This document shows, in pieces, positions 1 to 64,000 of a stretch of 64,000 nucleotides of DNA. The position numbers and the translations under genes were made by a program. The notes under the pieces were generated by a model. That model was not told the DNA's origin. It was given only the letters and a program-made list of their open reading frames with translations, and searched no databases. The stretch covers positions 34,201 through 98,200 of the forward strand of contig JANYLR010000054.1 of NCBI GenBank assembly GCA_025363715.1, in the 5' to 3' direction. The stretch comes from Holophagaceae bacterium (lineage in GTDB: Bacteria > Acidobacteriota > Holophagae > Holophagales > Holophagaceae). Position 1 is the first letter of the stretch, and each line of letters starts with the position of its first letter.

Positions 1-965
1 CGCAGGATGCGCATGCAGTCCTCGTCATCGATGGCGGCCACAGCGTCCGTGTTGCGGACGTTGTGGACCCAGGGCACGTGCTTGTCGCCGATGCCTTCGA
101 TGCGGTGGTCGCCGAAGCCGTTCAGGAGCAGGGTGGGGCACTGGATCGCCTCGGTGGCGATGGTCTTGGAACCAGGGTGCAGGGTCTTGAGGTAGTCCCC
201 GGCGGCGATGGTGCCAGCACTGCCCGTGGCGCTGGCATAGCCGGCCAGGCGCGTCTTGGGGGTCTTGATGGCGTTGAAGACGTCCTCGATGGCAGGGCCC
301 GTGACGTTGTAGTGCCACACGGGATTCCCGAATTCCTCGAACTGATTGAAGATCAGATGCTTGGGATCGTTCTTCAGCTCCCAGCACTTGTCGTAGATTT
401 CTTTCACGTTGCTTTCGCAGCCAGGTGTCGCGATCACTTCGGAACCGATCTCCGCCAGCCAGGTGAAGCGCTCCTGGCTCATGTTCTCCGGCAGGATGGC
501 AATGGCCGTGCAGCCCAGAACGGCGGAGTCGAAGGCGCCGCCGCGACAGTAGTTGCCAGTGGAGGGCCAGACGGCCTTGTGGTAGTCGGGATCGAACTCG
601 CCGCTCACCAGGCGGGGCACCAGGCAGGCGAAGGCCGCGCCCACCTTGTGGGCGCCGGTGGGGAAGTACTTCCCGACCAGGCCAATGATGCGGGCCTTCA
701 CGCCGGTGATGACGCTGGGGATCTCCAGGTGGTTGGGGCCGCCGAAGAGGCCGGTCTCCGGGTCGTTCTTCCAGGTGATGCGGAAGAGGTTGGCGGGATC
801 GATATCCCAGAGGCCCACGGTCTTCAGCTTCGCCTTGACGGAATCGGGGGCGGTCTCGGGGTTCCGCATCTGGGCGAAGGTGGGGATGATGATGCCCCTC
901 TCCTTGCAGCGTTTCGCGGTGCGCTTGACGACTTCGGCGTTGTAGGTCTTTACGATTCTGGACAT
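1..965 (-). CDS. PLP-dependent (fold type II, TrpB/cysteine-synthase-like) enzyme of the purine cluster; 3' end runs off the window
   Basis: Manual minus-strand translation from ATG at 965: MSRIVKTYNAEVVKRTAKRCKERGIIIPTFAQMRNPETAPDS...FPTGAHKVGAAFACLVPRL...VWPSTGNYCRGGAFDSAVLGC... Open to base 1; absent from the ORF track because no stop lies in the window. GAHK PLP-lysine motif. Confidence 0.8.
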   Translation of the reverse strand, partial: MSRIVKTYNAEVVKRTAKRCKERGIIIPTFAQMRNPETAPDSVKAKLKTVGLWDIDPANLFRITWKNDPETGLFGGPNHLEIPSVITGVKARIIGLVGKYFPTGAHKVGAAFACLVPRLVSGEFDPDYHKAVWPSTGNYCRGGAFDSAVLGCTAIAILPENMSQERFTWLAEIGSEVIATPGCESNVKEIYDKCWELKNDPKHLIFNQFEEFGNPVWHYNVTGPAIEDVFNAIKTPKTRLAGYASATGSAGTIAAGDYLKTLHPGSKTIATEAIQCPTLLLNGFGDHRIEGIGDKHVPWVHNVRNTDAVAAIDDEDCMRIL

Positions 966-983
966 GTCGATTCCTCTCGATGC

Positions 984-2171
984 TTACAGGCTGAGGTTCT
1001 GGGAGCGCTTGATGATCTGCTCGAGCTTGGCTCCGGGATCCTTCATGCGCGTGAGGAACATGAGGGCGCTGATGATGAAGGGCTTGTAGGCGGCTTCCTG
1101 GTAGGTGGGGATGCGGTACTGCTCGAAGACCTCGGCGGAAACCTCACCGGCCTTGCAGCTCACATCGGTGATGTCCGCGGGCAGGCAGTGCATGTAGAGC
1201 GCCTTCTTGTTCGCGGTGGTGTCCATCTTCGCCCGGGTGCACTCCCAGTTCATGAACTTGGCGTTGTTGGCCAGGCACTCCTTCTCCAGGGCCTTGAGGC
1301 CATCCTTGTCCGAGGTCTTCAGGAGCTCGGTGCGGCGCTGCATGACATGGAAGGGAGCCCAGGACTTGGGGTACACGATATCGGCGCCGGCGAAGGCCTC
1401 TTCCATGCTGTTGGACACGGAGAACTTCCCGCCGGAGGCCGCGGCCTGCTTGCCGGCCAGTTCCACCACGTCGGGAATGAGGCCGTAGCCTTCGGGGTGG
1501 GCCAGGCGCACATCCATGCCGAAGCGGCTCATGAGGCCGATGATGCCCTGGGGCACCGAAAGGGGCTTGCCGTAGCTGGGGCTGTAGGCCCAGGTCATGG
1601 CGATCTTTTTGCCCTTCAGGTTCTCCAGGCTGCCGAAGTGGGATTTCAGCCAGGCCAGATCCGCCAGGGACTGGGTGGGATGGTCGATGTCGCACTGCAG
1701 GTTGATGAGGCTGGGACGGCGGTGCAGCACGCCCTGCTGGGTCCCGTCCGTGAGGGCGTCGCCCACCTCGCGCATGTACGAGTTGCCTTCGCCCAGGAAC
1801 ATGTCGTCGCGGATGCCGATCACTTCCGTGAGGAAGCTGATCATGTTGGCGGTCTCGCGCACGGTCTCACCGTGGGCCACCTGGCTCTTCTCCTCGTCCA
1901 GATCGGCCAGGCTCAGGCCCATGGCGCTGGCAGCGGAGGCGAAGCTGAAGCGGGTGCGGGTCGAGTTGTCGCGGAAGATCGAGATGGCCAGGCCCGTGTC
2001 GAAGGAGCGGAAGGACTTGCCGTCTTTGTGCAGGGTCTTGAGGGTATCGGCCAGGGTGAGGATGGCGCGGATCTCTTCTTCGGGGTGTTCCCAGGTGAGG
2101 AGGAAATCCTTTTCGAAGAGGTTGGTCTTCAGGGCCTGGAAGGCTTTGAGGTTGTCGGCGAGAGAGGGCAT
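984..2171 (-). CDS. ygeW: Knotted carbamoyltransferase YgeW family
   Basis: 395 aa; aspartate/ornithine carbamoyltransferase fold with FRDNSTRTRFSFASA, HPTQSLADL, MHCLPAD motifs; long YgeW-type central region; cluster context. Confidence 0.92.
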   Translation of the reverse strand: MPSLADNLKAFQALKTNLFEKDFLLTWEHPEEEIRAILTLADTLKTLHKDGKSFRSFDTGLAISIFRDNSTRTRFSFASAASAMGLSLADLDEEKSQVAHGETVRETANMISFLTEVIGIRDDMFLGEGNSYMREVGDALTDGTQQGVLHRRPSLINLQCDIDHPTQSLADLAWLKSHFGSLENLKGKKIAMTWAYSPSYGKPLSVPQGIIGLMSRFGMDVRLAHPEGYGLIPDVVELAGKQAAASGGKFSVSNSMEEAFAGADIVYPKSWAPFHVMQRRTELLKTSDKDGLKALEKECLANNAKFMNWECTRAKMDTTANKKALYMHCLPADITDVSCKAGEVSAEVFEQYRIPTYQEAAYKPFIISALMFLTRMKDPGAKLEQIIKRSQNLSL

Positions 2172-2192
2172 CGGGGCTCCTTGTTGATGGGT

Positions 2193-3560
2193 TCAGGTCA
2201 GTGGCAGGGTGGAGGGTGAAGGCTGGAGAAGCAGGCCCATGGGGGCTTCGGGCTGAGTAAGGCGGCCATCCTGTACCCGGGCTTCGCCCCGGAGCAGGAC
2301 ATGGCGCATGGCCAGGGATGACAGGAAACCGGGATAGGCTTCGTGGGTGTTGGAGAAGGTCGAGCGCAGGGGGCGCTCCGGCCCCTTCGGATCGAGGACG
2401 ACGATGTCGGCGTCCATGCCGGGCCTTAGCGAACCTTTGCGATCCCCGAGGCCGGCCCGCAGTGCGGGGTTCAGGGAGACATGGGTGGACAGGCCCAGGG
2501 CAGCGCGATCCGGATCATCCTCCCAGATCTTCCAGGTAACGTGCGGGAGCGATCCCAGGCCCGGCATGCCATTGGGCACGGTGCGGAGGTCCTGGCCGTT
2601 CCAGCTGTCCTTCTCACGGGCGCAGAAGGGGCAGTGATCCGTGGCGATGATATCGGCGGCGCCCTGGCGGATCAGATCCAGGAAGGGCGCGCGGTCACCC
2701 CGCAGGGGCGGCGAGCAGAGCCAGCGGTGGCCATCCTCTCGGGCCAGCCAGGACTCGTCCAGGAACAGGTACTGGGGGCAGGTCTCGAAGCTGAGGTCGC
2801 CCTTGCTCCGGTTCGCCACCAGGTGCTGGGCTCCCTCCAGGGTGGAGACGTGCACCACGTGCATGGAGGTGCGATGGGCGATGGCCAGTTCCGCCACCCG
2901 CTTGATGGCGATGACCTCGGCGGCTTCCGGCCGCAGGCGAGTGTGGCTGAAGGGCTTGGAAAGATCCAGGCCCGAGGCGTCCACGGCCTCGATGATTTCG
3001 TCGTCCTCGCAGTGGATGAGGAACTGGGTCCCGAGCGAGCCGAGGCTTGCGAAGAGCTCCTCGATGCGGCCGTAGCTGGCGTAGATGCCGGCGGCCTTGT
3101 AGGTGGTGTAGAGCTTCAGGGTATGGTACCCGCCGTGAACCAGAGCCCGCAGCACGTCAATGTCCGCAGGACTGAAGGTGGTGGGCGTGAGGTGCCAGAG
3201 GACATCGCTGTGGCTGCGTCCCTCGGCCTTGGCCCGGGCCCTGGCCATGGCCGCTAGGAGTGTCTCGCCCGACTCCTGGGTCACGAAGGTGCAGAGGGTG
3301 GTGATGCCGTTCTCCAGGGCCACCCGAGTGGCGGACTCGTACGTATCCGCCAGGTAGTAGGGCCCGATCTGGTCATCCACGTGGGTGTGGAAATCGATGA
3401 AGCCTGGCAGCACATAGCAGCCCGCGGCCTCGATCACCCGGTCCGCCGAGGCTGCTTCCGGAGCACCCACCGCGACGATGCGTTCCCCCTCGACCAGCAC
3501 ATCCAGCGACTGGATGCGTCCGTCGAGGGCCACGCGGCCGTTGCGGATGAGGGTCTTCAT
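2193..3560 (-). CDS. hyuA: Dihydropyrimidinase / D-hydantoinase family amidohydrolase
   Basis: 455 aa; GFIDFHTHVDDQIGPY metal site, ATDHCPF, GSLRPGMDADIVVLDP motifs. Confidence 0.9.
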   Translation of the reverse strand: MKTLIRNGRVALDGRIQSLDVLVEGERIVAVGAPEAASADRVIEAAGCYVLPGFIDFHTHVDDQIGPYYLADTYESATRVALENGITTLCTFVTQESGETLLAAMARARAKAEGRSHSDVLWHLTPTTFSPADIDVLRALVHGGYHTLKLYTTYKAAGIYASYGRIEELFASLGSLGTQFLIHCEDDEIIEAVDASGLDLSKPFSHTRLRPEAAEVIAIKRVAELAIAHRTSMHVVHVSTLEGAQHLVANRSKGDLSFETCPQYLFLDESWLAREDGHRWLCSPPLRGDRAPFLDLIRQGAADIIATDHCPFCAREKDSWNGQDLRTVPNGMPGLGSLPHVTWKIWEDDPDRAALGLSTHVSLNPALRAGLGDRKGSLRPGMDADIVVLDPKGPERPLRSTFSNTHEAYPGFLSSLAMRHVLLRGEARVQDGRLTQPEAPMGLLLQPSPSTLPLT

Positions 3561-4771
3561 AGGGCCAGGGTTTCCAGGACCGGCGGAACGGCCGGAGGAA
3601 TGCTGATGCGGGAAAGCGGAGCCTCCACGTCCTTGAGGCCGTGGCCTGTCGCGAGGATGACCACTGGACCGGAGCCGGAAATGCGGTTGGGGCCGGCCTG
3701 GAGCTTGGTGAGCCCAGCCAACGCGGTGGCGCCCGCGGGTTCCGTGAAGATGCCCGTACGGCCCGCCAGCAAGGCCTGGGCTTCCAGTATTTCTTCGTCG
3801 CTGACGGTGAGGGTCAGGCCCTGACTTTCATGGATGGCCCGACGGGCGCCGTGGGCATTGCTGGGGCAGGTGACCGAAATGGAATCCGCGCGAGTGGTGG
3901 GGTTGGTCGCGTCCGAATAAACGCCGGTCTCCACGTAGCGGTGGATGGCGTCGGAGGTCTCCGCCTGGACGCCGATGAGCCGCGGCAGCCGGTCGATGAG
4001 CCCGGCCCGCTTGAGGTCCACGAAGCCCTTATGCACGCCGCCGAGGATCACGCCATCGCCCACGGAGACGAGAATCGCTTCGGGTACCTGGAAGCCCAGC
4101 TGGGCCCAGATCTCCAGGCTGACGGTCTTCTTGCCCTCGATGGTGAGGGGATGGTAGGCGGTGTTGCGGTTGAGGCCGCCACGCTTCGCCGTGTACTCCA
4201 GCGACAGGGCGAAGGCGTCATCGTAGGTGCCCTGGATGGGCACCACCCTAGCGCCATACAGCACCATCTGCACCAGCTTGGCCTTCGGCGCCTTCTCGGG
4301 CACGAAGATGAGCGCCTTGGTCTCGGTGGACGCGCACACCGCCGCCAGGGCCGAGGCCGCGTTGCCCGTGGAGGCCGCCACGATGAGCTCCATGCCCAGG
4401 CGACGGGCTTCCGCCACCACCAGGAAGGAGGCCCGGTCCTTAAGACTGCCGCTGGGATTCAGGCCGTCGTTCTTCACCCAGAGGCTGGGCAGACCCAGCT
4501 CGGCGCCAAGCCGGTCGACGCGCCCCAGGGGCGTATTCCCCACGGGAATGGGTGGATGAAATTCCTGCTCCACCGGACAGAACAAGTTCCAATCCGGCTG
4601 GCCACGATCGAAACCGCGCTGGATGGCTTCGTAATCGAAGACCGCCTCCAGCACGCCCAGGAGCGGGATGCCGGGCCGGTAGGCCTTGCCGCACACGGGG
4701 CAGAGGTAGCGCACCTCGTCCCGGGAGTAAGTCCGTCCGCAATCCGTGCATCGGTAGGAGAAAGGGGTCAT
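3557..4771 (-). CDS. Threonine synthase-like PLP-dependent enzyme with N-terminal CxxC zinc ribbon
   Basis: 404 aa; N-term YRCTDCGRTYSRDEVRYLCPVCGKAY; NPSGSLKDRAS PLP-lysine motif; ASTGNAASALA. Confidence 0.82.
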   Translation of the reverse strand: MTPFSYRCTDCGRTYSRDEVRYLCPVCGKAYRPGIPLLGVLEAVFDYEAIQRGFDRGQPDWNLFCPVEQEFHPPIPVGNTPLGRVDRLGAELGLPSLWVKNDGLNPSGSLKDRASFLVVAEARRLGMELIVAASTGNAASALAAVCASTETKALIFVPEKAPKAKLVQMVLYGARVVPIQGTYDDAFALSLEYTAKRGGLNRNTAYHPLTIEGKKTVSLEIWAQLGFQVPEAILVSVGDGVILGGVHKGFVDLKRAGLIDRLPRLIGVQAETSDAIHRYVETGVYSDATNPTTRADSISVTCPSNAHGARRAIHESQGLTLTVSDEEILEAQALLAGRTGIFTEPAGATALAGLTKLQAGPNRISGSGPVVILATGHGLKDVEAPLSRISIPPAVPPVLETLAL

Positions 4772-4782
4772 GAGGCATTCCA

Positions 4783-4825
4783 GGGGAAAAAGAAAGCCCG
4801 CGCGGAAGTCGCCTTCCGCGCGGGC
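4783..4825 (-). terminator. Rho-independent terminator-like hairpin downstream of the Tsx-like gene
   Basis: Perfect 13-bp inverted repeat gcccgcgcggaag(4796-4808)-tcgc-cttccgcgcgggc(4813-4825); minus-strand transcript continues into TTTCTTTTT. Confidence 0.85.
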
Positions 4826-4837
4826 CGTTGCTGCGGT

Positions 4838-5749
4838 CTAGAAGTGGATTTCAAGAGCCGCCATGACGCAGGTCGTCTTGGGGTTCACGCCACCACCGGT
4901 GCCGGAAGCAGTAGCTGCGGCGGCGGTGGAGTAGGTGGGATCGCCGAACTTGTTGTCCCAGTACTCGAAGCCGGGGCCGATCTGCCAGGTGTTCTTCTTG
5001 CAGCCGAGGACCGGGCTGATATCGAACATCCAGAAGCCACGGAACAGGGTCTCGAGCTTGGTCTCAACGGCGGAGCCATCCTTGCCCTTGGCGCCGGTGA
5101 AGGTGGCGAAGCCCTTCACGGAGGTGTTGACCGGGCCGAGGGCCACGGGGATGCCCCAGGCGGCGGCGATCTGGTAGGTGCCCTTGAAGACGACATCGGT
5201 CGTTCCGCCCTGGGGAATCCTGAAGCCACCGAAGGCGTTGTGGTTCTTTTCCTTGTAGTAGAGCGCGCTGACGTTGAGGAAGCCGGGCACCTTGAAGTTG
5301 AAGGTGGGGCCCGCCATCAGCTTGTAGACCGCCGGGGCGAAGGTGGTGTTCTTGGCGGCGTAGTCAAAGCCGAAGGAGAAATCCATGCCGCGCACGGGCC
5401 CGAAGTCGATCTTGGTATCGAAGACCTTGCCCAGGCTCAGGTTGTGCTTGTAGGACACGTAGACTTCGTGGGCGCCCTGCTTCGCGAAGTTGGCATTGTT
5501 CTGGGCGTTGTTGGAGGGATCCGTGGCGCTGGAGGTCAGCATGTCCACGCTGAAGAAGTTGCTGCCCAGGGAATAGCCCGAGACATGGGTGAGGTTGAAG
5601 ATGTTCTTGGCCATGGAATCCGGGTTGGCCGGTTCCTGGAACTGGGTGCCGTAGCGGTAGCCGAAGGAGGTATCGCTCCAGTCAGCGGCACTGACGGGGA
5701 GGGCGGCCAGGGCGACGATGCCCAGGGCAGTGAGGGTGAGCTTTTTCAT
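4838..5749 (-). CDS. Outer-membrane beta-barrel, nucleoside-channel Tsx-like
   Basis: From ATG 5749: MKKLTLTALGIVALAALPVSAADWSDTSFGYRYGTQF...; signal peptide, amphipathic repeats, C-terminal aromatic (ALEIHF). Located inside the purine/nucleoside block. Confidence 0.7.
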   Translation of the reverse strand: MKKLTLTALGIVALAALPVSAADWSDTSFGYRYGTQFQEPANPDSMAKNIFNLTHVSGYSLGSNFFSVDMLTSSATDPSNNAQNNANFAKQGAHEVYVSYKHNLSLGKVFDTKIDFGPVRGMDFSFGFDYAAKNTTFAPAVYKLMAGPTFNFKVPGFLNVSALYYKEKNHNAFGGFRIPQGGTTDVVFKGTYQIAAAWGIPVALGPVNTSVKGFATFTGAKGKDGSAVETKLETLFRGFWMFDISPVLGCKKNTWQIGPGFEYWDNKFGDPTYSTAAAATASGTGGGVNPKTTCVMAALEIHF

Positions 5750-6016
5750 GCGTGTCTCCGGTGGAGTGGGTGGCCAGGGATTCCTGGTCCGCACGTTGGG
5801 GTGGGGGTGGGGGGGTGAAGCGGGTGCAGCAAAGGCTTTGATGTGGCAAGGCTGTGTGGGATTGGTTACAGGATGGACATCCACGGCGAGATGGAACATC
5901 GGCAGGGTGCAAGCACGCGTTCCGGCTGTGGAAGGGCCCACCAGATCTTGTTTTTCAAGGAAAGGTTAAAATAGAAACCCCTAAGGTCAACAAAAAATTT
6001 CGCTGGTGAAAATTTT

Positions 6017-9000
6017 TTACCTAGAGGCTGAAACCAGGGCAGGAAGTGCCACTTCGACACTCAACAGGGCGATCAGTGTGGCGCAGGCTTGCAGGTCGAT
6101 CGGGGTGCCCTCGGGCAAGACGGCCGCGGCTTTCCAATCCAGCAAGGCCCAGGTTCCAGCCTGCAACCGGACAGTGATCTGGTCGCTCCGGTACTGGACT
6201 GTGTCGCCGATCACTTCCAGGCTTAAGGCCTGGCTGCCCAGCCGGGCTTGGATGGCGAGGCCAGCAGCCCGCCGGACGAATCGGAAGGCATCGCCCTTGG
6301 CCTCCCGGAAGCCCTCTTCGTCGATCCAGAAGCGGGGCTTGTCCCGGTAGGGTGAGCCCGCCGCAGGGCAGAACGAATCGCAGTTGCCGCACTCGTTGCA
6401 GTAGTCGGCGATGTTGAGGGTCTGGACCCGCTGATCCACGCGGAAGGTCTGGGCGCCCTCGGCCACGAGCCGGCCCTGCCGCTGCACCAGCTGGGGCAGC
6501 TGCAGGCTGAAGGGCTCGATGCCGTAGGCCATATTGGCCCGGTTGGGACAGACCGTGACGCAAAGGCTGCAGAGGTCATCGCAGTCCAGGCAGCGGCTGG
6601 CCTCCAGGGCGGCGGACTCGGCGGTGAAGGGCTTGAGCACTTCGTCGAAGCCGTGCCGGTCCGTCAGGGGCAGCACGGGCACCTTCTGGGCCCCCACTAG
6701 GCGGCCCTTCTTCTCCATGAGGGCCGCGTCCGCCTGGCCCTTCTCCAGCAGGGGCTCGGGCCTTAGCTCCACGCCATGGCGGGTCGCGATGGCCTCGGCC
6801 ACCGCCCGGCCGTCGGCGATGGCGAGGATCACGGAAGAAGCGCCGTGCACCACGTCGCCCCCCGCGAACAGGCCAGGCACCGAAGTCTCCCGGGTGCGGG
6901 GGTCCACCACCAGGTAGCCGTTGCTGTTGCGCTGGACCTCCAGACCCTCCAGGAAGTCCAGCACCGCCTCCTGGCTGATGGCCGAGATGATGGTGTCGGC
7001 GGGCAGCACGACTTCGCTGCCCTCTACGGGCACAGGGCGGGGCCGACCCGAGGCATCCCGCTCGCCCAGCCGCATGCGGGTGCAGGAGAGACCAGTGACC
7101 TTGCCGCCTTCAACCACAACACGAGCCGGGGCCACCAGATCCCGGATCTGGATGCCCTCCTCGACGCAGTCATGGACCTCAGCGGGATCCGCGGGCATCT
7201 GGGCTCGGGTGCGCCGGTAGACGATGGTCACCTCGCCGCCCGGCACCAGCCGGATGGCGGAGCGCACCGCATCCATGGCGGAGTTGCCGGCGCCGATGAC
7301 CAGGATGCGCTGGCCCAGATCCATGGGCGTGCCCGCCCGCACCTTGTCGAGGAAGTCCAGGGCATCCATGACGCCGGTCGTGTCTTCGCCGGGGATCCCC
7401 AGGCGCTTGCCCTTCTGGGCCCCCACTGCCAGGAAGACATGGGGATAGTCCCGGCGCAGCCCGGCCAGAGTGAAATCCCGACCCAGGACCTGGCCCAGAT
7501 GGATCTGGACACCAAGTTCCCGCAGGCGGACCAGATCCCCTTCCAGGGTTTCGTTCGGCAGCCGGTAGGCCGGGATCAGGCCGCCCACCATGCCGCCCAG
7601 TTCATGCTTGGCTTCGAAAACCTCCGCGTCGAAACCCATCTTGGCCAGGAAGTAGGCCGCGGAGAGGCCCGCGGGACCGGCGCCCACGATGGCCACCTTC
7701 ACGCCGATGGACCTGCCCCGCACCTCAGCGGGAAGCGGTCCCGCGTTCTCGAAGGCGAAGCGCTTGATCTCGCGGATGGCCAGGGGCGCGTCGTAGAAGT
7801 TGCGGACGCAGCGCTCCGTGCAGGGGTGGTCACAGACGCTGCCCGTGATGCCCGGCTGGGGGTTGGTGCGGAGGATGACCTCCATGGCCTCGGCGGGCTT
7901 GCCATGGGCCACCAGCCACAGGTAGTCGGGAATGTTCTGGTTGGTGGGGCAGGCGTCCACGCAGGGCGCGTTGATGCAGTCGAAGTGACCCAGGGGGCGA
8001 TCCCCCTTGAAGTCCAGGGGCCGGGTGCGGCGCACATAGGCGTCATCGCCCAGGACCTTCACCGCGTGCCGGGCCAGGTTGAAGCGGGCGCCATGGCCGC
8101 CCGAGCTGGCCTGCACGAAGGTGTCGAGGCTGTCCGCCCCGGCCTCGTCCATGGCGGCTTCGAGGTTCACCAGGTACTGCTGGAGGCGTGCGTAGCCGCC
8201 GGGCTTGAGCAGGTCGGTGCAGACCGTCACGGGGCCCAGGTCGTCGGCGATGAGGTCCGGGAAGTTGCGGGCATCGGCGCCGCCGCAGAAGCTGAGGGGC
8301 ACCTGCCCTTCCGTTTCTTCCATCACCAGATGGGCCAGGGTCAGAGTGATCGGGTGCAGCGCCCGACCCGAGAGATACATCATCTTTTCGCTGGTGGGGA
8401 AGACGGGCCGGTGGTTCACCACCTCGAGCGTGTTGGTGAGCTTGAGACCGAAGCTGTTCTCCGTGCCCTTCGCCACCTGGGCCAGCCGCTTCACCATGGC
8501 CATGGCGTCATCCCACTTGGGATCGTGGCCGAAGGCCTCGTCGGGGACAGTAATATCGAAGCCGAGGGTGTCATTCAGCAACCCGCGCAGCCGCTCGGGA
8601 CCGAGCAGTGTGGGGTTGAGCTTCACCCAGGTGTGCACGCCAGCTCGGTGAGGAGGAACTTGGCGATGCGTTCGATCTCCGCCGGCGGGCAGCCATGCAT
8701 GGTAGAGAGGGTGATCTGGTTGGAGAGCTCGGTCGGAATGGCGATGTCCCGCACGCCGGGGTAGATCTTGGCCACGGTGTCGATGGCCTCGGCGAGGCGT
8801 GGTCCGGCGTTCCGCATGTCCGCGATGAACTTCTGCACCCGTGGATGCTGGATGCCCTCCAGGTTGTAGCCCACGCTCATGCTGAAGTGGGTGCCGGGAC
8901 TCTTGAGCCCCATCTTGTGGGCGAGCGCGTGGATGAGCACCCAGCCGTTGAGGTACTCCGTGAAGGATTCCTCCAGCTTCAGTTCCTGGGACCACTCGCA

Positions 9001-9318
9001 GTTGTAGGTCTCGTCGGCCGCATCGATGCAGGGCCGGCTCACCTCGATCTCGTCGAGGATCTGCACGGTCTTCAGCTCGATGAACCGGGCCCCGCAGAGC
9101 CAGCTGGACACGATGTTCTGGGACAGCTGGGTGTGGGGGCCCGCCGCCACGCCCAGGGGCGCAGCGACGGTGTGCCCGAACATCTCCCGCGCCAGCCTGG
9201 CGTGGGGGATCTGGAAGTTCTGCTTCGGGATGCCGAGGACGTCCTCCCGTGAATCCAGCTCATGGAAGATCCAGCCGCTGAGCAGCTCGAGGGAAGCGGA
9301 GCGGAAGGCTTTTTCCAT
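6017..9318 (-). CDS. ygfK: YgfK-like selenate-reductase-family Fe-S/flavin oxidoreductase, split by an apparent frameshift near 8640
   Basis: N-terminal 231 aa frame (8623..9318) ends ...RIAKFLLTELACTPG*; homology continues in another frame as HTWVKLNPTLLGPERL...; C-term GltD-like (GAGPAGLSAAYFL) and ferredoxin CxxC clusters. Confidence 0.88.
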
Positions 9319-9375
9319 GGTGCCGGTGACCTCGTGGAGCCAGAAACAGGAACGATGCCGGTAGGGCGTGGCGGG

Positions 9376-10911
9376 CTAGAGGTTGCCCGCGTAGACGCTG
9401 GGGAAGCGGGCGAGGAAGGCGGCGCAGTGCTGCAGCTCCCGCTCATCGAGGCATTCGCCGATCTTGTGGGTGTTCTGCTCGATGCCGGGGCCGAAGCCGA
9501 TCATGGCCGGGTGCTTGTAGACCTCGTTGACCACCCAGTTCTTCTTCACGCTGCCGGGGATGTCAGCGTCCTTGGGCACGGGGAAGCCCACGCCGTCCGT
9601 GGAGAAGACCCAGCGGTCCACCCGAGGCTCCTTGGTCAGGACGCCGCCGGAGCCGATCTTGCCGTCCACATAGGGGCTGATGACTTTGCGGTACGCACTC
9701 ACGGCCGACTGGACGGCCGGGTGCTCCTCGGGGGTGAGCCAGCCCAGGTAGACCTGGGGATTGTTGAGGACGTACCCCTTCCAGGAGGCATCAGTGTAGA
9801 CGGGTATGGTCACGTCCACAGAGAGGCCCGCCTTGCGGGCGGTGGCCACCGCGTCCAGGGCCTCCACATCGGCGCAGGATTGCTCCGGCGTCTCGCCGAT
9901 CGTGAGCCGGCGATCGAAGCGGAAGGTGAACTTCTCGGGCACGGCGCAGTCACTGGGCGTGTCGAGCCTGGCCCAGGAGGCGGTGCGAGTGCCGTGGCCC
10001 AGGAACTTGTCGTCCTTGAAGCCGATGCGCTTGTCGTACTTGTCCGCAGCCTCCTTAACAATGGCGCCACCGAACTCCAGGGGGTTCTTGCCTTCCCAGG
10101 GCATGGAGCCATGGCAGGACTTGCCGGTGACGGTGACTTCGATCTGCATGCGGCCCCGCTGGCCGCGGTAGATGCCCAGGGCGCCGTTCTTCGAGCAGCC
10201 GCTGCCATCCGTGAGGATGACCACGTCCGGGATGATCGCGGCCTTGGCCGTGGGGAATACCTTGCGCACGAGATACATGGGACCGGCACCGTCATTGTCT
10301 TCTTCGCAGGCCGTGGCGTAGGAGTAGACGATGGCGCCTTTCAGCGCACCCTCGCCCTCGAGCTCCAGCAGGATCTTGGTGGCGATGGCCGCGGAGACCA
10401 CACCACCGAGCTGATCCGCGGAACCGCGGCCGAAGATGAGGTGGTTCCACTCGCTCTCGGCGGGCAGGAAGCCCAGCTCCTTCTTCAGGAAGTCCTTGTT
10501 GACCTTGGCGGAGTCGATGATGCCGTTGAAGCAGTCCACGCCCACGACCTTGTCCAGCCACTGGGCGCGCAGGGGTTTCACCGTGTCGGTATGGCCGTCG
10601 ATGTAGATGACCTTCTTCTGGTCCGGTGCGATGCCGTCCTTGGGATCCTCCACCCGCCACACCAGGTTGCCGAAGTCGTCGAAGAAGACGTCCTCGGGGT
10701 TACGCACGGCCTTGATCTCGATGACCTTCTTGCGCAGGTACTCCAGCCGCGGGAACTCGTGGTTGGAGGTGCCGCAGTGGGGATCGCCGCCCTGGTCCAC
10801 GGGCTTGTCCACGTAGTCGGCGGGAATCCGGATGGCCTCCTTCAGCATCTCCGAGGCGAGGGGCAGGTAGTTGGCTGCCAGTTCCGCAATGCGGGCATCA
10901 AGGTTGGACAT
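9376..10911 (-). CDS. ygeY: M20-family metallohydrolase, YgeY-like
   Basis: 511 aa; IYIDGHTDTV, GRGSADQLGG, CEEDNDG, GKSCHGSMPW motifs of M20 hydrolases; cluster context. Confidence 0.75.
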   Translation of the reverse strand: MSNLDARIAELAANYLPLASEMLKEAIRIPADYVDKPVDQGGDPHCGTSNHEFPRLEYLRKKVIEIKAVRNPEDVFFDDFGNLVWRVEDPKDGIAPDQKKVIYIDGHTDTVKPLRAQWLDKVVGVDCFNGIIDSAKVNKDFLKKELGFLPAESEWNHLIFGRGSADQLGGVVSAAIATKILLELEGEGALKGAIVYSYATACEEDNDGAGPMYLVRKVFPTAKAAIIPDVVILTDGSGCSKNGALGIYRGQRGRMQIEVTVTGKSCHGSMPWEGKNPLEFGGAIVKEAADKYDKRIGFKDDKFLGHGTRTASWARLDTPSDCAVPEKFTFRFDRRLTIGETPEQSCADVEALDAVATARKAGLSVDVTIPVYTDASWKGYVLNNPQVYLGWLTPEEHPAVQSAVSAYRKVISPYVDGKIGSGGVLTKEPRVDRWVFSTDGVGFPVPKDADIPGSVKKNWVVNEVYKHPAMIGFGPGIEQNTHKIGECLDERELQHCAAFLARFPSVYAGNL

Positions 10912-10980
10912 GGAAGGGGCTCCGTTGGGTGTGAGTGGCGGACACCGGCACAGGACCGGGCCAAAAAAGGGGGGGCGAGG

Positions 10981-13587
10981 TCAGGTCTTGTTCTTCTTGC
11001 CGAGCAGTTTCATTTCCTTGAGAGGAAGGGTCGTCCGACGGATGCCGTCGAACTGGCAGAGGGCGTTGGCCACGGCACCGGCAGTGGGCACCAGGCCGAT
11101 CTCCCCCACGCCCTTGGCGCCGTATGGTCCCACCGCGTCCGGCACCTCGATGCCGATGATCTCCATGGGCGGCATGTCCTTGGCCCGAATGAGCCCAAGA
11201 TCGGCCATCTTGAGCGATACCGGTCGGCCGTCCTTGTAGGGGAATTCCTCGGTCACGGCGTAGCCCAGACCCATGTGCAGGGAGCCTTCGATCTGGCCTT
11301 CGTACAGGGTGGGGTTCATGATCTTGCCTGCGTCGTGCGCCGCGGTGATCCGGGTGATCTTGCCGGTCTCATCCAACTCCACCAGCTGCGCGGCGAAGCC
11401 GAAGGAGTAGTGGGTGATCACGTCGTAGCCGGGCTTGGCCGGCTTGCCGGGCGGCACGGTCCAGTCGCAGACCCAGCTGCCCCGGTATTCCTTCCCCACC
11501 AGATCCTTGAGGCTCAGACCCGAGGCCAGGTCCTTCTTCAGGTCTTTGCAGGCGGCGATCACGGAGTTGGCGAGCAGTGACGTGCCGCGGGAGCCGGTGG
11601 TCATGCCGGCTTCGGCTTCCTCGTTGGTCTCGACCAGTACCTCGATGTACTCCGGGGCGATGCCGGTCTCCTCCACCAGGGTCTGCACACCCATGGTGTA
11701 GTTGCCCTGCCCCATCTCGCACCAGCCGTGGTGGAGCTCCACCCGGTCCGCGGCCTTGATGACGATCTTGGCGTGGCTGAAGTCCGCCAGGCCGCAGCCG
11801 ATGCCGGTGTTCTTCATGCCCGCGGCGATCCCGGCGCACTTGGCGGCGTAGAAGCGGTCCTTGAGTGCCTCCAGGCACTTGCGGACGCCCACCCCGGCGG
11901 TGAGGGTCTGGCCCGTGGCGATAGTCCGCCCCTCGGTGAGGGCGTTGTCCCAGCGGAACTGCCAGCGGTCGAAGCCGCCCAGCTTGCACAGCTCGTCCAG
12001 GCAGGACTCGAAGGCGAAGTTGGACTGGTTGACGCCGAAGCCGCGAAAGGCACCGCAGGGGGCGTTGTTGGTGACCACCGCCGTGCCGTGTACCTGCACG
12101 TTGGGCATGTAGTAGGCCGCGGCCGAGTGGGAAACGGCCCGCTCGATCACCGCCAGCCCGACGCTGGAATAGGCGCCGCTATCCGAGTGCATGGTGACCA
12201 CCATGCCCGTCAGGCGACCAGCCTTGTCACAGCCCACGGCGTAGTCCATCACGATCGGATGGCGCTTGGTGTGCATGCACAGGGATTCCTTGCGGGTGAG
12301 CTTCACCATGGCGGGCCGGCCCGTCAGCCAGGCCAACAGGGTCGCGTGGCTCTGGGTGGTGATGTCCTCCTTGCCGCCGAAGCCGCCGCCGTTCTGCACC
12401 TGCACCACGTTCACGAGGGCATTGGGCAGGCCCAGCATCAGCGCCAGCTGGTGGCGATCCTCGTAGACGCCCTGGCTGCAGCTGTAGACCTTCACGCCGG
12501 GCTGCCCGTCCTTCTGCCAGGGCAGGGACAGCGTGGCCTCGGGCTCCAGGAAGGCGTGCTCCACCCGCTGGGTGGTGAAGCGGTTGCGGGTCACGAAGGC
12601 CGAACCTGCCAGGGCGGCCTCGGCGTCCCCCACCTTCACGGCGGCCCGGTGCAGCACGTTGCCCGCGAACATGGGGTGGACCTGATCGGATTCGGGGCGC
12701 AGAGCCTCGAACACATCGGTGACGGGGCTGAGCACCTCGTACTCCACCTTCACCAGGGCCGCGGCCTTCCGGGCGATGGCTTCCGTCTCCGCCGCCACCG
12801 TGGCCAGCACATCACCAATGAAGCAGGTGGTCTCGCCCTCGGCCACCAGCACGGGCCAGTCCATGGTGATGGAGCCCATGTGGCGCTTGGCGGGAACATC
12901 CTTTGCAAGGAGCACCTTGACCACACCTGGAACGGCCTCGGCCTCGGAGATGTCGATCTTCAGCACCTTGGCCCGCGGGTGGTCCGAGAAGCGCATGGCT
13001 CCAAAGATCATGCCGGGTTCCTTCATGTCGCCCACGAAGACCCGGTCGCCCAGGACGGCTTCCCGGCCAGAATACTTCCCGTGGCGCGTGCCCACGCGAC
13101 CCGTGCCCTGGGGCATGACCACGGCCTTGTTCTCCCGGAAGGCCTCGGCGGCGCACTCAATCGAATCGATGACCTTCTTGTAGCCCGTACACCGGCAGAT
13201 GTTCCCGGAGAGCCCGCCGGCGATTTCATCTCGCGTGGGGTTCGGATTCTTGTCCAGCATCGCCTTGGCCTTCATCACGATGCCCGGCGTACAGAAGCCG
13301 CACTGCACACCGCCCTTGACCACGAAGGCATCCGCGAAGACCTCCCGCTCCCGGCCCGTCAGGCCCTCGGCGGTGACCAGGGACTTGCCTGCCAGGTCCT
13401 TCATCTTCATCCGGCAGCTCAGGCGCGCCGCGCCGTCCACCAGCACCGTGCAGCAGCCGCAGACCCCCTCGCCGGAGCAGCCATCCTTGGGGCTGATGAG
13501 ACCCGCGACCTCGCGAAGGTACGAGAGGACCTCCATCTCGGGGTCGGCCTCGAAACGCGTGAGCTGACCGTTGAGCGTGAATTCCAT
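10981..13587 (-). CDS. Selenium-dependent xanthine dehydrogenase-type molybdenum hydroxylase (fused 2Fe-2S and Mo domains)
   Basis: 868 aa; N-term [2Fe-2S] DGCSGEGVCGCCTVLVDG and CGFCTPGIVMKAKAML...GNICRCTGYKKVIDSI; Mo domain QNGGGFGGKED, CGAFRGFGVNQ, GVGEIGLVPTAGAVANAL. Confidence 0.88.
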   Translation of the reverse strand: MEFTLNGQLTRFEADPEMEVLSYLREVAGLISPKDGCSGEGVCGCCTVLVDGAARLSCRMKMKDLAGKSLVTAEGLTGREREVFADAFVVKGGVQCGFCTPGIVMKAKAMLDKNPNPTRDEIAGGLSGNICRCTGYKKVIDSIECAAEAFRENKAVVMPQGTGRVGTRHGKYSGREAVLGDRVFVGDMKEPGMIFGAMRFSDHPRAKVLKIDISEAEAVPGVVKVLLAKDVPAKRHMGSITMDWPVLVAEGETTCFIGDVLATVAAETEAIARKAAALVKVEYEVLSPVTDVFEALRPESDQVHPMFAGNVLHRAAVKVGDAEAALAGSAFVTRNRFTTQRVEHAFLEPEATLSLPWQKDGQPGVKVYSCSQGVYEDRHQLALMLGLPNALVNVVQVQNGGGFGGKEDITTQSHATLLAWLTGRPAMVKLTRKESLCMHTKRHPIVMDYAVGCDKAGRLTGMVVTMHSDSGAYSSVGLAVIERAVSHSAAAYYMPNVQVHGTAVVTNNAPCGAFRGFGVNQSNFAFESCLDELCKLGGFDRWQFRWDNALTEGRTIATGQTLTAGVGVRKCLEALKDRFYAAKCAGIAAGMKNTGIGCGLADFSHAKIVIKAADRVELHHGWCEMGQGNYTMGVQTLVEETGIAPEYIEVLVETNEEAEAGMTTGSRGTSLLANSVIAACKDLKKDLASGLSLKDLVGKEYRGSWVCDWTVPPGKPAKPGYDVITHYSFGFAAQLVELDETGKITRITAAHDAGKIMNPTLYEGQIEGSLHMGLGYAVTEEFPYKDGRPVSLKMADLGLIRAKDMPPMEIIGIEVPDAVGPYGAKGVGEIGLVPTAGAVANALCQFDGIRRTTLPLKEMKLLGKKNKT

Positions 13588-13650
13588 GGGTCCCTCTCCT
13601 CTTCATTCTAGAAATCGCAAGAGGTAGAACAATATTTTTTCTCTCGTGAT

Positions 13651-13680
13651 TAATTTTTTGTACTCGCCGTCACGAATCCC
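13651..13680 (-). promoter_or_regulatory. Copy A of conserved 30-bp AT-rich intergenic motif upstream of the Se-XDH-like gene
   Basis: taattttttgtactcgccgtcacgaatccc; first 15 nt identical to copy B (14823-14852); about 25/30 overall, ungapped. Confidence 0.55.
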
Positions 13681-13796
13681 CCACTCCGAAGGACCTGCGA
13701 TCCGGATTGGTCTGACTTCAAGTGACCATCGCAGGGTTTAATATAACCTCTTTGTCAACTTCATCTAGACAGGGAATGAGCCCCTGCCTTTCCCGA

Positions 13797-14741
13797 TCAG
13801 GGGACGATGTGCGTGCCGCCCCGGCCGGCCAGCGCGATGCCGAGATGGGCCGGATCCGTGACGATGGCCTCCTTGCCGCCCTGCTCGAGAAAGTCCACCA
13901 CGGCCTGGATCTTGGGCAGCATGCTGCCGGGCTTGAAGTGGCCCTCGGCGATGTACTGCTTCGCCTCGGCGAGGGTGATTTTGTCCAGACTCCGCTGGGT
14001 GGGCTTGCCGAAGTCCAGGCAGACCTTCTCCACGGCGGTGGAGATGACCAGCAGGTCTGCTCCCAGTTGCTGGGCGAGAAGGCTGGAGGCCAGGTCCTTG
14101 TCGATGACGGCCGCTGCCCCGGAAATCTGTCCGGCCGCATCCTCCACCACGGCGATGCCACCGCCGCCGCAGGCGATCACCACCGCGCCCGCATCCAGGA
14201 GCGTCTTGACCACTGGCAGCTCGAGGACCCGCTTTGGCGTCGGCGAGGCCACGACCCGCCGCCAGCCGCGCCCAGCATCCTCCACCAGCTCCCAGCCATC
14301 CTTCTCGCGGTGGGCCTGGGCTTGCTCCAGGCTCATGAAGGACCCGATGGGCTTGTTGGGCCGGAGGAAGGCTGGATCCTGGGCGTCCACCAGGACCTGG
14401 GTGACCACGGTGGCGGCCACGCGCCCCATGCCCCGCTTCTTGAACGCGTTGTGGAGCGCGCACTGCAGGTGGTAGCCCAGGGCGCCCTGGGTATCGGCCA
14501 CGCAGCTGTCGAGAGGCACCATGTGCAACTCGGGGGCGGCCAGCTCGGAGCGGCGCAGGATAAAGCCCACCTGGGGTCCATTGCCGTGAGTGACCACCAG
14601 CCGGAGTTCCTCGGACTCGAGCATCGTGGCGATATGCTCGCAGGTCTGCACCGCGGCCTGGTACTGGTCCGGGACCTGGGTGTGGTCGTTGTCGGAGATG
14701 AGGGAGTTGCCCCCGATGGCGATGACTACAGTGCGGGTCAT
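13797..14741 (-). CDS. arcC: Carbamate kinase (copy 1)
   Basis: MTRTVVIAIGGNSLISD...VTHGNGPQVG...EDAGRGWRRVV...AVIDKDLASSLLA...; start ATG 14741 (ORF track 14756). Confidence 0.92.
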   Translation of the reverse strand: MTRTVVIAIGGNSLISDNDHTQVPDQYQAAVQTCEHIATMLESEELRLVVTHGNGPQVGFILRRSELAAPELHMVPLDSCVADTQGALGYHLQCALHNAFKKRGMGRVAATVVTQVLVDAQDPAFLRPNKPIGSFMSLEQAQAHREKDGWELVEDAGRGWRRVVASPTPKRVLELPVVKTLLDAGAVVIACGGGGIAVVEDAAGQISGAAAVIDKDLASSLLAQQLGADLLVISTAVEKVCLDFGKPTQRSLDKITLAEAKQYIAEGHFKPGSMLPKIQAVVDFLEQGGKEAIVTDPAHLGIALAGRGGTHIVP

Positions 14742-14822
14742 GTCGATTCCCCTCAAAGAGGTTGGAGGCTGAAAGGAGGCGGCGCCATCAGGTCGGATGG
14801 ACTAATTTTTATCTATTATAGA

Positions 14823-14852
14823 TAATTTTTTGTACTCCGCATCACAAGTCTC
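14823..14852 (-). promoter_or_regulatory. Copy B of conserved 30-bp motif upstream of carbamate kinase 1, next to a 15-bp palindrome
   Basis: taattttttgtactccgcatcacaagtctc; adjacent palindrome tatctattatagata at 14810-14824. Confidence 0.55.
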
Positions 14853-14891
14853 CACCTCTGCCCGGCTCGCGACCTGAACGGCAGGGGGGGT

Positions 14892-15839
14892 TCAGTCGCG
14901 GACGATGCGGGTGCCGACGGTGGCGGGGTCCTCGGTGGCCAGGGCCTCGGCGGTGGTGATGAGCACCTCGTGACCGCCCCCTTCCAGGTAGGCCAGGGCG
15001 CTTTCGATTTTGGGCCCCATGCTGCCCGGCGGGAACTGGCCTTCGGCCAGGTGCTTCCGGGCCTCGCTGGCGCTGAGCCGGTCCACCCAGCGCTGGCTGG
15101 GCTTGCCGAAGTCGATGGCCACCTTGGCCACACCCGTGAGGATGATGAAGAGGTCGGCGCCCAGCTGGGCCGCCAGCAGGGCGCTGAGCCGGTCCTTGTC
15201 GATGACGGCCTCCACGCCCACCAGAAAGCCGCTGGCATCCCGGATCACGGGGATGCCACCGCCACCGCCGGCGATCACCGAACTGCCGGACTGGAGCAGC
15301 AGCTTGATGGCCTCCAGCTGGACGATTTCCAGGGGTTTGGGTGAAGGCACCACCTTGCGCCAGCCCCGGCCCGAATCCTCCTTCATCTTCCAGCGCTTGG
15401 AGCGCATCAGCTCCAGGGCCCGGAACTCAGGATAGAAGGGACCTACAGGTTTCGTCGGGTCCTGGAAGCCCCGGTCCTCCTTGTCCACCACCACTTCGGT
15501 GAGCACGGTGGTGACCGGCGTGTCGATCCCCAGGAAGCGCAGCCGGTTGATGAGCATGCGCTCCAGCAGGTAGCCCATGGACCCCTGGGTCATGGCGCCG
15601 CAGACATCCAGGCTGTAGGGCGGGATCTGGCCCGAACCGGCTTCCTGCTGGATGAGGATGTTGCCCACCTGCGGGCCGTTGCCATGCACCACGCACAGCG
15701 CGTAGCCCTCGGCCACCACCCGGGCCAGCATCTCCGCCGTCTCCCGGGCGTTCTCCTGCTGCTCCTCCTGGAGCCCGCGCTCCTTCTCCTTAAGCAGCGC
15801 GTTGCCGCCGATGGCCAATAGTGCGATTTTTCGGGTCAT
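14892..15839 (-). CDS. arcC: Carbamate kinase (copy 2)
   Basis: 315 aa; MTRKIALLAIGGNALLKEKERG...VVHGNGPQVGN...EDSGRGWRKVVPSP...AVIDKDRLSALLA. Confidence 0.92.
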   Translation of the reverse strand: MTRKIALLAIGGNALLKEKERGLQEEQQENARETAEMLARVVAEGYALCVVHGNGPQVGNILIQQEAGSGQIPPYSLDVCGAMTQGSMGYLLERMLINRLRFLGIDTPVTTVLTEVVVDKEDRGFQDPTKPVGPFYPEFRALELMRSKRWKMKEDSGRGWRKVVPSPKPLEIVQLEAIKLLLQSGSSVIAGGGGGIPVIRDASGFLVGVEAVIDKDRLSALLAAQLGADLFIILTGVAKVAIDFGKPSQRWVDRLSASEARKHLAEGQFPPGSMGPKIESALAYLEGGGHEVLITTAEALATEDPATVGTRIVRD

Positions 15840-15878
15840 GCCGTGCCTCGAGAAAGGGATTAAGAGTGGTTGGACACT

Positions 15879-16745
15879 CTAAACGTTCGCCAGTTCCCGG
15901 AGCATATGGCCGAGGACATTCTGCGTGACGACGCTGCGGTAGTGGGCGCTGGCGCGGATATCGTCGATGGGGCTCATGTCAGCCAGGAGCGCCGCCCGGG
16001 CCGCGAGGACCGGCAGGTCGGTCAGGGATTTCCCCAGCAGCGCGGCTTCGGCGTTCCTGGCCCGCACGGGGGCCGGCGCTACCGAGCCCAGCCCGATGCG
16101 CAGCTCCGCCAGATTGCCATCCACGATGCGGACATGGGCGGCCAGACAGACCTTGGCGATGGCCTGGGCCTGCCGGGTGCCCACCTTGCGGAAATAGTGG
16201 AAGCTCCTGCCCTCGGGCTTCGGCACCAGGATGCGCGCCACCAGTTCGTCCGCCGCCAAATCCATCTGCTTGTAGCCCAGGTGGAAGTGATCGTAGGCCA
16301 CACGCCGGCGGCCACGGCTGGACACCAGCTCCAGCTCGGCGCCGTAGGCCAGCAGGCTGGGCGGTGTGTCCGCCGCGGGACTGGCGTTGACGATGTTGCC
16401 CCCAAGGGTGCCCCGGTTCTGGATGGCCAGGGCGCCCGTGGCCCGGGCACTCTTCACCAGGTTGGGAAAGTGCTGGTGCACGGCCCGGTGGTCCCGGATG
16501 TCCGAGAAGGTCGCCAGGGAGCCGAAAGCCAGGCAGGCGCCCTCCTCCTGAATGCCCCGCAGTTCCGCGAGGCCAGATAGGTCCAGGAAGCGCGTGGCCT
16601 TCAGCCGGCCAGCGTTGTAGACCACCATGAGATCCGTCCCCCCAGCGAAGGGGGTCCAGACCCCGGGTTCGCCGGAGAGCATCGCCAGGGCCTCCGTCAG
16701 GCTGCCGGGCACCCGGATATCGCAATCGGACAGGTAGCCTCTCAT
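15879..16745 (-). CDS. Xanthine dehydrogenase FAD-binding subunit (XdhB/YgfM-like)
   Basis: From ATG 16745 MRGYLSDCDIRVPGSLTEALAMLSGEPGVWTPFAGGTDLMV...NRGTLGGNIVNASPAADTPPSLLAYGAELEL. Confidence 0.9.
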   Translation of the reverse strand: MRGYLSDCDIRVPGSLTEALAMLSGEPGVWTPFAGGTDLMVVYNAGRLKATRFLDLSGLAELRGIQEEGACLAFGSLATFSDIRDHRAVHQHFPNLVKSARATGALAIQNRGTLGGNIVNASPAADTPPSLLAYGAELELVSSRGRRRVAYDHFHLGYKQMDLAADELVARILVPKPEGRSFHYFRKVGTRQAQAIAKVCLAAHVRIVDGNLAELRIGLGSVAPAPVRARNAEAALLGKSLTDLPVLAARAALLADMSPIDDIRASAHYRSVVTQNVLGHMLRELANV

Positions 16746-17221
16746 CTCGAGGCTCCATCGGCGGCGGCGGTCTGCACCGCGTCCAGGATCTTGGAGTAGC
16801 CTGTGCACCGGCACAGGTTCCCCGCCAACCCATCGCGGATCTCATCCTCCGTGGGATTGGGGCAGCGGTTCAGGAGGTCCGTGGCCGCCACCAGCATGCC
16901 GGGCGTGCAGAAGCCGCACTGGGCGCCGTTGTGGGCCACGAAGGCCGCCTGAATGGGAGACAGCTCTCCGCCCCGGGCCAGCCCTTCCACCGTGATCACC
17001 TCGGCGCCCTGGGCCTGCACCGCGGGCACCAGACAGCTATTCACCACCTGGCCATTCAGGAAGATCGTGCAGGCGCCGCACTCGCCTTCTCCGCAGCCTT
17101 CCTTGGTGCCGGTGAGGCGTAGGTCTTCTCGAAGCACGTCCAGAAGACGGGCGAAAGGGTGCACGTTGACGCTGCGCTCCTCGCCGTTCAGTTTCATCAC
17201 CAGGTTGATGCGATCAGCCAT
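16742..17221 (-). CDS. Xanthine dehydrogenase [2Fe-2S] subunit
   Basis: MADRINLVMKLNGEERSV...GTKEGCGEGECGACTIFLNG...CGFCTPGMLVAATDLL...GNLCRCTGYSKI. Confidence 0.92.
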   Translation of the reverse strand: MADRINLVMKLNGEERSVNVHPFARLLDVLREDLRLTGTKEGCGEGECGACTIFLNGQVVNSCLVPAVQAQGAEVITVEGLARGGELSPIQAAFVAHNGAQCGFCTPGMLVAATDLLNRCPNPTEDEIRDGLAGNLCRCTGYSKILDAVQTAAADGASR

Positions 17222-19544
17222 GGGACACCTCCTCACAGCGCTGCAGAAGCCGCTCTGGCGTCATGGGAACTTCATCCAGCCGCAGGGGGCCGAGGGCGCC
17301 TTCCAGGGCGTTCAGCAGGGCCGGGGCGGGCCCGTCCATGGGCAATTCGCCGATGCCCTTGGCGCCACCGGGGCCCGCCGGGTGGGCATTCTCCAGGAAG
17401 ACCACCTGAATGCGCGGCAGGTCCGCGCTGGTGGGAATGATGTAGTTGGTCATCTGGTTGTTGATCATGCGGCCCTGCTTCGTGGTGACTTCTTCCCATA
17501 GGCCCCAGCCGATGCCCTGGGCCACGCCGCCCTCAACCTGGCCGGCGGCCAGCCGGGGATTCACCACGCGCCCCACCTCCTGCACGGTGACGAAGTCCTC
17601 GACCTTCACCTCGTAGGTATCCAGATCCACGGCCACCTCGGCGGCGTAGCAGGCCCAGGAGAAGGTGGGATAGGCATCGCCCTGGTAGGTGCTGTCGTTC
17701 CAGACGATGTTGGGAGGCCGGTGGTACTGCCCATAGCACTTCACGGAACCAAGCGTTGCCACGGCTTTGGCAACGGCTACCTGGAAGGACTCTGGGGTGT
17801 AGGGCTCCTGCAGGAAGCCCTGCTGCACCAGGGACTGCTTGAAGCCGATGGCGGCGTCCTCCAGGATCCGGCCCACCATCATGGTGCTGCGGGAGGCCAC
17901 GGTGGGCCCGCTGTTGGGCACCCGGTCCGTATCCACCTCGGCCACGTCCACCAGCTCGTAGGGCAGCTTGAGGGCCTCGGCGACGATCTGGGAGAACACG
18001 GTGTTCTTCCCCTGCCCCATTTCCGTGGAGGCCGCGAGAATCGACACTGTGCCGTCGGCCAGTCCTTCGACCCCCGCCACGGAGGCCAGGTAGGACTCGC
18101 CGCTGCCGGTGAAGCCGCAGCCGTGCATGAACACCGAGAAGCCCACGCCCCGCTTGATGGGCCCTTCCCCCTGGTTGGTGATGGCGAAGGCCGCACGCTT
18201 GTCGTGGTAACCGATCTCAGCGAGGGCCCTGTCCATGAGGCCGCCCAGGTCGAGATCCTCCCGGATCACCTGGCCCGTGGCCATGGTGTCGCCCAGCCGC
18301 AGGAAGTTCTTCCGGCGCAGTTCCACGGGATCCAGGCCCAGCTTGCGGGCGCAGATGTCCATGTGGCGTTCCATCGCGAAGAGGCTCTGGGGCGCCCCGA
18401 AGCCGCGGAAGGCCCCGGGAGGCGGTGTGTTCGTGGCCACGGCGCGGGCATGCACCTTCACATGGGGACAGCGGTACAGGCCCGCCGCGTGGATGGCACC
18501 ACGGCTCAGCACCACCGGGGACATGGTGGCGTAGGCCCCGCCGTCGATGACGAAGTCCGTTTCCAGGGCCAGAAGGTGGCCTTCGGCGTCGAAGGCCGTC
18601 TTCAGGCGGGAGCGGCTGGGATGCCGCTTGGTGGTGCAGGCCAGGTCCTCTTCCCGGTCGTAGATCAGCTTTACCGGCTTGCCGCTCTTCCAAGCCAGCA
18701 GGGCCGCGTGGCCACCATTCACGGAGGGATAGTCCTCCTTGCCACCGAAGGCGCCGCCCATCTCCATGGCCACCACCCGCACCCGGTCTTCGGGCAGGCC
18801 GAAGAGCTGCTTGAGGGCGCCATGCACATAGTAGGGACACTGCAGCGAACCCCAGACCGTCACCCAGGTCTGGGCGTCCTTTTCCTCCACCACCGCCACC
18901 ATGGCGTTGGTTTCCAGGTACATCTGCTCCTGGGCGCCCGTGAAGTACTCCCCTTCGATCACGTGGGCGGCCCGGTCCCAAACCTTAGAGGGATCGCCCT
19001 TCTGGATGCGAATTTCCTTCAGGAGATTGTGCGTGCCATAGATGACCTGCTCCAGGTCCAGGGAGGCCTGGATATCCAGGATCGCCGGGAGCTCCTCCAC
19101 CTCGAGCGCGACGGCCAGCCGGGCCCTTTCGGCCAGGTGGCGATTGGAATGCGCGAGCAGCACCACGGGCTGCTCCATGTGCGTAATCTCTTCGCCGATC
19201 CCCACCAGGAAGGGCTGGTCATGCATCACGGAGGCCACGAGGTTCTTCCCGGGGATATCCGCGGCGGTGACGATGGTAAATTCGGCCCAGGGAATGCCCC
19301 CGCCGAAGTGGATGCCCTTCAGGATGCCCCGGGGCACCTGGGAGCGGACCGTGACGCCGTGGAGGGCGTCCGGCACGAATTTGTCGTCCGTGTAGATGGC
19401 TGTGCCCATGACCTTGGCACGGCCTTCCTTCCGGTGGGAAGAAGCTCCGATCACTGGGGCCTCCTGGTGGGCGGTGAAGCGTTCCCGCACGGGGACATGC
19501 CCGTGCGGGGCAAAGCCTGAAGGATGAGATGACAGGTGGGGCAA
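17214..19544 (-). CDS. Xanthine dehydrogenase molybdopterin-binding subunit
   Basis: 776 aa; KVMGTAIYTDDKF, EMGGAFGGKEDYPS, PPPGAFRGFGAPQ, GGAKGIGELPMDGPAPALLNAL. N-terminal start uncertain. Confidence 0.9.
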   Translation of the reverse strand: MPHLSSHPSGFAPHGHVPVRERFTAHQEAPVIGASSHRKEGRAKVMGTAIYTDDKFVPDALHGVTVRSQVPRGILKGIHFGGGIPWAEFTIVTAADIPGKNLVASVMHDQPFLVGIGEEITHMEQPVVLLAHSNRHLAERARLAVALEVEELPAILDIQASLDLEQVIYGTHNLLKEIRIQKGDPSKVWDRAAHVIEGEYFTGAQEQMYLETNAMVAVVEEKDAQTWVTVWGSLQCPYYVHGALKQLFGLPEDRVRVVAMEMGGAFGGKEDYPSVNGGHAALLAWKSGKPVKLIYDREEDLACTTKRHPSRSRLKTAFDAEGHLLALETDFVIDGGAYATMSPVVLSRGAIHAAGLYRCPHVKVHARAVATNTPPPGAFRGFGAPQSLFAMERHMDICARKLGLDPVELRRKNFLRLGDTMATGQVIREDLDLGGLMDRALAEIGYHDKRAAFAITNQGEGPIKRGVGFSVFMHGCGFTGSGESYLASVAGVEGLADGTVSILAASTEMGQGKNTVFSQIVAEALKLPYELVDVAEVDTDRVPNSGPTVASRSTMMVGRILEDAAIGFKQSLVQQGFLQEPYTPESFQVAVAKAVATLGSVKCYGQYHRPPNIVWNDSTYQGDAYPTFSWACYAAEVAVDLDTYEVKVEDFVTVQEVGRVVNPRLAAGQVEGGVAQGIGWGLWEEVTTKQGRMINNQMTNYIIPTSADLPRIQVVFLENAHPAGPGGAKGIGELPMDGPAPALLNALEGALGPLRLDEVPMTPERLLQRCEEVSHG

Positions 19545-19580
19545 GGTTGTTGCCCCTCCCCACCTGCCACGGCCATCAAC

Positions 19581-20672
19581 CTACTTCTTGGGCAGGGTGG
19601 AAGCCACGCCCTGCACGTAGTAGTTCATGGCGCCCATCTCGGCATCGGTCATGTCCTTGCCCTTGGCCACGCGCTCCTTGCCGTCCTGGTCGACCACCGG
19701 TCCGGCGAAGGGATGGAACTTGCCGGCCCTGATCTCGCCTTCCAGCTTCTCGACAGCCTTCTTCACGTCGGCGGGGACTGCGGGATTGATCGGAGCGAGC
19801 TTGATCATCCCGTCCTTGAGACCGCCCCAAAGGTTGGTGCCCGTCCACTTCTTGTCGAGCACCTGCTTGACCACCTTGGTGTAGAAGTCGCCCCAGATGT
19901 GGGTGGTGCCGCTGAGCTGGGTGGTGGGTCCGTACTTGGTCATGTCGGAGTGGTAGGAGAAGGACCAGGTGCCCTTTTCCTTGTGCTTCTCTTCGGCCGC
20001 CTGCACCACGGCGGTGGAATCCGTGTGGTGGGTGATCATGTCGGCGCCCTGGGAGATGAGGGTCATGGCAGCTTCCCGCTCCTTGCCCGGATCGAACCAC
20101 GAGTTCACCCAGATGACGCGCACTTCAGCCTTGGGGTTGACGCTCTTCATGCCGCGGGTGAAGGCGTTGATGCCCTGCATCACCTCGGGGATGGGGAAGG
20201 CGGCCACGTAGCCGGCCACGTTGGTCTTGGTCATCTTGCCGGCGATGACGCCGTTCAGGTAGCGGCCCTCGTAGAACCGGGCGTTGTAGATGCCGAAGTT
20301 CTTGCCGGTCTTGTAGCCGGTGGCATGGAAGAAGGTGGCGTTGGGGAAGGCCTTGGACACCTTCTCCGTCTGGTTCATGTAGCCGAAGGAGGTGGTGAAG
20401 ATGATCTGGTTGCCATCCTGGGCCAGCTGCCGGATGATGCGCTCGGCGTCGGCGCCCTCGGGCACGTTCTCGATGAACTTGGTGGTGACGGCCCCCTTCA
20501 TGGCGGCCTCCATCTGCTTGCGGCCCAGGTCGTGCTGGAAGGTCCAGCCCGCGTCTCCGACGGGGCTGACGTAGACGAAGCCCACCTTGACGGGCTCGGC
20601 GGCCATCAGGGCGGTGGAAGCAAGCAAGGCCATTCCGGCCATGGATGCGAGTGCGAGGTTGCGATGCTTCAT
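19581..20672 (-). CDS. BMP-family (nucleoside/purine) ABC transporter substrate-binding protein
   Basis: 363 aa; signal peptide MKHRNLALASMAGMALLASTALMAAEPVKVGFVYVSPVGDAGWTFQHDLG; typical BMP/Med family. Confidence 0.9.
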   Translation of the reverse strand: MKHRNLALASMAGMALLASTALMAAEPVKVGFVYVSPVGDAGWTFQHDLGRKQMEAAMKGAVTTKFIENVPEGADAERIIRQLAQDGNQIIFTTSFGYMNQTEKVSKAFPNATFFHATGYKTGKNFGIYNARFYEGRYLNGVIAGKMTKTNVAGYVAAFPIPEVMQGINAFTRGMKSVNPKAEVRVIWVNSWFDPGKEREAAMTLISQGADMITHHTDSTAVVQAAEEKHKEKGTWSFSYHSDMTKYGPTTQLSGTTHIWGDFYTKVVKQVLDKKWTGTNLWGGLKDGMIKLAPINPAVPADVKKAVEKLEGEIRAGKFHPFAGPVVDQDGKERVAKGKDMTDAEMGAMNYYVQGVASTLPKK

Positions 20673-20735
20673 GGGTGTGCCTCCGGGAAAAGGGAATGAG
20701 GTCCGCCGGAATGGGCGGGTGGATTGAGGGAAAGT

Positions 20736-21668
20736 TCAGGCATCGGGCAGGAAGGGCTGGCCGAGGGAGGCCGGGGAATTGATCCGGATCGTACTCCGGT
20801 TCCGGGAGATGAGCACCAGCACCAGGATGGTGGCCACATAGGGAAGGGAGGAAAGGAACTGGGCGGGAATGCTGATCCGGGCCCCGGACCCTTGGACGAA
20901 CATCTGGGTGATCATGCAGCCGCCGAAGAGGTAGGCCCCGATCATGACCCGCATGGGCCGCCAGGTGGCGAAGACCACCAGGGAGAGGGCGATCCAGCCC
21001 CGGCCCGCCACCATGCCCTCCACCCACATGGGCGTGTAGAACACGGACAGGAAGGCGCCGCCGATGCCGGCCATGGCTCCGCCGAAAAGCACCGCCTGAT
21101 AGCGGATGCGCACCACGCCGTAGCCGATGGAGTGGGCGGCCACCGGGGATTCGCCCACGGCGCGGAGCACCAGGCCTGAGCGGCTGCGGTACAGAAACCA
21201 GGCCACGGCGGCGATCAGCACCCAGGAGAAGTACACGAGGCCCTGCTGCTCAAAGAGGGAGGGCCCCAGCAGGGGGATTTTGTTGAGCAGGGGGATGCGG
21301 ATGGGCGTCACGCTGGCCAGGGCGATGGATTCGTAGGGCTTGCCGATGAAGGCCGACAGGCCCACGCCGAAGATGGACAGGGCCAAGCCTGAGGCCACCT
21401 GGTTGGCCATGAGGGTGAGGGCGGAGATGCCGAAGAGCAGAGACATGAGCATGCCCGCGCCCATGCCCGCGAGGATGCCCAGGAGGGGACTGCCGGTGTG
21501 GTGGGCAGTGGCGAAGGCCGCCACGGCGCCCACGGACATGATGCCTTCGGCCCCCAGATTGAGCACGCCGGACTTCTCCGTGACCAGCTCGCCCAGGGCC
21601 ACGATGATCAGGGGGGTTCCCGCCACCACGGTGGCGAAGAGGATGGAGCTGATGAAGGAGAGTTCCAT
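20736..21668 (-). CDS. ABC transporter permease (nucleoside-type, NupQ/YufQ-like)
   Basis: 310 aa; multi-TM; GVLNLGAEGIMSVGAVAAF motif. Confidence 0.87.
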   Translation of the reverse strand: MELSFISSILFATVVAGTPLIIVALGELVTEKSGVLNLGAEGIMSVGAVAAFATAHHTGSPLLGILAGMGAGMLMSLLFGISALTLMANQVASGLALSIFGVGLSAFIGKPYESIALASVTPIRIPLLNKIPLLGPSLFEQQGLVYFSWVLIAAVAWFLYRSRSGLVLRAVGESPVAAHSIGYGVVRIRYQAVLFGGAMAGIGGAFLSVFYTPMWVEGMVAGRGWIALSLVVFATWRPMRVMIGAYLFGGCMITQMFVQGSGARISIPAQFLSSLPYVATILVLVLISRNRSTIRINSPASLGQPFLPDA

Positions 21669-21677
21669 GGGAGGTCC

Positions 21678-22745
21678 CTACTTCCTGCGGCGGACCAGCC
21701 GGGGCCGGAAGTTGATGAACACGTCGGAGCCCAGCAGGAAGAACAGCAGCATGCCCTGGAAGACCTTGGAGATCGAGGAGGGCAGAGCGAGGTACTGCTG
21801 GGCCTGCTCGCCGCCCATGTAGAGCAGGGCCATGAGCAGGCTGGAGAAGAGGATGCCGATGGGGCTGAGTCGGCCCACGAAGGCCACGATCATGGCGGCA
21901 AAGCCATAGCCGGGGCTGATGTGCTCGGTGATCTGGCCGATGGGTCCGGCCACCTCCGAGATGCCCGCGACGCCGGCCATGGCCCCACCCGCCAGCATAC
22001 CGATCCAGACCGAGCGCTTGGCGGAAAAGCCCGCATAGCGGCCCGCGAACTCCGCCTGGCCAGCCACCTTCATCTGGTAGCCCATGAAGCTGCGGTTCAT
22101 GAAGACCCAGCCCACCACCAGGGCCCCCAGGGCAAACACCAGGGCGGCGTTCACCCGCGTCCCCGCCAGCAGGATGGGGAGGGTGGCCGTGGCCGAGAAC
22201 AGCTTGGTCTGGGGGAAGTTGAAGCCGTCCGGGTCCTTCCAGGGGCCATGCACCAGCCAGGACACCATGAGCTCGGCCACATAGACGAGCATCAGGCTGG
22301 TGAGGATCTCGTTGGCGTTGAACCGGGTCCGCAGGAAGGCCGGAATGGCGGCCCAGAGCATGCCGCCCAGGGCCCCCGCGATGATCATGGAAGGCAGCAG
22401 GAAAGGGCTGTTGCTGCCTTCGAAACGGAGGGCCAGCCAGCCGCCCGCCAGGGCGCCGATGAGCAGCTGGCCCTCAGCGCCAATGTTCCAGACATTCGCC
22501 TTGAACCCCACCGATAGGCCCACCGCACAAAGCATCAGGGGAGTGGCCTTGAGGAACAGCTCGGCCACTCCGTAGGAATCCTTCAGGGGATTCATGAAGA
22601 AGACCTTGAAGCCCTCCACCGGGCTCTTGCCCAGGATGAGGAAGAGGATCAGGCCGCTCAGGAACATCAAGCCCACCGCCAGTATGGGCGAGAGGTAGGT
22701 CATGGCCTTGGAGGGCTCGGGCCGGGGCTCGAACTTAAGCCACAT
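21678..22745 (-). CDS. ABC transporter permease (nucleoside-type, NupP/YufP-like)
   Basis: 355 aa; KANVWNIGAEGQLLIGALAG motif, multi-TM. Confidence 0.87.
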   Translation of the reverse strand: MWLKFEPRPEPSKAMTYLSPILAVGLMFLSGLILFLILGKSPVEGFKVFFMNPLKDSYGVAELFLKATPLMLCAVGLSVGFKANVWNIGAEGQLLIGALAGGWLALRFEGSNSPFLLPSMIIAGALGGMLWAAIPAFLRTRFNANEILTSLMLVYVAELMVSWLVHGPWKDPDGFNFPQTKLFSATATLPILLAGTRVNAALVFALGALVVGWVFMNRSFMGYQMKVAGQAEFAGRYAGFSAKRSVWIGMLAGGAMAGVAGISEVAGPIGQITEHISPGYGFAAMIVAFVGRLSPIGILFSSLLMALLYMGGEQAQQYLALPSSISKVFQGMLLFFLLGSDVFINFRPRLVRRRK

Positions 22746-24309
22746 GGCTGGCCCCCTCCGGCGTCTTGGCGCCGGGCCACAGGCCGCTCATCCACATGCC
22801 GATCTCCTCGACGTTGGTATCTGAGGTGACTTTGCTGGGCGACAGGCTGCCCTTGGCGATCACCTGGATTCGGTCGCAGATCTCGAACAGCTCCTCCAAC
22901 TCCTCGGAGATCACCAGCACCGCCGAACCGGAATTGCGCAGATCCAGGACCGACTGCCGGATGAAGGACGAGGCGCCCACGTCCACTCCCCAGGTGGGCT
23001 GGGCCAGCACGAGCACCTTGGGTTCCTGCATGATCTCGCGGCCCACGATGAACTTCTGAAGGTTGCCCCCGGACAGGGACTTGGCCTCGGAATGAGCGCC
23101 ACCGCATTTGACATCGAAGCGCTTGATGCACTCCTCCGCGAAGCGCTTGGCCACGCCGAACCGGATGAGGCCAGCGAAGAGCATGCCCTTGCGGTAGGCC
23201 GTGAGCAGGATGTTCTCCGTGAGGGAGAGCCGCGGCACGGCCCCCCGTCCCAGGCGCTCCTCGGGCACGAAGCACATGCCCAGCCCACGGCGCCGGGCCG
23301 GATTCAAGTGGCCCACAGGGACGCCGCACAATTCGACAGCATGCTTGTCGGCCAGGGGTTCCTCGCCGGAGATGGCCCGGAGCAGCTCCTGCTGGCCGTT
23401 GCCGGACACGCCCGCGATGCCTACGATCTCTCCGCTCCGCACCTCCAGGTGGATGTCCTTGAGGTCCGTGCCGAAGGGATCGTCCGTGGCGTGAGACAAC
23501 CCCTGGATGCGCAGCCGCACTTCGCCGCCATCCTCGGGCTCCCCGTGGCAGCAGGCCGGCAGGTCCACCCCGATCATCAGGCGGGCCATGGTCTGCGGCG
23601 TTTCCTCGGAAGGGGTGCAGGTGCCGGTGACCTTGCCGCCCCGCAGCACCGTGGCCTTGTGGCAGAGCTCCTGGATCTCATCCAGCTTGTGGCTGATGTA
23701 GAGGATGCTCACCCCTTCGGCCGCCAGCTGCCGCAGGGTCTCGAAGAGCTTGCGCACGGCCTGGGGCGTCAGCACCGAGGTGGGCTCGTCCAGGATCAGG
23801 AGCCTGGGGTTCTGCAGCAGGCAGCGGATGATCTCCACCCGCTGCCGCTCCCCCACGGACAGGGCATGGACCATCCGGCGGGGATCCACGGGCAGGCCGT
23901 AGCGCTCGGAGACCTCCTCAATGCGCTTGGCGAGCGCGGCCAGCTCCAGCTTGCCCGGGATGGACAAGGCCACGTTCTGCACCACGGTGAGCGTCTCGAA
24001 CAACGAGAAGTGCTGGAACACCATCCCGATGCCCAGGGCCCGGGCCTGGGCGGGATTGGAGACCGTCACCGGCTGGCCTTCCCAGAGGATCTCGCCTTCG
24101 TCCGGGCGGATGACCCCGTAGATCACCTTCATCAGGGTGGACTTGCCCGCGCCGTTCTCCCCCAGCACCGCGTGGATCTCGCCGGGCATGACCGTGAGGT
24201 CGATGCCGTCATTGGCCACCACCGATGGATAGACTTTGCGGATTCCCCGGATGGCTAGCCTGGGCATATCAGAGGGCTGGGTGGGCATCGGGCCTGCTCG
24301 GTGGGTCAA
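22735..24309 (-). CDS. ABC transporter ATP-binding protein (tandem ATPase domains, NupO/YufO-like)
   Basis: 524 aa; LGENGAGKSTLMKVIYG, LSVGERQRVEI, second domain LSGGNLQKFIVGREI. Start may be internal (MPRLAIRGI). Confidence 0.9.
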   Translation of the reverse strand: MTHRAGPMPTQPSDMPRLAIRGIRKVYPSVVANDGIDLTVMPGEIHAVLGENGAGKSTLMKVIYGVIRPDEGEILWEGQPVTVSNPAQARALGIGMVFQHFSLFETLTVVQNVALSIPGKLELAALAKRIEEVSERYGLPVDPRRMVHALSVGERQRVEIIRCLLQNPRLLILDEPTSVLTPQAVRKLFETLRQLAAEGVSILYISHKLDEIQELCHKATVLRGGKVTGTCTPSEETPQTMARLMIGVDLPACCHGEPEDGGEVRLRIQGLSHATDDPFGTDLKDIHLEVRSGEIVGIAGVSGNGQQELLRAISGEEPLADKHAVELCGVPVGHLNPARRRGLGMCFVPEERLGRGAVPRLSLTENILLTAYRKGMLFAGLIRFGVAKRFAEECIKRFDVKCGGAHSEAKSLSGGNLQKFIVGREIMQEPKVLVLAQPTWGVDVGASSFIRQSVLDLRNSGSAVLVISEELEELFEICDRIQVIAKGSLSPSKVTSDTNVEEIGMWMSGLWPGAKTPEGASHVA

Positions 24310-24530
24310 CGGGGAGGGGTGGGTTGGTCCTGAAGCGGAAGGAGTGCAGAATCCTGGCGGGAGGCCCTGGATAAGGATGTCAGGCCTGGGCGAGGGTGTT
24401 CGAAGGTTGAGGGAGCGAAAAACAGGCGGCTCGGAATGGGGTCGAGTATGATTTTTTTCTCACATAAGTCAAATTTTTTCACTATGATCGAATCCGCATC
24501 TCGGCACCCATAGGACTCGTTTCGATTCAA

Positions 24531-25052
24531 ATGACTGATTTACGAGCCGTTTCATTCGACAGGATTGCCATGACCTCCGTTCCGGATTCCCAGGCCCATA
24601 TGCGCCGAGCCATCGAACTCTCTCGGATCCACATGGAGGCGGGGGAAGGCGGTCCCTTCGGGGCAGTGGTGGTGAAAGACGGCCTGATCATCGGGGAAGG
24701 CTGGAACCGGGTGACCTCCACTTGCGATCCCACCGCCCACGCCGAAGTAGTGGCTATCCGCCAGGCCTGCGGCCACTTGGGCGCCTTTTCCCTGAGGGGC
24801 TGCGAGATCTACACCAGCTGCGAACCCTGCCCCATGTGCCTCGCCGCCATCTATTGGGCCCGGCTCGACCGGATCTGGTACGCCAACAACCAGGCGGACG
24901 CTGCCGCCATCCAGTTCGACGACCAATGGCTCTACCGGGAAGTAGCCCTGCCGATCGGGAACCGGAGCCTCCCCGCGAAGAGTCTGCTGCGGGCCGAGGC
25001 CCTGACTGTCTTCCAGGCCTGGGACGCGAAACCGGACAAGACCCGCTACTGA
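24531..25052 (+). CDS. guaD: Guanine deaminase (cytidine-deaminase fold)
   Basis: 173 aa; PTAHAEVVAIR and TSCEPCPMCLAAIYWARLDRIWYANNQADAAAIQFDD. Confidence 0.9.
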   Translation: MTDLRAVSFDRIAMTSVPDSQAHMRRAIELSRIHMEAGEGGPFGAVVVKDGLIIGEGWNRVTSTCDPTAHAEVVAIRQACGHLGAFSLRGCEIYTSCEPCPMCLAAIYWARLDRIWYANNQADAAAIQFDDQWLYREVALPIGNRSLPAKSLLRAEALTVFQAWDAKPDKTRY

Positions 25053-25058
25053 TACCGG

Positions 25059-26438
25059 TCAGTGTGTCGAGGCCGCAGCGTTCGCCAGAATCGTGGCCAG
25101 CCGGTTGTGGCGCTCGACGAGGACCGGCAGCTCCAGGGTGGTGATGCGGCCATCGCGCACGACGACCCGGCCGTTGATGATCGAATGACGGATGCGGGGC
25201 ACCTGGCAGAACACCAGCGCGGCCACGGGATCATGCAGGGCCCCGGCCAGGCCGATGTCGTCCAGGGGCACGGTCACGAGATCGGCGGCCATTCCCACGG
25301 CGAGGGCGCCGATGTCGTTCCGGCCCAGCACCCGCGCGCCGCCCAGGGTGGCGATCTCGAGGATCTGCCGGGCCGTCATGGCCGAAGGGCCGTGGACGGG
25401 ACCGCCTGCCACCCGCTGCAGCAGCATGGCCATGCGGGCCTCCCCTAGCATATGGCCCGCATCATTCGATGCCGACCCGTCCACCCCCAGCCCCACGGCC
25501 ACTCCCGCGTCCCGCATGGCACGGATGGGCGCGATGCCCGAGGCCAGGCGCATGTTCGAGCCGGGGCAGTGGGCGACACCCGTTCCCGTACGGGCAAAGA
25601 GATCGATGCCCGCCGCGTCCAGCTTCACGCAGTGGGCGCACCACACATCGGGACCCACCCAGCCCAGCTGCTCCGCGTACTCAGCCGGCGTGCAGCCGAA
25701 CTTCTCGCGAGTGTAGGCAATGTCGTGATCGTTCTCCGCCAGGTGCGTATGCAGCGACACGCCATGCTCACGGGCGAGGAGGGCGGAATCGCGCATCAGC
25801 TCCCGGCTCACGGAAAAGGGTGAGCAGGGAGCGACCACGATGCGCCGCATGGCGAAGCGGGCCGGGTCATGCCAGCGCTCGATGAGCCGCTGGGTCTCCT
25901 TCAGGATGGCGGGCTCGCGCTCGACCACCCGGTCCGGCGGCAGGCCCCCCTGGGACTGGCCCACGCTCATGGCGCCCCGGGCCGCGTGAAAGCGCATGCC
26001 GATGGCCTCGTCCCCTTCGAGACTGTCCTCCAGCCGCACGCCGTTGGGATAGATATAGAGGTGGTCGCTGCTGGTGGTGCAGCCCGAGAGCAGCAGCTCG
26101 GCCATGGCCGTCTGCGTGGAAACGCGGACCATCTCGGGCGTCAGGTTGGCCCAGACGGGGTAGAGGCCCCGCAGCCAACTGAACAGCTCGCAATCCTGCA
26201 CGGCGGGCAGGGCCCTGGTCAGGGTCTGGAACATGTGGTGGTGAGTGTTCACGAGGCCGGGCAGGACGATCTGATTGGTGGCGTCGATGATTTCGTCGGC
26301 GATGGCAGGCAGCGCGGAACTGGGGCCCACGGCCTCGATGACGTGATCCCGGATGAACACAGCCCCGTCGGCTATCTCGCGGCGTCCGGCGTCCATGGTG
26401 ACGAGCACTCGGGCATGGCGGATCAAGAGGGTGGGCAT
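25059..26438 (-). CDS. 8-oxoguanine deaminase / TrzA-ATZ family amidohydrolase
   Basis: 459 aa; LPGLVNTHHHMFQTLTRALP, SLHTHLAENDHDIAYT, CAHCVKLD, GLGVDGSASND. Confidence 0.85.
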   Translation of the reverse strand: MPTLLIRHARVLVTMDAGRREIADGAVFIRDHVIEAVGPSSALPAIADEIIDATNQIVLPGLVNTHHHMFQTLTRALPAVQDCELFSWLRGLYPVWANLTPEMVRVSTQTAMAELLLSGCTTSSDHLYIYPNGVRLEDSLEGDEAIGMRFHAARGAMSVGQSQGGLPPDRVVEREPAILKETQRLIERWHDPARFAMRRIVVAPCSPFSVSRELMRDSALLAREHGVSLHTHLAENDHDIAYTREKFGCTPAEYAEQLGWVGPDVWCAHCVKLDAAGIDLFARTGTGVAHCPGSNMRLASGIAPIRAMRDAGVAVGLGVDGSASNDAGHMLGEARMAMLLQRVAGGPVHGPSAMTARQILEIATLGGARVLGRNDIGALAVGMAADLVTVPLDDIGLAGALHDPVAALVFCQVPRIRHSIINGRVVVRDGRITTLELPVLVERHNRLATILANAAASTH

Positions 26439-26474
26439 GCTGGGCTCCGCTGAGGGGCGTGGGGGCGTCCTGGC

Positions 26475-26822
26475 TTACTGGCAGAGCTTGCCGCCCAGCG
26501 GCCTGCCCCCCAGCAGGTGGAAGTGGAGGTGGAAGACCGTCTGGCCCGCGTCGAGGCCGCAGTTGCTGATCAGCCGCCAGCCCCCGGCCAGGTTGTCCTG
26601 GTCTGCCGCGATCCCCGCGGCCACCAGGGGAATCCGGGCCGCCGCCGCGGCCACCTCTGGCGTCATATCGGCCAATCCCGCACAGTGGGCTTTAGGGATG
26701 ATGAGCAGGTGGACCGGCGCCTGAGGGGAGATATCTTTGAAGGCGACCAGTTGATCATCTTCGTACACTAGGGCGGCAGGGATCTCCTTCCGCGCGATCT
26801 TGCAGAACAGACAATCCTTCAT
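26475..26822 (-). CDS. HIT (histidine triad) family hydrolase
   Basis: MKDCLFCKIARKEIPAALVYEDDQ...VFHLHFHLLGGRPLGG. Confidence 0.92.
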   Translation of the reverse strand: MKDCLFCKIARKEIPAALVYEDDQLVAFKDISPQAPVHLLIIPKAHCAGLADMTPEVAAAAARIPLVAAGIAADQDNLAGGWRLISNCGLDAGQTVFHLHFHLLGGRPLGGKLCQ

Positions 26823-26834
26823 CGGGGTCCTCCC

Positions 26835-27290
26835 ATGTTCCACATCATCCTGCACCAACCTGAGATTCCGCAGAATACCGGAAGCATTGGTCGCCTCTGC
26901 GTGAACAACGGGGCCAAGCTGCACCTCGTCCACCCCCTGGGCTTCGATACCTCAGACGCCCAGGTCCGTCGGGCCGGGCTGGACTACTGGGAAAAGCTCG
27001 ATCCCATCCACTACGAGAACTGGACGGATTTCATGGCCCGGAACCCGACGAAGCGCCTCTGGTTCTTCACCACCAAGGGTGGCCGGCGGCACACCCAGGT
27101 GCCCTGGGCCTGGGGCGATGGCCTGGTCTTCGGCCAGGAGACCGTGGGCCTGCCCGAAGGCATGATTGCCGCCTATCCCGATCAGACCGTGCGCATCCCC
27201 ATGGTGGGTGACCACAGCCGGAGCCTCAACCTCGCCCAGGCTGCGGCCATCGGCCTCTACGAGGCCCTGAGGCAGGCCGAGAACTGGTAG
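26835..27290 (+). CDS. trmL: tRNA (cytidine(34)-2'-O)-methyltransferase
   Basis: 151 aa SPOUT; QPEIPQNTGSIGRLCVNNGAKLHLVHPLGF; VFGQETVGLPEG; IPMVGDHSRSLNLAQAAAIGLYEALRQ. Confidence 0.92.
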   Translation: MFHIILHQPEIPQNTGSIGRLCVNNGAKLHLVHPLGFDTSDAQVRRAGLDYWEKLDPIHYENWTDFMARNPTKRLWFFTTKGGRRHTQVPWAWGDGLVFGQETVGLPEGMIAAYPDQTVRIPMVGDHSRSLNLAQAAAIGLYEALRQAENW

Positions 27291-27389
27291 GGGCGCCCCC
27301 GTTCCCAGGCGGCGGACAGGGCCCCCGGTGGGACCCGCCAGCCGAACCCGGGCTATCCTGTTCGGGCCCCCCTTCACCCGGAGCCTCCC

Positions 27390-27788
27390 ATGAGCCCAGT
27401 GCCGATCCGCGTCGTCATCGCCAAGCCCGGCCTTGATGGGCACGACCGGGGCGCCAAGGTCGTGGCCCGGGCTCTCCGGGATGCGGGCATGGAGGTGATC
27501 TACACCGGGCTGCGGCAGACCCCCCAACAGATCGTCGCCGCCGTGGTGCAGGAGGACGCCCGGGTGCTGGGCATGAGCATCCTCAGCGGCGCCCACAACC
27601 AGATTTTCCCCGAGGTACTACGGCTGCTGAAGGAGCAGGATGCAGAGGACGTGCTGGTCTTCGCGGGCGGCATCATCCCCGATGAGGATATTCCGGCGCT
27701 CAAGGCCCTCGGCATCCGGGAGATCTTCCAGCCCGGTGCGAACACGGACGACATCGTGGCCTTCATCCGCCACGCGATCCAAGACTGA
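27390..27788 (+). CDS. Stand-alone cobalamin-binding domain (methylmalonyl-CoA mutase small/C-terminal domain type)
   Basis: 132 aa; [40 protein letters not shown]12-binding DxHxxG motif. Confidence 0.92.
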
Positions 27789-29152
27789 TGGCGAAACTTA
27801 GTTCTCATTTCGAGTGCACGGCCTGCGGTGCCCGGCAGCCCAAGGCCCTGGGCAAGTGCCCGGCCTGCGGCGCCTGGGACACCGTGCAGGAGGTGCGGGG
27901 TGCCCTGAAGCGCGACCTCCAGCGCGCCGGTTCCGCCTACGCCCAGAGCCACTATGTGGGCCCGGTGGCACTGCCGGATGTAGACGTCACGGACACCGAG
28001 CGCATCCCTACGGGCATCGTTGAACTGGATCGCGTGCTGGGCGGTGGCGTGGTGCCGGGCATGGTATCCCTCCTGGGTGGCGAGCCTGGCATCGGCAAGT
28101 CCACCCTGCTGCTGCAGTGGGCGGCCACGGCGACCGGCACGGTGCTCTACGCCAGCGGCGAGGAGAGCGAACGGCAGATCAAGCTGCGGGCCCAGCGCCT
28201 GGGCGCGGAGAACCCGGGCATCCACCTGCTGGCGGAGACCGATGTGCGCCGCATTCTCGAGGAAGCCGAGCGCATGAAGCCGGACCTGCTGCTGGTGGAC
28301 AGTATCCAAACCCTCTTCGATCCCGATTTTGAAAGCAGTGCGGGCAGCGTGAGCCAGGTCCGCGGCTGCGCTGCCATGCTCACCCGCTGGGCCAAGACCA
28401 CCGGCACGCCCCTGGTGCTAGTGGGCCACGTCACCAAGGATGGCAGCCTCGCGGGCCCCAAGGTGCTCGAACATCTGGTGGACACGGTGCTGTCTTTCGA
28501 AGGCGACCGGCACCACCACCACCGCCTGCTGCGGACCCTCAAGAACCGCTTCGGCGCGGCCTTCGAGCTGGGCGTCTTCGCCATGACCGAAAAGGGCCTG
28601 GTGCCCGCCGAAGGCAATCCCTTCTTCCTGGACGCCGAGCCCAGGCCCGGCTGCGCCGCCACCGTGGTGCTCAGCGGCACTCGGCCCATGGTGGTGGAGA
28701 TCCAGGCCCTGGTGGCCTCCGCGGGCCTTGGCATCCCCCGCCGCACGGCCCTGGGCATCGACGGGCCGCGGCTGGCCATGCTTTGCGCCGTGGCGGAACG
28801 GCGCGGCGGCGTGCAGCTCCACGACCGCGACATCTATCTGAATGTGGCCGGCGGCCTGGAGATCGAGGACCCCGCCGCGGATCTCGCCGTCATCGCCGCC
28901 CTCTGCAGCAGCGCTGGGGGCCGCCTGCTGGCGGAGAAGTGCCTCTTCATGGGCGAGGTGGGCCTCACCGGCGAAGTGCGCCCCGTGGCCCAGCTGCCAT
29001 TGCGTCTCCAGGAGGGCGCCCGCCTGGGATTCGCCTGCGCCGCGGTGCCTCGCCTGGGCCTGGAGGGCAAGAGCCCCCTCGACCTCTTCCCCGAAACCAG
29101 CGTCGAGCGGCTGCGGAGCAAGGCCTGGCTCAAAAGCGTGGTGGAGGAGTAA
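27788..29152 (+). CDS. radA: DNA repair protein RadA
   Basis: 454 aa; zinc finger CTACGARQPKALGKCPACGAWDT; GEPGIGKSTLLLQ Walker A; KNRFG motif; Lon-like C-term. Confidence 0.95.
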   Translation: MAKLSSHFECTACGARQPKALGKCPACGAWDTVQEVRGALKRDLQRAGSAYAQSHYVGPVALPDVDVTDTERIPTGIVELDRVLGGGVVPGMVSLLGGEPGIGKSTLLLQWAATATGTVLYASGEESERQIKLRAQRLGAENPGIHLLAETDVRRILEEAERMKPDLLLVDSIQTLFDPDFESSAGSVSQVRGCAAMLTRWAKTTGTPLVLVGHVTKDGSLAGPKVLEHLVDTVLSFEGDRHHHHRLLRTLKNRFGAAFELGVFAMTEKGLVPAEGNPFFLDAEPRPGCAATVVLSGTRPMVVEIQALVASAGLGIPRRTALGIDGPRLAMLCAVAERRGGVQLHDRDIYLNVAGGLEIEDPAADLAVIAALCSSAGGRLLAEKCLFMGEVGLTGEVRPVAQLPLRLQEGARLGFACAAVPRLGLEGKSPLDLFPETSVERLRSKAWLKSVVEE

Positions 29153-29160
29153 GGCAAACC

Positions 29161-29742
29161 TTACGGGTTGAGTGGCCTGAGTACCCCATCCTTCTTCACG
29201 CCAAGCTGGATGGGGCGCAGGGGCCCCTTCTTGGGTAGGGTCACCTCCACCCAGAGTTCCTCCCCCGCTGGCCGGATGGAGGGATCGGCGATGTGCTCCG
29301 GGATGAAGAAGGCCAGGGGCTCAAGCAGCGTCACGGTCCACTGGGCCTGGGGGAGGGAACGCACTCGCTCGGGGACGAAGGCATTGCCTTCGTAGGTCTC
29401 TCTTCCCTTCCCACCAAGTGCCTCACAGCGGGCCTTCAGCCCTTCCGGGGAGGTCACAAGTTCAACCTGGACAGTGTGCCGGTCCCATAGAGGCGGCCAG
29501 GGATCCGTGGCCTTGAGATGAGTCGGGCGCGGCCTGGGAGGAGGCAGTTCGAGGCCCATGACGGGCACTTCGATCTGGAGGCGGACGTAGCGGCCCCGAA
29601 TGGGCAGGGAGGGGTCAAATGGTGCTGTCTTCACCCACAGCCGGGGCCGGGTGGCGCGATCCAGGAGGAGCTTGCCCCCCAGGCTGAGCACCAGGGCCAG
29701 GTGCAGCCCTCCCAGGAGGAGTCCCTTGCGGAAACCGTTCAC
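29161..29742 (-). CDS. GDYXXLXY-type membrane-anchored protein
   Basis: GTG start 29742 overlapping the upstream stop; MNGFRKGLLLGGLHLALVLSLGGKLLLDRATRPRLWVKTAPFDPSLPIRGRYVRLQIEV. Confidence 0.7.
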   Translation of the reverse strand: MNGFRKGLLLGGLHLALVLSLGGKLLLDRATRPRLWVKTAPFDPSLPIRGRYVRLQIEVPVMGLELPPPRPRPTHLKATDPWPPLWDRHTVQVELVTSPEGLKARCEALGGKGRETYEGNAFVPERVRSLPQAQWTVTLLEPLAFFIPEHIADPSIRPAGEELWVEVTLPKKGPLRPIQLGVKKDGVLRPLNP

Positions 29743-30866
29743 CTGGCACCTCCTTCGGCGATGCGGGCGTTGAGGTTCCGGCGCAGCCGTTCCAGCTGCC
29801 AGCCCCCGAGCAGGAAGAGGAGACCCAGGCCCATGAGCCCCAGAGAGCGCCCCAGCTTGTCCATGACGGAGGAGAAATAGAAGAAGAGCAACGTGAGGGC
29901 AAAGCCCACGATGCCCAGGTTCACCCGCTCGCGCCGGGCCTCGTGGAGGCCCCAGAACACCAGCCCCACAGAACCCAGAGCACACCAGGCGTAGAGCGGT
30001 AACTCGCGGCCGTGCATGATACCGAGCATCCAGGCCCAGAAAGCGGCTGCGAGGTTCAGCCAGGCTGCCTTGCCGCGCAACAGGAAGGCCAGGGCCAGGG
30101 GCCCCAGCAGGGCCACGCTCCAGCCCAGCGCCAGCAGGTTCGAATGACCGGCGGTATCCTGAGCGGTGGGCTGGCCCCAGGTGGTGGCGATGGCGGCAAA
30201 CACGGCGGGCAGCAGCGCAAGGCCCCCAGCCCACATGAGCGCCCTGCGAAGAAGGCTGTCCTCTCCCCCACGTCGGGCCGTGAAGTAGGTGAAGGCCAAC
30301 ATCAGGGCGCCAAAGGCCAGGATTCGTTCTTCACCGGCCCTGGAATGCCAACGGTCTGTGGCGACAATCCATTCGCCCGCCAGCCAGAATGGCGTAAGCA
30401 GAGCGGCCAACGCACCCTGCACCCAATCCCGCAGCAGGGCGTACCCGATCCAGGCCCCCAGGGCCCACAGCAGCACGCCGCCGGGCCAATGCTCCGCTAG
30501 GTTGAAGATCTGCCCGCCCAGGAAGATCCCCGCGCCCAGGGCCAGCGTGCCGAGGGCGTGAGCGGCCGTGGAGAGCTTCGGGGAACGGTCTGCAAGCAGG
30601 GCCCCGGCCAGGTGGAGAAAGACCACCTTGGAGAGCACGGTGAGAAAGCGCGCCGTGGGGGACATCCCCTCCCAGTGGGCCGCCACGAAGAGCAGCATCC
30701 CGCCCCCCACCATGAGGGCCCCGAAGGCGATGGCGAGGATGGCGGGCCAGCGCAGCCCGCGCTCCGGCGCCCGGGCGGCTTCAAAGGCCCGGATTCGGTC
30801 GATGGTGGGCCCATCGACAAGACCCGCCTCCAGCCAGGAGCCCAACAGGGAGTCCAGCGATTCCAT
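29739..30866 (-). CDS. DUF2157-type polytopic membrane protein
   Basis: MESLDSLLGSWLEAGLVDGPTIDRIRAFE...; many TM segments; paired with GDYXXLXY protein. Confidence 0.75.
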   Translation of the reverse strand: MESLDSLLGSWLEAGLVDGPTIDRIRAFEAARAPERGLRWPAILAIAFGALMVGGGMLLFVAAHWEGMSPTARFLTVLSKVVFLHLAGALLADRSPKLSTAAHALGTLALGAGIFLGGQIFNLAEHWPGGVLLWALGAWIGYALLRDWVQGALAALLTPFWLAGEWIVATDRWHSRAGEERILAFGALMLAFTYFTARRGGEDSLLRRALMWAGGLALLPAVFAAIATTWGQPTAQDTAGHSNLLALGWSVALLGPLALAFLLRGKAAWLNLAAAFWAWMLGIMHGRELPLYAWCALGSVGLVFWGLHEARRERVNLGIVGFALTLLFFYFSSVMDKLGRSLGLMGLGLLFLLGGWQLERLRRNLNARIAEGGAR

Positions 30867-31059
30867 GAACGCCTCCGATGTTGAATTTGATTGAAGACAT
30901 GACGGTACCATATTTCCACCCGACCGAACTCTTGGGCGAACCTGGTTGCGGGCCACGTCACCAAGGGCGTGGTGGAGGTGCAGGGCCATACGCTTGGCTG
31001 GTTTCTCCCCTGGATGAATTCGGCCTCCTCGGCATCCAACCAAGCATCGAGGGGAAACG

Positions 31060-31920
31060 ATGAAGGCAGGCAGGGCTGTTGCGTTCCTGGTGGCACTTCT
31101 GAGCAGCCTGTTGCCCGGGGCCGGACTGGAATCCATCCATTCCCACCTTCTGAAGCGGGACGTCCCCATCACAATCCATGTCCCCGCCGCCGCCGCGGTG
31201 GTCCGCTGGAGGTCGACCCACCCCGGAATCCCCCTGCGGCTGGTCCTCTTCCTGCCGGGCGCCTACGACGGTCCGGAGGACTTCGTCCGGGAAGGCCTGG
31301 AGGCCCACCTGGCCGAGCAGGAGACTGCCGGCACCCTCCCGCCCAGCCTCTGGGTGGCGGTGACCCACTTCCGGAGCTGGTACGCGGATCGCGCCGACGG
31401 GGGCTTCGCCTACGAGCGGTTCCTCCTAGAGGAGCTCATTCCCTTCCTGGAGGCCCAGCATCCGGGCTTCGGAGGAAGTCCTCCGGCGCGCTCGGTCACT
31501 GGGCTCAGCATGGGTGGCTTCGGGGCCCTGAACCTGGCCCGCACGGGCGCCTTCGCAAAATGCCTCGCGCTGTCCCCGGCCCTGATCGAGCCTCCCTTCC
31601 AGCAGGTGCACTGGTGGATGCGGCGGAGCCTCATCCGGACCTTCTCCCTGGATCCCGCCCTGTTCGCGCCTTGGAATCCCTGGAAACACCTTGGCGGCAC
31701 CGCGGAACTGGTCGTGGGCTGCGGCACCGAAGACAAGTACGGCCTGGTCGGCGCCTGCCGCAGCTTCGCCAGCCTCTGCAAAGAACGGGACCGGCCCCTG
31801 CGGTTGGAGCTCCGGCCCGGTGGCCATGACTGGGCCTACTGGACCCCGACTTTCAAGGTCTGGATGCCCTGGCTCCTGGGCATGGAAGGGGCCCCGGGAA
31901 GCGGCGGAAGCTGGCCTTGA
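31060..31920 (+). CDS. Secreted alpha/beta-hydrolase (putative esterase family)
   Basis: 286 aa; signal peptide; VTGLSMGGFGALNLA nucleophile elbow; GGHDWAYW. Confidence 0.8.
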   Translation: MKAGRAVAFLVALLSSLLPGAGLESIHSHLLKRDVPITIHVPAAAAVVRWRSTHPGIPLRLVLFLPGAYDGPEDFVREGLEAHLAEQETAGTLPPSLWVAVTHFRSWYADRADGGFAYERFLLEELIPFLEAQHPGFGGSPPARSVTGLSMGGFGALNLARTGAFAKCLALSPALIEPPFQQVHWWMRRSLIRTFSLDPALFAPWNPWKHLGGTAELVVGCGTEDKYGLVGACRSFASLCKERDRPLRLELRPGGHDWAYWTPTFKVWMPWLLGMEGAPGSGGSWP

Positions 31921-31945
31921 AGGCGTACAGCCCTATGCTCTACGG

Positions 31946-32944
31946 ATGACCTGGAAGCCCAACCCCCGGGAAGGGGTGGATCACCTCGACCTGCCCCTCG
32001 ATGCCCTGCAGGGATATCTGTTGTCGCGGCTGGACGGGACCCTGGACGTGCCCGCTCTGGCCACCGTGATGAACCTGGGAGAGGATCAGGTGACAGCCAT
32101 GCTGGGCCGGCTGGTGGCCATGGGGGCGGTGGATTCCGCCGTCTCATCCGCTGGGCGGGCACCCGAGCCTGAAGTCCCGGGCAGCCTCGCGATGGGGATG
32201 CCCGACCCGGAGGCCGGATTGGAGGGCGCCGAGGGGGAGAAGGAGTCCGCCGAGTCCCGAGCCCGGTCCACGACCCATCGCCAGCTCTTCGAGGAACACC
32301 TGCATGCCCGCCCCGTGGATGAGCGGGTGGCCCTGGCGCGGGCGGCGGCCGAGCCCGAGCTGAGCGCCTGCTGCTTCGATCCCACGGCGGAGGTGGTCCG
32401 CGCCGTGTTGGAGAATCCCAGGATGGGCACGCTCCACGCCCGCCTCATCGCCACCCACCACCGCACCTCCGCGGGCCTGGACGCCCTGGGCGCCCGCACG
32501 GCCTTCACCAGCGACGACGGCGTGCGTCGCGCCTTGCTGCAAAACCCCATCCTGCCTCCCGCCCTCTTCCGGCGGCTGTGGGCCCCGAAGCGCCTGCTGG
32601 ACCAGTACCTGGTCGCCAGCTCCCACGAATCGCCCGAGCAGACCCGCGCCATGGCCCGGGACCTCCTGCGCAGCAGCTTCAATCAGCGCACGGGCGAGGA
32701 GCGCGTGGAGCTCATCCTCACCACCGAGGGGCGCTGCCTGGCCAGCCTCGCGGGGCTCACCCTCGATAGCCACGCCACCGCGCTCATGTGCCGCCGCACC
32801 TACATCTCCACCCTCCTCATCCAGAACATCGCCCGCTGGGGCGCCGCCCCACCCCCGCTTATCGCCCACCTGAGAAGGCAGGACGTGGTCAAGCGCAATC
32901 CCGTCCTACGCCAGCTTCTCGAGCGGCACCCGAACGCTTCCTGA
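31946..32944 (+). CDS. Conserved hypothetical, helical-repeat-like protein
   Basis: 332 aa from ATG 31946 MTWKPNPREGVDHLDLPLDALQGYLLSRLDGTLDV...; alpha-helical C-terminal half. Confidence 0.65.
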   Translation: MTWKPNPREGVDHLDLPLDALQGYLLSRLDGTLDVPALATVMNLGEDQVTAMLGRLVAMGAVDSAVSSAGRAPEPEVPGSLAMGMPDPEAGLEGAEGEKESAESRARSTTHRQLFEEHLHARPVDERVALARAAAEPELSACCFDPTAEVVRAVLENPRMGTLHARLIATHHRTSAGLDALGARTAFTSDDGVRRALLQNPILPPALFRRLWAPKRLLDQYLVASSHESPEQTRAMARDLLRSSFNQRTGEERVELILTTEGRCLASLAGLTLDSHATALMCRRTYISTLLIQNIARWGAAPPPLIAHLRRQDVVKRNPVLRQLLERHPNAS

Positions 32945-32948
32945 ACCG

Positions 32949-33015
32949 CGGCCCCGAGGGCGGGCGTGGGTCGAAGAATTCCGGCGGCGTCTTTCGGAGG
33001 ACGCCCTCGGGGCCG
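32949..33015 (+). terminator. Long inverted repeat / terminator-like structure
   Basis: 14-bp perfect arms cggccccgagggcg (32949-32962) / cgccctcggggccg (33002-33015); inner alternative hairpin ggcgtc...gacgcc (32986-33005). Confidence 0.6.
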
Positions 33016-33054
33016 GGCCTCTAGGATGAAGGCCTGATCGGAAGGGGGGAACAA

Positions 33055-33879
33055 ATGGCAGGATCTGGTGAGCACGACTACGTTCTCGGAACGCACCGGG
33101 AAGAGATCGAGCGGCTGGGGCTCCAGCATCGCGTGTGGCGGCCGCATATGCTGGAATGCTGGCGCCGCGCCGGAATCACCGCTGGCTCGAAGGTGCTTGA
33201 TGTGGGCGCCGGTCCAGGCTATGCCACGGTAGATCTGGCGGAAATCGTGGGGTCCGCTGGCGAGGTCCACGCTGTGGAGCGGTCCGGGAATTTCGTCCGA
33301 TATGCTCGGGAGGCCTGCGCCGCCCGTGGGCTGTCAAACGTGCGCTTCCACGAGCAGGACCTCATGGCAGGACCTCTGGACACGACCGGCATGGATGCCA
33401 CCTGGTGCCGCTGGGTGGCCTCCTTCGTATCGGACCCGGCGAAGCTGGTGGCCACCATTGCCCAGGCCCTGAGACCCGGCGGCGTGGCCATCTTCCACGA
33501 GTACCTGGACTACCGGACCTGGCGGCTGGCACCACCCTGCCCGCCCCTGGAATCCTTCGTATCGGAAGTCATGGCCAGCTGGCGCGCCTCCGGGGGTGAG
33601 CCGGATGTAGCGCTGTCGCTGCCCACGCTGCTCGAGGCGGCAGGCCTCACCGTGAAGCATCTGGAGCCGAAGGTCTTCGTCATTCCGCCCGGTGACTTCA
33701 TCTGGAAGTGGCCCTCGGCCTTCGAGGAAACCAACCTCCAGCGTCTGCTGGAACTGGGCCGCGTAGACGAGGCCTGGGCCAGGTCCGTGCGCGAGGCCCT
33801 CCAGGAGGCATCAGCCTGCCCGAAGGTCCTGATGATCACGCCGATGATCCTGGAGATCGTGGCCGAACGGCGGGTCTAG
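33055..33879 (+). CDS. Class I SAM-dependent methyltransferase
   Basis: 274 aa; VLDVGAGPGYATVDLAEIVG motif I. Confidence 0.9.
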   Translation: MAGSGEHDYVLGTHREEIERLGLQHRVWRPHMLECWRRAGITAGSKVLDVGAGPGYATVDLAEIVGSAGEVHAVERSGNFVRYAREACAARGLSNVRFHEQDLMAGPLDTTGMDATWCRWVASFVSDPAKLVATIAQALRPGGVAIFHEYLDYRTWRLAPPCPPLESFVSEVMASWRASGGEPDVALSLPTLLEAAGLTVKHLEPKVFVIPPGDFIWKWPSAFEETNLQRLLELGRVDEAWARSVREALQEASACPKVLMITPMILEIVAERRV

Positions 33880-33882
33880 AGC

Positions 33883-35610
33883 TCAGGCGTAGAGCCGCTG
33901 GAGCCCTGGATCCTGGGTCAATTCTTCGATCAGGTCGCGGACGCTCACCAGCTCGCGGAGCTTGGCGCCGTTGCTGCCGGTGAAGAAGAGGCCGCTCTCC
34001 TCCTTGCCATGCATGGCGTCGGCCAGGCGGTCGGCGATGCAGTAGCCCACGGCCATGGCGCCCTTGCCGTGGCCGCATGGTGAAAGGCAGTTGCTGACAC
34101 AGCGCACCAGGGGCGCGGTGCCGGCCTCGATGTTCCGTTGCAGGCTGGTTCGCACGCCGCGGGCGGGCAGGCCCACCGGGGACTTCATGAGGCCGATGTC
34201 CTCGGCCTTGGCCCGGAGGATGACCTCCTTGAAGATCGGCGAGGCGTCGCACTCGAAGGTGCCGATGAACCGGGTGCCCATCTGCACGCCATCGGCGCCC
34301 ATGGCCAGGAAGCGCTGGATGTCCGCGTGGTCCCAGACGCCGCCGGCCACCAGGATGGGAAACTCGCCCCACTTGTCCCGCTCCTCGATGACCTCGGGGA
34401 GGATGTTCTCGAGCGTGTGGGCCGGATCCAGGCAGCCATCGTGGCTGAAGCCCTGGTGGCCGCCGCTTTCGGGGCCTTCCAGCACCACGGCGTCCGGCAG
34501 GCGGTTGAACTTCCGCTGCCACTGCTTGCAGATCACCTGAAGGGCACGGCCGGAGGACACGATGGGCACCAGCGCCACATCCGCGTCACCCACGTAGCCC
34601 GGCAGGGCCAGGGGCAGTCCCGCGCCCGACACGATCATCTGGGCGCCACCGGCGAGGGCGGCGCGCACGGCGGCCTCGTAGCCCTCGATGGCGCAGAGGA
34701 TGTTCACGCCTACGGCGCCCCGGCCTCCCGAGCGTTCGCGGGCCGCGCGGACGATCCATTCCAGAGCCTTGGGGGGGTTCAGAGCATCGGTGCCATCGGG
34801 CCGGCCCAGGCGCATCTTGGGGTTGGCAGAGCCGTGGTAGCCGGTGCCGATGGCCGACACCAGGCCCACGCAGCCTGCGCTGGCCACGGCACCCGCCAAG
34901 CCCTCCCAGGAGACGCCCACGCCCATGCCGCCCTGCTGGATGGGGTAGGCCAGGTCCAGGTTGCGGATGCGCAGCCGAGGCAAGGTGCAGGCACCTCGGC
35001 GCACGAAGGATTGGGCCATGGAATCCAGGCCGGCCATGAGGCGGGTCCGGAAGGCAGCCAGAGGCGAGGAATCAAGCAGCCCAGGCGTGCGGGGCTGGAG
35101 GCCAATGGCGCCATCGGCCATGGCCTGCCGGGCCTCGGCCTCGGTCTCGGCCACGGCCATGACGGGCAGACCGAAGCGCCGGAGGGCCGCCACATCACAG
35201 GCCCTGGCCAGCAGAGCGGCAGCGCCCCCGGCCATGGCCTGGGCAGCCTCTTCAGGATTCTGGACGGCGACGAGGCGAGGCATGTTGGCATGGCGCAGCA
35301 TGGCCAGCGAAGGGGGCAGTTCGGCGGTGTGGAGCAGGAAGGCCACGCCGGCCTCGCGGGCGGCGGCCATGACGTTGTCGGCGCTGTCCCGCAGGCCACG
35401 CAGATCCAGGCCGATCTTGGCGCCTTCGCGCATGGAGGCTTTCAGTTCCTGCAGCCGCTCCCGCAGCTTGACGGCATCTGGAAAGGCTTCCGTACGAGGC
35501 AGCGCCCAACCACCGGCCCGCAGGAAGGCCGCCTGGAAATCCAGGGAGCCCGGCGCCTGCCAACCCTGGAGGGTGGGCTGCGTGGCGGTTTTGAAGAAGG
35601 ACTCAGCCAT
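33883..35610 (-). CDS. Nitronate monooxygenase / FabK-PfaD-like flavoprotein with extended N-terminal region
   Basis: MAESFFKTATQPTLQGW...; PIQQGGMGVGVSWEGLAGAVASAGCVG, EGPESGGHQGF, GGVWDHADIQRFLAMGADGVQMGTRFIGT. Confidence 0.85.
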   Translation of the reverse strand: MAESFFKTATQPTLQGWQAPGSLDFQAAFLRAGGWALPRTEAFPDAVKLRERLQELKASMREGAKIGLDLRGLRDSADNVMAAAREAGVAFLLHTAELPPSLAMLRHANMPRLVAVQNPEEAAQAMAGGAAALLARACDVAALRRFGLPVMAVAETEAEARQAMADGAIGLQPRTPGLLDSSPLAAFRTRLMAGLDSMAQSFVRRGACTLPRLRIRNLDLAYPIQQGGMGVGVSWEGLAGAVASAGCVGLVSAIGTGYHGSANPKMRLGRPDGTDALNPPKALEWIVRAARERSGGRGAVGVNILCAIEGYEAAVRAALAGGAQMIVSGAGLPLALPGYVGDADVALVPIVSSGRALQVICKQWQRKFNRLPDAVVLEGPESGGHQGFSHDGCLDPAHTLENILPEVIEERDKWGEFPILVAGGVWDHADIQRFLAMGADGVQMGTRFIGTFECDASPIFKEVILRAKAEDIGLMKSPVGLPARGVRTSLQRNIEAGTAPLVRCVSNCLSPCGHGKGAMAVGYCIADRLADAMHGKEESGLFFTGSNGAKLRELVSVRDLIEELTQDPGLQRLYA

Positions 35611-35662
35611 CCTTAGCTCCGGTGGGGCAGGGATAAAACTCCGGCCCTCTATCATTCTGAGC

Positions 35663-35724
35663 CAAAAATCCTGTGACGGGGTTCAATGATTTGACCCTGG
35701 GTCAAAGCCACGGTTCCCCGTCAC
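35663..35724 (-). terminator. Two-tier terminator-like hairpin downstream of ilvC
   Basis: Outer arms gtgacgggg (35673-35681)/ccccgtcac (35716-35724); inner palindrome tttgaccctgggtcaaa (35690-35706); followed on minus by GATTTTTGG. Confidence 0.7.
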
Positions 35725-35733
35725 GGAAATTCC

Positions 35734-36804
<1,071 letters not shown>

Positions 36805-37344
36805 TCAGACGGACATCGCGCCACCGCCGGTGCGCAGGGGGGCGATGGCGGCCTTGACCGGAGTGCGGGTGCCCCGGGCCATGGCCACGGCGCCGGTCCG
36901 GCCAAGCTCGATAATGCCGAAGGGGCGCAGGGTATCCACCAGGGCCTCGATCTTGCCGAGGCTGCCGGTGCATTCGATGACGAGGGAGTCATCGGCGATG
37001 TCAACCACATTGGCGCGGAAGACCTCGACCAGCTGGAGCACCTCGGAACGCCTCGTTGGGCCGGCGTTCACACGGATCAGGGCCAGGTCCCGCACCACGT
37101 TCGCGCGGCCGATGCCCAGCTGCTGGACCTCCAGGACGTTCACCAGCTTCCGCAGGTGTTCCACCGCCCGGCGGGCGGTGGCCTCGTCCGTATCCACCAC
37201 CACCGTCATGCGCGACACATCGGGGCGCTCGGTGGGACCCACTGTGAGGGAGTGGATGTTGAAGCCCCGACGGCGGAACAGAGAGGCCACCCGGGTGAGG
37301 ACGCCCGGTTCGTCATCGGTGTAGACCACGAGCACATGGGACAT
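36805..37344 (-). CDS. ilvN: Acetolactate synthase small (regulatory) subunit
   Basis: 179 aa; ACT domain DDEPGVLTRVASLFRRRGFNIHSLTVGPTE. Confidence 0.95.
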   Translation of the reverse strand: MSHVLVVYTDDEPGVLTRVASLFRRRGFNIHSLTVGPTERPDVSRMTVVVDTDEATARRAVEHLRKLVNVLEVQQLGIGRANVVRDLALIRVNAGPTRRSEVLQLVEVFRANVVDIADDSLVIECTGSLGKIEALVDTLRPFGIIELGRTGAVAMARGTRTPVKAAIAPLRTGGGAMSV

Positions 37345-37358
37345 GGGAGCTCCTTCGT

Positions 37359-39113
37359 TCAGACCGGATCCTGGCCGGTCTCGGCCAGGACGCTGGGGGC
37401 GGGGCGGCGGATCATGTCGTGGAGGGCGGCGCCAGCAGGCACCATGGGGTACACGCTGTCCTCCTGCTCGACCTTGAACTCGATCAGCGCCGTGCCCTTG
37501 ACGGTGCGGGCGGCCTCCACGGCGGTGGCCAGCTCACTGCGGGCCTCCACCCGCTGGCCATGGACGCCAAAGGCGTCGGCGAGCTTCACGAAATCCGGGG
37601 AAAGGATCGGGGTCGCGGCGTAGCGGCCCTCGTAGAACAGGGCCTGCCACTGCCGGACCATGCCCAGATAGCCGTTGTTGATGATGGCGATGTTCACCTT
37701 CACGTCCTCCTGCACGGCGGTCATCAGTTCGGCGAAGGTCATCTGGAAGCCGCCATCGCCAGCCACCACCCAAACCTCGGCCTCGGGCCGGGCCAGCTTG
37801 GCGCCGATGGCGGCAGGAAGGGCGAAGCCCATGGTCCCGGCGCCGCCACTGGTGATGAGGCTGCGCTCGCCATCGTGCTTGTAATACTGCGCCTCCCACA
37901 TCTGGTGCTGGCCCACATCCGTCACCACCACGGCCTCGCCCTTGGTGAGGCGCCAGAGGTCGTGCATGACGTGGGCGGCGTAGAGGTGGCCGTCATCGGG
38001 CAGGTTCTTGATGTCCCGCACGGCCGAGTCCCCCTTCCACTCGCGGATGCTGCCCAGCCATTCGGAGCGGTCGGCCACCGGCACCTGGGGCAGCAGGGCC
38101 CGCAGCACATCGCCCAGATCCGCGGCGATGGCCACGTCCACGGGCACGAGCTTGTTCAGCTCGCTGGCGTCGATATCGATGTGGATCTTCTTTGCGTGGG
38201 GTGCGTACTCCTTGAGCTTGCCGGTCACCCGGTCGTCGAAGCGCATGCCCAGGGCGAGCAGCAGGTCAGCCTCCTGGATGGCCCGGTTCACCCAGGACTC
38301 ACCGTGCATGCCCATCATCCCCAGGCTGAGTGGGTGCGTGGCGGGCACGGCGCCCAGGCCCAGCAGGGTGATGGCGAAGGGGATGTCGGCGCGCTCGGCA
38401 AGAGCCAGCACCTCGGCCCGGGCGCCTGAGAGCTGGATACCATGGCCCGCGAGGATGATGGGCCGCTTGGCCGAGCGGATGAGGTCCAGCGCCTGGGCCA
38501 GGGCGATCTGATCGAGCGGGGCCGGCAGATGCCGCAGGTGCCGCTGGGGCGCGGCCGCCTCCCAATCCAGGGTGGCCCGGGACTGCTGGGCATCCTTGGT
38601 GATATCCACCAGCACGGGGCCGGGGCGGCCGCTGCGGGCCACGGCGAAGGCTTCGCGGATGGCCGGGACGATGTCCTCGGCCCGGGTGACCAGGTAGGTG
38701 TGCTTGGTCACAGGCCGGGTGATGCCCGTGATGTCCACTTCCTGGAAGGCGTCCGTGCCCAGCAGGCCCGAGCCCACCTGGCCCGTGATCGCCACCAGTG
38801 GAGTGGAGTCGAGCATGGCCGTGGCCAGGCCCGTGACCAGGTTGGTGGCGCCGGGCCCCGAGGTGGCCACCACCACGCCCACGCGCCCGCTGGCCCGGGC
38901 ATAGCCATCGGCCATGTGCACGGCGCTCTGCTCGTGGCGCACCAGCACGTGCCGGATGGTGTACTCCGTCATGGCGTCGTAGGTGGGCAGGATGGCCCCG
39001 CCGGGGTAGCCGAAGACGATATCCACCCCCTCGCGGGTCAGGCTTTCCCAGATGAGCTGCGCGCCGGTTTGCGGCCCTGCCGGTGCGATGGACATGGAAC
39101 CCTCCTTGTTCAA
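37359..39113 (-). CDS. ilvB: Acetolactate synthase large (catalytic) subunit
   Basis: 584 aa ThDP enzyme; VFGYPGGAILPTYDA, RHEQSAVHMADGYARASG, GDGGFQMTFAEL. Start possibly 39095. Confidence 0.96.
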   Translation of the reverse strand: MNKEGSMSIAPAGPQTGAQLIWESLTREGVDIVFGYPGGAILPTYDAMTEYTIRHVLVRHEQSAVHMADGYARASGRVGVVVATSGPGATNLVTGLATAMLDSTPLVAITGQVGSGLLGTDAFQEVDITGITRPVTKHTYLVTRAEDIVPAIREAFAVARSGRPGPVLVDITKDAQQSRATLDWEAAAPQRHLRHLPAPLDQIALAQALDLIRSAKRPIILAGHGIQLSGARAEVLALAERADIPFAITLLGLGAVPATHPLSLGMMGMHGESWVNRAIQEADLLLALGMRFDDRVTGKLKEYAPHAKKIHIDIDASELNKLVPVDVAIAADLGDVLRALLPQVPVADRSEWLGSIREWKGDSAVRDIKNLPDDGHLYAAHVMHDLWRLTKGEAVVVTDVGQHQMWEAQYYKHDGERSLITSGGAGTMGFALPAAIGAKLARPEAEVWVVAGDGGFQMTFAELMTAVQEDVKVNIAIINNGYLGMVRQWQALFYEGRYAATPILSPDFVKLADAFGVHGQRVEARSELATAVEAARTVKGTALIEFKVEQEDSVYPMVPAGAALHDMIRRPAPSVLAETGQDPV

Positions 39114-39178
39114 TGAGCGGCGGTGTTGGCGCCCATTGCGGCGCGCGTGGCGAGGATGCTGGACATGGATTCCGCCGG

Positions 39179-40729
39179 TCAGTGCTTCGATTCGACGAGG
39201 GCGGGCACGGTGCCCCGGCGTGCGAACAGGACCTTGTTCGTGGCGTTGAGATAGGCCCGGAGGCTGGCTTCCACGATGTCCGTGCTGGCGCCCTTCCCGC
39301 CCTGGGTCACGCCATCGAATTCCACCTGGACGAACACTTCGCCCACCGCGTCCGCGCCGCCGGTCACGGCATGGATGCGGAAGTCGAGCAGCCGCCCCTT
39401 CAGGCCCGTGAGCTTGTCCACGGCCGCGAAGACGGCGTTCACGGGACCATCCCCCATGGCGGTCTCGGTGACCTCGCCGCCTTCTTCGGAAGCCAGGGTG
39501 ACCAGGGCCGTGGCGAACATCGCGGTGCCCGCCGTGGCCTGGAGGGCCCGCAGCTTGAAGGTCTCGGGGATGTGGGTGAGCCCGTCCCGCACGATGGCCA
39601 GGAGATCCTCGTCGAAGATCTCCTTCTTCTGATCGCTGAGCTTGGTGAACAGCTTGTAGGCCTTGTCCAGCTCGGAGCGACCCAGCGGGTAGCCCAGTTC
39701 CTCGAAGCGCTTGGCCAGGGCGTGGCGGCCCGAGTGCTTGCCCAGCACCAGGTGGGTCTGGCGCACGCCCACGGATTCCGGCGTCATGATTTCGTAGGTG
39801 GAGCGGTGGCTCAACATGCCATGCTGGTGGATGCCGCTTTCGTGGGCGAAGGCATTCTTCCCCACGATGGCCTTGTTGGGCTGGACCTCGATGCCCGTGA
39901 TGTTGACCAGGGTCTGACTGGTGCGGTAGATGGCCTCCTGATTCACGCCCGTAGCGAAGGGCATGGTGTCGCGGCGCACGGACAGCGCCATGACCACTTC
40001 CTCCAGGGCCGCATTGCCGGCGCGTTCACCGATGCCGTTCACCGTGCATTCCACTTGCCGGGCCCCGGCCGCCACGGCGGAGAGGGAATTGGCCACGGCC
40101 AGGCCCAGGTCGTTGTGGCAGTGGACGCTGATGGTCACGCCCTCAATGCCGGGGACCCGCTCCCGGAGGAAGTGAATGAGCTTGGAGTACTCTTCGGGCA
40201 CCGTGTAGCCCACGGTGTCCGGGACGTTCAGCACGGTGGCACCAGCCTGGATGGCCACGGTGAAGACTTCCACCAGGTAATCCCAGTCGCTGCGGGTGGC
40301 GTCCTCCGCGGAGAATTCCACATCCGGACAGAGGGACTTGGCCCGGCCGACGCCCTCGCGGATCATCTCGATGGCTTCGGCCCGGGTCTTCTTCAGCTTG
40401 TGGGCCAGGTGGATGTCGGAAGTGGCCAGGAAGGTGTGGATTCGCGGGCGGGCCGCCTCCTGGAGGGCCTCCCAGGCCCGGTCGATGTCCTTGGGGATGG
40501 TCCGGCACAGGGCGGCGATGATGGGCTTGCGGCAGGCGCGGGCGATGGCCTGCACCGCGGCGAAGTCGTCATCGGAGGACACGGGGAAGCCCGCCTCGAT
40601 GACGTCCACGCCCAGGGCCTCCAGCTGCCGGGCCATCAACAGCTTCTCGTCCAGGTTCATGCTGCAGCCTGGCGACTGTTCGCCGTCACGGAGGGTGGTG
40701 TCGAAGATGGTGATCCGCTCAGTACCCAT
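39179..40729 (-). CDS. leuA: 2-isopropylmalate synthase
   Basis: [24 protein letters not shown]...[17 protein letters not shown]...[15 protein letters not shown]. Confidence 0.95.
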
Positions 40730-40810
40730 ATCTTGGGAACTCCTTGGTCCAGCACTTGCCGGAGGGATCAATTGACGATGGCGCCTCCGGCCTCATAAAT
40801 ACATTTAATT

Positions 40811-40832
40811 TTTCTTATTATTCCATAAGAAA
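40811..40832. promoter_or_regulatory. Candidate LysR-type operator palindrome in the leuA/LysR divergent promoter
   Basis: tttcttat-tattcc-ataagaaa, perfect 8-bp arms, 6-bp spacer. Confidence 0.55.
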
Positions 40833-40866
40833 TTCAACTAATCTTGGAATTCGCACGGGAGCTGTC

Positions 40867-41787
40867 ATGGACCTGGGACAGTTGGAGACCTTCCTGGTAG
40901 TGGCGCGGGAGAAGAGTTTCTCGCGGGCCGCCGAGCGGCTCTACCGCACCCAGCCTGCGGTCAGCTTATCCCTCAAGCGCCTGGAGGAGGAGCTGGGCGA
41001 GACCCTTCTGGACCGAACCACCAAGGGCGGCACCCTCACCGACGCCGGCACCACCCTGCTGCCCCTGGCCCAGCGCATGCTGGACCTCCGCAAGCAGATC
41101 CTGGACACCTTCGGTTCCCTGAAGGGCCTGCAGATGGGTCGCCTGAACATCGGCGCCAACGACAGCGTGTCGGAGTTCCTGCTGCCTTCGATCCTGCTCG
41201 CGTACCAGCAGGCCCACCCAGCCATCCGAATCCAGGCCTACCGCCAGAGTTCGGAGCGCATTCCCACCGAGGTGCTCGAACGGCGGCTCGACGTGGGCTT
41301 CGTCTCCTATGACCCAATGCACCCGGAACTGGTGAGCGAAGTCATCCTCCGGGACCACATGGTGCTGGTGGTCCCGCCCGGCCACCGCCTGGCCAAGCGG
41401 AAGGAAGTCACGCTCGAAGCCCTCTCCAAGGAAACCTTCGTGGCTCACAACGCCATCACGCCCACCCGGAACGCCATCATCGACCTCTTCTCTCGCTGTG
41501 CGACGCCCCTGCGCATCACCATGGAGCTGGGCTCCCTGGCCACCATCCAGGAATTCGTGGCCCTGGGTGCGGGCCTGGCCATCCTGCCGCGAATGACCGT
41601 CATGGAAAGCATCCGCAAGGGCCGCCTGGTGGAAGTGAACGTCAAGGAGCTCCAGGTGGAGAAGCTCATCCGCGTCGTTACCCGCCGGGAGGAGGCCATG
41701 TCCCACGCCGCCAAGGCTTTTCTCCAGATGATCCGCGCCACGGATTTCGCCCGCACCTCACCCCTCGCCAGCAGGAAACACCCATGA
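40867..41787 (+). CDS. LysR-family transcriptional regulator
   Basis: MDLGQLETFLVVAREKSFSRAAERLYRTQPAVSLSLKRLEEELGETLLDR: LTTR HTH. Confidence 0.93.
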   Translation: MDLGQLETFLVVAREKSFSRAAERLYRTQPAVSLSLKRLEEELGETLLDRTTKGGTLTDAGTTLLPLAQRMLDLRKQILDTFGSLKGLQMGRLNIGANDSVSEFLLPSILLAYQQAHPAIRIQAYRQSSERIPTEVLERRLDVGFVSYDPMHPELVSEVILRDHMVLVVPPGHRLAKRKEVTLEALSKETFVAHNAITPTRNAIIDLFSRCATPLRITMELGSLATIQEFVALGAGLAILPRMTVMESIRKGRLVEVNVKELQVEKLIRVVTRREEAMSHAAKAFLQMIRATDFARTSPLASRKHP

Positions 41788-42659
41788 GATCCATGACCGC
41801 CTTCGCGGAAATCGTCCGACCCCTGGAGGCCGGTCAGCTGCGGCTGGCCCTCCGGAGCGTCAACGCCAAGTCCCTGGACCTGAGCCTGCGCCTGCCCCCG
41901 GCCCTGTTCCCCCTAGAGGCCGGCATCCGCGCCCAGGTGCGGGAGGCGGCCCAGCGCGGCAAGCTCGACCTCGCCATTGAGGTGCAGGACGAGCCCTCCC
42001 TGGAGCCCCGGATGAACCGCGCCCTGCTGCGCTCCGTGGCCAAGAGTTGGCAGGAGGATGCCGAATGGCTCAAGCTGCCGCCACTCACCGCCGAAGCCTT
42101 CTTTCGCCTGCCCGGCGCCTTCCAGTCCCCCGCCTCGGATCTGGGCGAACGGCTGGAGGCCCCCGTGCGGGAGGCCGTGAAGGCGTTGCTGGAGGTCTGG
42201 AACGCGGGCCGGACCCGGGAGGCGGACCGGCTGCGGCCCTTCTTCGAGGACGGCCTGGCCCGGCTGCAGGCCCTGCGGGAGCGCCTCCAGGCGGAGGCGG
42301 CCAGCCAATCCGCCGAGCTGCCAGAGTTGTACCGGCAGCGCATCGTCCAGATCCTGGAGGACGCTAGGCTGGCGGGCCAGCTGCCCGCCGAGCGCCTGCT
42401 GGCTGAGGCAGGCGTGCTGGCGGAGCGCCAGGATGTGCGGGAGGAGCTCATTCGCCTGGCGGCCCATCTCGACGATTTTGCCGAGCGCCTGGCCAAGGAC
42501 CGCCTGGAGGGCAAGGCTGTGGACGTCTGGTGCCAGGAAGTGCTGCGCGAGCTGAACACCACCGGCAGCAAGTGCAAGCGCATCGACATGACCCGCGCCG
42601 TCATGGAAGCCAAGGGCGTGCTGGACCAGATCCGTGAGCAGGCCGCCAACCTGGAGTGA
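41784..42659 (+). CDS. yicC: YicC-family endoribonuclease
   Basis: 291 aa; MRSMTAFAEI...LRSVNAKSLDLSLRLP...; C-term LNTTGSKCKRIDMTRAVMEAKGVLDQIREQAANLE. Confidence 0.92.
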   Translation: MRSMTAFAEIVRPLEAGQLRLALRSVNAKSLDLSLRLPPALFPLEAGIRAQVREAAQRGKLDLAIEVQDEPSLEPRMNRALLRSVAKSWQEDAEWLKLPPLTAEAFFRLPGAFQSPASDLGERLEAPVREAVKALLEVWNAGRTREADRLRPFFEDGLARLQALRERLQAEAASQSAELPELYRQRIVQILEDARLAGQLPAERLLAEAGVLAERQDVREELIRLAAHLDDFAERLAKDRLEGKAVDVWCQEVLRELNTTGSKCKRIDMTRAVMEAKGVLDQIREQAANLE

Positions 42660-42703
42660 GTCCACCGAGTCGTAGCGCTCACACCAAAGACCTTAGAGCC
42701 CCA

Positions 42704-42850
42704 AACAAAACCTGACGATGCCGCGACGTGGGGCTTTGTTAAGCGCTCTTTGCGGCAACCAGCGACCGGTAGGCCGGGATTTATCCATTGCTGCCAGGTT
42801 TCCGATTTAGGGGGATGAAATCCACATCCGCCGGCCAGTTCTAGGTTTCC
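42704..42850 (+). ncRNA. Possible structured RNA leader upstream of the chemoreceptor
   Basis: Hairpin gccgc(42720-42724)/gcggc(42752-42756); 10-bp bulged stem ggatttatcc (42777-42786)/ggatgaaatcc (42813-42823); about 260-nt gap before CDS. Confidence 0.3.
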
Positions 42851-42922
42851 GTCGCCCACCTTTCCCTGAGGTGGTTTCGCCACTGAATGCCGTACCTGGC
42901 ACCGGCTGCGGAGGAGTCTTCG

Positions 42923-45091
42923 ATGCCCATGACCATGAGAAGCCTCAAGTTGATGACGAGACTTTCCTTGACAGTGGCCGCGGCCTTCCTGCTCATGGCC
43001 TTCATCGCCTATCAATCCCTTACGACCATGCACCGGCAGCTCTACGAGGACCGGCAGCTCAAGACCAGGCACCTGGTCGAGACCGCCTATGGGGTCCTGG
43101 CCGGGTTCCAGGACCTGCAGCGCAGCGGCACCCTGACCGAAGGCGAGGCCCAGCGGCAGGCCATCCAGGCCATCAAGCGACTGCGATACGAGGGTAAGGA
43201 ATATTTCTGGATCCAGGATCTGGGGAAACCCTTCCCCCGTATGGTCATGCACCCCACCGTGCCGGCCCTGGACGGGAAGGTGCTGGACGAGCCCCGGTTC
43301 AACAAGGCCACCTCCATGAGTGAAGGGCTCCACGGCAAGACGGTCTCCCTCGACAACCGGAACCTCTTCGTGGCCTTCAATGACGTCGTCGAGCGCACGG
43401 AGCATGGCTTCGTCGAATACCTGTGGCCAAAGCCCTTGGCCGGAGGCGGCACCTCCACCGAGCTGTACCTAAAGCTGTCCTATGTGAAGAAATTCCAGCC
43501 TTGGGGCTGGGTGATCGGCTCGGGCATCTACATTGATGACGTGGACGCGCTTTTTCGCCAGCACGCCAAGAGTACAGGACTGCTGGCCATTCTCGGGACG
43601 CTGGGGCTCCTGATCATCTCCTGGCTGGTGCGGAGGAGCATCTTCCAGGATTTCGGCGGTGAGCCGAAATCCGCTGAAACGTACACCACCCGCATCGCGG
43701 GAGGCGACCTCACCCAGGACATCCCGCTCCGTGCCGGCGACCAGGGGAGCATTCTCTTCACGCTTAGCCGCATGCAGGGGAGCCTGCGGGACATGCTTGG
43801 CGGCGTCTCCCAGAATGCCTTCAAGATCGAGCGGAGCATCGAGAACCTCTCCTCCCAATCCAACGAGATCAACCTCGCCACCCAGCTGCAGGCCGGGGTG
43901 ATCCAGCAGACGCGCACGGCCATCACCGAAGTCTCCTCCAGCGTCGTGGTCGTGAACCAGCTCGCGCAGGACACCGTGGACCGTTCCCAGGGTGTCGTGC
44001 GTCTGGCTCAGGACGGCGCCCTGATTGCAGACGAGGTCGCGCAGGGCATGCGCGCCATCTCGGACACCATCTCTGCCTCATCGAATCAGGTGACCCGCCT
44101 GGTGGAGCGCGCGCGGGAGATCGAATCGATGGCCGCGATCATCAAAGACATCGCCGATCAGACGAACCTCCTGGCCCTGAATGCCGCCATCGAGGCGGCC
44201 CATGCGGGGCACCTCGGGAAGGGCTTCGCTGTGGTCGCCGACGAAGTACGCAAGCTGTCCGAACGCACCGGGAAGGCGACGGGTGAGATCACCCAGACGC
44301 TGCAGGCCATCCAGTCGGACACGGGGCAACTGGTTCAGGGTATGGAAACCGCGACGCCCCTGATCGCCTCTGGGGTCCAGCGAGCGGGTGATGCGGCCGA
44401 ATCCCTCCGGTCCATCGAATCGCAGGCTGTGGCCACGCTGGGGATGATGGACGAACTAGCCAAGGCCACCGGACAGCAGTCCTCCCGCATCGATGAGATC
44501 GTGGGCAATGTCACGGATGTGATGGCTGCCTCATCCAGGACCGAATCCGTCATCGACCATTCCCTGACCACAGCCTCGGAGCTGGGGGTAGCCGCCAACG
44601 ACCTGTTCAGCATGGTGAAGCGGTTCAATGTTGGCCTCCAGGAGGGGGGCGCCACCCAGGAGAAGCGGGAACAGGTGCAGGTGAAACCCCTGATGGAGTG
44701 GTCGTCAGCGCTGCAGGTTGGCCACGCCGAGATCGACCGCCAGCATCAGATCCTGATCGAGATCGCCAACCGGCTCAATGCGGCCATGCAGACAGGGCGC
44801 GGGCGCGATGTTTCCGGGACGATCCTGAATGAACTGGTGGATTACACCGTGAACCACTTCGGCTTTGAGGAAGGGCTCATGAACACCCACGGCTATGTCA
44901 ATCGCGACGGACACCTCGAGGAGCACCGGAAGCTGATCCAGAGCGTCACGGACTTCAAGCGGCAGTTCGAATCAGGAACAGCCTCGGTCTCCATCGAGCT
45001 CATGGGCTTCATCCGGGACTGGCTCGTAAACCACATTCTGAAAGTGGACAAGGCCCTAGCCCGGGACCTGGCGAGCCGCGGATTGGCCTGA
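42923..45091 (+). CDS. Methyl-accepting chemotaxis protein with periplasmic Cache-like sensor and C-terminal bacteriohemerythrin domain
   Basis: [80 protein letters not shown] signalling hairpin; C-term [19 protein letters not shown]...HFGFEEGLM...[10 protein letters not shown]...HILKVDKA. Confidence 0.93.
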
Positions 45092-45105
45092 AGCCCTCCG
45101 CCAGA

Positions 45106-45975
45106 TCACATCCCCAGTGGATCGTACGGGAGATCCATGGCGCCCTTCCAGGCCCCGAAGAGCCGAGTGCGGGTCCAACCCTCGGCCTGGGGGCGCAGGC
45201 GGCGCAGGCGGCGGGAAAGGAACCAGACGCTGCCATCCTTGATGCGCAGTTCGTCATAGCTGGCCAGGCGCACCTTGGCCATGTCCTCCGGAGCGACCTT
45301 GCCGGGGAACACCGTCCAGGCCCAGCGCCTGGCGGCCAGACCCTCGGCCCAGGCACGGCTTTCGAGCAGTGCGGGGTCGGTGGCCACGATCAGTCCCGCG
45401 ATGCCGGCCTTTCCCCAGATGAAGCCGTCGAAGCGAGTCAGGGTATTTCCCTTCCGCGAGAAGGGCCCCGTGCCCGGCACGCGCCACCGGGACAGGCAAG
45501 CGAGGGCGTCGTCGTGTCTTGTCTTGAACTGGAGGATGAGCGTCGAGGGTTCATTCATCCTGATATCACCGCCCATGGCCTGGACCTCGGGGCCGATGGC
45601 CGCGGCCACCCGCGGGGCATCGAGGACGGAGCCATCCTGCAGCCGCCAGCCCTTCTGCAAAGTGACCCGCCAGCGCCTGCCATGGCGCGAGACCTCGAGC
45701 TCCGAAACCAGCTGTCCCGCCCAGGAGCCGCCGGGGGCTTTTTCAATCAACGCGAGGTCCGACTGGGTGGCCAGGAAGGCCTCCACGCCGGGTCCGGCCG
45801 GCAGGAGCACCTCCAGCTGGGCGGTGTCCTGGCCGAATTCCGGGCTCGCCGGCACGAAGAGTTCCCGGCCCTCCGTGAGGGGAATGGGCACCAGCGTGTT
45901 CTGGTGGATCCAGTACCAGCCCGAGGCCAGCACGGCCAGAAGCAGCAGGATGGACAGGCTCAGCCGCGCCTTCAT
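45106..45975 (-). CDS. Exported protein, possibly shortened extracellular solute-binding (family 5)-like
   Basis: MKARLSLSILLLLAVLASGWYWIHQN...; WRVTLQKGWRLQDGSVLDAPRVAAAI and VPGTGPFSRKGN resemble SBP_bac_5 motifs. Confidence 0.5.
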   Translation of the reverse strand: MKARLSLSILLLLAVLASGWYWIHQNTLVPIPLTEGRELFVPASPEFGQDTAQLEVLLPAGPGVEAFLATQSDLALIEKAPGGSWAGQLVSELEVSRHGRRWRVTLQKGWRLQDGSVLDAPRVAAAIGPEVQAMGGDIRMNEPSTLILQFKTRHDDALACLSRWRVPGTGPFSRKGNTLTRFDGFIWGKAGIAGLIVATDPALLESRAWAEGLAARRWAWTVFPGKVAPEDMAKVRLASYDELRIKDGSVWFLSRRLRRLRPQAEGWTRTRLFGAWKGAMDLPYDPLGM

Positions 45976-45976
45976 G

Positions 45977-47005
45977 TCAGGCCTCCTGGAAGAGGTGCGC
46001 CAGTGGTTCGATGCGACGCAGAGCCGCCTCGATATCGACCATGGCCAAATCGCGATGGGGGATGAAGCGGATGGCAGAACCCACCGGCAGGGTCCGCACG
46101 CCCACGGATTCGAGGGCCGCCACCGCCACCGCCGCCTGGGGCACCGGGACCAGCAGGATGTTGGTCTCCGGCATGGGCGCTGCGATGCCAAAACCCCGCA
46201 GGCCCTCGGCGAGGCGCCGGGTCTTGGCGTGGTCCTCGGCAAGCCGCGGCAGATAATCCAGGGCCACCAGTCCCGCGGCACCCATCACGCCGCCCTGGCG
46301 GACGCCACCCCCCAGCATCTTGCGAAGCCTGCGGGCCTCAGCCATGGCGGGCTTCGAGCCACTGAGAAGCGAACCCATGGGGGCGCCCAGTCCCTTGCTC
46401 AGGCAGACCTGCACCGTGTCCACGCCTTCGGTCAGCGCGGAAAGTGGAACGTCAAGCGCCGCGGCGGCATGCCAAAGCCGGGCGCCATCCAGGTGCACCG
46501 CCAGCTTCGCGGTCTTGGCGGTAGCCACGAGGGCTCGATGCTCAGGCTGGGGCGTCACCGTGCCACCAGCGAAGTTGTGGGTGTTCTCCAGGCAGAGCAG
46601 CGTGGTGCGCAGCGTGTAGTAGGGACCGGGTGAGCCGGCGGCGCGACTGACCTGGACCGGCGTGGGTCGACCGGGCCCACCCTCCCAGGCCAGGGCTTCG
46701 GGCATGCCGCCCGCCAGCCAGGCGCCGGTACCCAGTTCCGAACCCAGCACGTGGGCCTGGGCCGGGGCCAGGAAGCGATCGCCCCGCCGCAGGTGGAGCA
46801 TCAGACCGATGAGGTTGCCCATGCAGCCGGAGGGCACCCAGAGGGCCGCCTCCATGCCCAGCAGTTCCGCCACGCGTTCTTCAAGCAGAGCCAGGGTGGG
46901 ATCGCGCTCCAGCACGTCATCTCCCACTTCGGCGGCGGCCATGGCCGCCCTCATTTCAACCGAGGGCTGGGTGACGGTATCGGAGCGGAGGTCGATGGCG
47001 CGCAT
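45977..47005 (-). CDS. ltaE: Low-specificity L-threonine aldolase
   Basis: [31 protein letters not shown]...[12 protein letters not shown]...[13 protein letters not shown]. Confidence 0.92.
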
Positions 47006-47053
47006 GGGGAGATTCAATCATGCATGGCACACTAATTGTTCAAGGGAGATTGA

Positions 47054-47935
47054 ATGAACCTGCTGCACGCCATCCTCCTGGGACTCATCCAGGGCCTGAC
47101 GGAATTTCTGCCCGTGTCCTCCACGGCCCACCTCACCCTGGCCGAGCACCTGATGTTCGGCGGCAAGCCCATGCCCCTGGCCTTCGATGTGCTGCTGCAC
47201 GTGGGCACCCTGGTGGCCCTCATGATCTATTTCCGCCGGGAACTGCTCCAGGTGGTCATGGGCTGCTTCGGGATGGACAAGGAGGGCCGGAGGCTCGCGA
47301 TCTGGCTGTTCGTGGCCATGATCCCCACGGGCATCTTCGGGCTGGCCACCCGGGGCGTGAAGGAGGCCGCCAAGGAGCATCTCTGGGTGTACGGCGTGGG
47401 CCTGCTCTGCACCGCCGGGCTGCTCTTCTTCGCCAACCGAATGAGCCGGGAGCGGGTGAATCCACAGGACCAGGATCTGGCCGGGCGGGACCTTCCGGAC
47501 CTCCGGGCCATGGACGCGCTGGCCGTGGGAACGATCCAGGGCATCGGGGGGGGCTTCGGCCTGTCCCGGTCCGGGTCCACCATCTCAATCGGCGTGTTCC
47601 GCGGCCTGAAGCTTCCGGCCTCGGCCCGCTTCAGCTTCCTCCTGGGCATGCCCACCATCGCCGCGGCGGCGGTGGTCGAGCTGCGGGGGCTGCTGAAGCC
47701 CCTCCTGAAGCACCAGCCCCTGCCGGCGGACATGGCTTTCCCGCCGGGTTCGCTATCTCCCATCCTGCTCTGCAGCGTGGGCGTGATCGCGGCCGCCATC
47801 TCCGGCTACTTGGCCATCGGCCTGTTGGACCGGTTCACCCGCAGGCCCCGGCTCAATGGCTTTGCCATCTACTGTCTGGGCATGGGCCTGGTGATGCTCA
47901 CGCTGGGCGCCTCGGGGGCCCTTGGCCACCGCTGA
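47054..47935 (+). CDS. uppP: Undecaprenyl-diphosphatase
   Basis: 293 aa; LIQGLTEFLPVSSTAHLTLAEHL; GFGLSRSGSTIS. Confidence 0.95.
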   Translation: MNLLHAILLGLIQGLTEFLPVSSTAHLTLAEHLMFGGKPMPLAFDVLLHVGTLVALMIYFRRELLQVVMGCFGMDKEGRRLAIWLFVAMIPTGIFGLATRGVKEAAKEHLWVYGVGLLCTAGLLFFANRMSRERVNPQDQDLAGRDLPDLRAMDALAVGTIQGIGGGFGLSRSGSTISIGVFRGLKLPASARFSFLLGMPTIAAAAVVELRGLLKPLLKHQPLPADMAFPPGSLSPILLCSVGVIAAAISGYLAIGLLDRFTRRPRLNGFAIYCLGMGLVMLTLGASGALGHR

Positions 47936-48042
47936 AGCCAGGGCACTCTCCGTTCGCCGGTCCATGCACCCCGTTCACCGATGGCTCCCTCCAGGCCCGA
48001 CCGGCAGCACCTAGACTGGTGCCTTCCCATCCGGAGGCCGCG

Positions 48043-48804
48043 GTGATCGTGCTGAACGAGGTCCACAAGTCCTTCACCGTGAAGGACCGCAAGTCCCGAA
48101 CCACCAAGCGCATTGATGCTGTTCGCGGCATCTCCCTCACGGTGAAGCCTGGCGAGATCTACGGCCTGCTCGGCCCCAACGGCGCCGGCAAGTCCACGAC
48201 CCTGCGGATGATCGCGGGTTTGATGGATCCAGATGCCGGCAGCATCGATGTCTGCGGCTTCGACACCCGGAAGAGCTCCGAATCCGTGCGCGGCTGCATG
48301 GGCTACCTCAGCACAGATATGAGCGTCTACACCCGCTTCACCCCCCGGGAGCTGCTGCGGATCTTCGGGGAGTTCCAGGACGTGGATCCCGCGACGGCTG
48401 AGCGCCGGGGCCTGCACCTGCTGGACAAGCTCCAGCTCGCGGACTTCGCGGACGTGAAGATGGAGGGCTTCTCCTCGGGGCAGAAGCAGAAGGTGAGCAT
48501 CGCCCGGGCCCTGCTGCACGATCCCAAGGTGGTGATCTTCGACGAGCCCACCACGGGGCTCGACGTGCTCACGGCCAAGACCGTGCTGGACCTGCTGCGC
48601 ATCATGCGGGAAGAGGGCCGCACCGTGATCGTCTCCACCCACGTCATGCCCATGGTGGAAGACATCTGCGACCGGGTGGGCATCATCTTCGACGGCAAGC
48701 TGTATGGGGATGCGCCGCCCCGGGACATCCTGCAAGCCAGGCGCGCCAAGACCCTGGATGAAGTGTTCTTCCAGCTCGCAGCCGAAGTTGAAGGGGGGAA
48801 CTGA
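48043..48804 (+). CDS. ABC transporter ATP-binding protein (NatA-like)
   Basis: GTG start 48043; LLGPNGAGKSTTLRMIAG; SSGQKQKVSIARALLHDPKVVIFDEPTTGLD. Confidence 0.92.
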   Translation: MIVLNEVHKSFTVKDRKSRTTKRIDAVRGISLTVKPGEIYGLLGPNGAGKSTTLRMIAGLMDPDAGSIDVCGFDTRKSSESVRGCMGYLSTDMSVYTRFTPRELLRIFGEFQDVDPATAERRGLHLLDKLQLADFADVKMEGFSSGQKQKVSIARALLHDPKVVIFDEPTTGLDVLTAKTVLDLLRIMREEGRTVIVSTHVMPMVEDICDRVGIIFDGKLYGDAPPRDILQARRAKTLDEVFFQLAAEVEGGN

Positions 48805-49994
48805 TGCGCGGCGCCCTGCTCATCGCCAAGAAGGAGTTCCTGGAACTCTCCAAGGACAAGAAGACGATGTTCCTCGCCTTCGTCCTGCCCTTCCTCCTCT
48901 ACCCCGCCATATTCGGCATGATGGCCAAGATGGGCCGGCGGGACGAGGCCCAGAACCGCAACAAGGCCAGTCGGGTGTACGTTTCTGATCCCTCGGGCGT
49001 GGTGGAGGGCTTGCTGGCTTCGGATGCCAAGCATTTTGAACGGGTGCAGCGGCCCGACGGCGACCTGAAACAGGCCATCCGGGACCAGAAGCTGGAGTTG
49101 GCGCTGGAGGTCGATCCCAAGGCCACCGAGGCCCTCCAGAAGCACGAGACCTTTGCCATCACCGCCACCATGGACGAAAGCGAGCGGTCCTCAGAAGTGG
49201 CCCTGAAGCGCCTGAAGACCACCCTCGCCACCCAGGAGAAGAGCTGGGTGCAGGGCCGGCTCCAGGTGCTTGGCGCCTCGGCCCAGCTGGCGGAACCTAT
49301 CAAGCTGACCGTCAAGAATGCTGCCGACGTGGGTCTGGAAATTGGCAAGGCCCTGGGCCGGTTCCTGCCCTACCTCCTGATGATCATGATGTACACCGGC
49401 TCCATGCAGCACGGCATCTACGCCACCGCCGGGGAGAAAGAGCGCCACACGCTCTTGAGCCTCATGGCCACCCGCCTGCCGCGCAATCAGATTATCCTGG
49501 GCAAGCTGCTCTATATCTTCTGCATGGGCGTCATCGCGGCCCTGCTGAACCTCCTGAGCATGGGCGTTTCCGTGGCCTTCCTCGGCGGGGGCACGAGCAG
49601 CTCCATGCAGGCCATGGCGGCCATCGCCAACCCGATGACTCTGGGCCTTACCTTCCTGATCATGGTGCCCCTGGGCCTCTTCTTCTCGAACTTCATCCTG
49701 CTCATGGGCATCCAGGCCAGGAACACCATCGAGGCGGGCAGCGCCATCACGCCTGGCATCTTCCTCGTGGTGTTCCTCGGCGTCTTCGCCATGGCCCCGG
49801 GCGTGGACAAGATGGCCTTCCTATCCTACGTGCCGGTGGTGAACGTCTGCCTGGCCCTGCGGAAGCTGTTCAGCCAGCAGTTCAGCTGGATCGAGTACTT
49901 CATCGCCTTCACGATGACGGTGGGCCTGGCGGGACTCATGACCCTGGTCTCCACCCGCATCCTCAACCAGGAAAAGGCCCTCTTCAAGATGTGA
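48804..49994 (+). CDS. ABC transporter permease (NatB/ABC-2 type)
   Basis: 396 aa; N-term MRGALLIAKKEFLELSKDKKTMFLAFVLPFLLYP; overlaps ATPase stop. Confidence 0.9.
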   Translation: MRGALLIAKKEFLELSKDKKTMFLAFVLPFLLYPAIFGMMAKMGRRDEAQNRNKASRVYVSDPSGVVEGLLASDAKHFERVQRPDGDLKQAIRDQKLELALEVDPKATEALQKHETFAITATMDESERSSEVALKRLKTTLATQEKSWVQGRLQVLGASAQLAEPIKLTVKNAADVGLEIGKALGRFLPYLLMIMMYTGSMQHGIYATAGEKERHTLLSLMATRLPRNQIILGKLLYIFCMGVIAALLNLLSMGVSVAFLGGGTSSSMQAMAAIANPMTLGLTFLIMVPLGLFFSNFILLMGIQARNTIEAGSAITPGIFLVVFLGVFAMAPGVDKMAFLSYVPVVNVCLALRKLFSQQFSWIEYFIAFTMTVGLAGLMTLVSTRILNQEKALFKM

Positions 49995-50064
49995 TAATCA
50001 TCTTCGATGCCATGCGACCCGGATTTGCCTGAGAAACCCTGTCACTCTATAGTTTCTCCAAGGC

Positions 50065-50613
50065 ATGCAGAGGAACCCGCAGATGACGAAGGCCAAGACT
50101 GAATCCACCCCCAAGCCCGCACCGGCACCAGCCCAGCCCGCGGCTCATGCCCTGGCGGGAGCCCTTACCAAGGCTCTGAAGCTGGTGCAGACCGGCAAGC
50201 ACCCCGAGGCCGCCAAGGCCCTCGAGGCTCTGGCCCAGGAGGCTCAGGTCCTGGGCGACTGGTCCATGAAACGCCGGGCCCAGGTCTACCTGTCCCTGGT
50301 GGATTCGAAGATCCACCCGCCCAAGGCTGCCGCGGCTGACGCCATCACCGATATCCAGGCCTGCCTCAACCGGGGCGAAACGGACGAGGCCATCAAGCTC
50401 AGCGAAAAGGCCATCAAGAGCCACCCGACCAAGGGCTCCCTCCACTACCTCCAGGCAGTGGCCTTCGCCCAGGCCGAAAATGCTGACGCATCCGCGGAAA
50501 GCCTGAAGAAGGCCGTGGAACTGGATGGCGACTTCCTCTTCCAGTGGTTCATGGAACCCGACTTCAACCCCATCCGGAAATCCCCCCTCTTCGCCTTCAC
50601 CGAAGGCCATTGA
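50065..50613 (+). CDS. TPR-like hypothetical protein
   Basis: 182 aa; helical repeats; RGETDEAIKLSEKAIKSHPTKGSLHYLQAVAFAQAENADASAESLKKAVELDGDF. Confidence 0.7.
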   Translation: MQRNPQMTKAKTESTPKPAPAPAQPAAHALAGALTKALKLVQTGKHPEAAKALEALAQEAQVLGDWSMKRRAQVYLSLVDSKIHPPKAAAADAITDIQACLNRGETDEAIKLSEKAIKSHPTKGSLHYLQAVAFAQAENADASAESLKKAVELDGDFLFQWFMEPDFNPIRKSPLFAFTEGH

Positions 50614-50631
50614 CCCCGGGGCCCACACGCC

Positions 50632-51621
50632 ATGGGTGGCCAATCTTCCCTTGATGCCGACCAGCCGCTGCGCGTGGTCGCACTAGGAGGGGGCACCGGC
50701 CTCGCCGCCCTGCTGCGGGCCCTCAAGCGGGAGGCGGGCCGCAACCGGGACCCCTGGAAGCTGACGGGAATCGTCACCGTTTCCGATAACGGCGGGTCCT
50801 CGGGCCGCCTGCGGGCGGAATTGGGTGGCATCCCGCCCGGGGACCTCCGGAACTGTCTATCGGCCCTCACCCTGGAAGATTCAGCCCTCTCCGACCTCCT
50901 GAACTACCGGTTCCGGGGCGAGGGCAGCCTGGCCGGGCATTCCTTGGGGAACCTGATGCTCTGGGCCCTCGCGGACCTCACGGGCGACTGGGTGCGGGCC
51001 ATCCGCCAACTCTCCGGAGTACTGGTGACTCTGGGCCGGCTGTTCCCCTCGACCGTGGTGCCCGTCACCCTCTGCGCAGAAGACATGGCTGGCCGTCATT
51101 ATGTCGGGGAGACGGAGGTGGGCTCCTGCAATCCGCCCCTGGCTAGGCTCTGGCTCGAGCCCCGGGACGCCGAACCCCTGCCGGAGGCCGTGCTGGCCCT
51201 CCTGCGCTCAGACCTGGTCATCCTTTCGCCCGGCAGCCTCTATACCTCCACCATCTCGAATCTCCTACTGGATGAACTGCAGGAGGCCGTGGAGTCTTCC
51301 CGTTCGCCGGTGATCTATGTGGCCAACCTCATGACGGAGCCGGGGGAAACCTCGGGGCTGGACCTGGAAACCCATGTGGCTGCCATTTCAGCCTTTGGCC
51401 GAACCAGGATCTCAGCCATCATCGCCAACGCCGCCCCCCTTCAACCGGACATGCTGGCCAGGTACCAGGTGGAGGGCGGCGAGCCGCTCCTGACTGAGGC
51501 GGACCGGATTCTGGATATCCCGGTCTACCGGTTCCCCCTCCTGGATCCCGAAGCCCCCATGGCAAGGCACCATCCGGACCTGTTGAACCGAGCCATCAGG
51601 GAAGTTCTGCCTAAGTTGTAA
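50632..51621 (+). CDS. yvcK: Gluconeogenesis factor YvcK/CofD-like
   Basis: 329 aa; VVALGGGTGLAALLRALK; VTVSDNGGSSGRLRAELGGIPPGDLRNCLSAL. Confidence 0.93.
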   Translation: MGGQSSLDADQPLRVVALGGGTGLAALLRALKREAGRNRDPWKLTGIVTVSDNGGSSGRLRAELGGIPPGDLRNCLSALTLEDSALSDLLNYRFRGEGSLAGHSLGNLMLWALADLTGDWVRAIRQLSGVLVTLGRLFPSTVVPVTLCAEDMAGRHYVGETEVGSCNPPLARLWLEPRDAEPLPEAVLALLRSDLVILSPGSLYTSTISNLLLDELQEAVESSRSPVIYVANLMTEPGETSGLDLETHVAAISAFGRTRISAIIANAAPLQPDMLARYQVEGGEPLLTEADRILDIPVYRFPLLDPEAPMARHHPDLLNRAIREVLPKL

Positions 51622-51747
51622 TTCCTCTATTGGCCATCCCGGGGATGCCGATGAGTGATCCAGGGCACGAATAGGGATTGTATTTTTCGGCGATATTGGT
51701 TTTTATGACAAGGATCGGGGTAGGCTAGTCCCGGCAGGAGGCATCAG

Positions 51748-52872
51748 TTGGCGCTAAGCGGCGATCTGGCGACCATGGGCCTGGAGGACATCTTCCAGTG
51801 GCTAGCCGTGGGCAAGAAGACCGGCGTGCTGGAGCTGAAGGGCCCGTTGCATACCAAGCGGGTCGCCTTTCACGAGGGCCGTATCACCAGCATCTGGTCC
51901 TCAGATCCCCGCGAGTACCTCGGCCAGTACCTCCTGGCCTTCAATCGCATCACCGAGGAACAGCTACGCGAGGCTCTCGCCACCCAGGAGGACGAACAGC
52001 AGCTGCTGGGCCGCATCCTCATCAACCGGCAGCTGGTCACCGAGGCCGAAATCCGCCGCATCGTGCAGCTGAAGGTCGAGGAGAGCATTTTCGATACCTT
52101 CCTGTGGAGTGTCGGCAGCTTTGAATTCCACGATGGCGCCGGATCCCACCAGAAATCCATGCTCCTCAGCCTGGACGTGACCGGGATCGTCCTCGAAGGC
52201 GCCCGGCGCATGGATGACTGGAAGCGCATCCGCAAGGTCATCAAGGGTGGAGATGCCGTCCTGACTCCCATCTCGGAGGCCATCGCCGAGCGGCTGCCCC
52301 TGGCGTCCGAGGATGCGGACATCCTGGCCCGCCTGGATGGCCTGAAGCGAGTGGACCAGCTGGTGCTGGACATGCGGATGCCCGAGTACAAGATCAACAA
52401 GCTGCTCTTTGACCTGCACGAGAAGGGCCTGGTGCGTATCACCAGTGCCGGTGGCAACCTGGGGGAGAATCCCAGCCTCCAACTGCAGCGGGCCCGGGCC
52501 CTGGTGGAAAAGCAGAAGCTGCAGGAAGCCCAGGAGGAGCTGCGGCGGATCCTCACGGAACAGCCCCGGCACCTCGATGCGAACAAGATGATGGCCGTGG
52601 TGCAGGATCTTCTGGAGGAGAAGAAGCTGGACCAGGAGCTCATCCCGGAACTGGCGGTGACTCTGGACGAGCTGATGACCACCAACCTGGGCCCCAACGA
52701 GGCCTTCCTGGCCAGCCGGGTGAACGGCCTGTGGTCCATCAAGGATATTCTTTCCATCGCGCCCTTTGAGCCCAGCGAGTGCCTCGGCATCTTCTCCAAG
52801 CTCCTGAAGCGTGGGATTCTGAGGACCACGAAACCCGCCCATGGAGGCGATCAGCTCGGAGCGCAGCGCTGA
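51748..52872 (+). CDS. DUF4388 (PATAN-like) domain protein
   Basis: 374 aa; LSGDLATMGLEDIFQWLAVGKKTGVLELKGPLHTKRVAFHEGRITSIWS. Confidence 0.85.
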   Translation: MALSGDLATMGLEDIFQWLAVGKKTGVLELKGPLHTKRVAFHEGRITSIWSSDPREYLGQYLLAFNRITEEQLREALATQEDEQQLLGRILINRQLVTEAEIRRIVQLKVEESIFDTFLWSVGSFEFHDGAGSHQKSMLLSLDVTGIVLEGARRMDDWKRIRKVIKGGDAVLTPISEAIAERLPLASEDADILARLDGLKRVDQLVLDMRMPEYKINKLLFDLHEKGLVRITSAGGNLGENPSLQLQRARALVEKQKLQEAQEELRRILTEQPRHLDANKMMAVVQDLLEEKKLDQELIPELAVTLDELMTTNLGPNEAFLASRVNGLWSIKDILSIAPFEPSECLGIFSKLLKRGILRTTKPAHGGDQLGAQR

Positions 52873-52895
52873 GACCCTCCTGATCCGGAGGAACG

Positions 52896-53603
52896 ATGCG
52901 CATCGCCCTTTCTCTTCTGCTGATGGCCCTGCCTCTGGCGGCGGCCAAGAAACCGACGCCCGCCCAGCTCCAGGCTCAGGTCAAGCGGCTCACCGAGGAA
53001 CGCGACGACCTGAAGCAGCGGTTGGCGGCCATGGAGGCCCTCCAGCAGGAGGCCGGCAGTGCCAGGAAGGCCAGGGACCTCGCCCGCTCCGAAAGCGAGG
53101 CCGCGCGAAAGGAACTTGAGCTGCTCCGGGCCACTCTCAAAGAGAATCAGGGCGGCAGCGATGCCATCCTGAAGGAATTCCAGGACGCCAAGCAGGCGGC
53201 GGAGGAGGCCAGGGCCGAGGCCACGCGCCTCCGGGCCCAGAACGAGTCCCTCCAGACCAAGGCCAGCGCCGTTCCCGGTGATGGCGACCTGGTGGTCCTG
53301 GGCGAGGAGATCCAGCCTGCTCGGCCCATCAACCTCAACCGGGTGACTCCGCGCATCAAGGCCTCCAGCTTCCTGGCCGGGCGTCCCAAAGGCGTCGTGG
53401 TGGTGAACGTGCTGATCAGCGAGAAGGGTGACGTGCTTGCCTCACGATTGCTCCAGGGGCTCCCGGGCGTTTCACCGGAGGCCAGGGAGGCCGGTGAGGC
53501 CTGTGTCGAAGCCGCGAAGCACCTCGTCTTCGACCCCGCCACCTCCAAGGACGGGAAGTCGCGCTTCAAAGTCTGGCAGGGCGTCGGGTTCCACCTGGAC
53601 TAA
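52896..53603 (+). CDS. Exported coiled-coil protein with TonB_C-like C-terminus
   Basis: 235 aa; signal peptide; long charged coiled coil; [32 protein letters not shown]...[12 protein letters not shown]. Confidence 0.65.
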
Positions 53604-53766
53604 GCCCAACGGGGCGCCGCCGGAGGCGCGTGTCGATGCGGTCCAAATGGTTGTTCAAACAATTAATTTTTTTTATAATTATGTTTTATTTTTTAATTTT
53701 TACTTATTTCAATGTCCGCCCAATCTGATGGAAGACGAACCGCCTGCGCAATTTCAAGGAGTCTCC

Positions 53767-55176
53767 ATGGCTGGGAAAACGCTCTACGACAAGTTGTGGG
53801 ATTCGCATATCGTCAGTGAAGAAAGTGACGGCACCTGCCTGATCTACATCGACCGCCACCTCATGCACGAAGTGACCAGCCCCCAGGCCTTCGAGGGCAT
53901 GCGCCTCGCCAGCCGCCTGCCCTGGCGCAAGGACAGCATCGTCGCGGTCGCCGACCACAACACCCCCACCGACCACTGGGAGAAGGGCATCGAGGAGCCC
54001 ATCGCCCGCCTGCAGGTGGAGACGCTGGACACCAACATCAAGGAGTTCGGCGCCCTGGTGTACTTTCCGTTCAAGCACGAGAACCAGGGCATCATCCACG
54101 TCATTGGCCCCGAGAACGGGACCACCCTGCCTGGCATGACCGTAGTCTGCGGTGACAGCCACACCTCCACCCACGGCGCCTTTGGCACCCTGGCGCATGG
54201 CATCGGCACTTCCGAGGTCGAGCATGTCCTGGCCACGCAGACTCTGGTGGCCAAGAAGTCGAAGTGCATGCTGGTGCGGGTGGAGGGGAACCTGGGCCAG
54301 GGCGTCACGGCCAAGGACATCGCCCTGGCGGTGATCGGAAGGATCGGCACTGCGGGTGGCACCGGGTTCGCGATCGAGTTCGGCGGCACCGCCATCCGCT
54401 CCCTTTCCATGGAAGGCCGGATGACCGTCTGCAACCTCGCCATCGAAGCCGGCGCTCGCGCGGGCCTGATCGCCCCTGACGAAAAGACCGTCGCCTACCT
54501 GAAGGGCCGCACCTTCTCGCCCAAGGGGCAGGACTGGGACCGGGCGGTCGCCTACTGGGCCACCCTGCCCTCTGATGTCGACGCCAGCTTCGATGCCATG
54601 GTCGAGCTCAAGGCCGAAGACATCGCCCCCCAGGTGACCTGGGGCACCTCTCCTGAGCAGGTGCTGGCGGTGGGTGGCCGTGTGCCGAACCCCGCCGCTG
54701 AGGCCGATCCCATCCGGCGCCTCGGCATCGAGCGGGCGCTGCATTACATGGGCCTCACCGCCGACATGCCCATCACCGAGATCAAGGTGGACAAGGTGTT
54801 CATCGGCTCCTGCACCAATTCGCGTATCGAGGACCTGCGGGCCGCCGCGGGCATCGCCAAGGGCAGGCAGAAGGCTGCCAGCGTGAATCAGGTGCTGGTG
54901 GTGCCCGGATCAGGCCAGGTCAAGCGCCAGGCCGAGGCCGAAGGGCTCGACAAGATCTTCACCGCCGCCGGCTTCGAGTGGCGCGAACCCGGTTGCTCCA
55001 TGTGCCTGGCGATGAATGCCGACCGCCTGATCCCGGGCGAGCGGTGCGCCTCGACCTCGAACCGCAATTTCGAAGGGCGCCAGGGACCGGGAGGCCGCAC
55101 CCATCTGGTCAGTCCTGAAATGGCCGCCGCCGCGGCGATCGCTGGCCACTTCGTCGATGTCCGTAATCTGTACTGA
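53767..55176 (+). CDS. leuC: 3-isopropylmalate dehydratase large subunit
   Basis: [68 protein letters not shown]. Confidence 0.96.
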
Positions 55177-55188
55177 CCGGGAGAGCCC

Positions 55189-55827
55189 ATGAAATCCTTC
55201 AAGCAACTCAAAGGGCTGGTGTTCCCACTGGACCGCGCCAATGTGGACACCGACGCCATCATTCCCAAGCAGTTCCTCAAGTCGATCAAGCGCTCCGGCT
55301 TCGGACCCTACCTCTTCGATGAATGGCGGTACCTGGACCATGGCGAACCCGACATGGACTGCACCAAGCGCCCGCTGAACCCGGATTTCCTCCTGAACCA
55401 GACCCGCTACCGGACCGCCCAGATCTTGCTGGCCCGGGACAACTTCGGCTGCGGCTCCAGCCGCGAACACGCCCCCTGGGCCATCGAGGGCTTTGGCTTC
55501 CAGGTCATCATCGCCCCCTCCTTCGCCGATATATTCTTTGGCAACTGCTACAAGAACGGCCTCCTTCCCATCGTGGCCCCGGCAGACCTCGTCGAACGGC
55601 TCTTCCGGGAAAGCCTGGCCAGCGAAGCCTACCTCCTCGAGGTGGACCTCGAACGGCAGAAGGTGACCCTGCCCTCTGGCGATGCCTTCGGCTTCGACAT
55701 CACGCCGCACCGCAAACACTGCCTGCTGAATGGGCTGGACGAGATCGGCCTGACCCTTCAGCAGGCAGACAAAATCAGGGCCTTCGAAGCCCGCCACAAG
55801 AGCGCGCAGCCCTGGCTCTTCGCCTGA
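55189..55827 (+). CDS. leuD: 3-isopropylmalate dehydratase small subunit
   Basis: 212 aa; [33 protein letters not shown]. Confidence 0.96.
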
Positions 55828-55861
55828 CCCGCCCACGTCCCTTCTGAAAGGACCATGACAC

Positions 55862-56926
55862 ATGAAGATTGCGGTTCTGCCCGGTGATGGCATCGGCCCC
55901 GAGATCGTGACCCAGGCACTGCGCGTACTGGCGGTGCTGCAAAGCGACGGCCTGAAGGTTGAGTTGGAGGAAGCCCCCCTGGGCGGCGCCGCCTACGATC
56001 AGTTCGGCGCCCCCTATCCGGATTTCACTCAGAAGGTCTGCCGCGCCGCGGATGCCGTCCTGCTCGGCGCAGTGGGTGGGCCCCAGTACGACAACCTGGA
56101 CCGGCCCCTCCGCCCCGAGCGCGGCCTGTTGGGCATCCGCAAGGATCTGGGCCTCTTCGCCAACCTGCGGCCCGCGGTGCTATTCCCGGAGCTGGCCAAC
56201 GCCTCGACGCTCAAGCCCGAAGTGGTCTCAGGCCTCGACATCATGATCGTGCGGGAACTCACCGGCGACATCTACTTCGGCGAGCCCCGGGGCATGCGCA
56301 CCAACAAGGATGGCGTTCGCGAAGCCCTCAACACCATGATCTACACCGAACCTGAAGTCCGCCGGATCGCCCACGTCGCCTTCGGCATCGCCCGGAAACG
56401 CAGCCAAAAGCTCTGTTCCGTGGACAAGGCCAACGTCCTCGAAACCACGGAATTCTGGAAGGAAATCGTCATCGATGTGGCGAAGGATTACCCGGACGTT
56501 CAGCTCACGCACATGTACGTGGACAATGCGGCCATGCAACTGGTACGCAACCCCAAGCAGTTCGACGTGATCGTCACCGGCAACATCTTCGGCGACATCC
56601 TTTCCGATGAAGCCTCCATGCTCACGGGCTCCATCGGCATGCTGGCCTCCGCGTCGCTCAACGAGACCAAGAAGGGCCTCTATGAGCCCGCCCATGGCTC
56701 CGCTCCAGACATCGCGGGCAAGAACCTGGCGAATCCCCTGGCCACCATTCTTTCGCTGGCCATGATGCTGCGCTACACCTTCGAAGACGAGGCCGCGGCT
56801 GGGCGCATCGAGGCCGCCGTGAAGAAGGTGCTCGCGGCTGGCTTCCGCACCGCCGATATCTTTGAGCCCGGCATGACCAAGGTCTCGTGCTCCGACATGG
56901 GCAGCCAGGTCGTGGCGGCGATGTAG
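55862..56926 (+). CDS. leuB: 3-isopropylmalate dehydrogenase
   Basis: 354 aa; [54 protein letters not shown]. Confidence 0.96.
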
Positions 56927-56981
56927 TCGGTCGACCCGACACTCCCAACGGCAGTCAAGGAATGCAAAGAAAAGACTGTTA

Positions 56982-57061
56982 ACCACAAAGACAGAAAGAC
57001 CACGAAGAACTGCAAGGGCTTTTTCCTTGCGCTTATTTCGTGGTCTTCCTGTCTTCGTGGT
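56982..57061. repeat. 25-bp imperfect inverted repeat with nested hairpin between leuB and cimA (convergent)
   Basis: accacaaagacagaaagaccacgaa (56982-57006) / ttcgtggtcttcctgtcttcgtggt (57037-57061), 23/25; inner gcaagg/ccttgc (57012-57030). Confidence 0.8.
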
Positions 57062-57091
57062 GAATTCTCTTTCTTCCTGATTGAGCAGGGA

Positions 57092-58744
57092 TCAGCGCTT
57101 GGCCAGCCGCTCCTGATCCCGCACCAGCTTGTATTCCACGGCGTCCACCAGGGCCAACCAGGAAGCGTTGATGATGTCGGTGGAAACCCCGATGGTGGTC
57201 CAGCTTTCCTGATGGTCTGTGGATTCGATCAGCACGCGCACCTTCGCGGCGGAGGCCGCGTCGGAATTGAGTACGCGGACCTTGTAATCGGTCAGCTTGA
57301 CCTCTTTGATGGCGGGATAGAAACGCTCCAGCGCCTTGCGCATGGCCATGTCGAGAGCGTTGACCGGGCCATCACCCTCGGCGGCGGTGATCTCCTCCAG
57401 GTCGCCCACGCGAATCTTGATCATGGCGGTGGAATTCACCCCATTGGCCGCGGGTTCGTTGGCGATGACCTTGAATTCCTTCAGTTCGAAGAAGGGCTGG
57501 TACTTGCCAAGAATTTTCCGAACCACCAGCTCGAAGGAGCTCTCGGCGGTTTCGAACTGGTAGCCCTCGTATTCCAGCTGCTTCAGGCGGTCCATGACCT
57601 GCCGAGTTTCCGGAGAATCCCGGTTCAGAGAGGGATCGATGGCATGGATCCGGGCCAACAGGGTGCTGCGGCCGGCCACTTCGGACATCAGGATGGTGCG
57701 GCTGTTCCCGACCAAGTCCGGGTTGATGTGCTCGTACGAGGCGGGGTTCTTCTGGACGGCGTCGATGTGCATGCCGCCCTTGTGGGAGAAAGCGTGCTTG
57801 CCCACGAAGGCGGCCTTCTCGTTGGGTGTCATGTTGGCGGTTTCGCTGACGAAATTTGACAGGGACGTCAACCGTTCCAGGTTCTGCCGCGGGATGCAGT
57901 CGAAGCCGAGCTTGAGCTGGAGGTTGGGGATGATCGAGCAGAGGTTGGCGTTGCCGCAGCGCTCGCCGATGCCGTTGATGGTCCCCTGGACCTGGGTCGC
58001 GCCGGCCTTCACCGCCATGAGCGAATTGGACACCGCCAGCTCGCCATCGTTGTGGCAATGGATGCCGATGGCCGTGCCGAAGCGCTTGGCCACGATCCCG
58101 GTGATCTCGAAGACCTCCTCTGGGAAGCCGCCACCATTGGTATCGCAGAGGCATAGGCAGTCGGCGCCAGCGTCGGCCGCGGCGGCCAGGGCCTTCAGCG
58201 CGTAGTCAGGGTTGGCCTTGTAGCCGTCGAAAAAGTGTTCCGCATCGAACACCACCTCCAGCCCCTTCTGCTTCAGATAGCGGATGGTGTCACCGATCAT
58301 GCTCAGGTTCTCGTCCAGGGTCGTGCGCAGAATGCCCGTGACCTGGTAGTCCCAGCACTTCCCGAAGATGGCGACTGAACGGGTGCCCGCGAGCAGCAGG
58401 GACTGGACATTGCCGTCGTCCTCCACGGCGACGCCAACCTTGCGGGTGCTACCGAAGGCGATGATCCTGGCGTTCTTCAGCCTGAGGGCGCCCACCCGGG
58501 AGAAGAACTCCAGGTCCTTGGGATTGGAACCGGGATTGCCGGCCTCGATGTAGCGGATGCCCAGTTCATCCAGACGCTCGACGATCTTGATCTTGTCTTC
58601 CACTGAGTAGGAGATGCCCTGGGCCTGGGCCCCGTCCCGCAGGGTGGAGTCGTAGATGTCGATCCTCGTCACGTCCTGCTCCTGCCGAATCAGAGGGCCC
58701 TGCAGCCCGGCGCCAAAGCACCGGAACCAAGTTGTAGGCTGCAT
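57092..58744 (-). CDS. cimA: (R)-citramalate synthase
   Basis: [93 protein letters not shown]. Start could be GTG 58672. Confidence 0.92.
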
Positions 58745-58836
58745 GGTCTGGGCCGATCCAGAATGCACCCAGGAATCAGTTTACCTGTTTGGACTACGAT
58801 CGTCCGCACCCAACGTTCTCTGGACGGAACTTCCCC

Positions 58837-59628
58837 TCAGGCTCGCTCACCGAAGGGACTGGGTTCTCCGATCCCCCAGCGCTTCTCGTACCAGACTTTC
58901 TCCAGGCAGAGCCCTTCCGGGGGCGCAGTCATGCCCGCCCGGCGACGATCCCGTGACTCCAGAACCCCGGCCAGGGAATCAACGGGTCTTCGGCCCCGAC
59001 CCACCTCCACGAGGGTGCCGGCCATGATACGGACCTGGTGCATGAGGAAACTGGTCCCCTCGAAGACCAGATCGACGCCACCTTCCACCGGGAGGATCCG
59101 GATGCCGTGGATGGTCCGTATGGGCGACTTGGCCACGCACTCTGAGCAGCGGAAGCTGGAGAAATCGTGGGTGCCCAGCAGGGGTGCCAGGGCCGCCTCC
59201 ATGGCACCTAGATCCAGGGGCAGCGCCTGGTGGACATGCCAACGGAAGGCGGAGAGCAGCGGGTCGGCGGCGGGACCGAGGCCCAGCCGGTAGACGTAGC
59301 GCTTGGCCAACGCGTGCTGGCGGGGAAAAAAGCCCTCCGGTGCCGGTCGCACCGCCATGACCCGGATGTCCATGGAAAGGTGGGCGTTCAGGGCCGTGAG
59401 CAGCCGGTACGGCTCCCAGGAGCGGGAGGTGTGGATGAGCACGCCCTGGGCGCGGGCATGCACGCCGGCATCAGTCCTCCCGGTGCCCTGGGGCATGGGG
59501 GCCCCAGGGTCGAAGGCTTGCAATGCAGTCCACAGGTCCCCCTGGCCGCTGCGGAGGGAGGTCTGGATCTGCCAGCCGTGGAAGCCGGCCCCGGCATAGG
59601 CCACTGTCAGGAAGAAGGGCTGGGACAT
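58837..59628 (-). CDS. truA: tRNA pseudouridine(38-40) synthase
   Basis: MSQPFFLTVAYAGAGFHGWQIQ...GTGRTDAGVHARAQGV; FEGTSFLMHQVRIMAGTLVEVG. Confidence 0.94.
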   Translation of the reverse strand: MSQPFFLTVAYAGAGFHGWQIQTSLRSGQGDLWTALQAFDPGAPMPQGTGRTDAGVHARAQGVLIHTSRSWEPYRLLTALNAHLSMDIRVMAVRPAPEGFFPRQHALAKRYVYRLGLGPAADPLLSAFRWHVHQALPLDLGAMEAALAPLLGTHDFSSFRCSECVAKSPIRTIHGIRILPVEGGVDLVFEGTSFLMHQVRIMAGTLVEVGRGRRPVDSLAGVLESRDRRRAGMTAPPEGLCLEKVWYEKRWGIGEPSPFGERA

Positions 59629-59978
59629 CCCTCCATGATAGGCATGGAGGGGCTTGAGTGCCCCCGAAGTGCCCTGATCGCCCGTTCTACGGGGATCTTT
59701 GCAATCCATGGGACTTACAGTCAAGCATTTCCGCCCTTTTCGATGTTCCATGCCCAACCGAAGCCCCCAGCGGCGCCGCTCTCCGATTTTTTTTTAAAGA
59801 AAAACCTTGACCATGCTGCGTCTGCGGCGTAGTTTCTTGGCAGTTTAGGGAATACAGGATTCATAGGCCTTTCGGGGCCCTTGATGTTCGGAAACCCAGC
59901 AAAATCGGCCGTCCCCTCTCGGTGACGTTTCCGTTTCTTTCAACCCGGGGATACAGTTCCCCAATTTCGGAGGTTCTC

Positions 59979-60275
59979 ATGAACAAGGCTGAACTGGTCA
60001 GCGCCGTCGCCGACAAGGCCGGTATCACCAAGGCCCAGGCCGCTGCCGCCCTGGATCAGGTTCTCGGTGGAATCGGCGCTGCCCTGCGCTCCGGCGACAA
60101 GGTCACCCTCGTGGGTTTCGGCACGTTCTCCGTCGCCAGCCGCGGCGCCCGCACCGGCCGCAATCCCCGCGACAACAAGCCCATCAAGATCGCCGCCAAG
60201 AAGGTTGCCAAGTTCAAGCCCGGCAAGAAGCTCGCGGACGAAGTCAACGGCAAGGGTGGCAAGAAGCGCAAGTAG
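59979..60275 (+). CDS. hup: HU-family DNA-binding protein
   Basis: MNKAELVSAVADKAGITKAQAAAALDQVLGGIGAALRSGDKVTLVGFGTFSVASRGARTGRNPRDNKPIKIAAKKVAKFKPGKKL. Confidence 0.96.
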   Translation: MNKAELVSAVADKAGITKAQAAAALDQVLGGIGAALRSGDKVTLVGFGTFSVASRGARTGRNPRDNKPIKIAAKKVAKFKPGKKLADEVNGKGGKKRK

Positions 60276-60312
60276 GATCTAACTGGCCGGTCCTTCACCG
60301 GATTCCAGTATT

Positions 60313-60340
60313 AACAGGGCCTGTTTCGACAGGCCCTGTT
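60313..60340 (+). terminator. Terminator-like hairpin downstream of HU
   Basis: aacagggcctg-tttcga-caggccctgtt, perfect 11-bp stem, 6-nt loop, followed by tgtttgcc. Confidence 0.8.
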
Positions 60341-60539
60341 GTTTGCCTGGGAGCATTTTATGGCAGTTAAGGTCAGGTAGATCATCAAAACCCCAGAGAA
60401 TGACTATCAGGGGCTTTCCGACCCTTGATGGCCGGAAAACCCCTGCTGGGTTGGACACGTGGCCTGCGGGCCGGGCGATGTTCCGCAATTCAGGCTCCCA
60501 ATCCCGGCTTCCGATGAAGGGGCATCCGACGAGGTCCCC

Positions 60540-61187
60540 ATGTCCGACGAAGAAGCTGGCCCCAAGAAAAGCCCTCTGAAGCTGATCATCATCATCGTGG
60601 CGGCCCTGGCAGTCCTTGGGGGCGGCGGGTTCGGCACCATGTTCTTCCTCAAGAAGCAGGCGGCCACCAAGGCCGCCGCCGAAAAGGCCAAGGCACAGGA
60701 GGCTCAGGCCCAGGAGGGTGCCCATGCCGAGGCAGCGGCCCACGGCGACGACGACTCCGAGGACTGCGGCGACACGGGCGAGAAGAAGGAGGGTGGAGGC
60801 CACGGCGCCGCCGGCGAGGCAGCCCCGGTCATGGTGATGACCCGCACCCTTAACCTGACGGGCCCCCGGCGCAATGCCTTTCTGCGCTGCGAGCTGAATA
60901 TCCTCTTCTGTGACGCCGATCTAGGGAAGCTGGTATCCGGCGAAAAGCCCTCGCCGGAAAAGAGCCTCGTCCAGTCCATCGTGCTGGGGGTCCTGGCCGG
61001 CAAGAGTGTCGAGGAGGCCTCGGACGCCGAATTCCGCGAAGCCCTTCGCAAGGAGATGAAGGAGAAGCTGAACGAGCAGTTCAAGCCCCATCCGCCTAAA
61101 CCTGGGGAGAAAGAGGACCCCAAGCACAAGAAACCCAAGCGGCCCATCAAGAGCGTGCTCATCGTGGACTGGGCCATCCAGCAGTAG
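60540..61187 (+). CDS. fliL: Flagellar basal body-associated protein FliL
   Basis: MSDEEAGPKKSPLKLIIIIVAALAVLGGGGFGTMFFLKKQ; LNLTGPRRNAFLRCELNILF; C-term IKSVLIVDWAIQQ. Confidence 0.8.
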   Translation: MSDEEAGPKKSPLKLIIIIVAALAVLGGGGFGTMFFLKKQAATKAAAEKAKAQEAQAQEGAHAEAAAHGDDDSEDCGDTGEKKEGGGHGAAGEAAPVMVMTRTLNLTGPRRNAFLRCELNILFCDADLGKLVSGEKPSPEKSLVQSIVLGVLAGKSVEEASDAEFREALRKEMKEKLNEQFKPHPPKPGEKEDPKHKKPKRPIKSVLIVDWAIQQ

Positions 61188-61262
61188 ACGACAGGCTCCT
61201 GGCATGGCCGTTGCGATGCCGGGAACCAGGGTCCATGCTTTGACAGGACCGACGGGAGGGGC

Positions 61263-61568
61263 ATGGCCAAGCGGGGGGATCGGATCGAGGACGACCGCGT
61301 GCTCAGCTTCGAGCAGGTGGTGGCGGAGCTCATGCCCTTCATCGACACGCCCCTCAGGCTGGAGATCCAGCTGGGCCAGGCCCGCATGACCATCCGCGAC
61401 CTCCTGGAACTGGAATCCGGCTCCCTGGTGGAGCTCAAGAAGAGCGCCGGTGAGCCCATGGACGTGCTCTGCAAAGACCGGGTGCTCATTCGCGGCGAAG
61501 TGACCGTATTGGAAGACACCCTGGGCCTCCGTGTCACCGAAATCGTCAACTCGGACCGTCGGGTCTGA
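61263..61568 (+). CDS. fliN: Flagellar motor switch protein FliN
   Basis: 101 aa; DTPLRLEIQLGQARMTIRDLLELESGSLVELKKSAGEPMDVLCKDRVLIRGEVTVLEDTLGLRVTEIV. Confidence 0.92.
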   Translation: MAKRGDRIEDDRVLSFEQVVAELMPFIDTPLRLEIQLGQARMTIRDLLELESGSLVELKKSAGEPMDVLCKDRVLIRGEVTVLEDTLGLRVTEIVNSDRRV

Positions 61569-61587
61569 CGCGGAAGATAGAGGTCGT

Positions 61588-61905
61588 AACAAAACCCGAC
61601 GATGCCGCGATGATGCCAGGCAGGATGCACCGCTAGGAAGGGCCCGCAGGGCAACGTGGTTCGTTGTTCAAGGGGCCTGACGCCGCGGGGCGCGCGGATG
61701 GGGGCCAACCCTTCGGGCGAGGGGTGGCGCCTGTCGCCATGCTGCGTTGGCCGACCTCCCTGTATTCCCGATACAGCGTCGGTCGCCCGCCCTCTTGGTA
61801 TCGCCATTGGCGATACGCAAGACAAACAGACTTCTGCCTTGCTCCGGCGGCACCCCTCGCAAATGACAAGATAATTTCTATACAGGCCCTGAGGCCCAAG
61901 GCCCC
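61588..61905. other. Non-coding hairpin-rich intergenic element between fliN and gspF
   Basis: ctgtat-tcccg-atacag (61760-61776) inside ccgac/gtcgg; gtatcgcc-att-ggcgatac (61798-61816); no ORF with recognisable product. Confidence 0.5.
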
Positions 61906-63107
61906 TACTGCGCACCGGCATTGATTCCTCCAATGAGCGTATAGATGGGCAGCAGGATGGCCAGGGCCACGAAGACGAGCATGCTGGCAAGACCCAGGAT
62001 GATGAGCGGTTCCAGCAGCTGGAAGAACCGCTTCACGCCCGCCTGCACCTCGGCGTCGAAAAAGGTGCTGACCCGGGTGAGGGTCTGTTCCAGGTTGCCC
62101 ACCTCTTCGCCGATGGCGAGCATCCGCACGACGAGGGGGGGAAAGTAGCCCACGGCGGCGGCCATGACGGCCAGGCGCTCGCCGCCCTCCACTCCCTCGC
62201 GGATGCGCCGCACGCAGAGCGACAGCCGCGCGTTCCCCGTGACGCCTTCGCATTCCCGGAGGATCTGGATCATGGGAATGCCGGCCCGGAACTGGGCGGC
62301 GAAGAAGGTGGCGAAGCGGGAGAGCCCGAGGCGCGTCACCAGGGCCCCGGCCAGGGGCATGCTGAGCAGGCGCGTATCCCAGGCCAGGCGATAGGCTTCG
62401 TCCCGCAGGGCGAAGCGATGGGCCACGTAGAGCCCGATGGGGCCCAGCACCACCAGCCAGCCCCAGTCCACCATGAACCCGCCGATGCCCATGAAGAGCC
62501 GGGTGGGCAGGGGCAAGGGCACGTTGAATTCCCGCAGCATCTTGAGGATGGGCGGGAAGGCGAACACCGAAGCGGCGAGGATGGCGAGGCCGATCACGCC
62601 GAGCACGATCAGGGGATAGGTGCTGGCCTGCTTCATCTGGGAGGCGAAGGCCTCCTCCCATTCGACGAGCTTCACCACCTCCCGCAGGGCCTCGTCCATG
62701 CGGCCGCTGGATTCGCCCGCCCGCAGCATGGCCACATGGAGGGGGCTGAAGAAGCCGGGGTGGGCCTCGAAGGCCTCGGAGAGGCTCGCGCCCCCTTCGA
62801 TCCTGCGCCGGATGTCCATGATGGCCGCATCGAGGGCCGGGCGCTCGGGCACGCGGTAGTCCGCCAGTGCCGCGATGATCGGCACGCCGGCTTCGATGTA
62901 GCTGCCCAGGTGCACGAGGAACGCCACCTGCTCCCGCCGTTTCACCCGCAGGGTGCCGATCCGCGCGGCCCCCTGGAAGCTGGCCTTCAGCAGGAAGAGG
63001 CGGTCCTGGGCCAGGAGGGCGTGGAGCTCCTCCTCGCTGCCGGCCACCCGGACTCCCTTGAGGGTGCGGCCATCGAGACCGCGGGCCGTGTAGGCGAAGG
63101 CCGGCAT
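61905..63107 (-). CDS. Type II secretion / type IV pilus inner-membrane protein (GspF/PilC family)
   Basis: 400 aa; MPAFAYTARGLDGRTLKGVRVAGSEEEL; LRAGESSGRMDEAL; IGEEVGNLEQTL. Confidence 0.93.
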   Translation of the reverse strand: MPAFAYTARGLDGRTLKGVRVAGSEEELHALLAQDRLFLLKASFQGAARIGTLRVKRREQVAFLVHLGSYIEAGVPIIAALADYRVPERPALDAAIMDIRRRIEGGASLSEAFEAHPGFFSPLHVAMLRAGESSGRMDEALREVVKLVEWEEAFASQMKQASTYPLIVLGVIGLAILAASVFAFPPILKMLREFNVPLPLPTRLFMGIGGFMVDWGWLVVLGPIGLYVAHRFALRDEAYRLAWDTRLLSMPLAGALVTRLGLSRFATFFAAQFRAGIPMIQILRECEGVTGNARLSLCVRRIREGVEGGERLAVMAAAVGYFPPLVVRMLAIGEEVGNLEQTLTRVSTFFDAEVQAGVKRFFQLLEPLIILGLASMLVFVALAILLPIYTLIGGINAGAQ

Positions 63108-64000
63108 CAGTCGTCCTCCGCCCGGACGCGCACGGCTTCCTCGAGGGTGATGAGGCCCCGCTGGGCCAGATACACCGCGTGCTCGAAGAGGCTCGTCTTG
63201 CCCTCCCTCCGCGCCTGCGCTTCGACCTCGGAGAGCGGGGCGTTGGTGGCGATCAGCTCGCGCACCTTATGCGTGACGAAGAGGAGGTCGTGGATGGGCT
63301 TGCGGCCGCGCACGCCCGTGAACCGGCACAGCTCGCAGCCCTTGCCCTTCTCCCACTTGCCTTCCTTCTGGTGGGGCTTGAGCAGGGCCCTGGCCTCGTC
63401 CTCGGGGCGGTAGGGCGCGGCGCAGGCCTGGCAGTTCACCCGCACGAGGCGCTGGGCCAGGACACCCTGGAGGGCCGCGGCCAGTTCCAGGCTGCTCACG
63501 CCCATGTCCTTGAGCCGGGGCAGCGAGCCCACGGGGTCGTTGGTATGGAGGGTGGAAAGCACCAGGTGGCCCGTCATGGCGGCCCGCAGGGCGATGCCCG
63601 CGGTCTCGCCATCCCGGATCTCGCCGATGAGGATGATGTCTGGATCCTGGCGCAGGATGCTGCGCAACCCCGCGGCGAAGGTGAGCCCCGACTTGACGTT
63701 CACCTGCACCTGGGTGATGAGCGGCAGCTCGTACTCGACGGGATCCTCCACCGTCACGATGCAGCGGTCGCTGCCGTTGACGCTGTTCAGCGCCGAGTAG
63801 AGGGTGGTCGTCTTGCCGCTGCCGGTGGGGCCCGTCACCAGGATCACCCCATGGGGCAAGGCCAGCAGGCGGACGAAGCGGTCGTGGATGTCGTCGGGCA
63901 TGCCCAGCTGGTCCAGGCTCATGACCAGCTTCGTCTTGTCCAGGAAGCGCAGCACCACCTTCTCGCCGTGGTTGTTGGGAAGGAAGCTGGCGCGGATGTC
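63107..64000 (-). CDS. Type II secretion / type IV pilus assembly ATPase (GspE/PilB family), 5' end beyond window
   Basis: Frame open to window edge (DIRASFLPNNHGEKVVLRFLDK...); GPTGSGKTTTLYSALNSV; VEDPVEYELPLITQVQVN; LRQDPDIILIGEIRDGETA; CxxC motifs. Confidence 0.94.
   Translation of the reverse strand, partial: DIRASFLPNNHGEKVVLRFLDKTKLVMSLDQLGMPDDIHDRFVRLLALPHGVILVTGPTGSGKTTTLYSALNSVNGSDRCIVTVEDPVEYELPLITQVQVNVKSGLTFAAGLRSILRQDPDIILIGEIRDGETAGIALRAAMTGHLVLSTLHTNDPVGSLPRLKDMGVSSLELAAALQGVLAQRLVRVNCQACAAPYRPEDEARALLKPHQKEGKWEKGKGCELCRFTGVRGRKPIHDLLFVTHKVRELIATNAPLSEVEAQARREGKTSLFEHAVYLAQRGLITLEEAVRVRAEDD

Follow-up and report, generated by a model that had tools for sequence, protein, structure and literature searches.

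A predicted operator of a Holophagaceae purine-catabolism regulon, present in at least four copies within one gene cluster

An AT-rich, imperfect palindrome of ~35 bp, ACAAAAATTTTATC-N3..7-GATAAAATTATTG, is probably the operator of a purine-catabolism regulon in Holophagaceae, its copies being the predicted binding sites of one transcription factor. We place it in this putative class because it precedes several functionally linked units, is rare in the genome, is conserved at orthologous genes and has dyad symmetry. The window, the 64,000-nt stretch of DNA that was analyzed, corresponds to positions 34201-98200 of contig C114 (C114:34201-98200) of the source genome, a member of Holophagaceae; related genomes are labeled G0xx. 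The genome was scanned with patterns and with covariance models built from sequence only.

Results

The repeat is one half of a longer dyad

The initial annotation had noticed a repeat ahead of two minus-strand genes and proposed a shared promoter/operator. The 15-mer at its core, TAATTTTTTGTACTC, is identical in copies A and B at the positions claimed (Table 1). These are its sole matches in the 3,425,555 bases of the genome, against none in the reversed control, and no third place in the window matches at two or fewer mismatches (100 shuffles gave 0). The agreement of the 30-mers, given as 25/30, came to 24/30 when counted ungapped; the repeat continues to 52 nt at 71% identity. Start codons on the minus strand, said to lie about 65-80 bp away, were measured at 64 bp (ATG 13587) and 82 bp (ATG 14741), and the GC-rich surroundings (~0.65 GC) do drop to 0.45-0.50 at the gaps that hold the copies. 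A 15-bp palindrome reported at copy B is present, and the gene behind copy A, called Se-XDH-like, scored 873 against the NCBIfam TIGR03311 cut-off of 830, identifying a selenium-dependent xanthine dehydrogenase (SeXDH).

Two things had been missed. Comparison of the DNA upstream of SeXDH orthologs showed the 15-mer to be the upstream (distal) half of a more extensive element, and the profiles described below located additional copies of that element in the window, at 5985-6021 and 24440-24482. The motif is thus shared by A and B as claimed and is not private to them; the window contains four copies or more. Random recurrence of the 15-mer and lack of conservation upstream of orthologs had been named as grounds for abandoning the proposal. 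It survives both: orthologous genes across Holophagaceae keep the element upstream, and it does not occur all over the genome.

On the coding strand, SeXDH promoters read ACAAAAATTTTATC, a short spacer, GATAAAATTATTG, a -35 hexamer (TTGACC/TTGTTC) and, after a 16-bp spacer, a -10 hexamer (TAGAAT/TAAAAT). The two A-tract halves of the dyad are ~18-21 bp, or two helical turns, apart. Over 31 sites the dyad score was 315, compared with 253.6 (sd 5.4) in shuffles, and the symmetry extends to G/C positions (ATC...GAT, CCG...CGG, GTC...GAC). The strongest dyads are GTCAAAAAATTTTTGTC-GTA-GACAAAAAATTATCAC (RidA, G041) and the SeXDH site of G043; individual sites with weak symmetry exist, operator A among them. 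The inner spacing of the halves varies from 3 to 7 nt, which is unusual for a rigid dimer site and counts against the operator reading. The distance from element to start codon varies from ~65 to 300 bp.

Table 1. Positions of the repeat, the predicted operators and neighboring features in the window.
Feature	Position	Strand	Evidence or remark
15-mer, copy A	13651..13665	+	exact match, unique pair in genome; coding-strand reading GAGTACAAAAAATTA
15-mer, copy B	14823..14837	+	exact match
Predicted operator A, before SeXDH	13627..13663	-	GTACAAAAAATTAATCACGAGAGAAAAAATATTGTTC; R1 17.4 bits, R2 14.6 bits; aligned with orthologous promoters
Predicted operator B, before carbamate kinase 2	14802..14835	-	GTACAAAAAATTATCTATAATAGATAAAAATTAG; R2 10.8 bits, rank 5 genome-wide; dyad 11/15 pairs, 0/500 shuffles
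Third copy, between ABC transporter operon (-) and deaminase gene (+)	24440..24482	-	R1 15.8 bits, R2 ~11.6 bits; also in G044, G032, G043
Fourth copy, upstream of porin gene	5985..6021	-	R2 16.3 bits, genome best; also in G038, G043, G045, G047
-35 hexamer TTGTTC, SeXDH promoter	13627..13632	-	TTGnnn at same place in 15/15 SeXDH promoters examined
-10 hexamer TAGAAT, SeXDH promoter	13605..13610	-	16-bp spacer in 15/15 SeXDH promoters examined
GTGACGGCGAGTAC flank of operator A	13660..13673	-	common to G044, G030, G028
GTGATGCGGAGTAC flank of operator B	14832..14845	-	sequence
15-bp palindrome inside operator B	14810..14824	+	tatctattatagata
SeXDH	10981..13587	-	NCBIfam TIGR03311 above cut-off
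Carbamate kinase 2	13797..14741	-	NCBIfam NF009007; behind ygeW in relatives
Carbamate kinase 1, gene preceding operator B	14892..15839	-	in relatives (e.g. G044, G030), operator and SeXDH come directly after it
Outer-membrane barrel (porin)	4838..5749	-	closest fold nucleoside channel Tsx; AlphaFold2 mean pLDDT 71; Foldseek top match 1tlw, E 1.4e-8
Porin promoter TTGACC-16-TAACCT	5963..5990	-	read from sequence; spacing as in SeXDH promoters
BMP/PnrA-type ABC transporter operon, first gene (ATPase)	22735..24270	-	Pfam PF00005; PF02608 in same operon
Deaminase gene, divergent from ABC operon	24531..25052	+	Pfam PF00383

A conserved promoter follows copy A

Copy A is followed by a sigma-70 promoter of the form TTGnnn-16-TAnAnT, found in all 15 SeXDH promoters examined. 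As this -35/-10 pair comes directly after the element, the real SeXDH promoter lies downstream of the 30-mer (13605-13632), and transcription is predicted to start at about 13598. The operator half of the original proposal therefore stands and the 30-mer itself is not the promoter. Copy A is similar in sequence to the SeXDH promoters of the close relatives that lack a full carbamate kinase 2 (GGGGGATTCGTGACGG), which makes copy B the extra copy.

The SeXDH proteins of two relatives, G028 and G032, are only 71% identical to that of the window, their YgeY proteins being 92-96% identical, and the G028 promoter is still window-like (locus L076, SeXDH at 5611-8205); this pattern suggests gene replacement by recombination. 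The SeXDH of Thermoanaerobaculia MAG Bin_89R (L258), a bin assigned to another class, is likewise 71% identical to that of the window and lacks the operator; its presence there reflects either a transfer or a misbinning.

Profiles from other genomes point to purine genes

Two profiles were built entirely from other genomes, R1 from 11 SeXDH promoters and R2 from 27 sites; E-values of models of this type are rough. In the window, R1 gave clear matches at SeXDH, in the gap between the ABC transporter and deaminase genes and in the porin gap, and a weak one at copy B. Over the whole genome, R2 ranked the porin site first, copy A second, the ABC site fourth (~11.6-11.7 bits) and copy B fifth. The third-ranked place (C19:4454, 12.0 bits) is within coding DNA and was set aside as a chance match. 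Four of the top five places thus fall within a 22-kb purine cluster. The probability of this by chance is ~1e-8 assuming uniform placement, a generous figure that ignores the AT-richness of intergenic DNA and on which the conclusion does not depend. Almost all genes matched by the profile in this genome are purine genes. Two AT-rich stretches lie away from purine genes, at 53660-53701 and 59786-59811; one is AAAAATTAAAAAATAAAACATAATTATAAAAAAAATTAATT and the other a weak R1/R2 match.

Across the family, the best profile matches lie upstream of SeXDH, the NCS2 xanthine permease (TIGR03173), RidA-like proteins, Fe-ADH, BMP/ABC transporters and the porin. G065 had supplied none of the model's sites; there, the top match in the scanned loci directly precedes a YgeY-YgfK-xanthine permease-porin series. 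No element was found upstream of SeXDH in the loci tested from Bdellovibrionota, Elusimicrobiota, Chloroflexota and others; in the loci examined, it is restricted to Holophagaceae. The porin matched no sequence family, and its modeled fold suggests a Tsx-like channel.

The cluster contains the gene kit known from the reductive uric-acid pathway (PMC12507026). The cluster runs on to the left of the window (C114:23700-34000, L149) with a uracil permease, an RpiR regulator, a deaminase, a second BMP-type ABC transporter, an SsnA-like deaminase and a PALP enzyme. Within the window, ygfK (6017-9318, minus strand) is split at ~8640 by a one-base deletion relative to 17 aligned relatives, which is either real or an assembly error; in G028 a separate frame break lies a few bases further on.

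Copy B accompanies a relocated carbamate kinase gene

In other members of the genus, carbamate kinase 2 sits after ygeW. Here it separates carbamate kinase 1 from SeXDH, two genes that are direct neighbors in G044 and G030, and the ygeW of the window (984-2171) stands without it. The gene is absent from G044, G028 and G032, and besides carbamate kinase 1 G030 yielded only a 48% partial match. This arrangement suggests that copy B was gained together with the relocated gene, probably by duplication from a SeXDH promoter. A scan of the minus strand at copy B found no -35/-10 pair 16-18 bp apart and no match at the conserved place. With the conserved -35/-10 missing, a promoter role for copy B is unsupported, and we infer that it is a predicted operator rather than a full promoter. 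Its dyad is better than that of copy A. The only other close match to its flank in the genome, TTGTGATCCGGATTACAA at C84:19270-19287 (L034), is a near-perfect CRP/FNR-like palindrome in the gap between two genes.

An RpiR-family gene is the best candidate regulator

An RpiR-family gene with HTH_6 and SIS domains occupies C114:25161-26063, 8 kb to the left of the window, among purine genes. Of the 28 genomes with SeXDH, 26 have its ortholog, as against 3 of the 49 others (Fisher 5e-15). The motif (6.6-15.8 bits, partly weak) precedes a deaminase-RpiR operon in five genomes, all belonging to one subclade; it is missing at the RpiR gene of the source genome and at most relatives' RpiR promoters. 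G030 and G041, both incomplete genomes, have the motif, and no RpiR ortholog was found in them. The RpiR/SIS family has so far been tied mainly to sugar phosphates. We tentatively regard this protein as the best candidate for the cognate regulator, at somewhat less than even confidence; it stays a candidate because the co-occurrence may also stem from co-inheritance of the cluster. A bolder version is a long shot: an RpiR/SIS protein would be the purine master regulator in Holophagaceae, and the two copies A and B, which flank the relocated carbamate kinase gene at a distance of 1.17 kb from each other, would form a looping operator pair.

PucR was considered and rejected as the regulator: the source genome encodes no full-length protein, only partial HTH matches to PF13556. 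Within the SeXDH clusters, no shared unknown gene resembled a transcription factor that might act locally. A literature search turned up no work on how this cluster is regulated in Geothrix/Holophaga, nor any on an RpiR regulator of purine genes.

Discussion

Several other readings of the element deserve weighing. Phased A-tracts upstream of a -35 hexamer could be UP elements, which boost a promoter through the RNA polymerase alpha subunit with no specific regulator. The composition of the element does resemble the UP-element consensus, and at SeXDH and the porin the A-tracts stop right before a good -35, a true likeness to known UP elements. However, the Holophagaceae element is palindromic, down to its G/C positions, is nearly confined to one gene set where a generic enhancer would not be, and is also present without a matching -35 at the ABC site and copy B, so that we hold this explanation to be improbable. 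Still less probable is that the repeats are promoters, with the TATAAT of copy B as the -10 box of a carbamate kinase promoter. The hexamer, noted in the initial annotation, is perfect and on the coding strand, but it has no -35 match 16-18 bp upstream. It belongs to the spacer of the dyad, which is not conserved, and is missing from copy A and the other sites; in copy A the conserved promoter is found downstream of the element. Riboswitches often control purine genes, and a purine-sensing cis-acting RNA, either riboswitch or leader, might be supposed here. It is scarcely credible: the element lies upstream of the -35 and hence outside the transcript from that promoter, no Rfam family reaches its gathering score within the window, and the distance to the start codon is too variable to favor it.

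Two further alternatives concern copy B in particular. It reads TTGTGATGCGGAGTACAA, like a TTGTGA-N6-TCACAA box, which raises the question of a CRP/FNR-type site; GTGAYGSSGAGTAC occurs in both A and B, with at most one change in G044, G030 and G028, and the genome has one further near-match. Yet the right half fails to match, most relatives lack the flank and keep the A-tract dyad, and the generic pattern is little enriched (31 occurrences vs 19 in the reversed control), leaving this a very slim prospect. A more serious proposal is that the rearrangement of carbamate kinase 2 left copy B behind without a function, which would be compatible with copy A as a working operator. The missing promoter after B and the closest relatives' lack of a full carbamate kinase 2 agree with it, but B is the more perfect dyad (11/15 pairs, 0/500 shuffles) and an independent model ranks it fifth in the genome. 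Decay would not keep both the dyad and that rank, and we consider the leftover explanation unlikely, if clearly less so than the others. An operator bound by one transcription factor is the reading we prefer.

Among known systems, the predicted regulon is most readily set beside that of PucR of Bacillus subtilis, a purine-catabolism regulon (Schultz et al. 2001, as cited in PMC12507026). As in PucR-type regulons, one operator family precedes xanthine dehydrogenase, transport and breakdown genes; unlike in PucR regulons, the dyad is different, much longer and AT-rich, and the genome has no full-length PucR. The uric-acid cluster of E. coli and Clostridioides difficile shares the XDH homolog, YgfK, SsnA-like, HyuA-like, YgeW, YgeY and carbamate kinase (PMC12507026). 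This reductive pathway was characterized biochemically only in 2025, in a study that mentions a native Crp site of the E. coli operon, between ygeV and ygeW, does not discuss a dedicated regulator and does not mention Acidobacteriota (PMC12507026). Operators of the RpiR family include the TTGT-N7-8-ACAA of HexR and the 15-bp and 28-29-bp pseudo-palindromes of RccR (PMC5489143). The latter, with their linker of variable length, are like the present element (PMC5489143), whereas RccR half-sites are TGTAGT/ACTACA in place of the A-tract halves of the predicted operator. The regulon element is new, and of an ordinary kind.

In the mechanism that we propose, one transcription factor would bind copies A and B and control the purine regulon of Holophagaceae. 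Its uptake arm would comprise the Tsx-like porin, the BMP-type ABC transporter and, in relatives, the xanthine permease, for nucleosides and purines; the breakdown arm would consist of SeXDH, YgeY, YgfK and carbamate kinase, acting anaerobically on uric acid and xanthine. Protein binding to the element is itself a prediction. At SeXDH and the porin the last bases of the element are those of the -35 hexamer, which would place a bound protein at about -65 to -30. We lean slightly toward a repressor, which a purine or a metabolite derived from one would release, over an activator, because the promoter hexamers are fairly good and because, in genus g9, a related dyad lies within the carbamate kinase 2 promoter, between its -35 and -10. 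A position reaching upstream of the -35 would also suit an activator. Copy B may serve local control, act as a roadblock to read-through or be a partner of copy A.

The moved carbamate kinase gene now stands behind a predicted operator of the same regulon. The predicted operator also ties transport genes (Tsx-like porin, BMP-type ABC transporter and xanthine permease) and RidA to the pathway. For the anaerobic breakdown of purines and uric acid in Acidobacteriota, a little-studied phylum, there is now a predicted operator that can be tested, together with a promoter, a set of genes and a candidate regulator.
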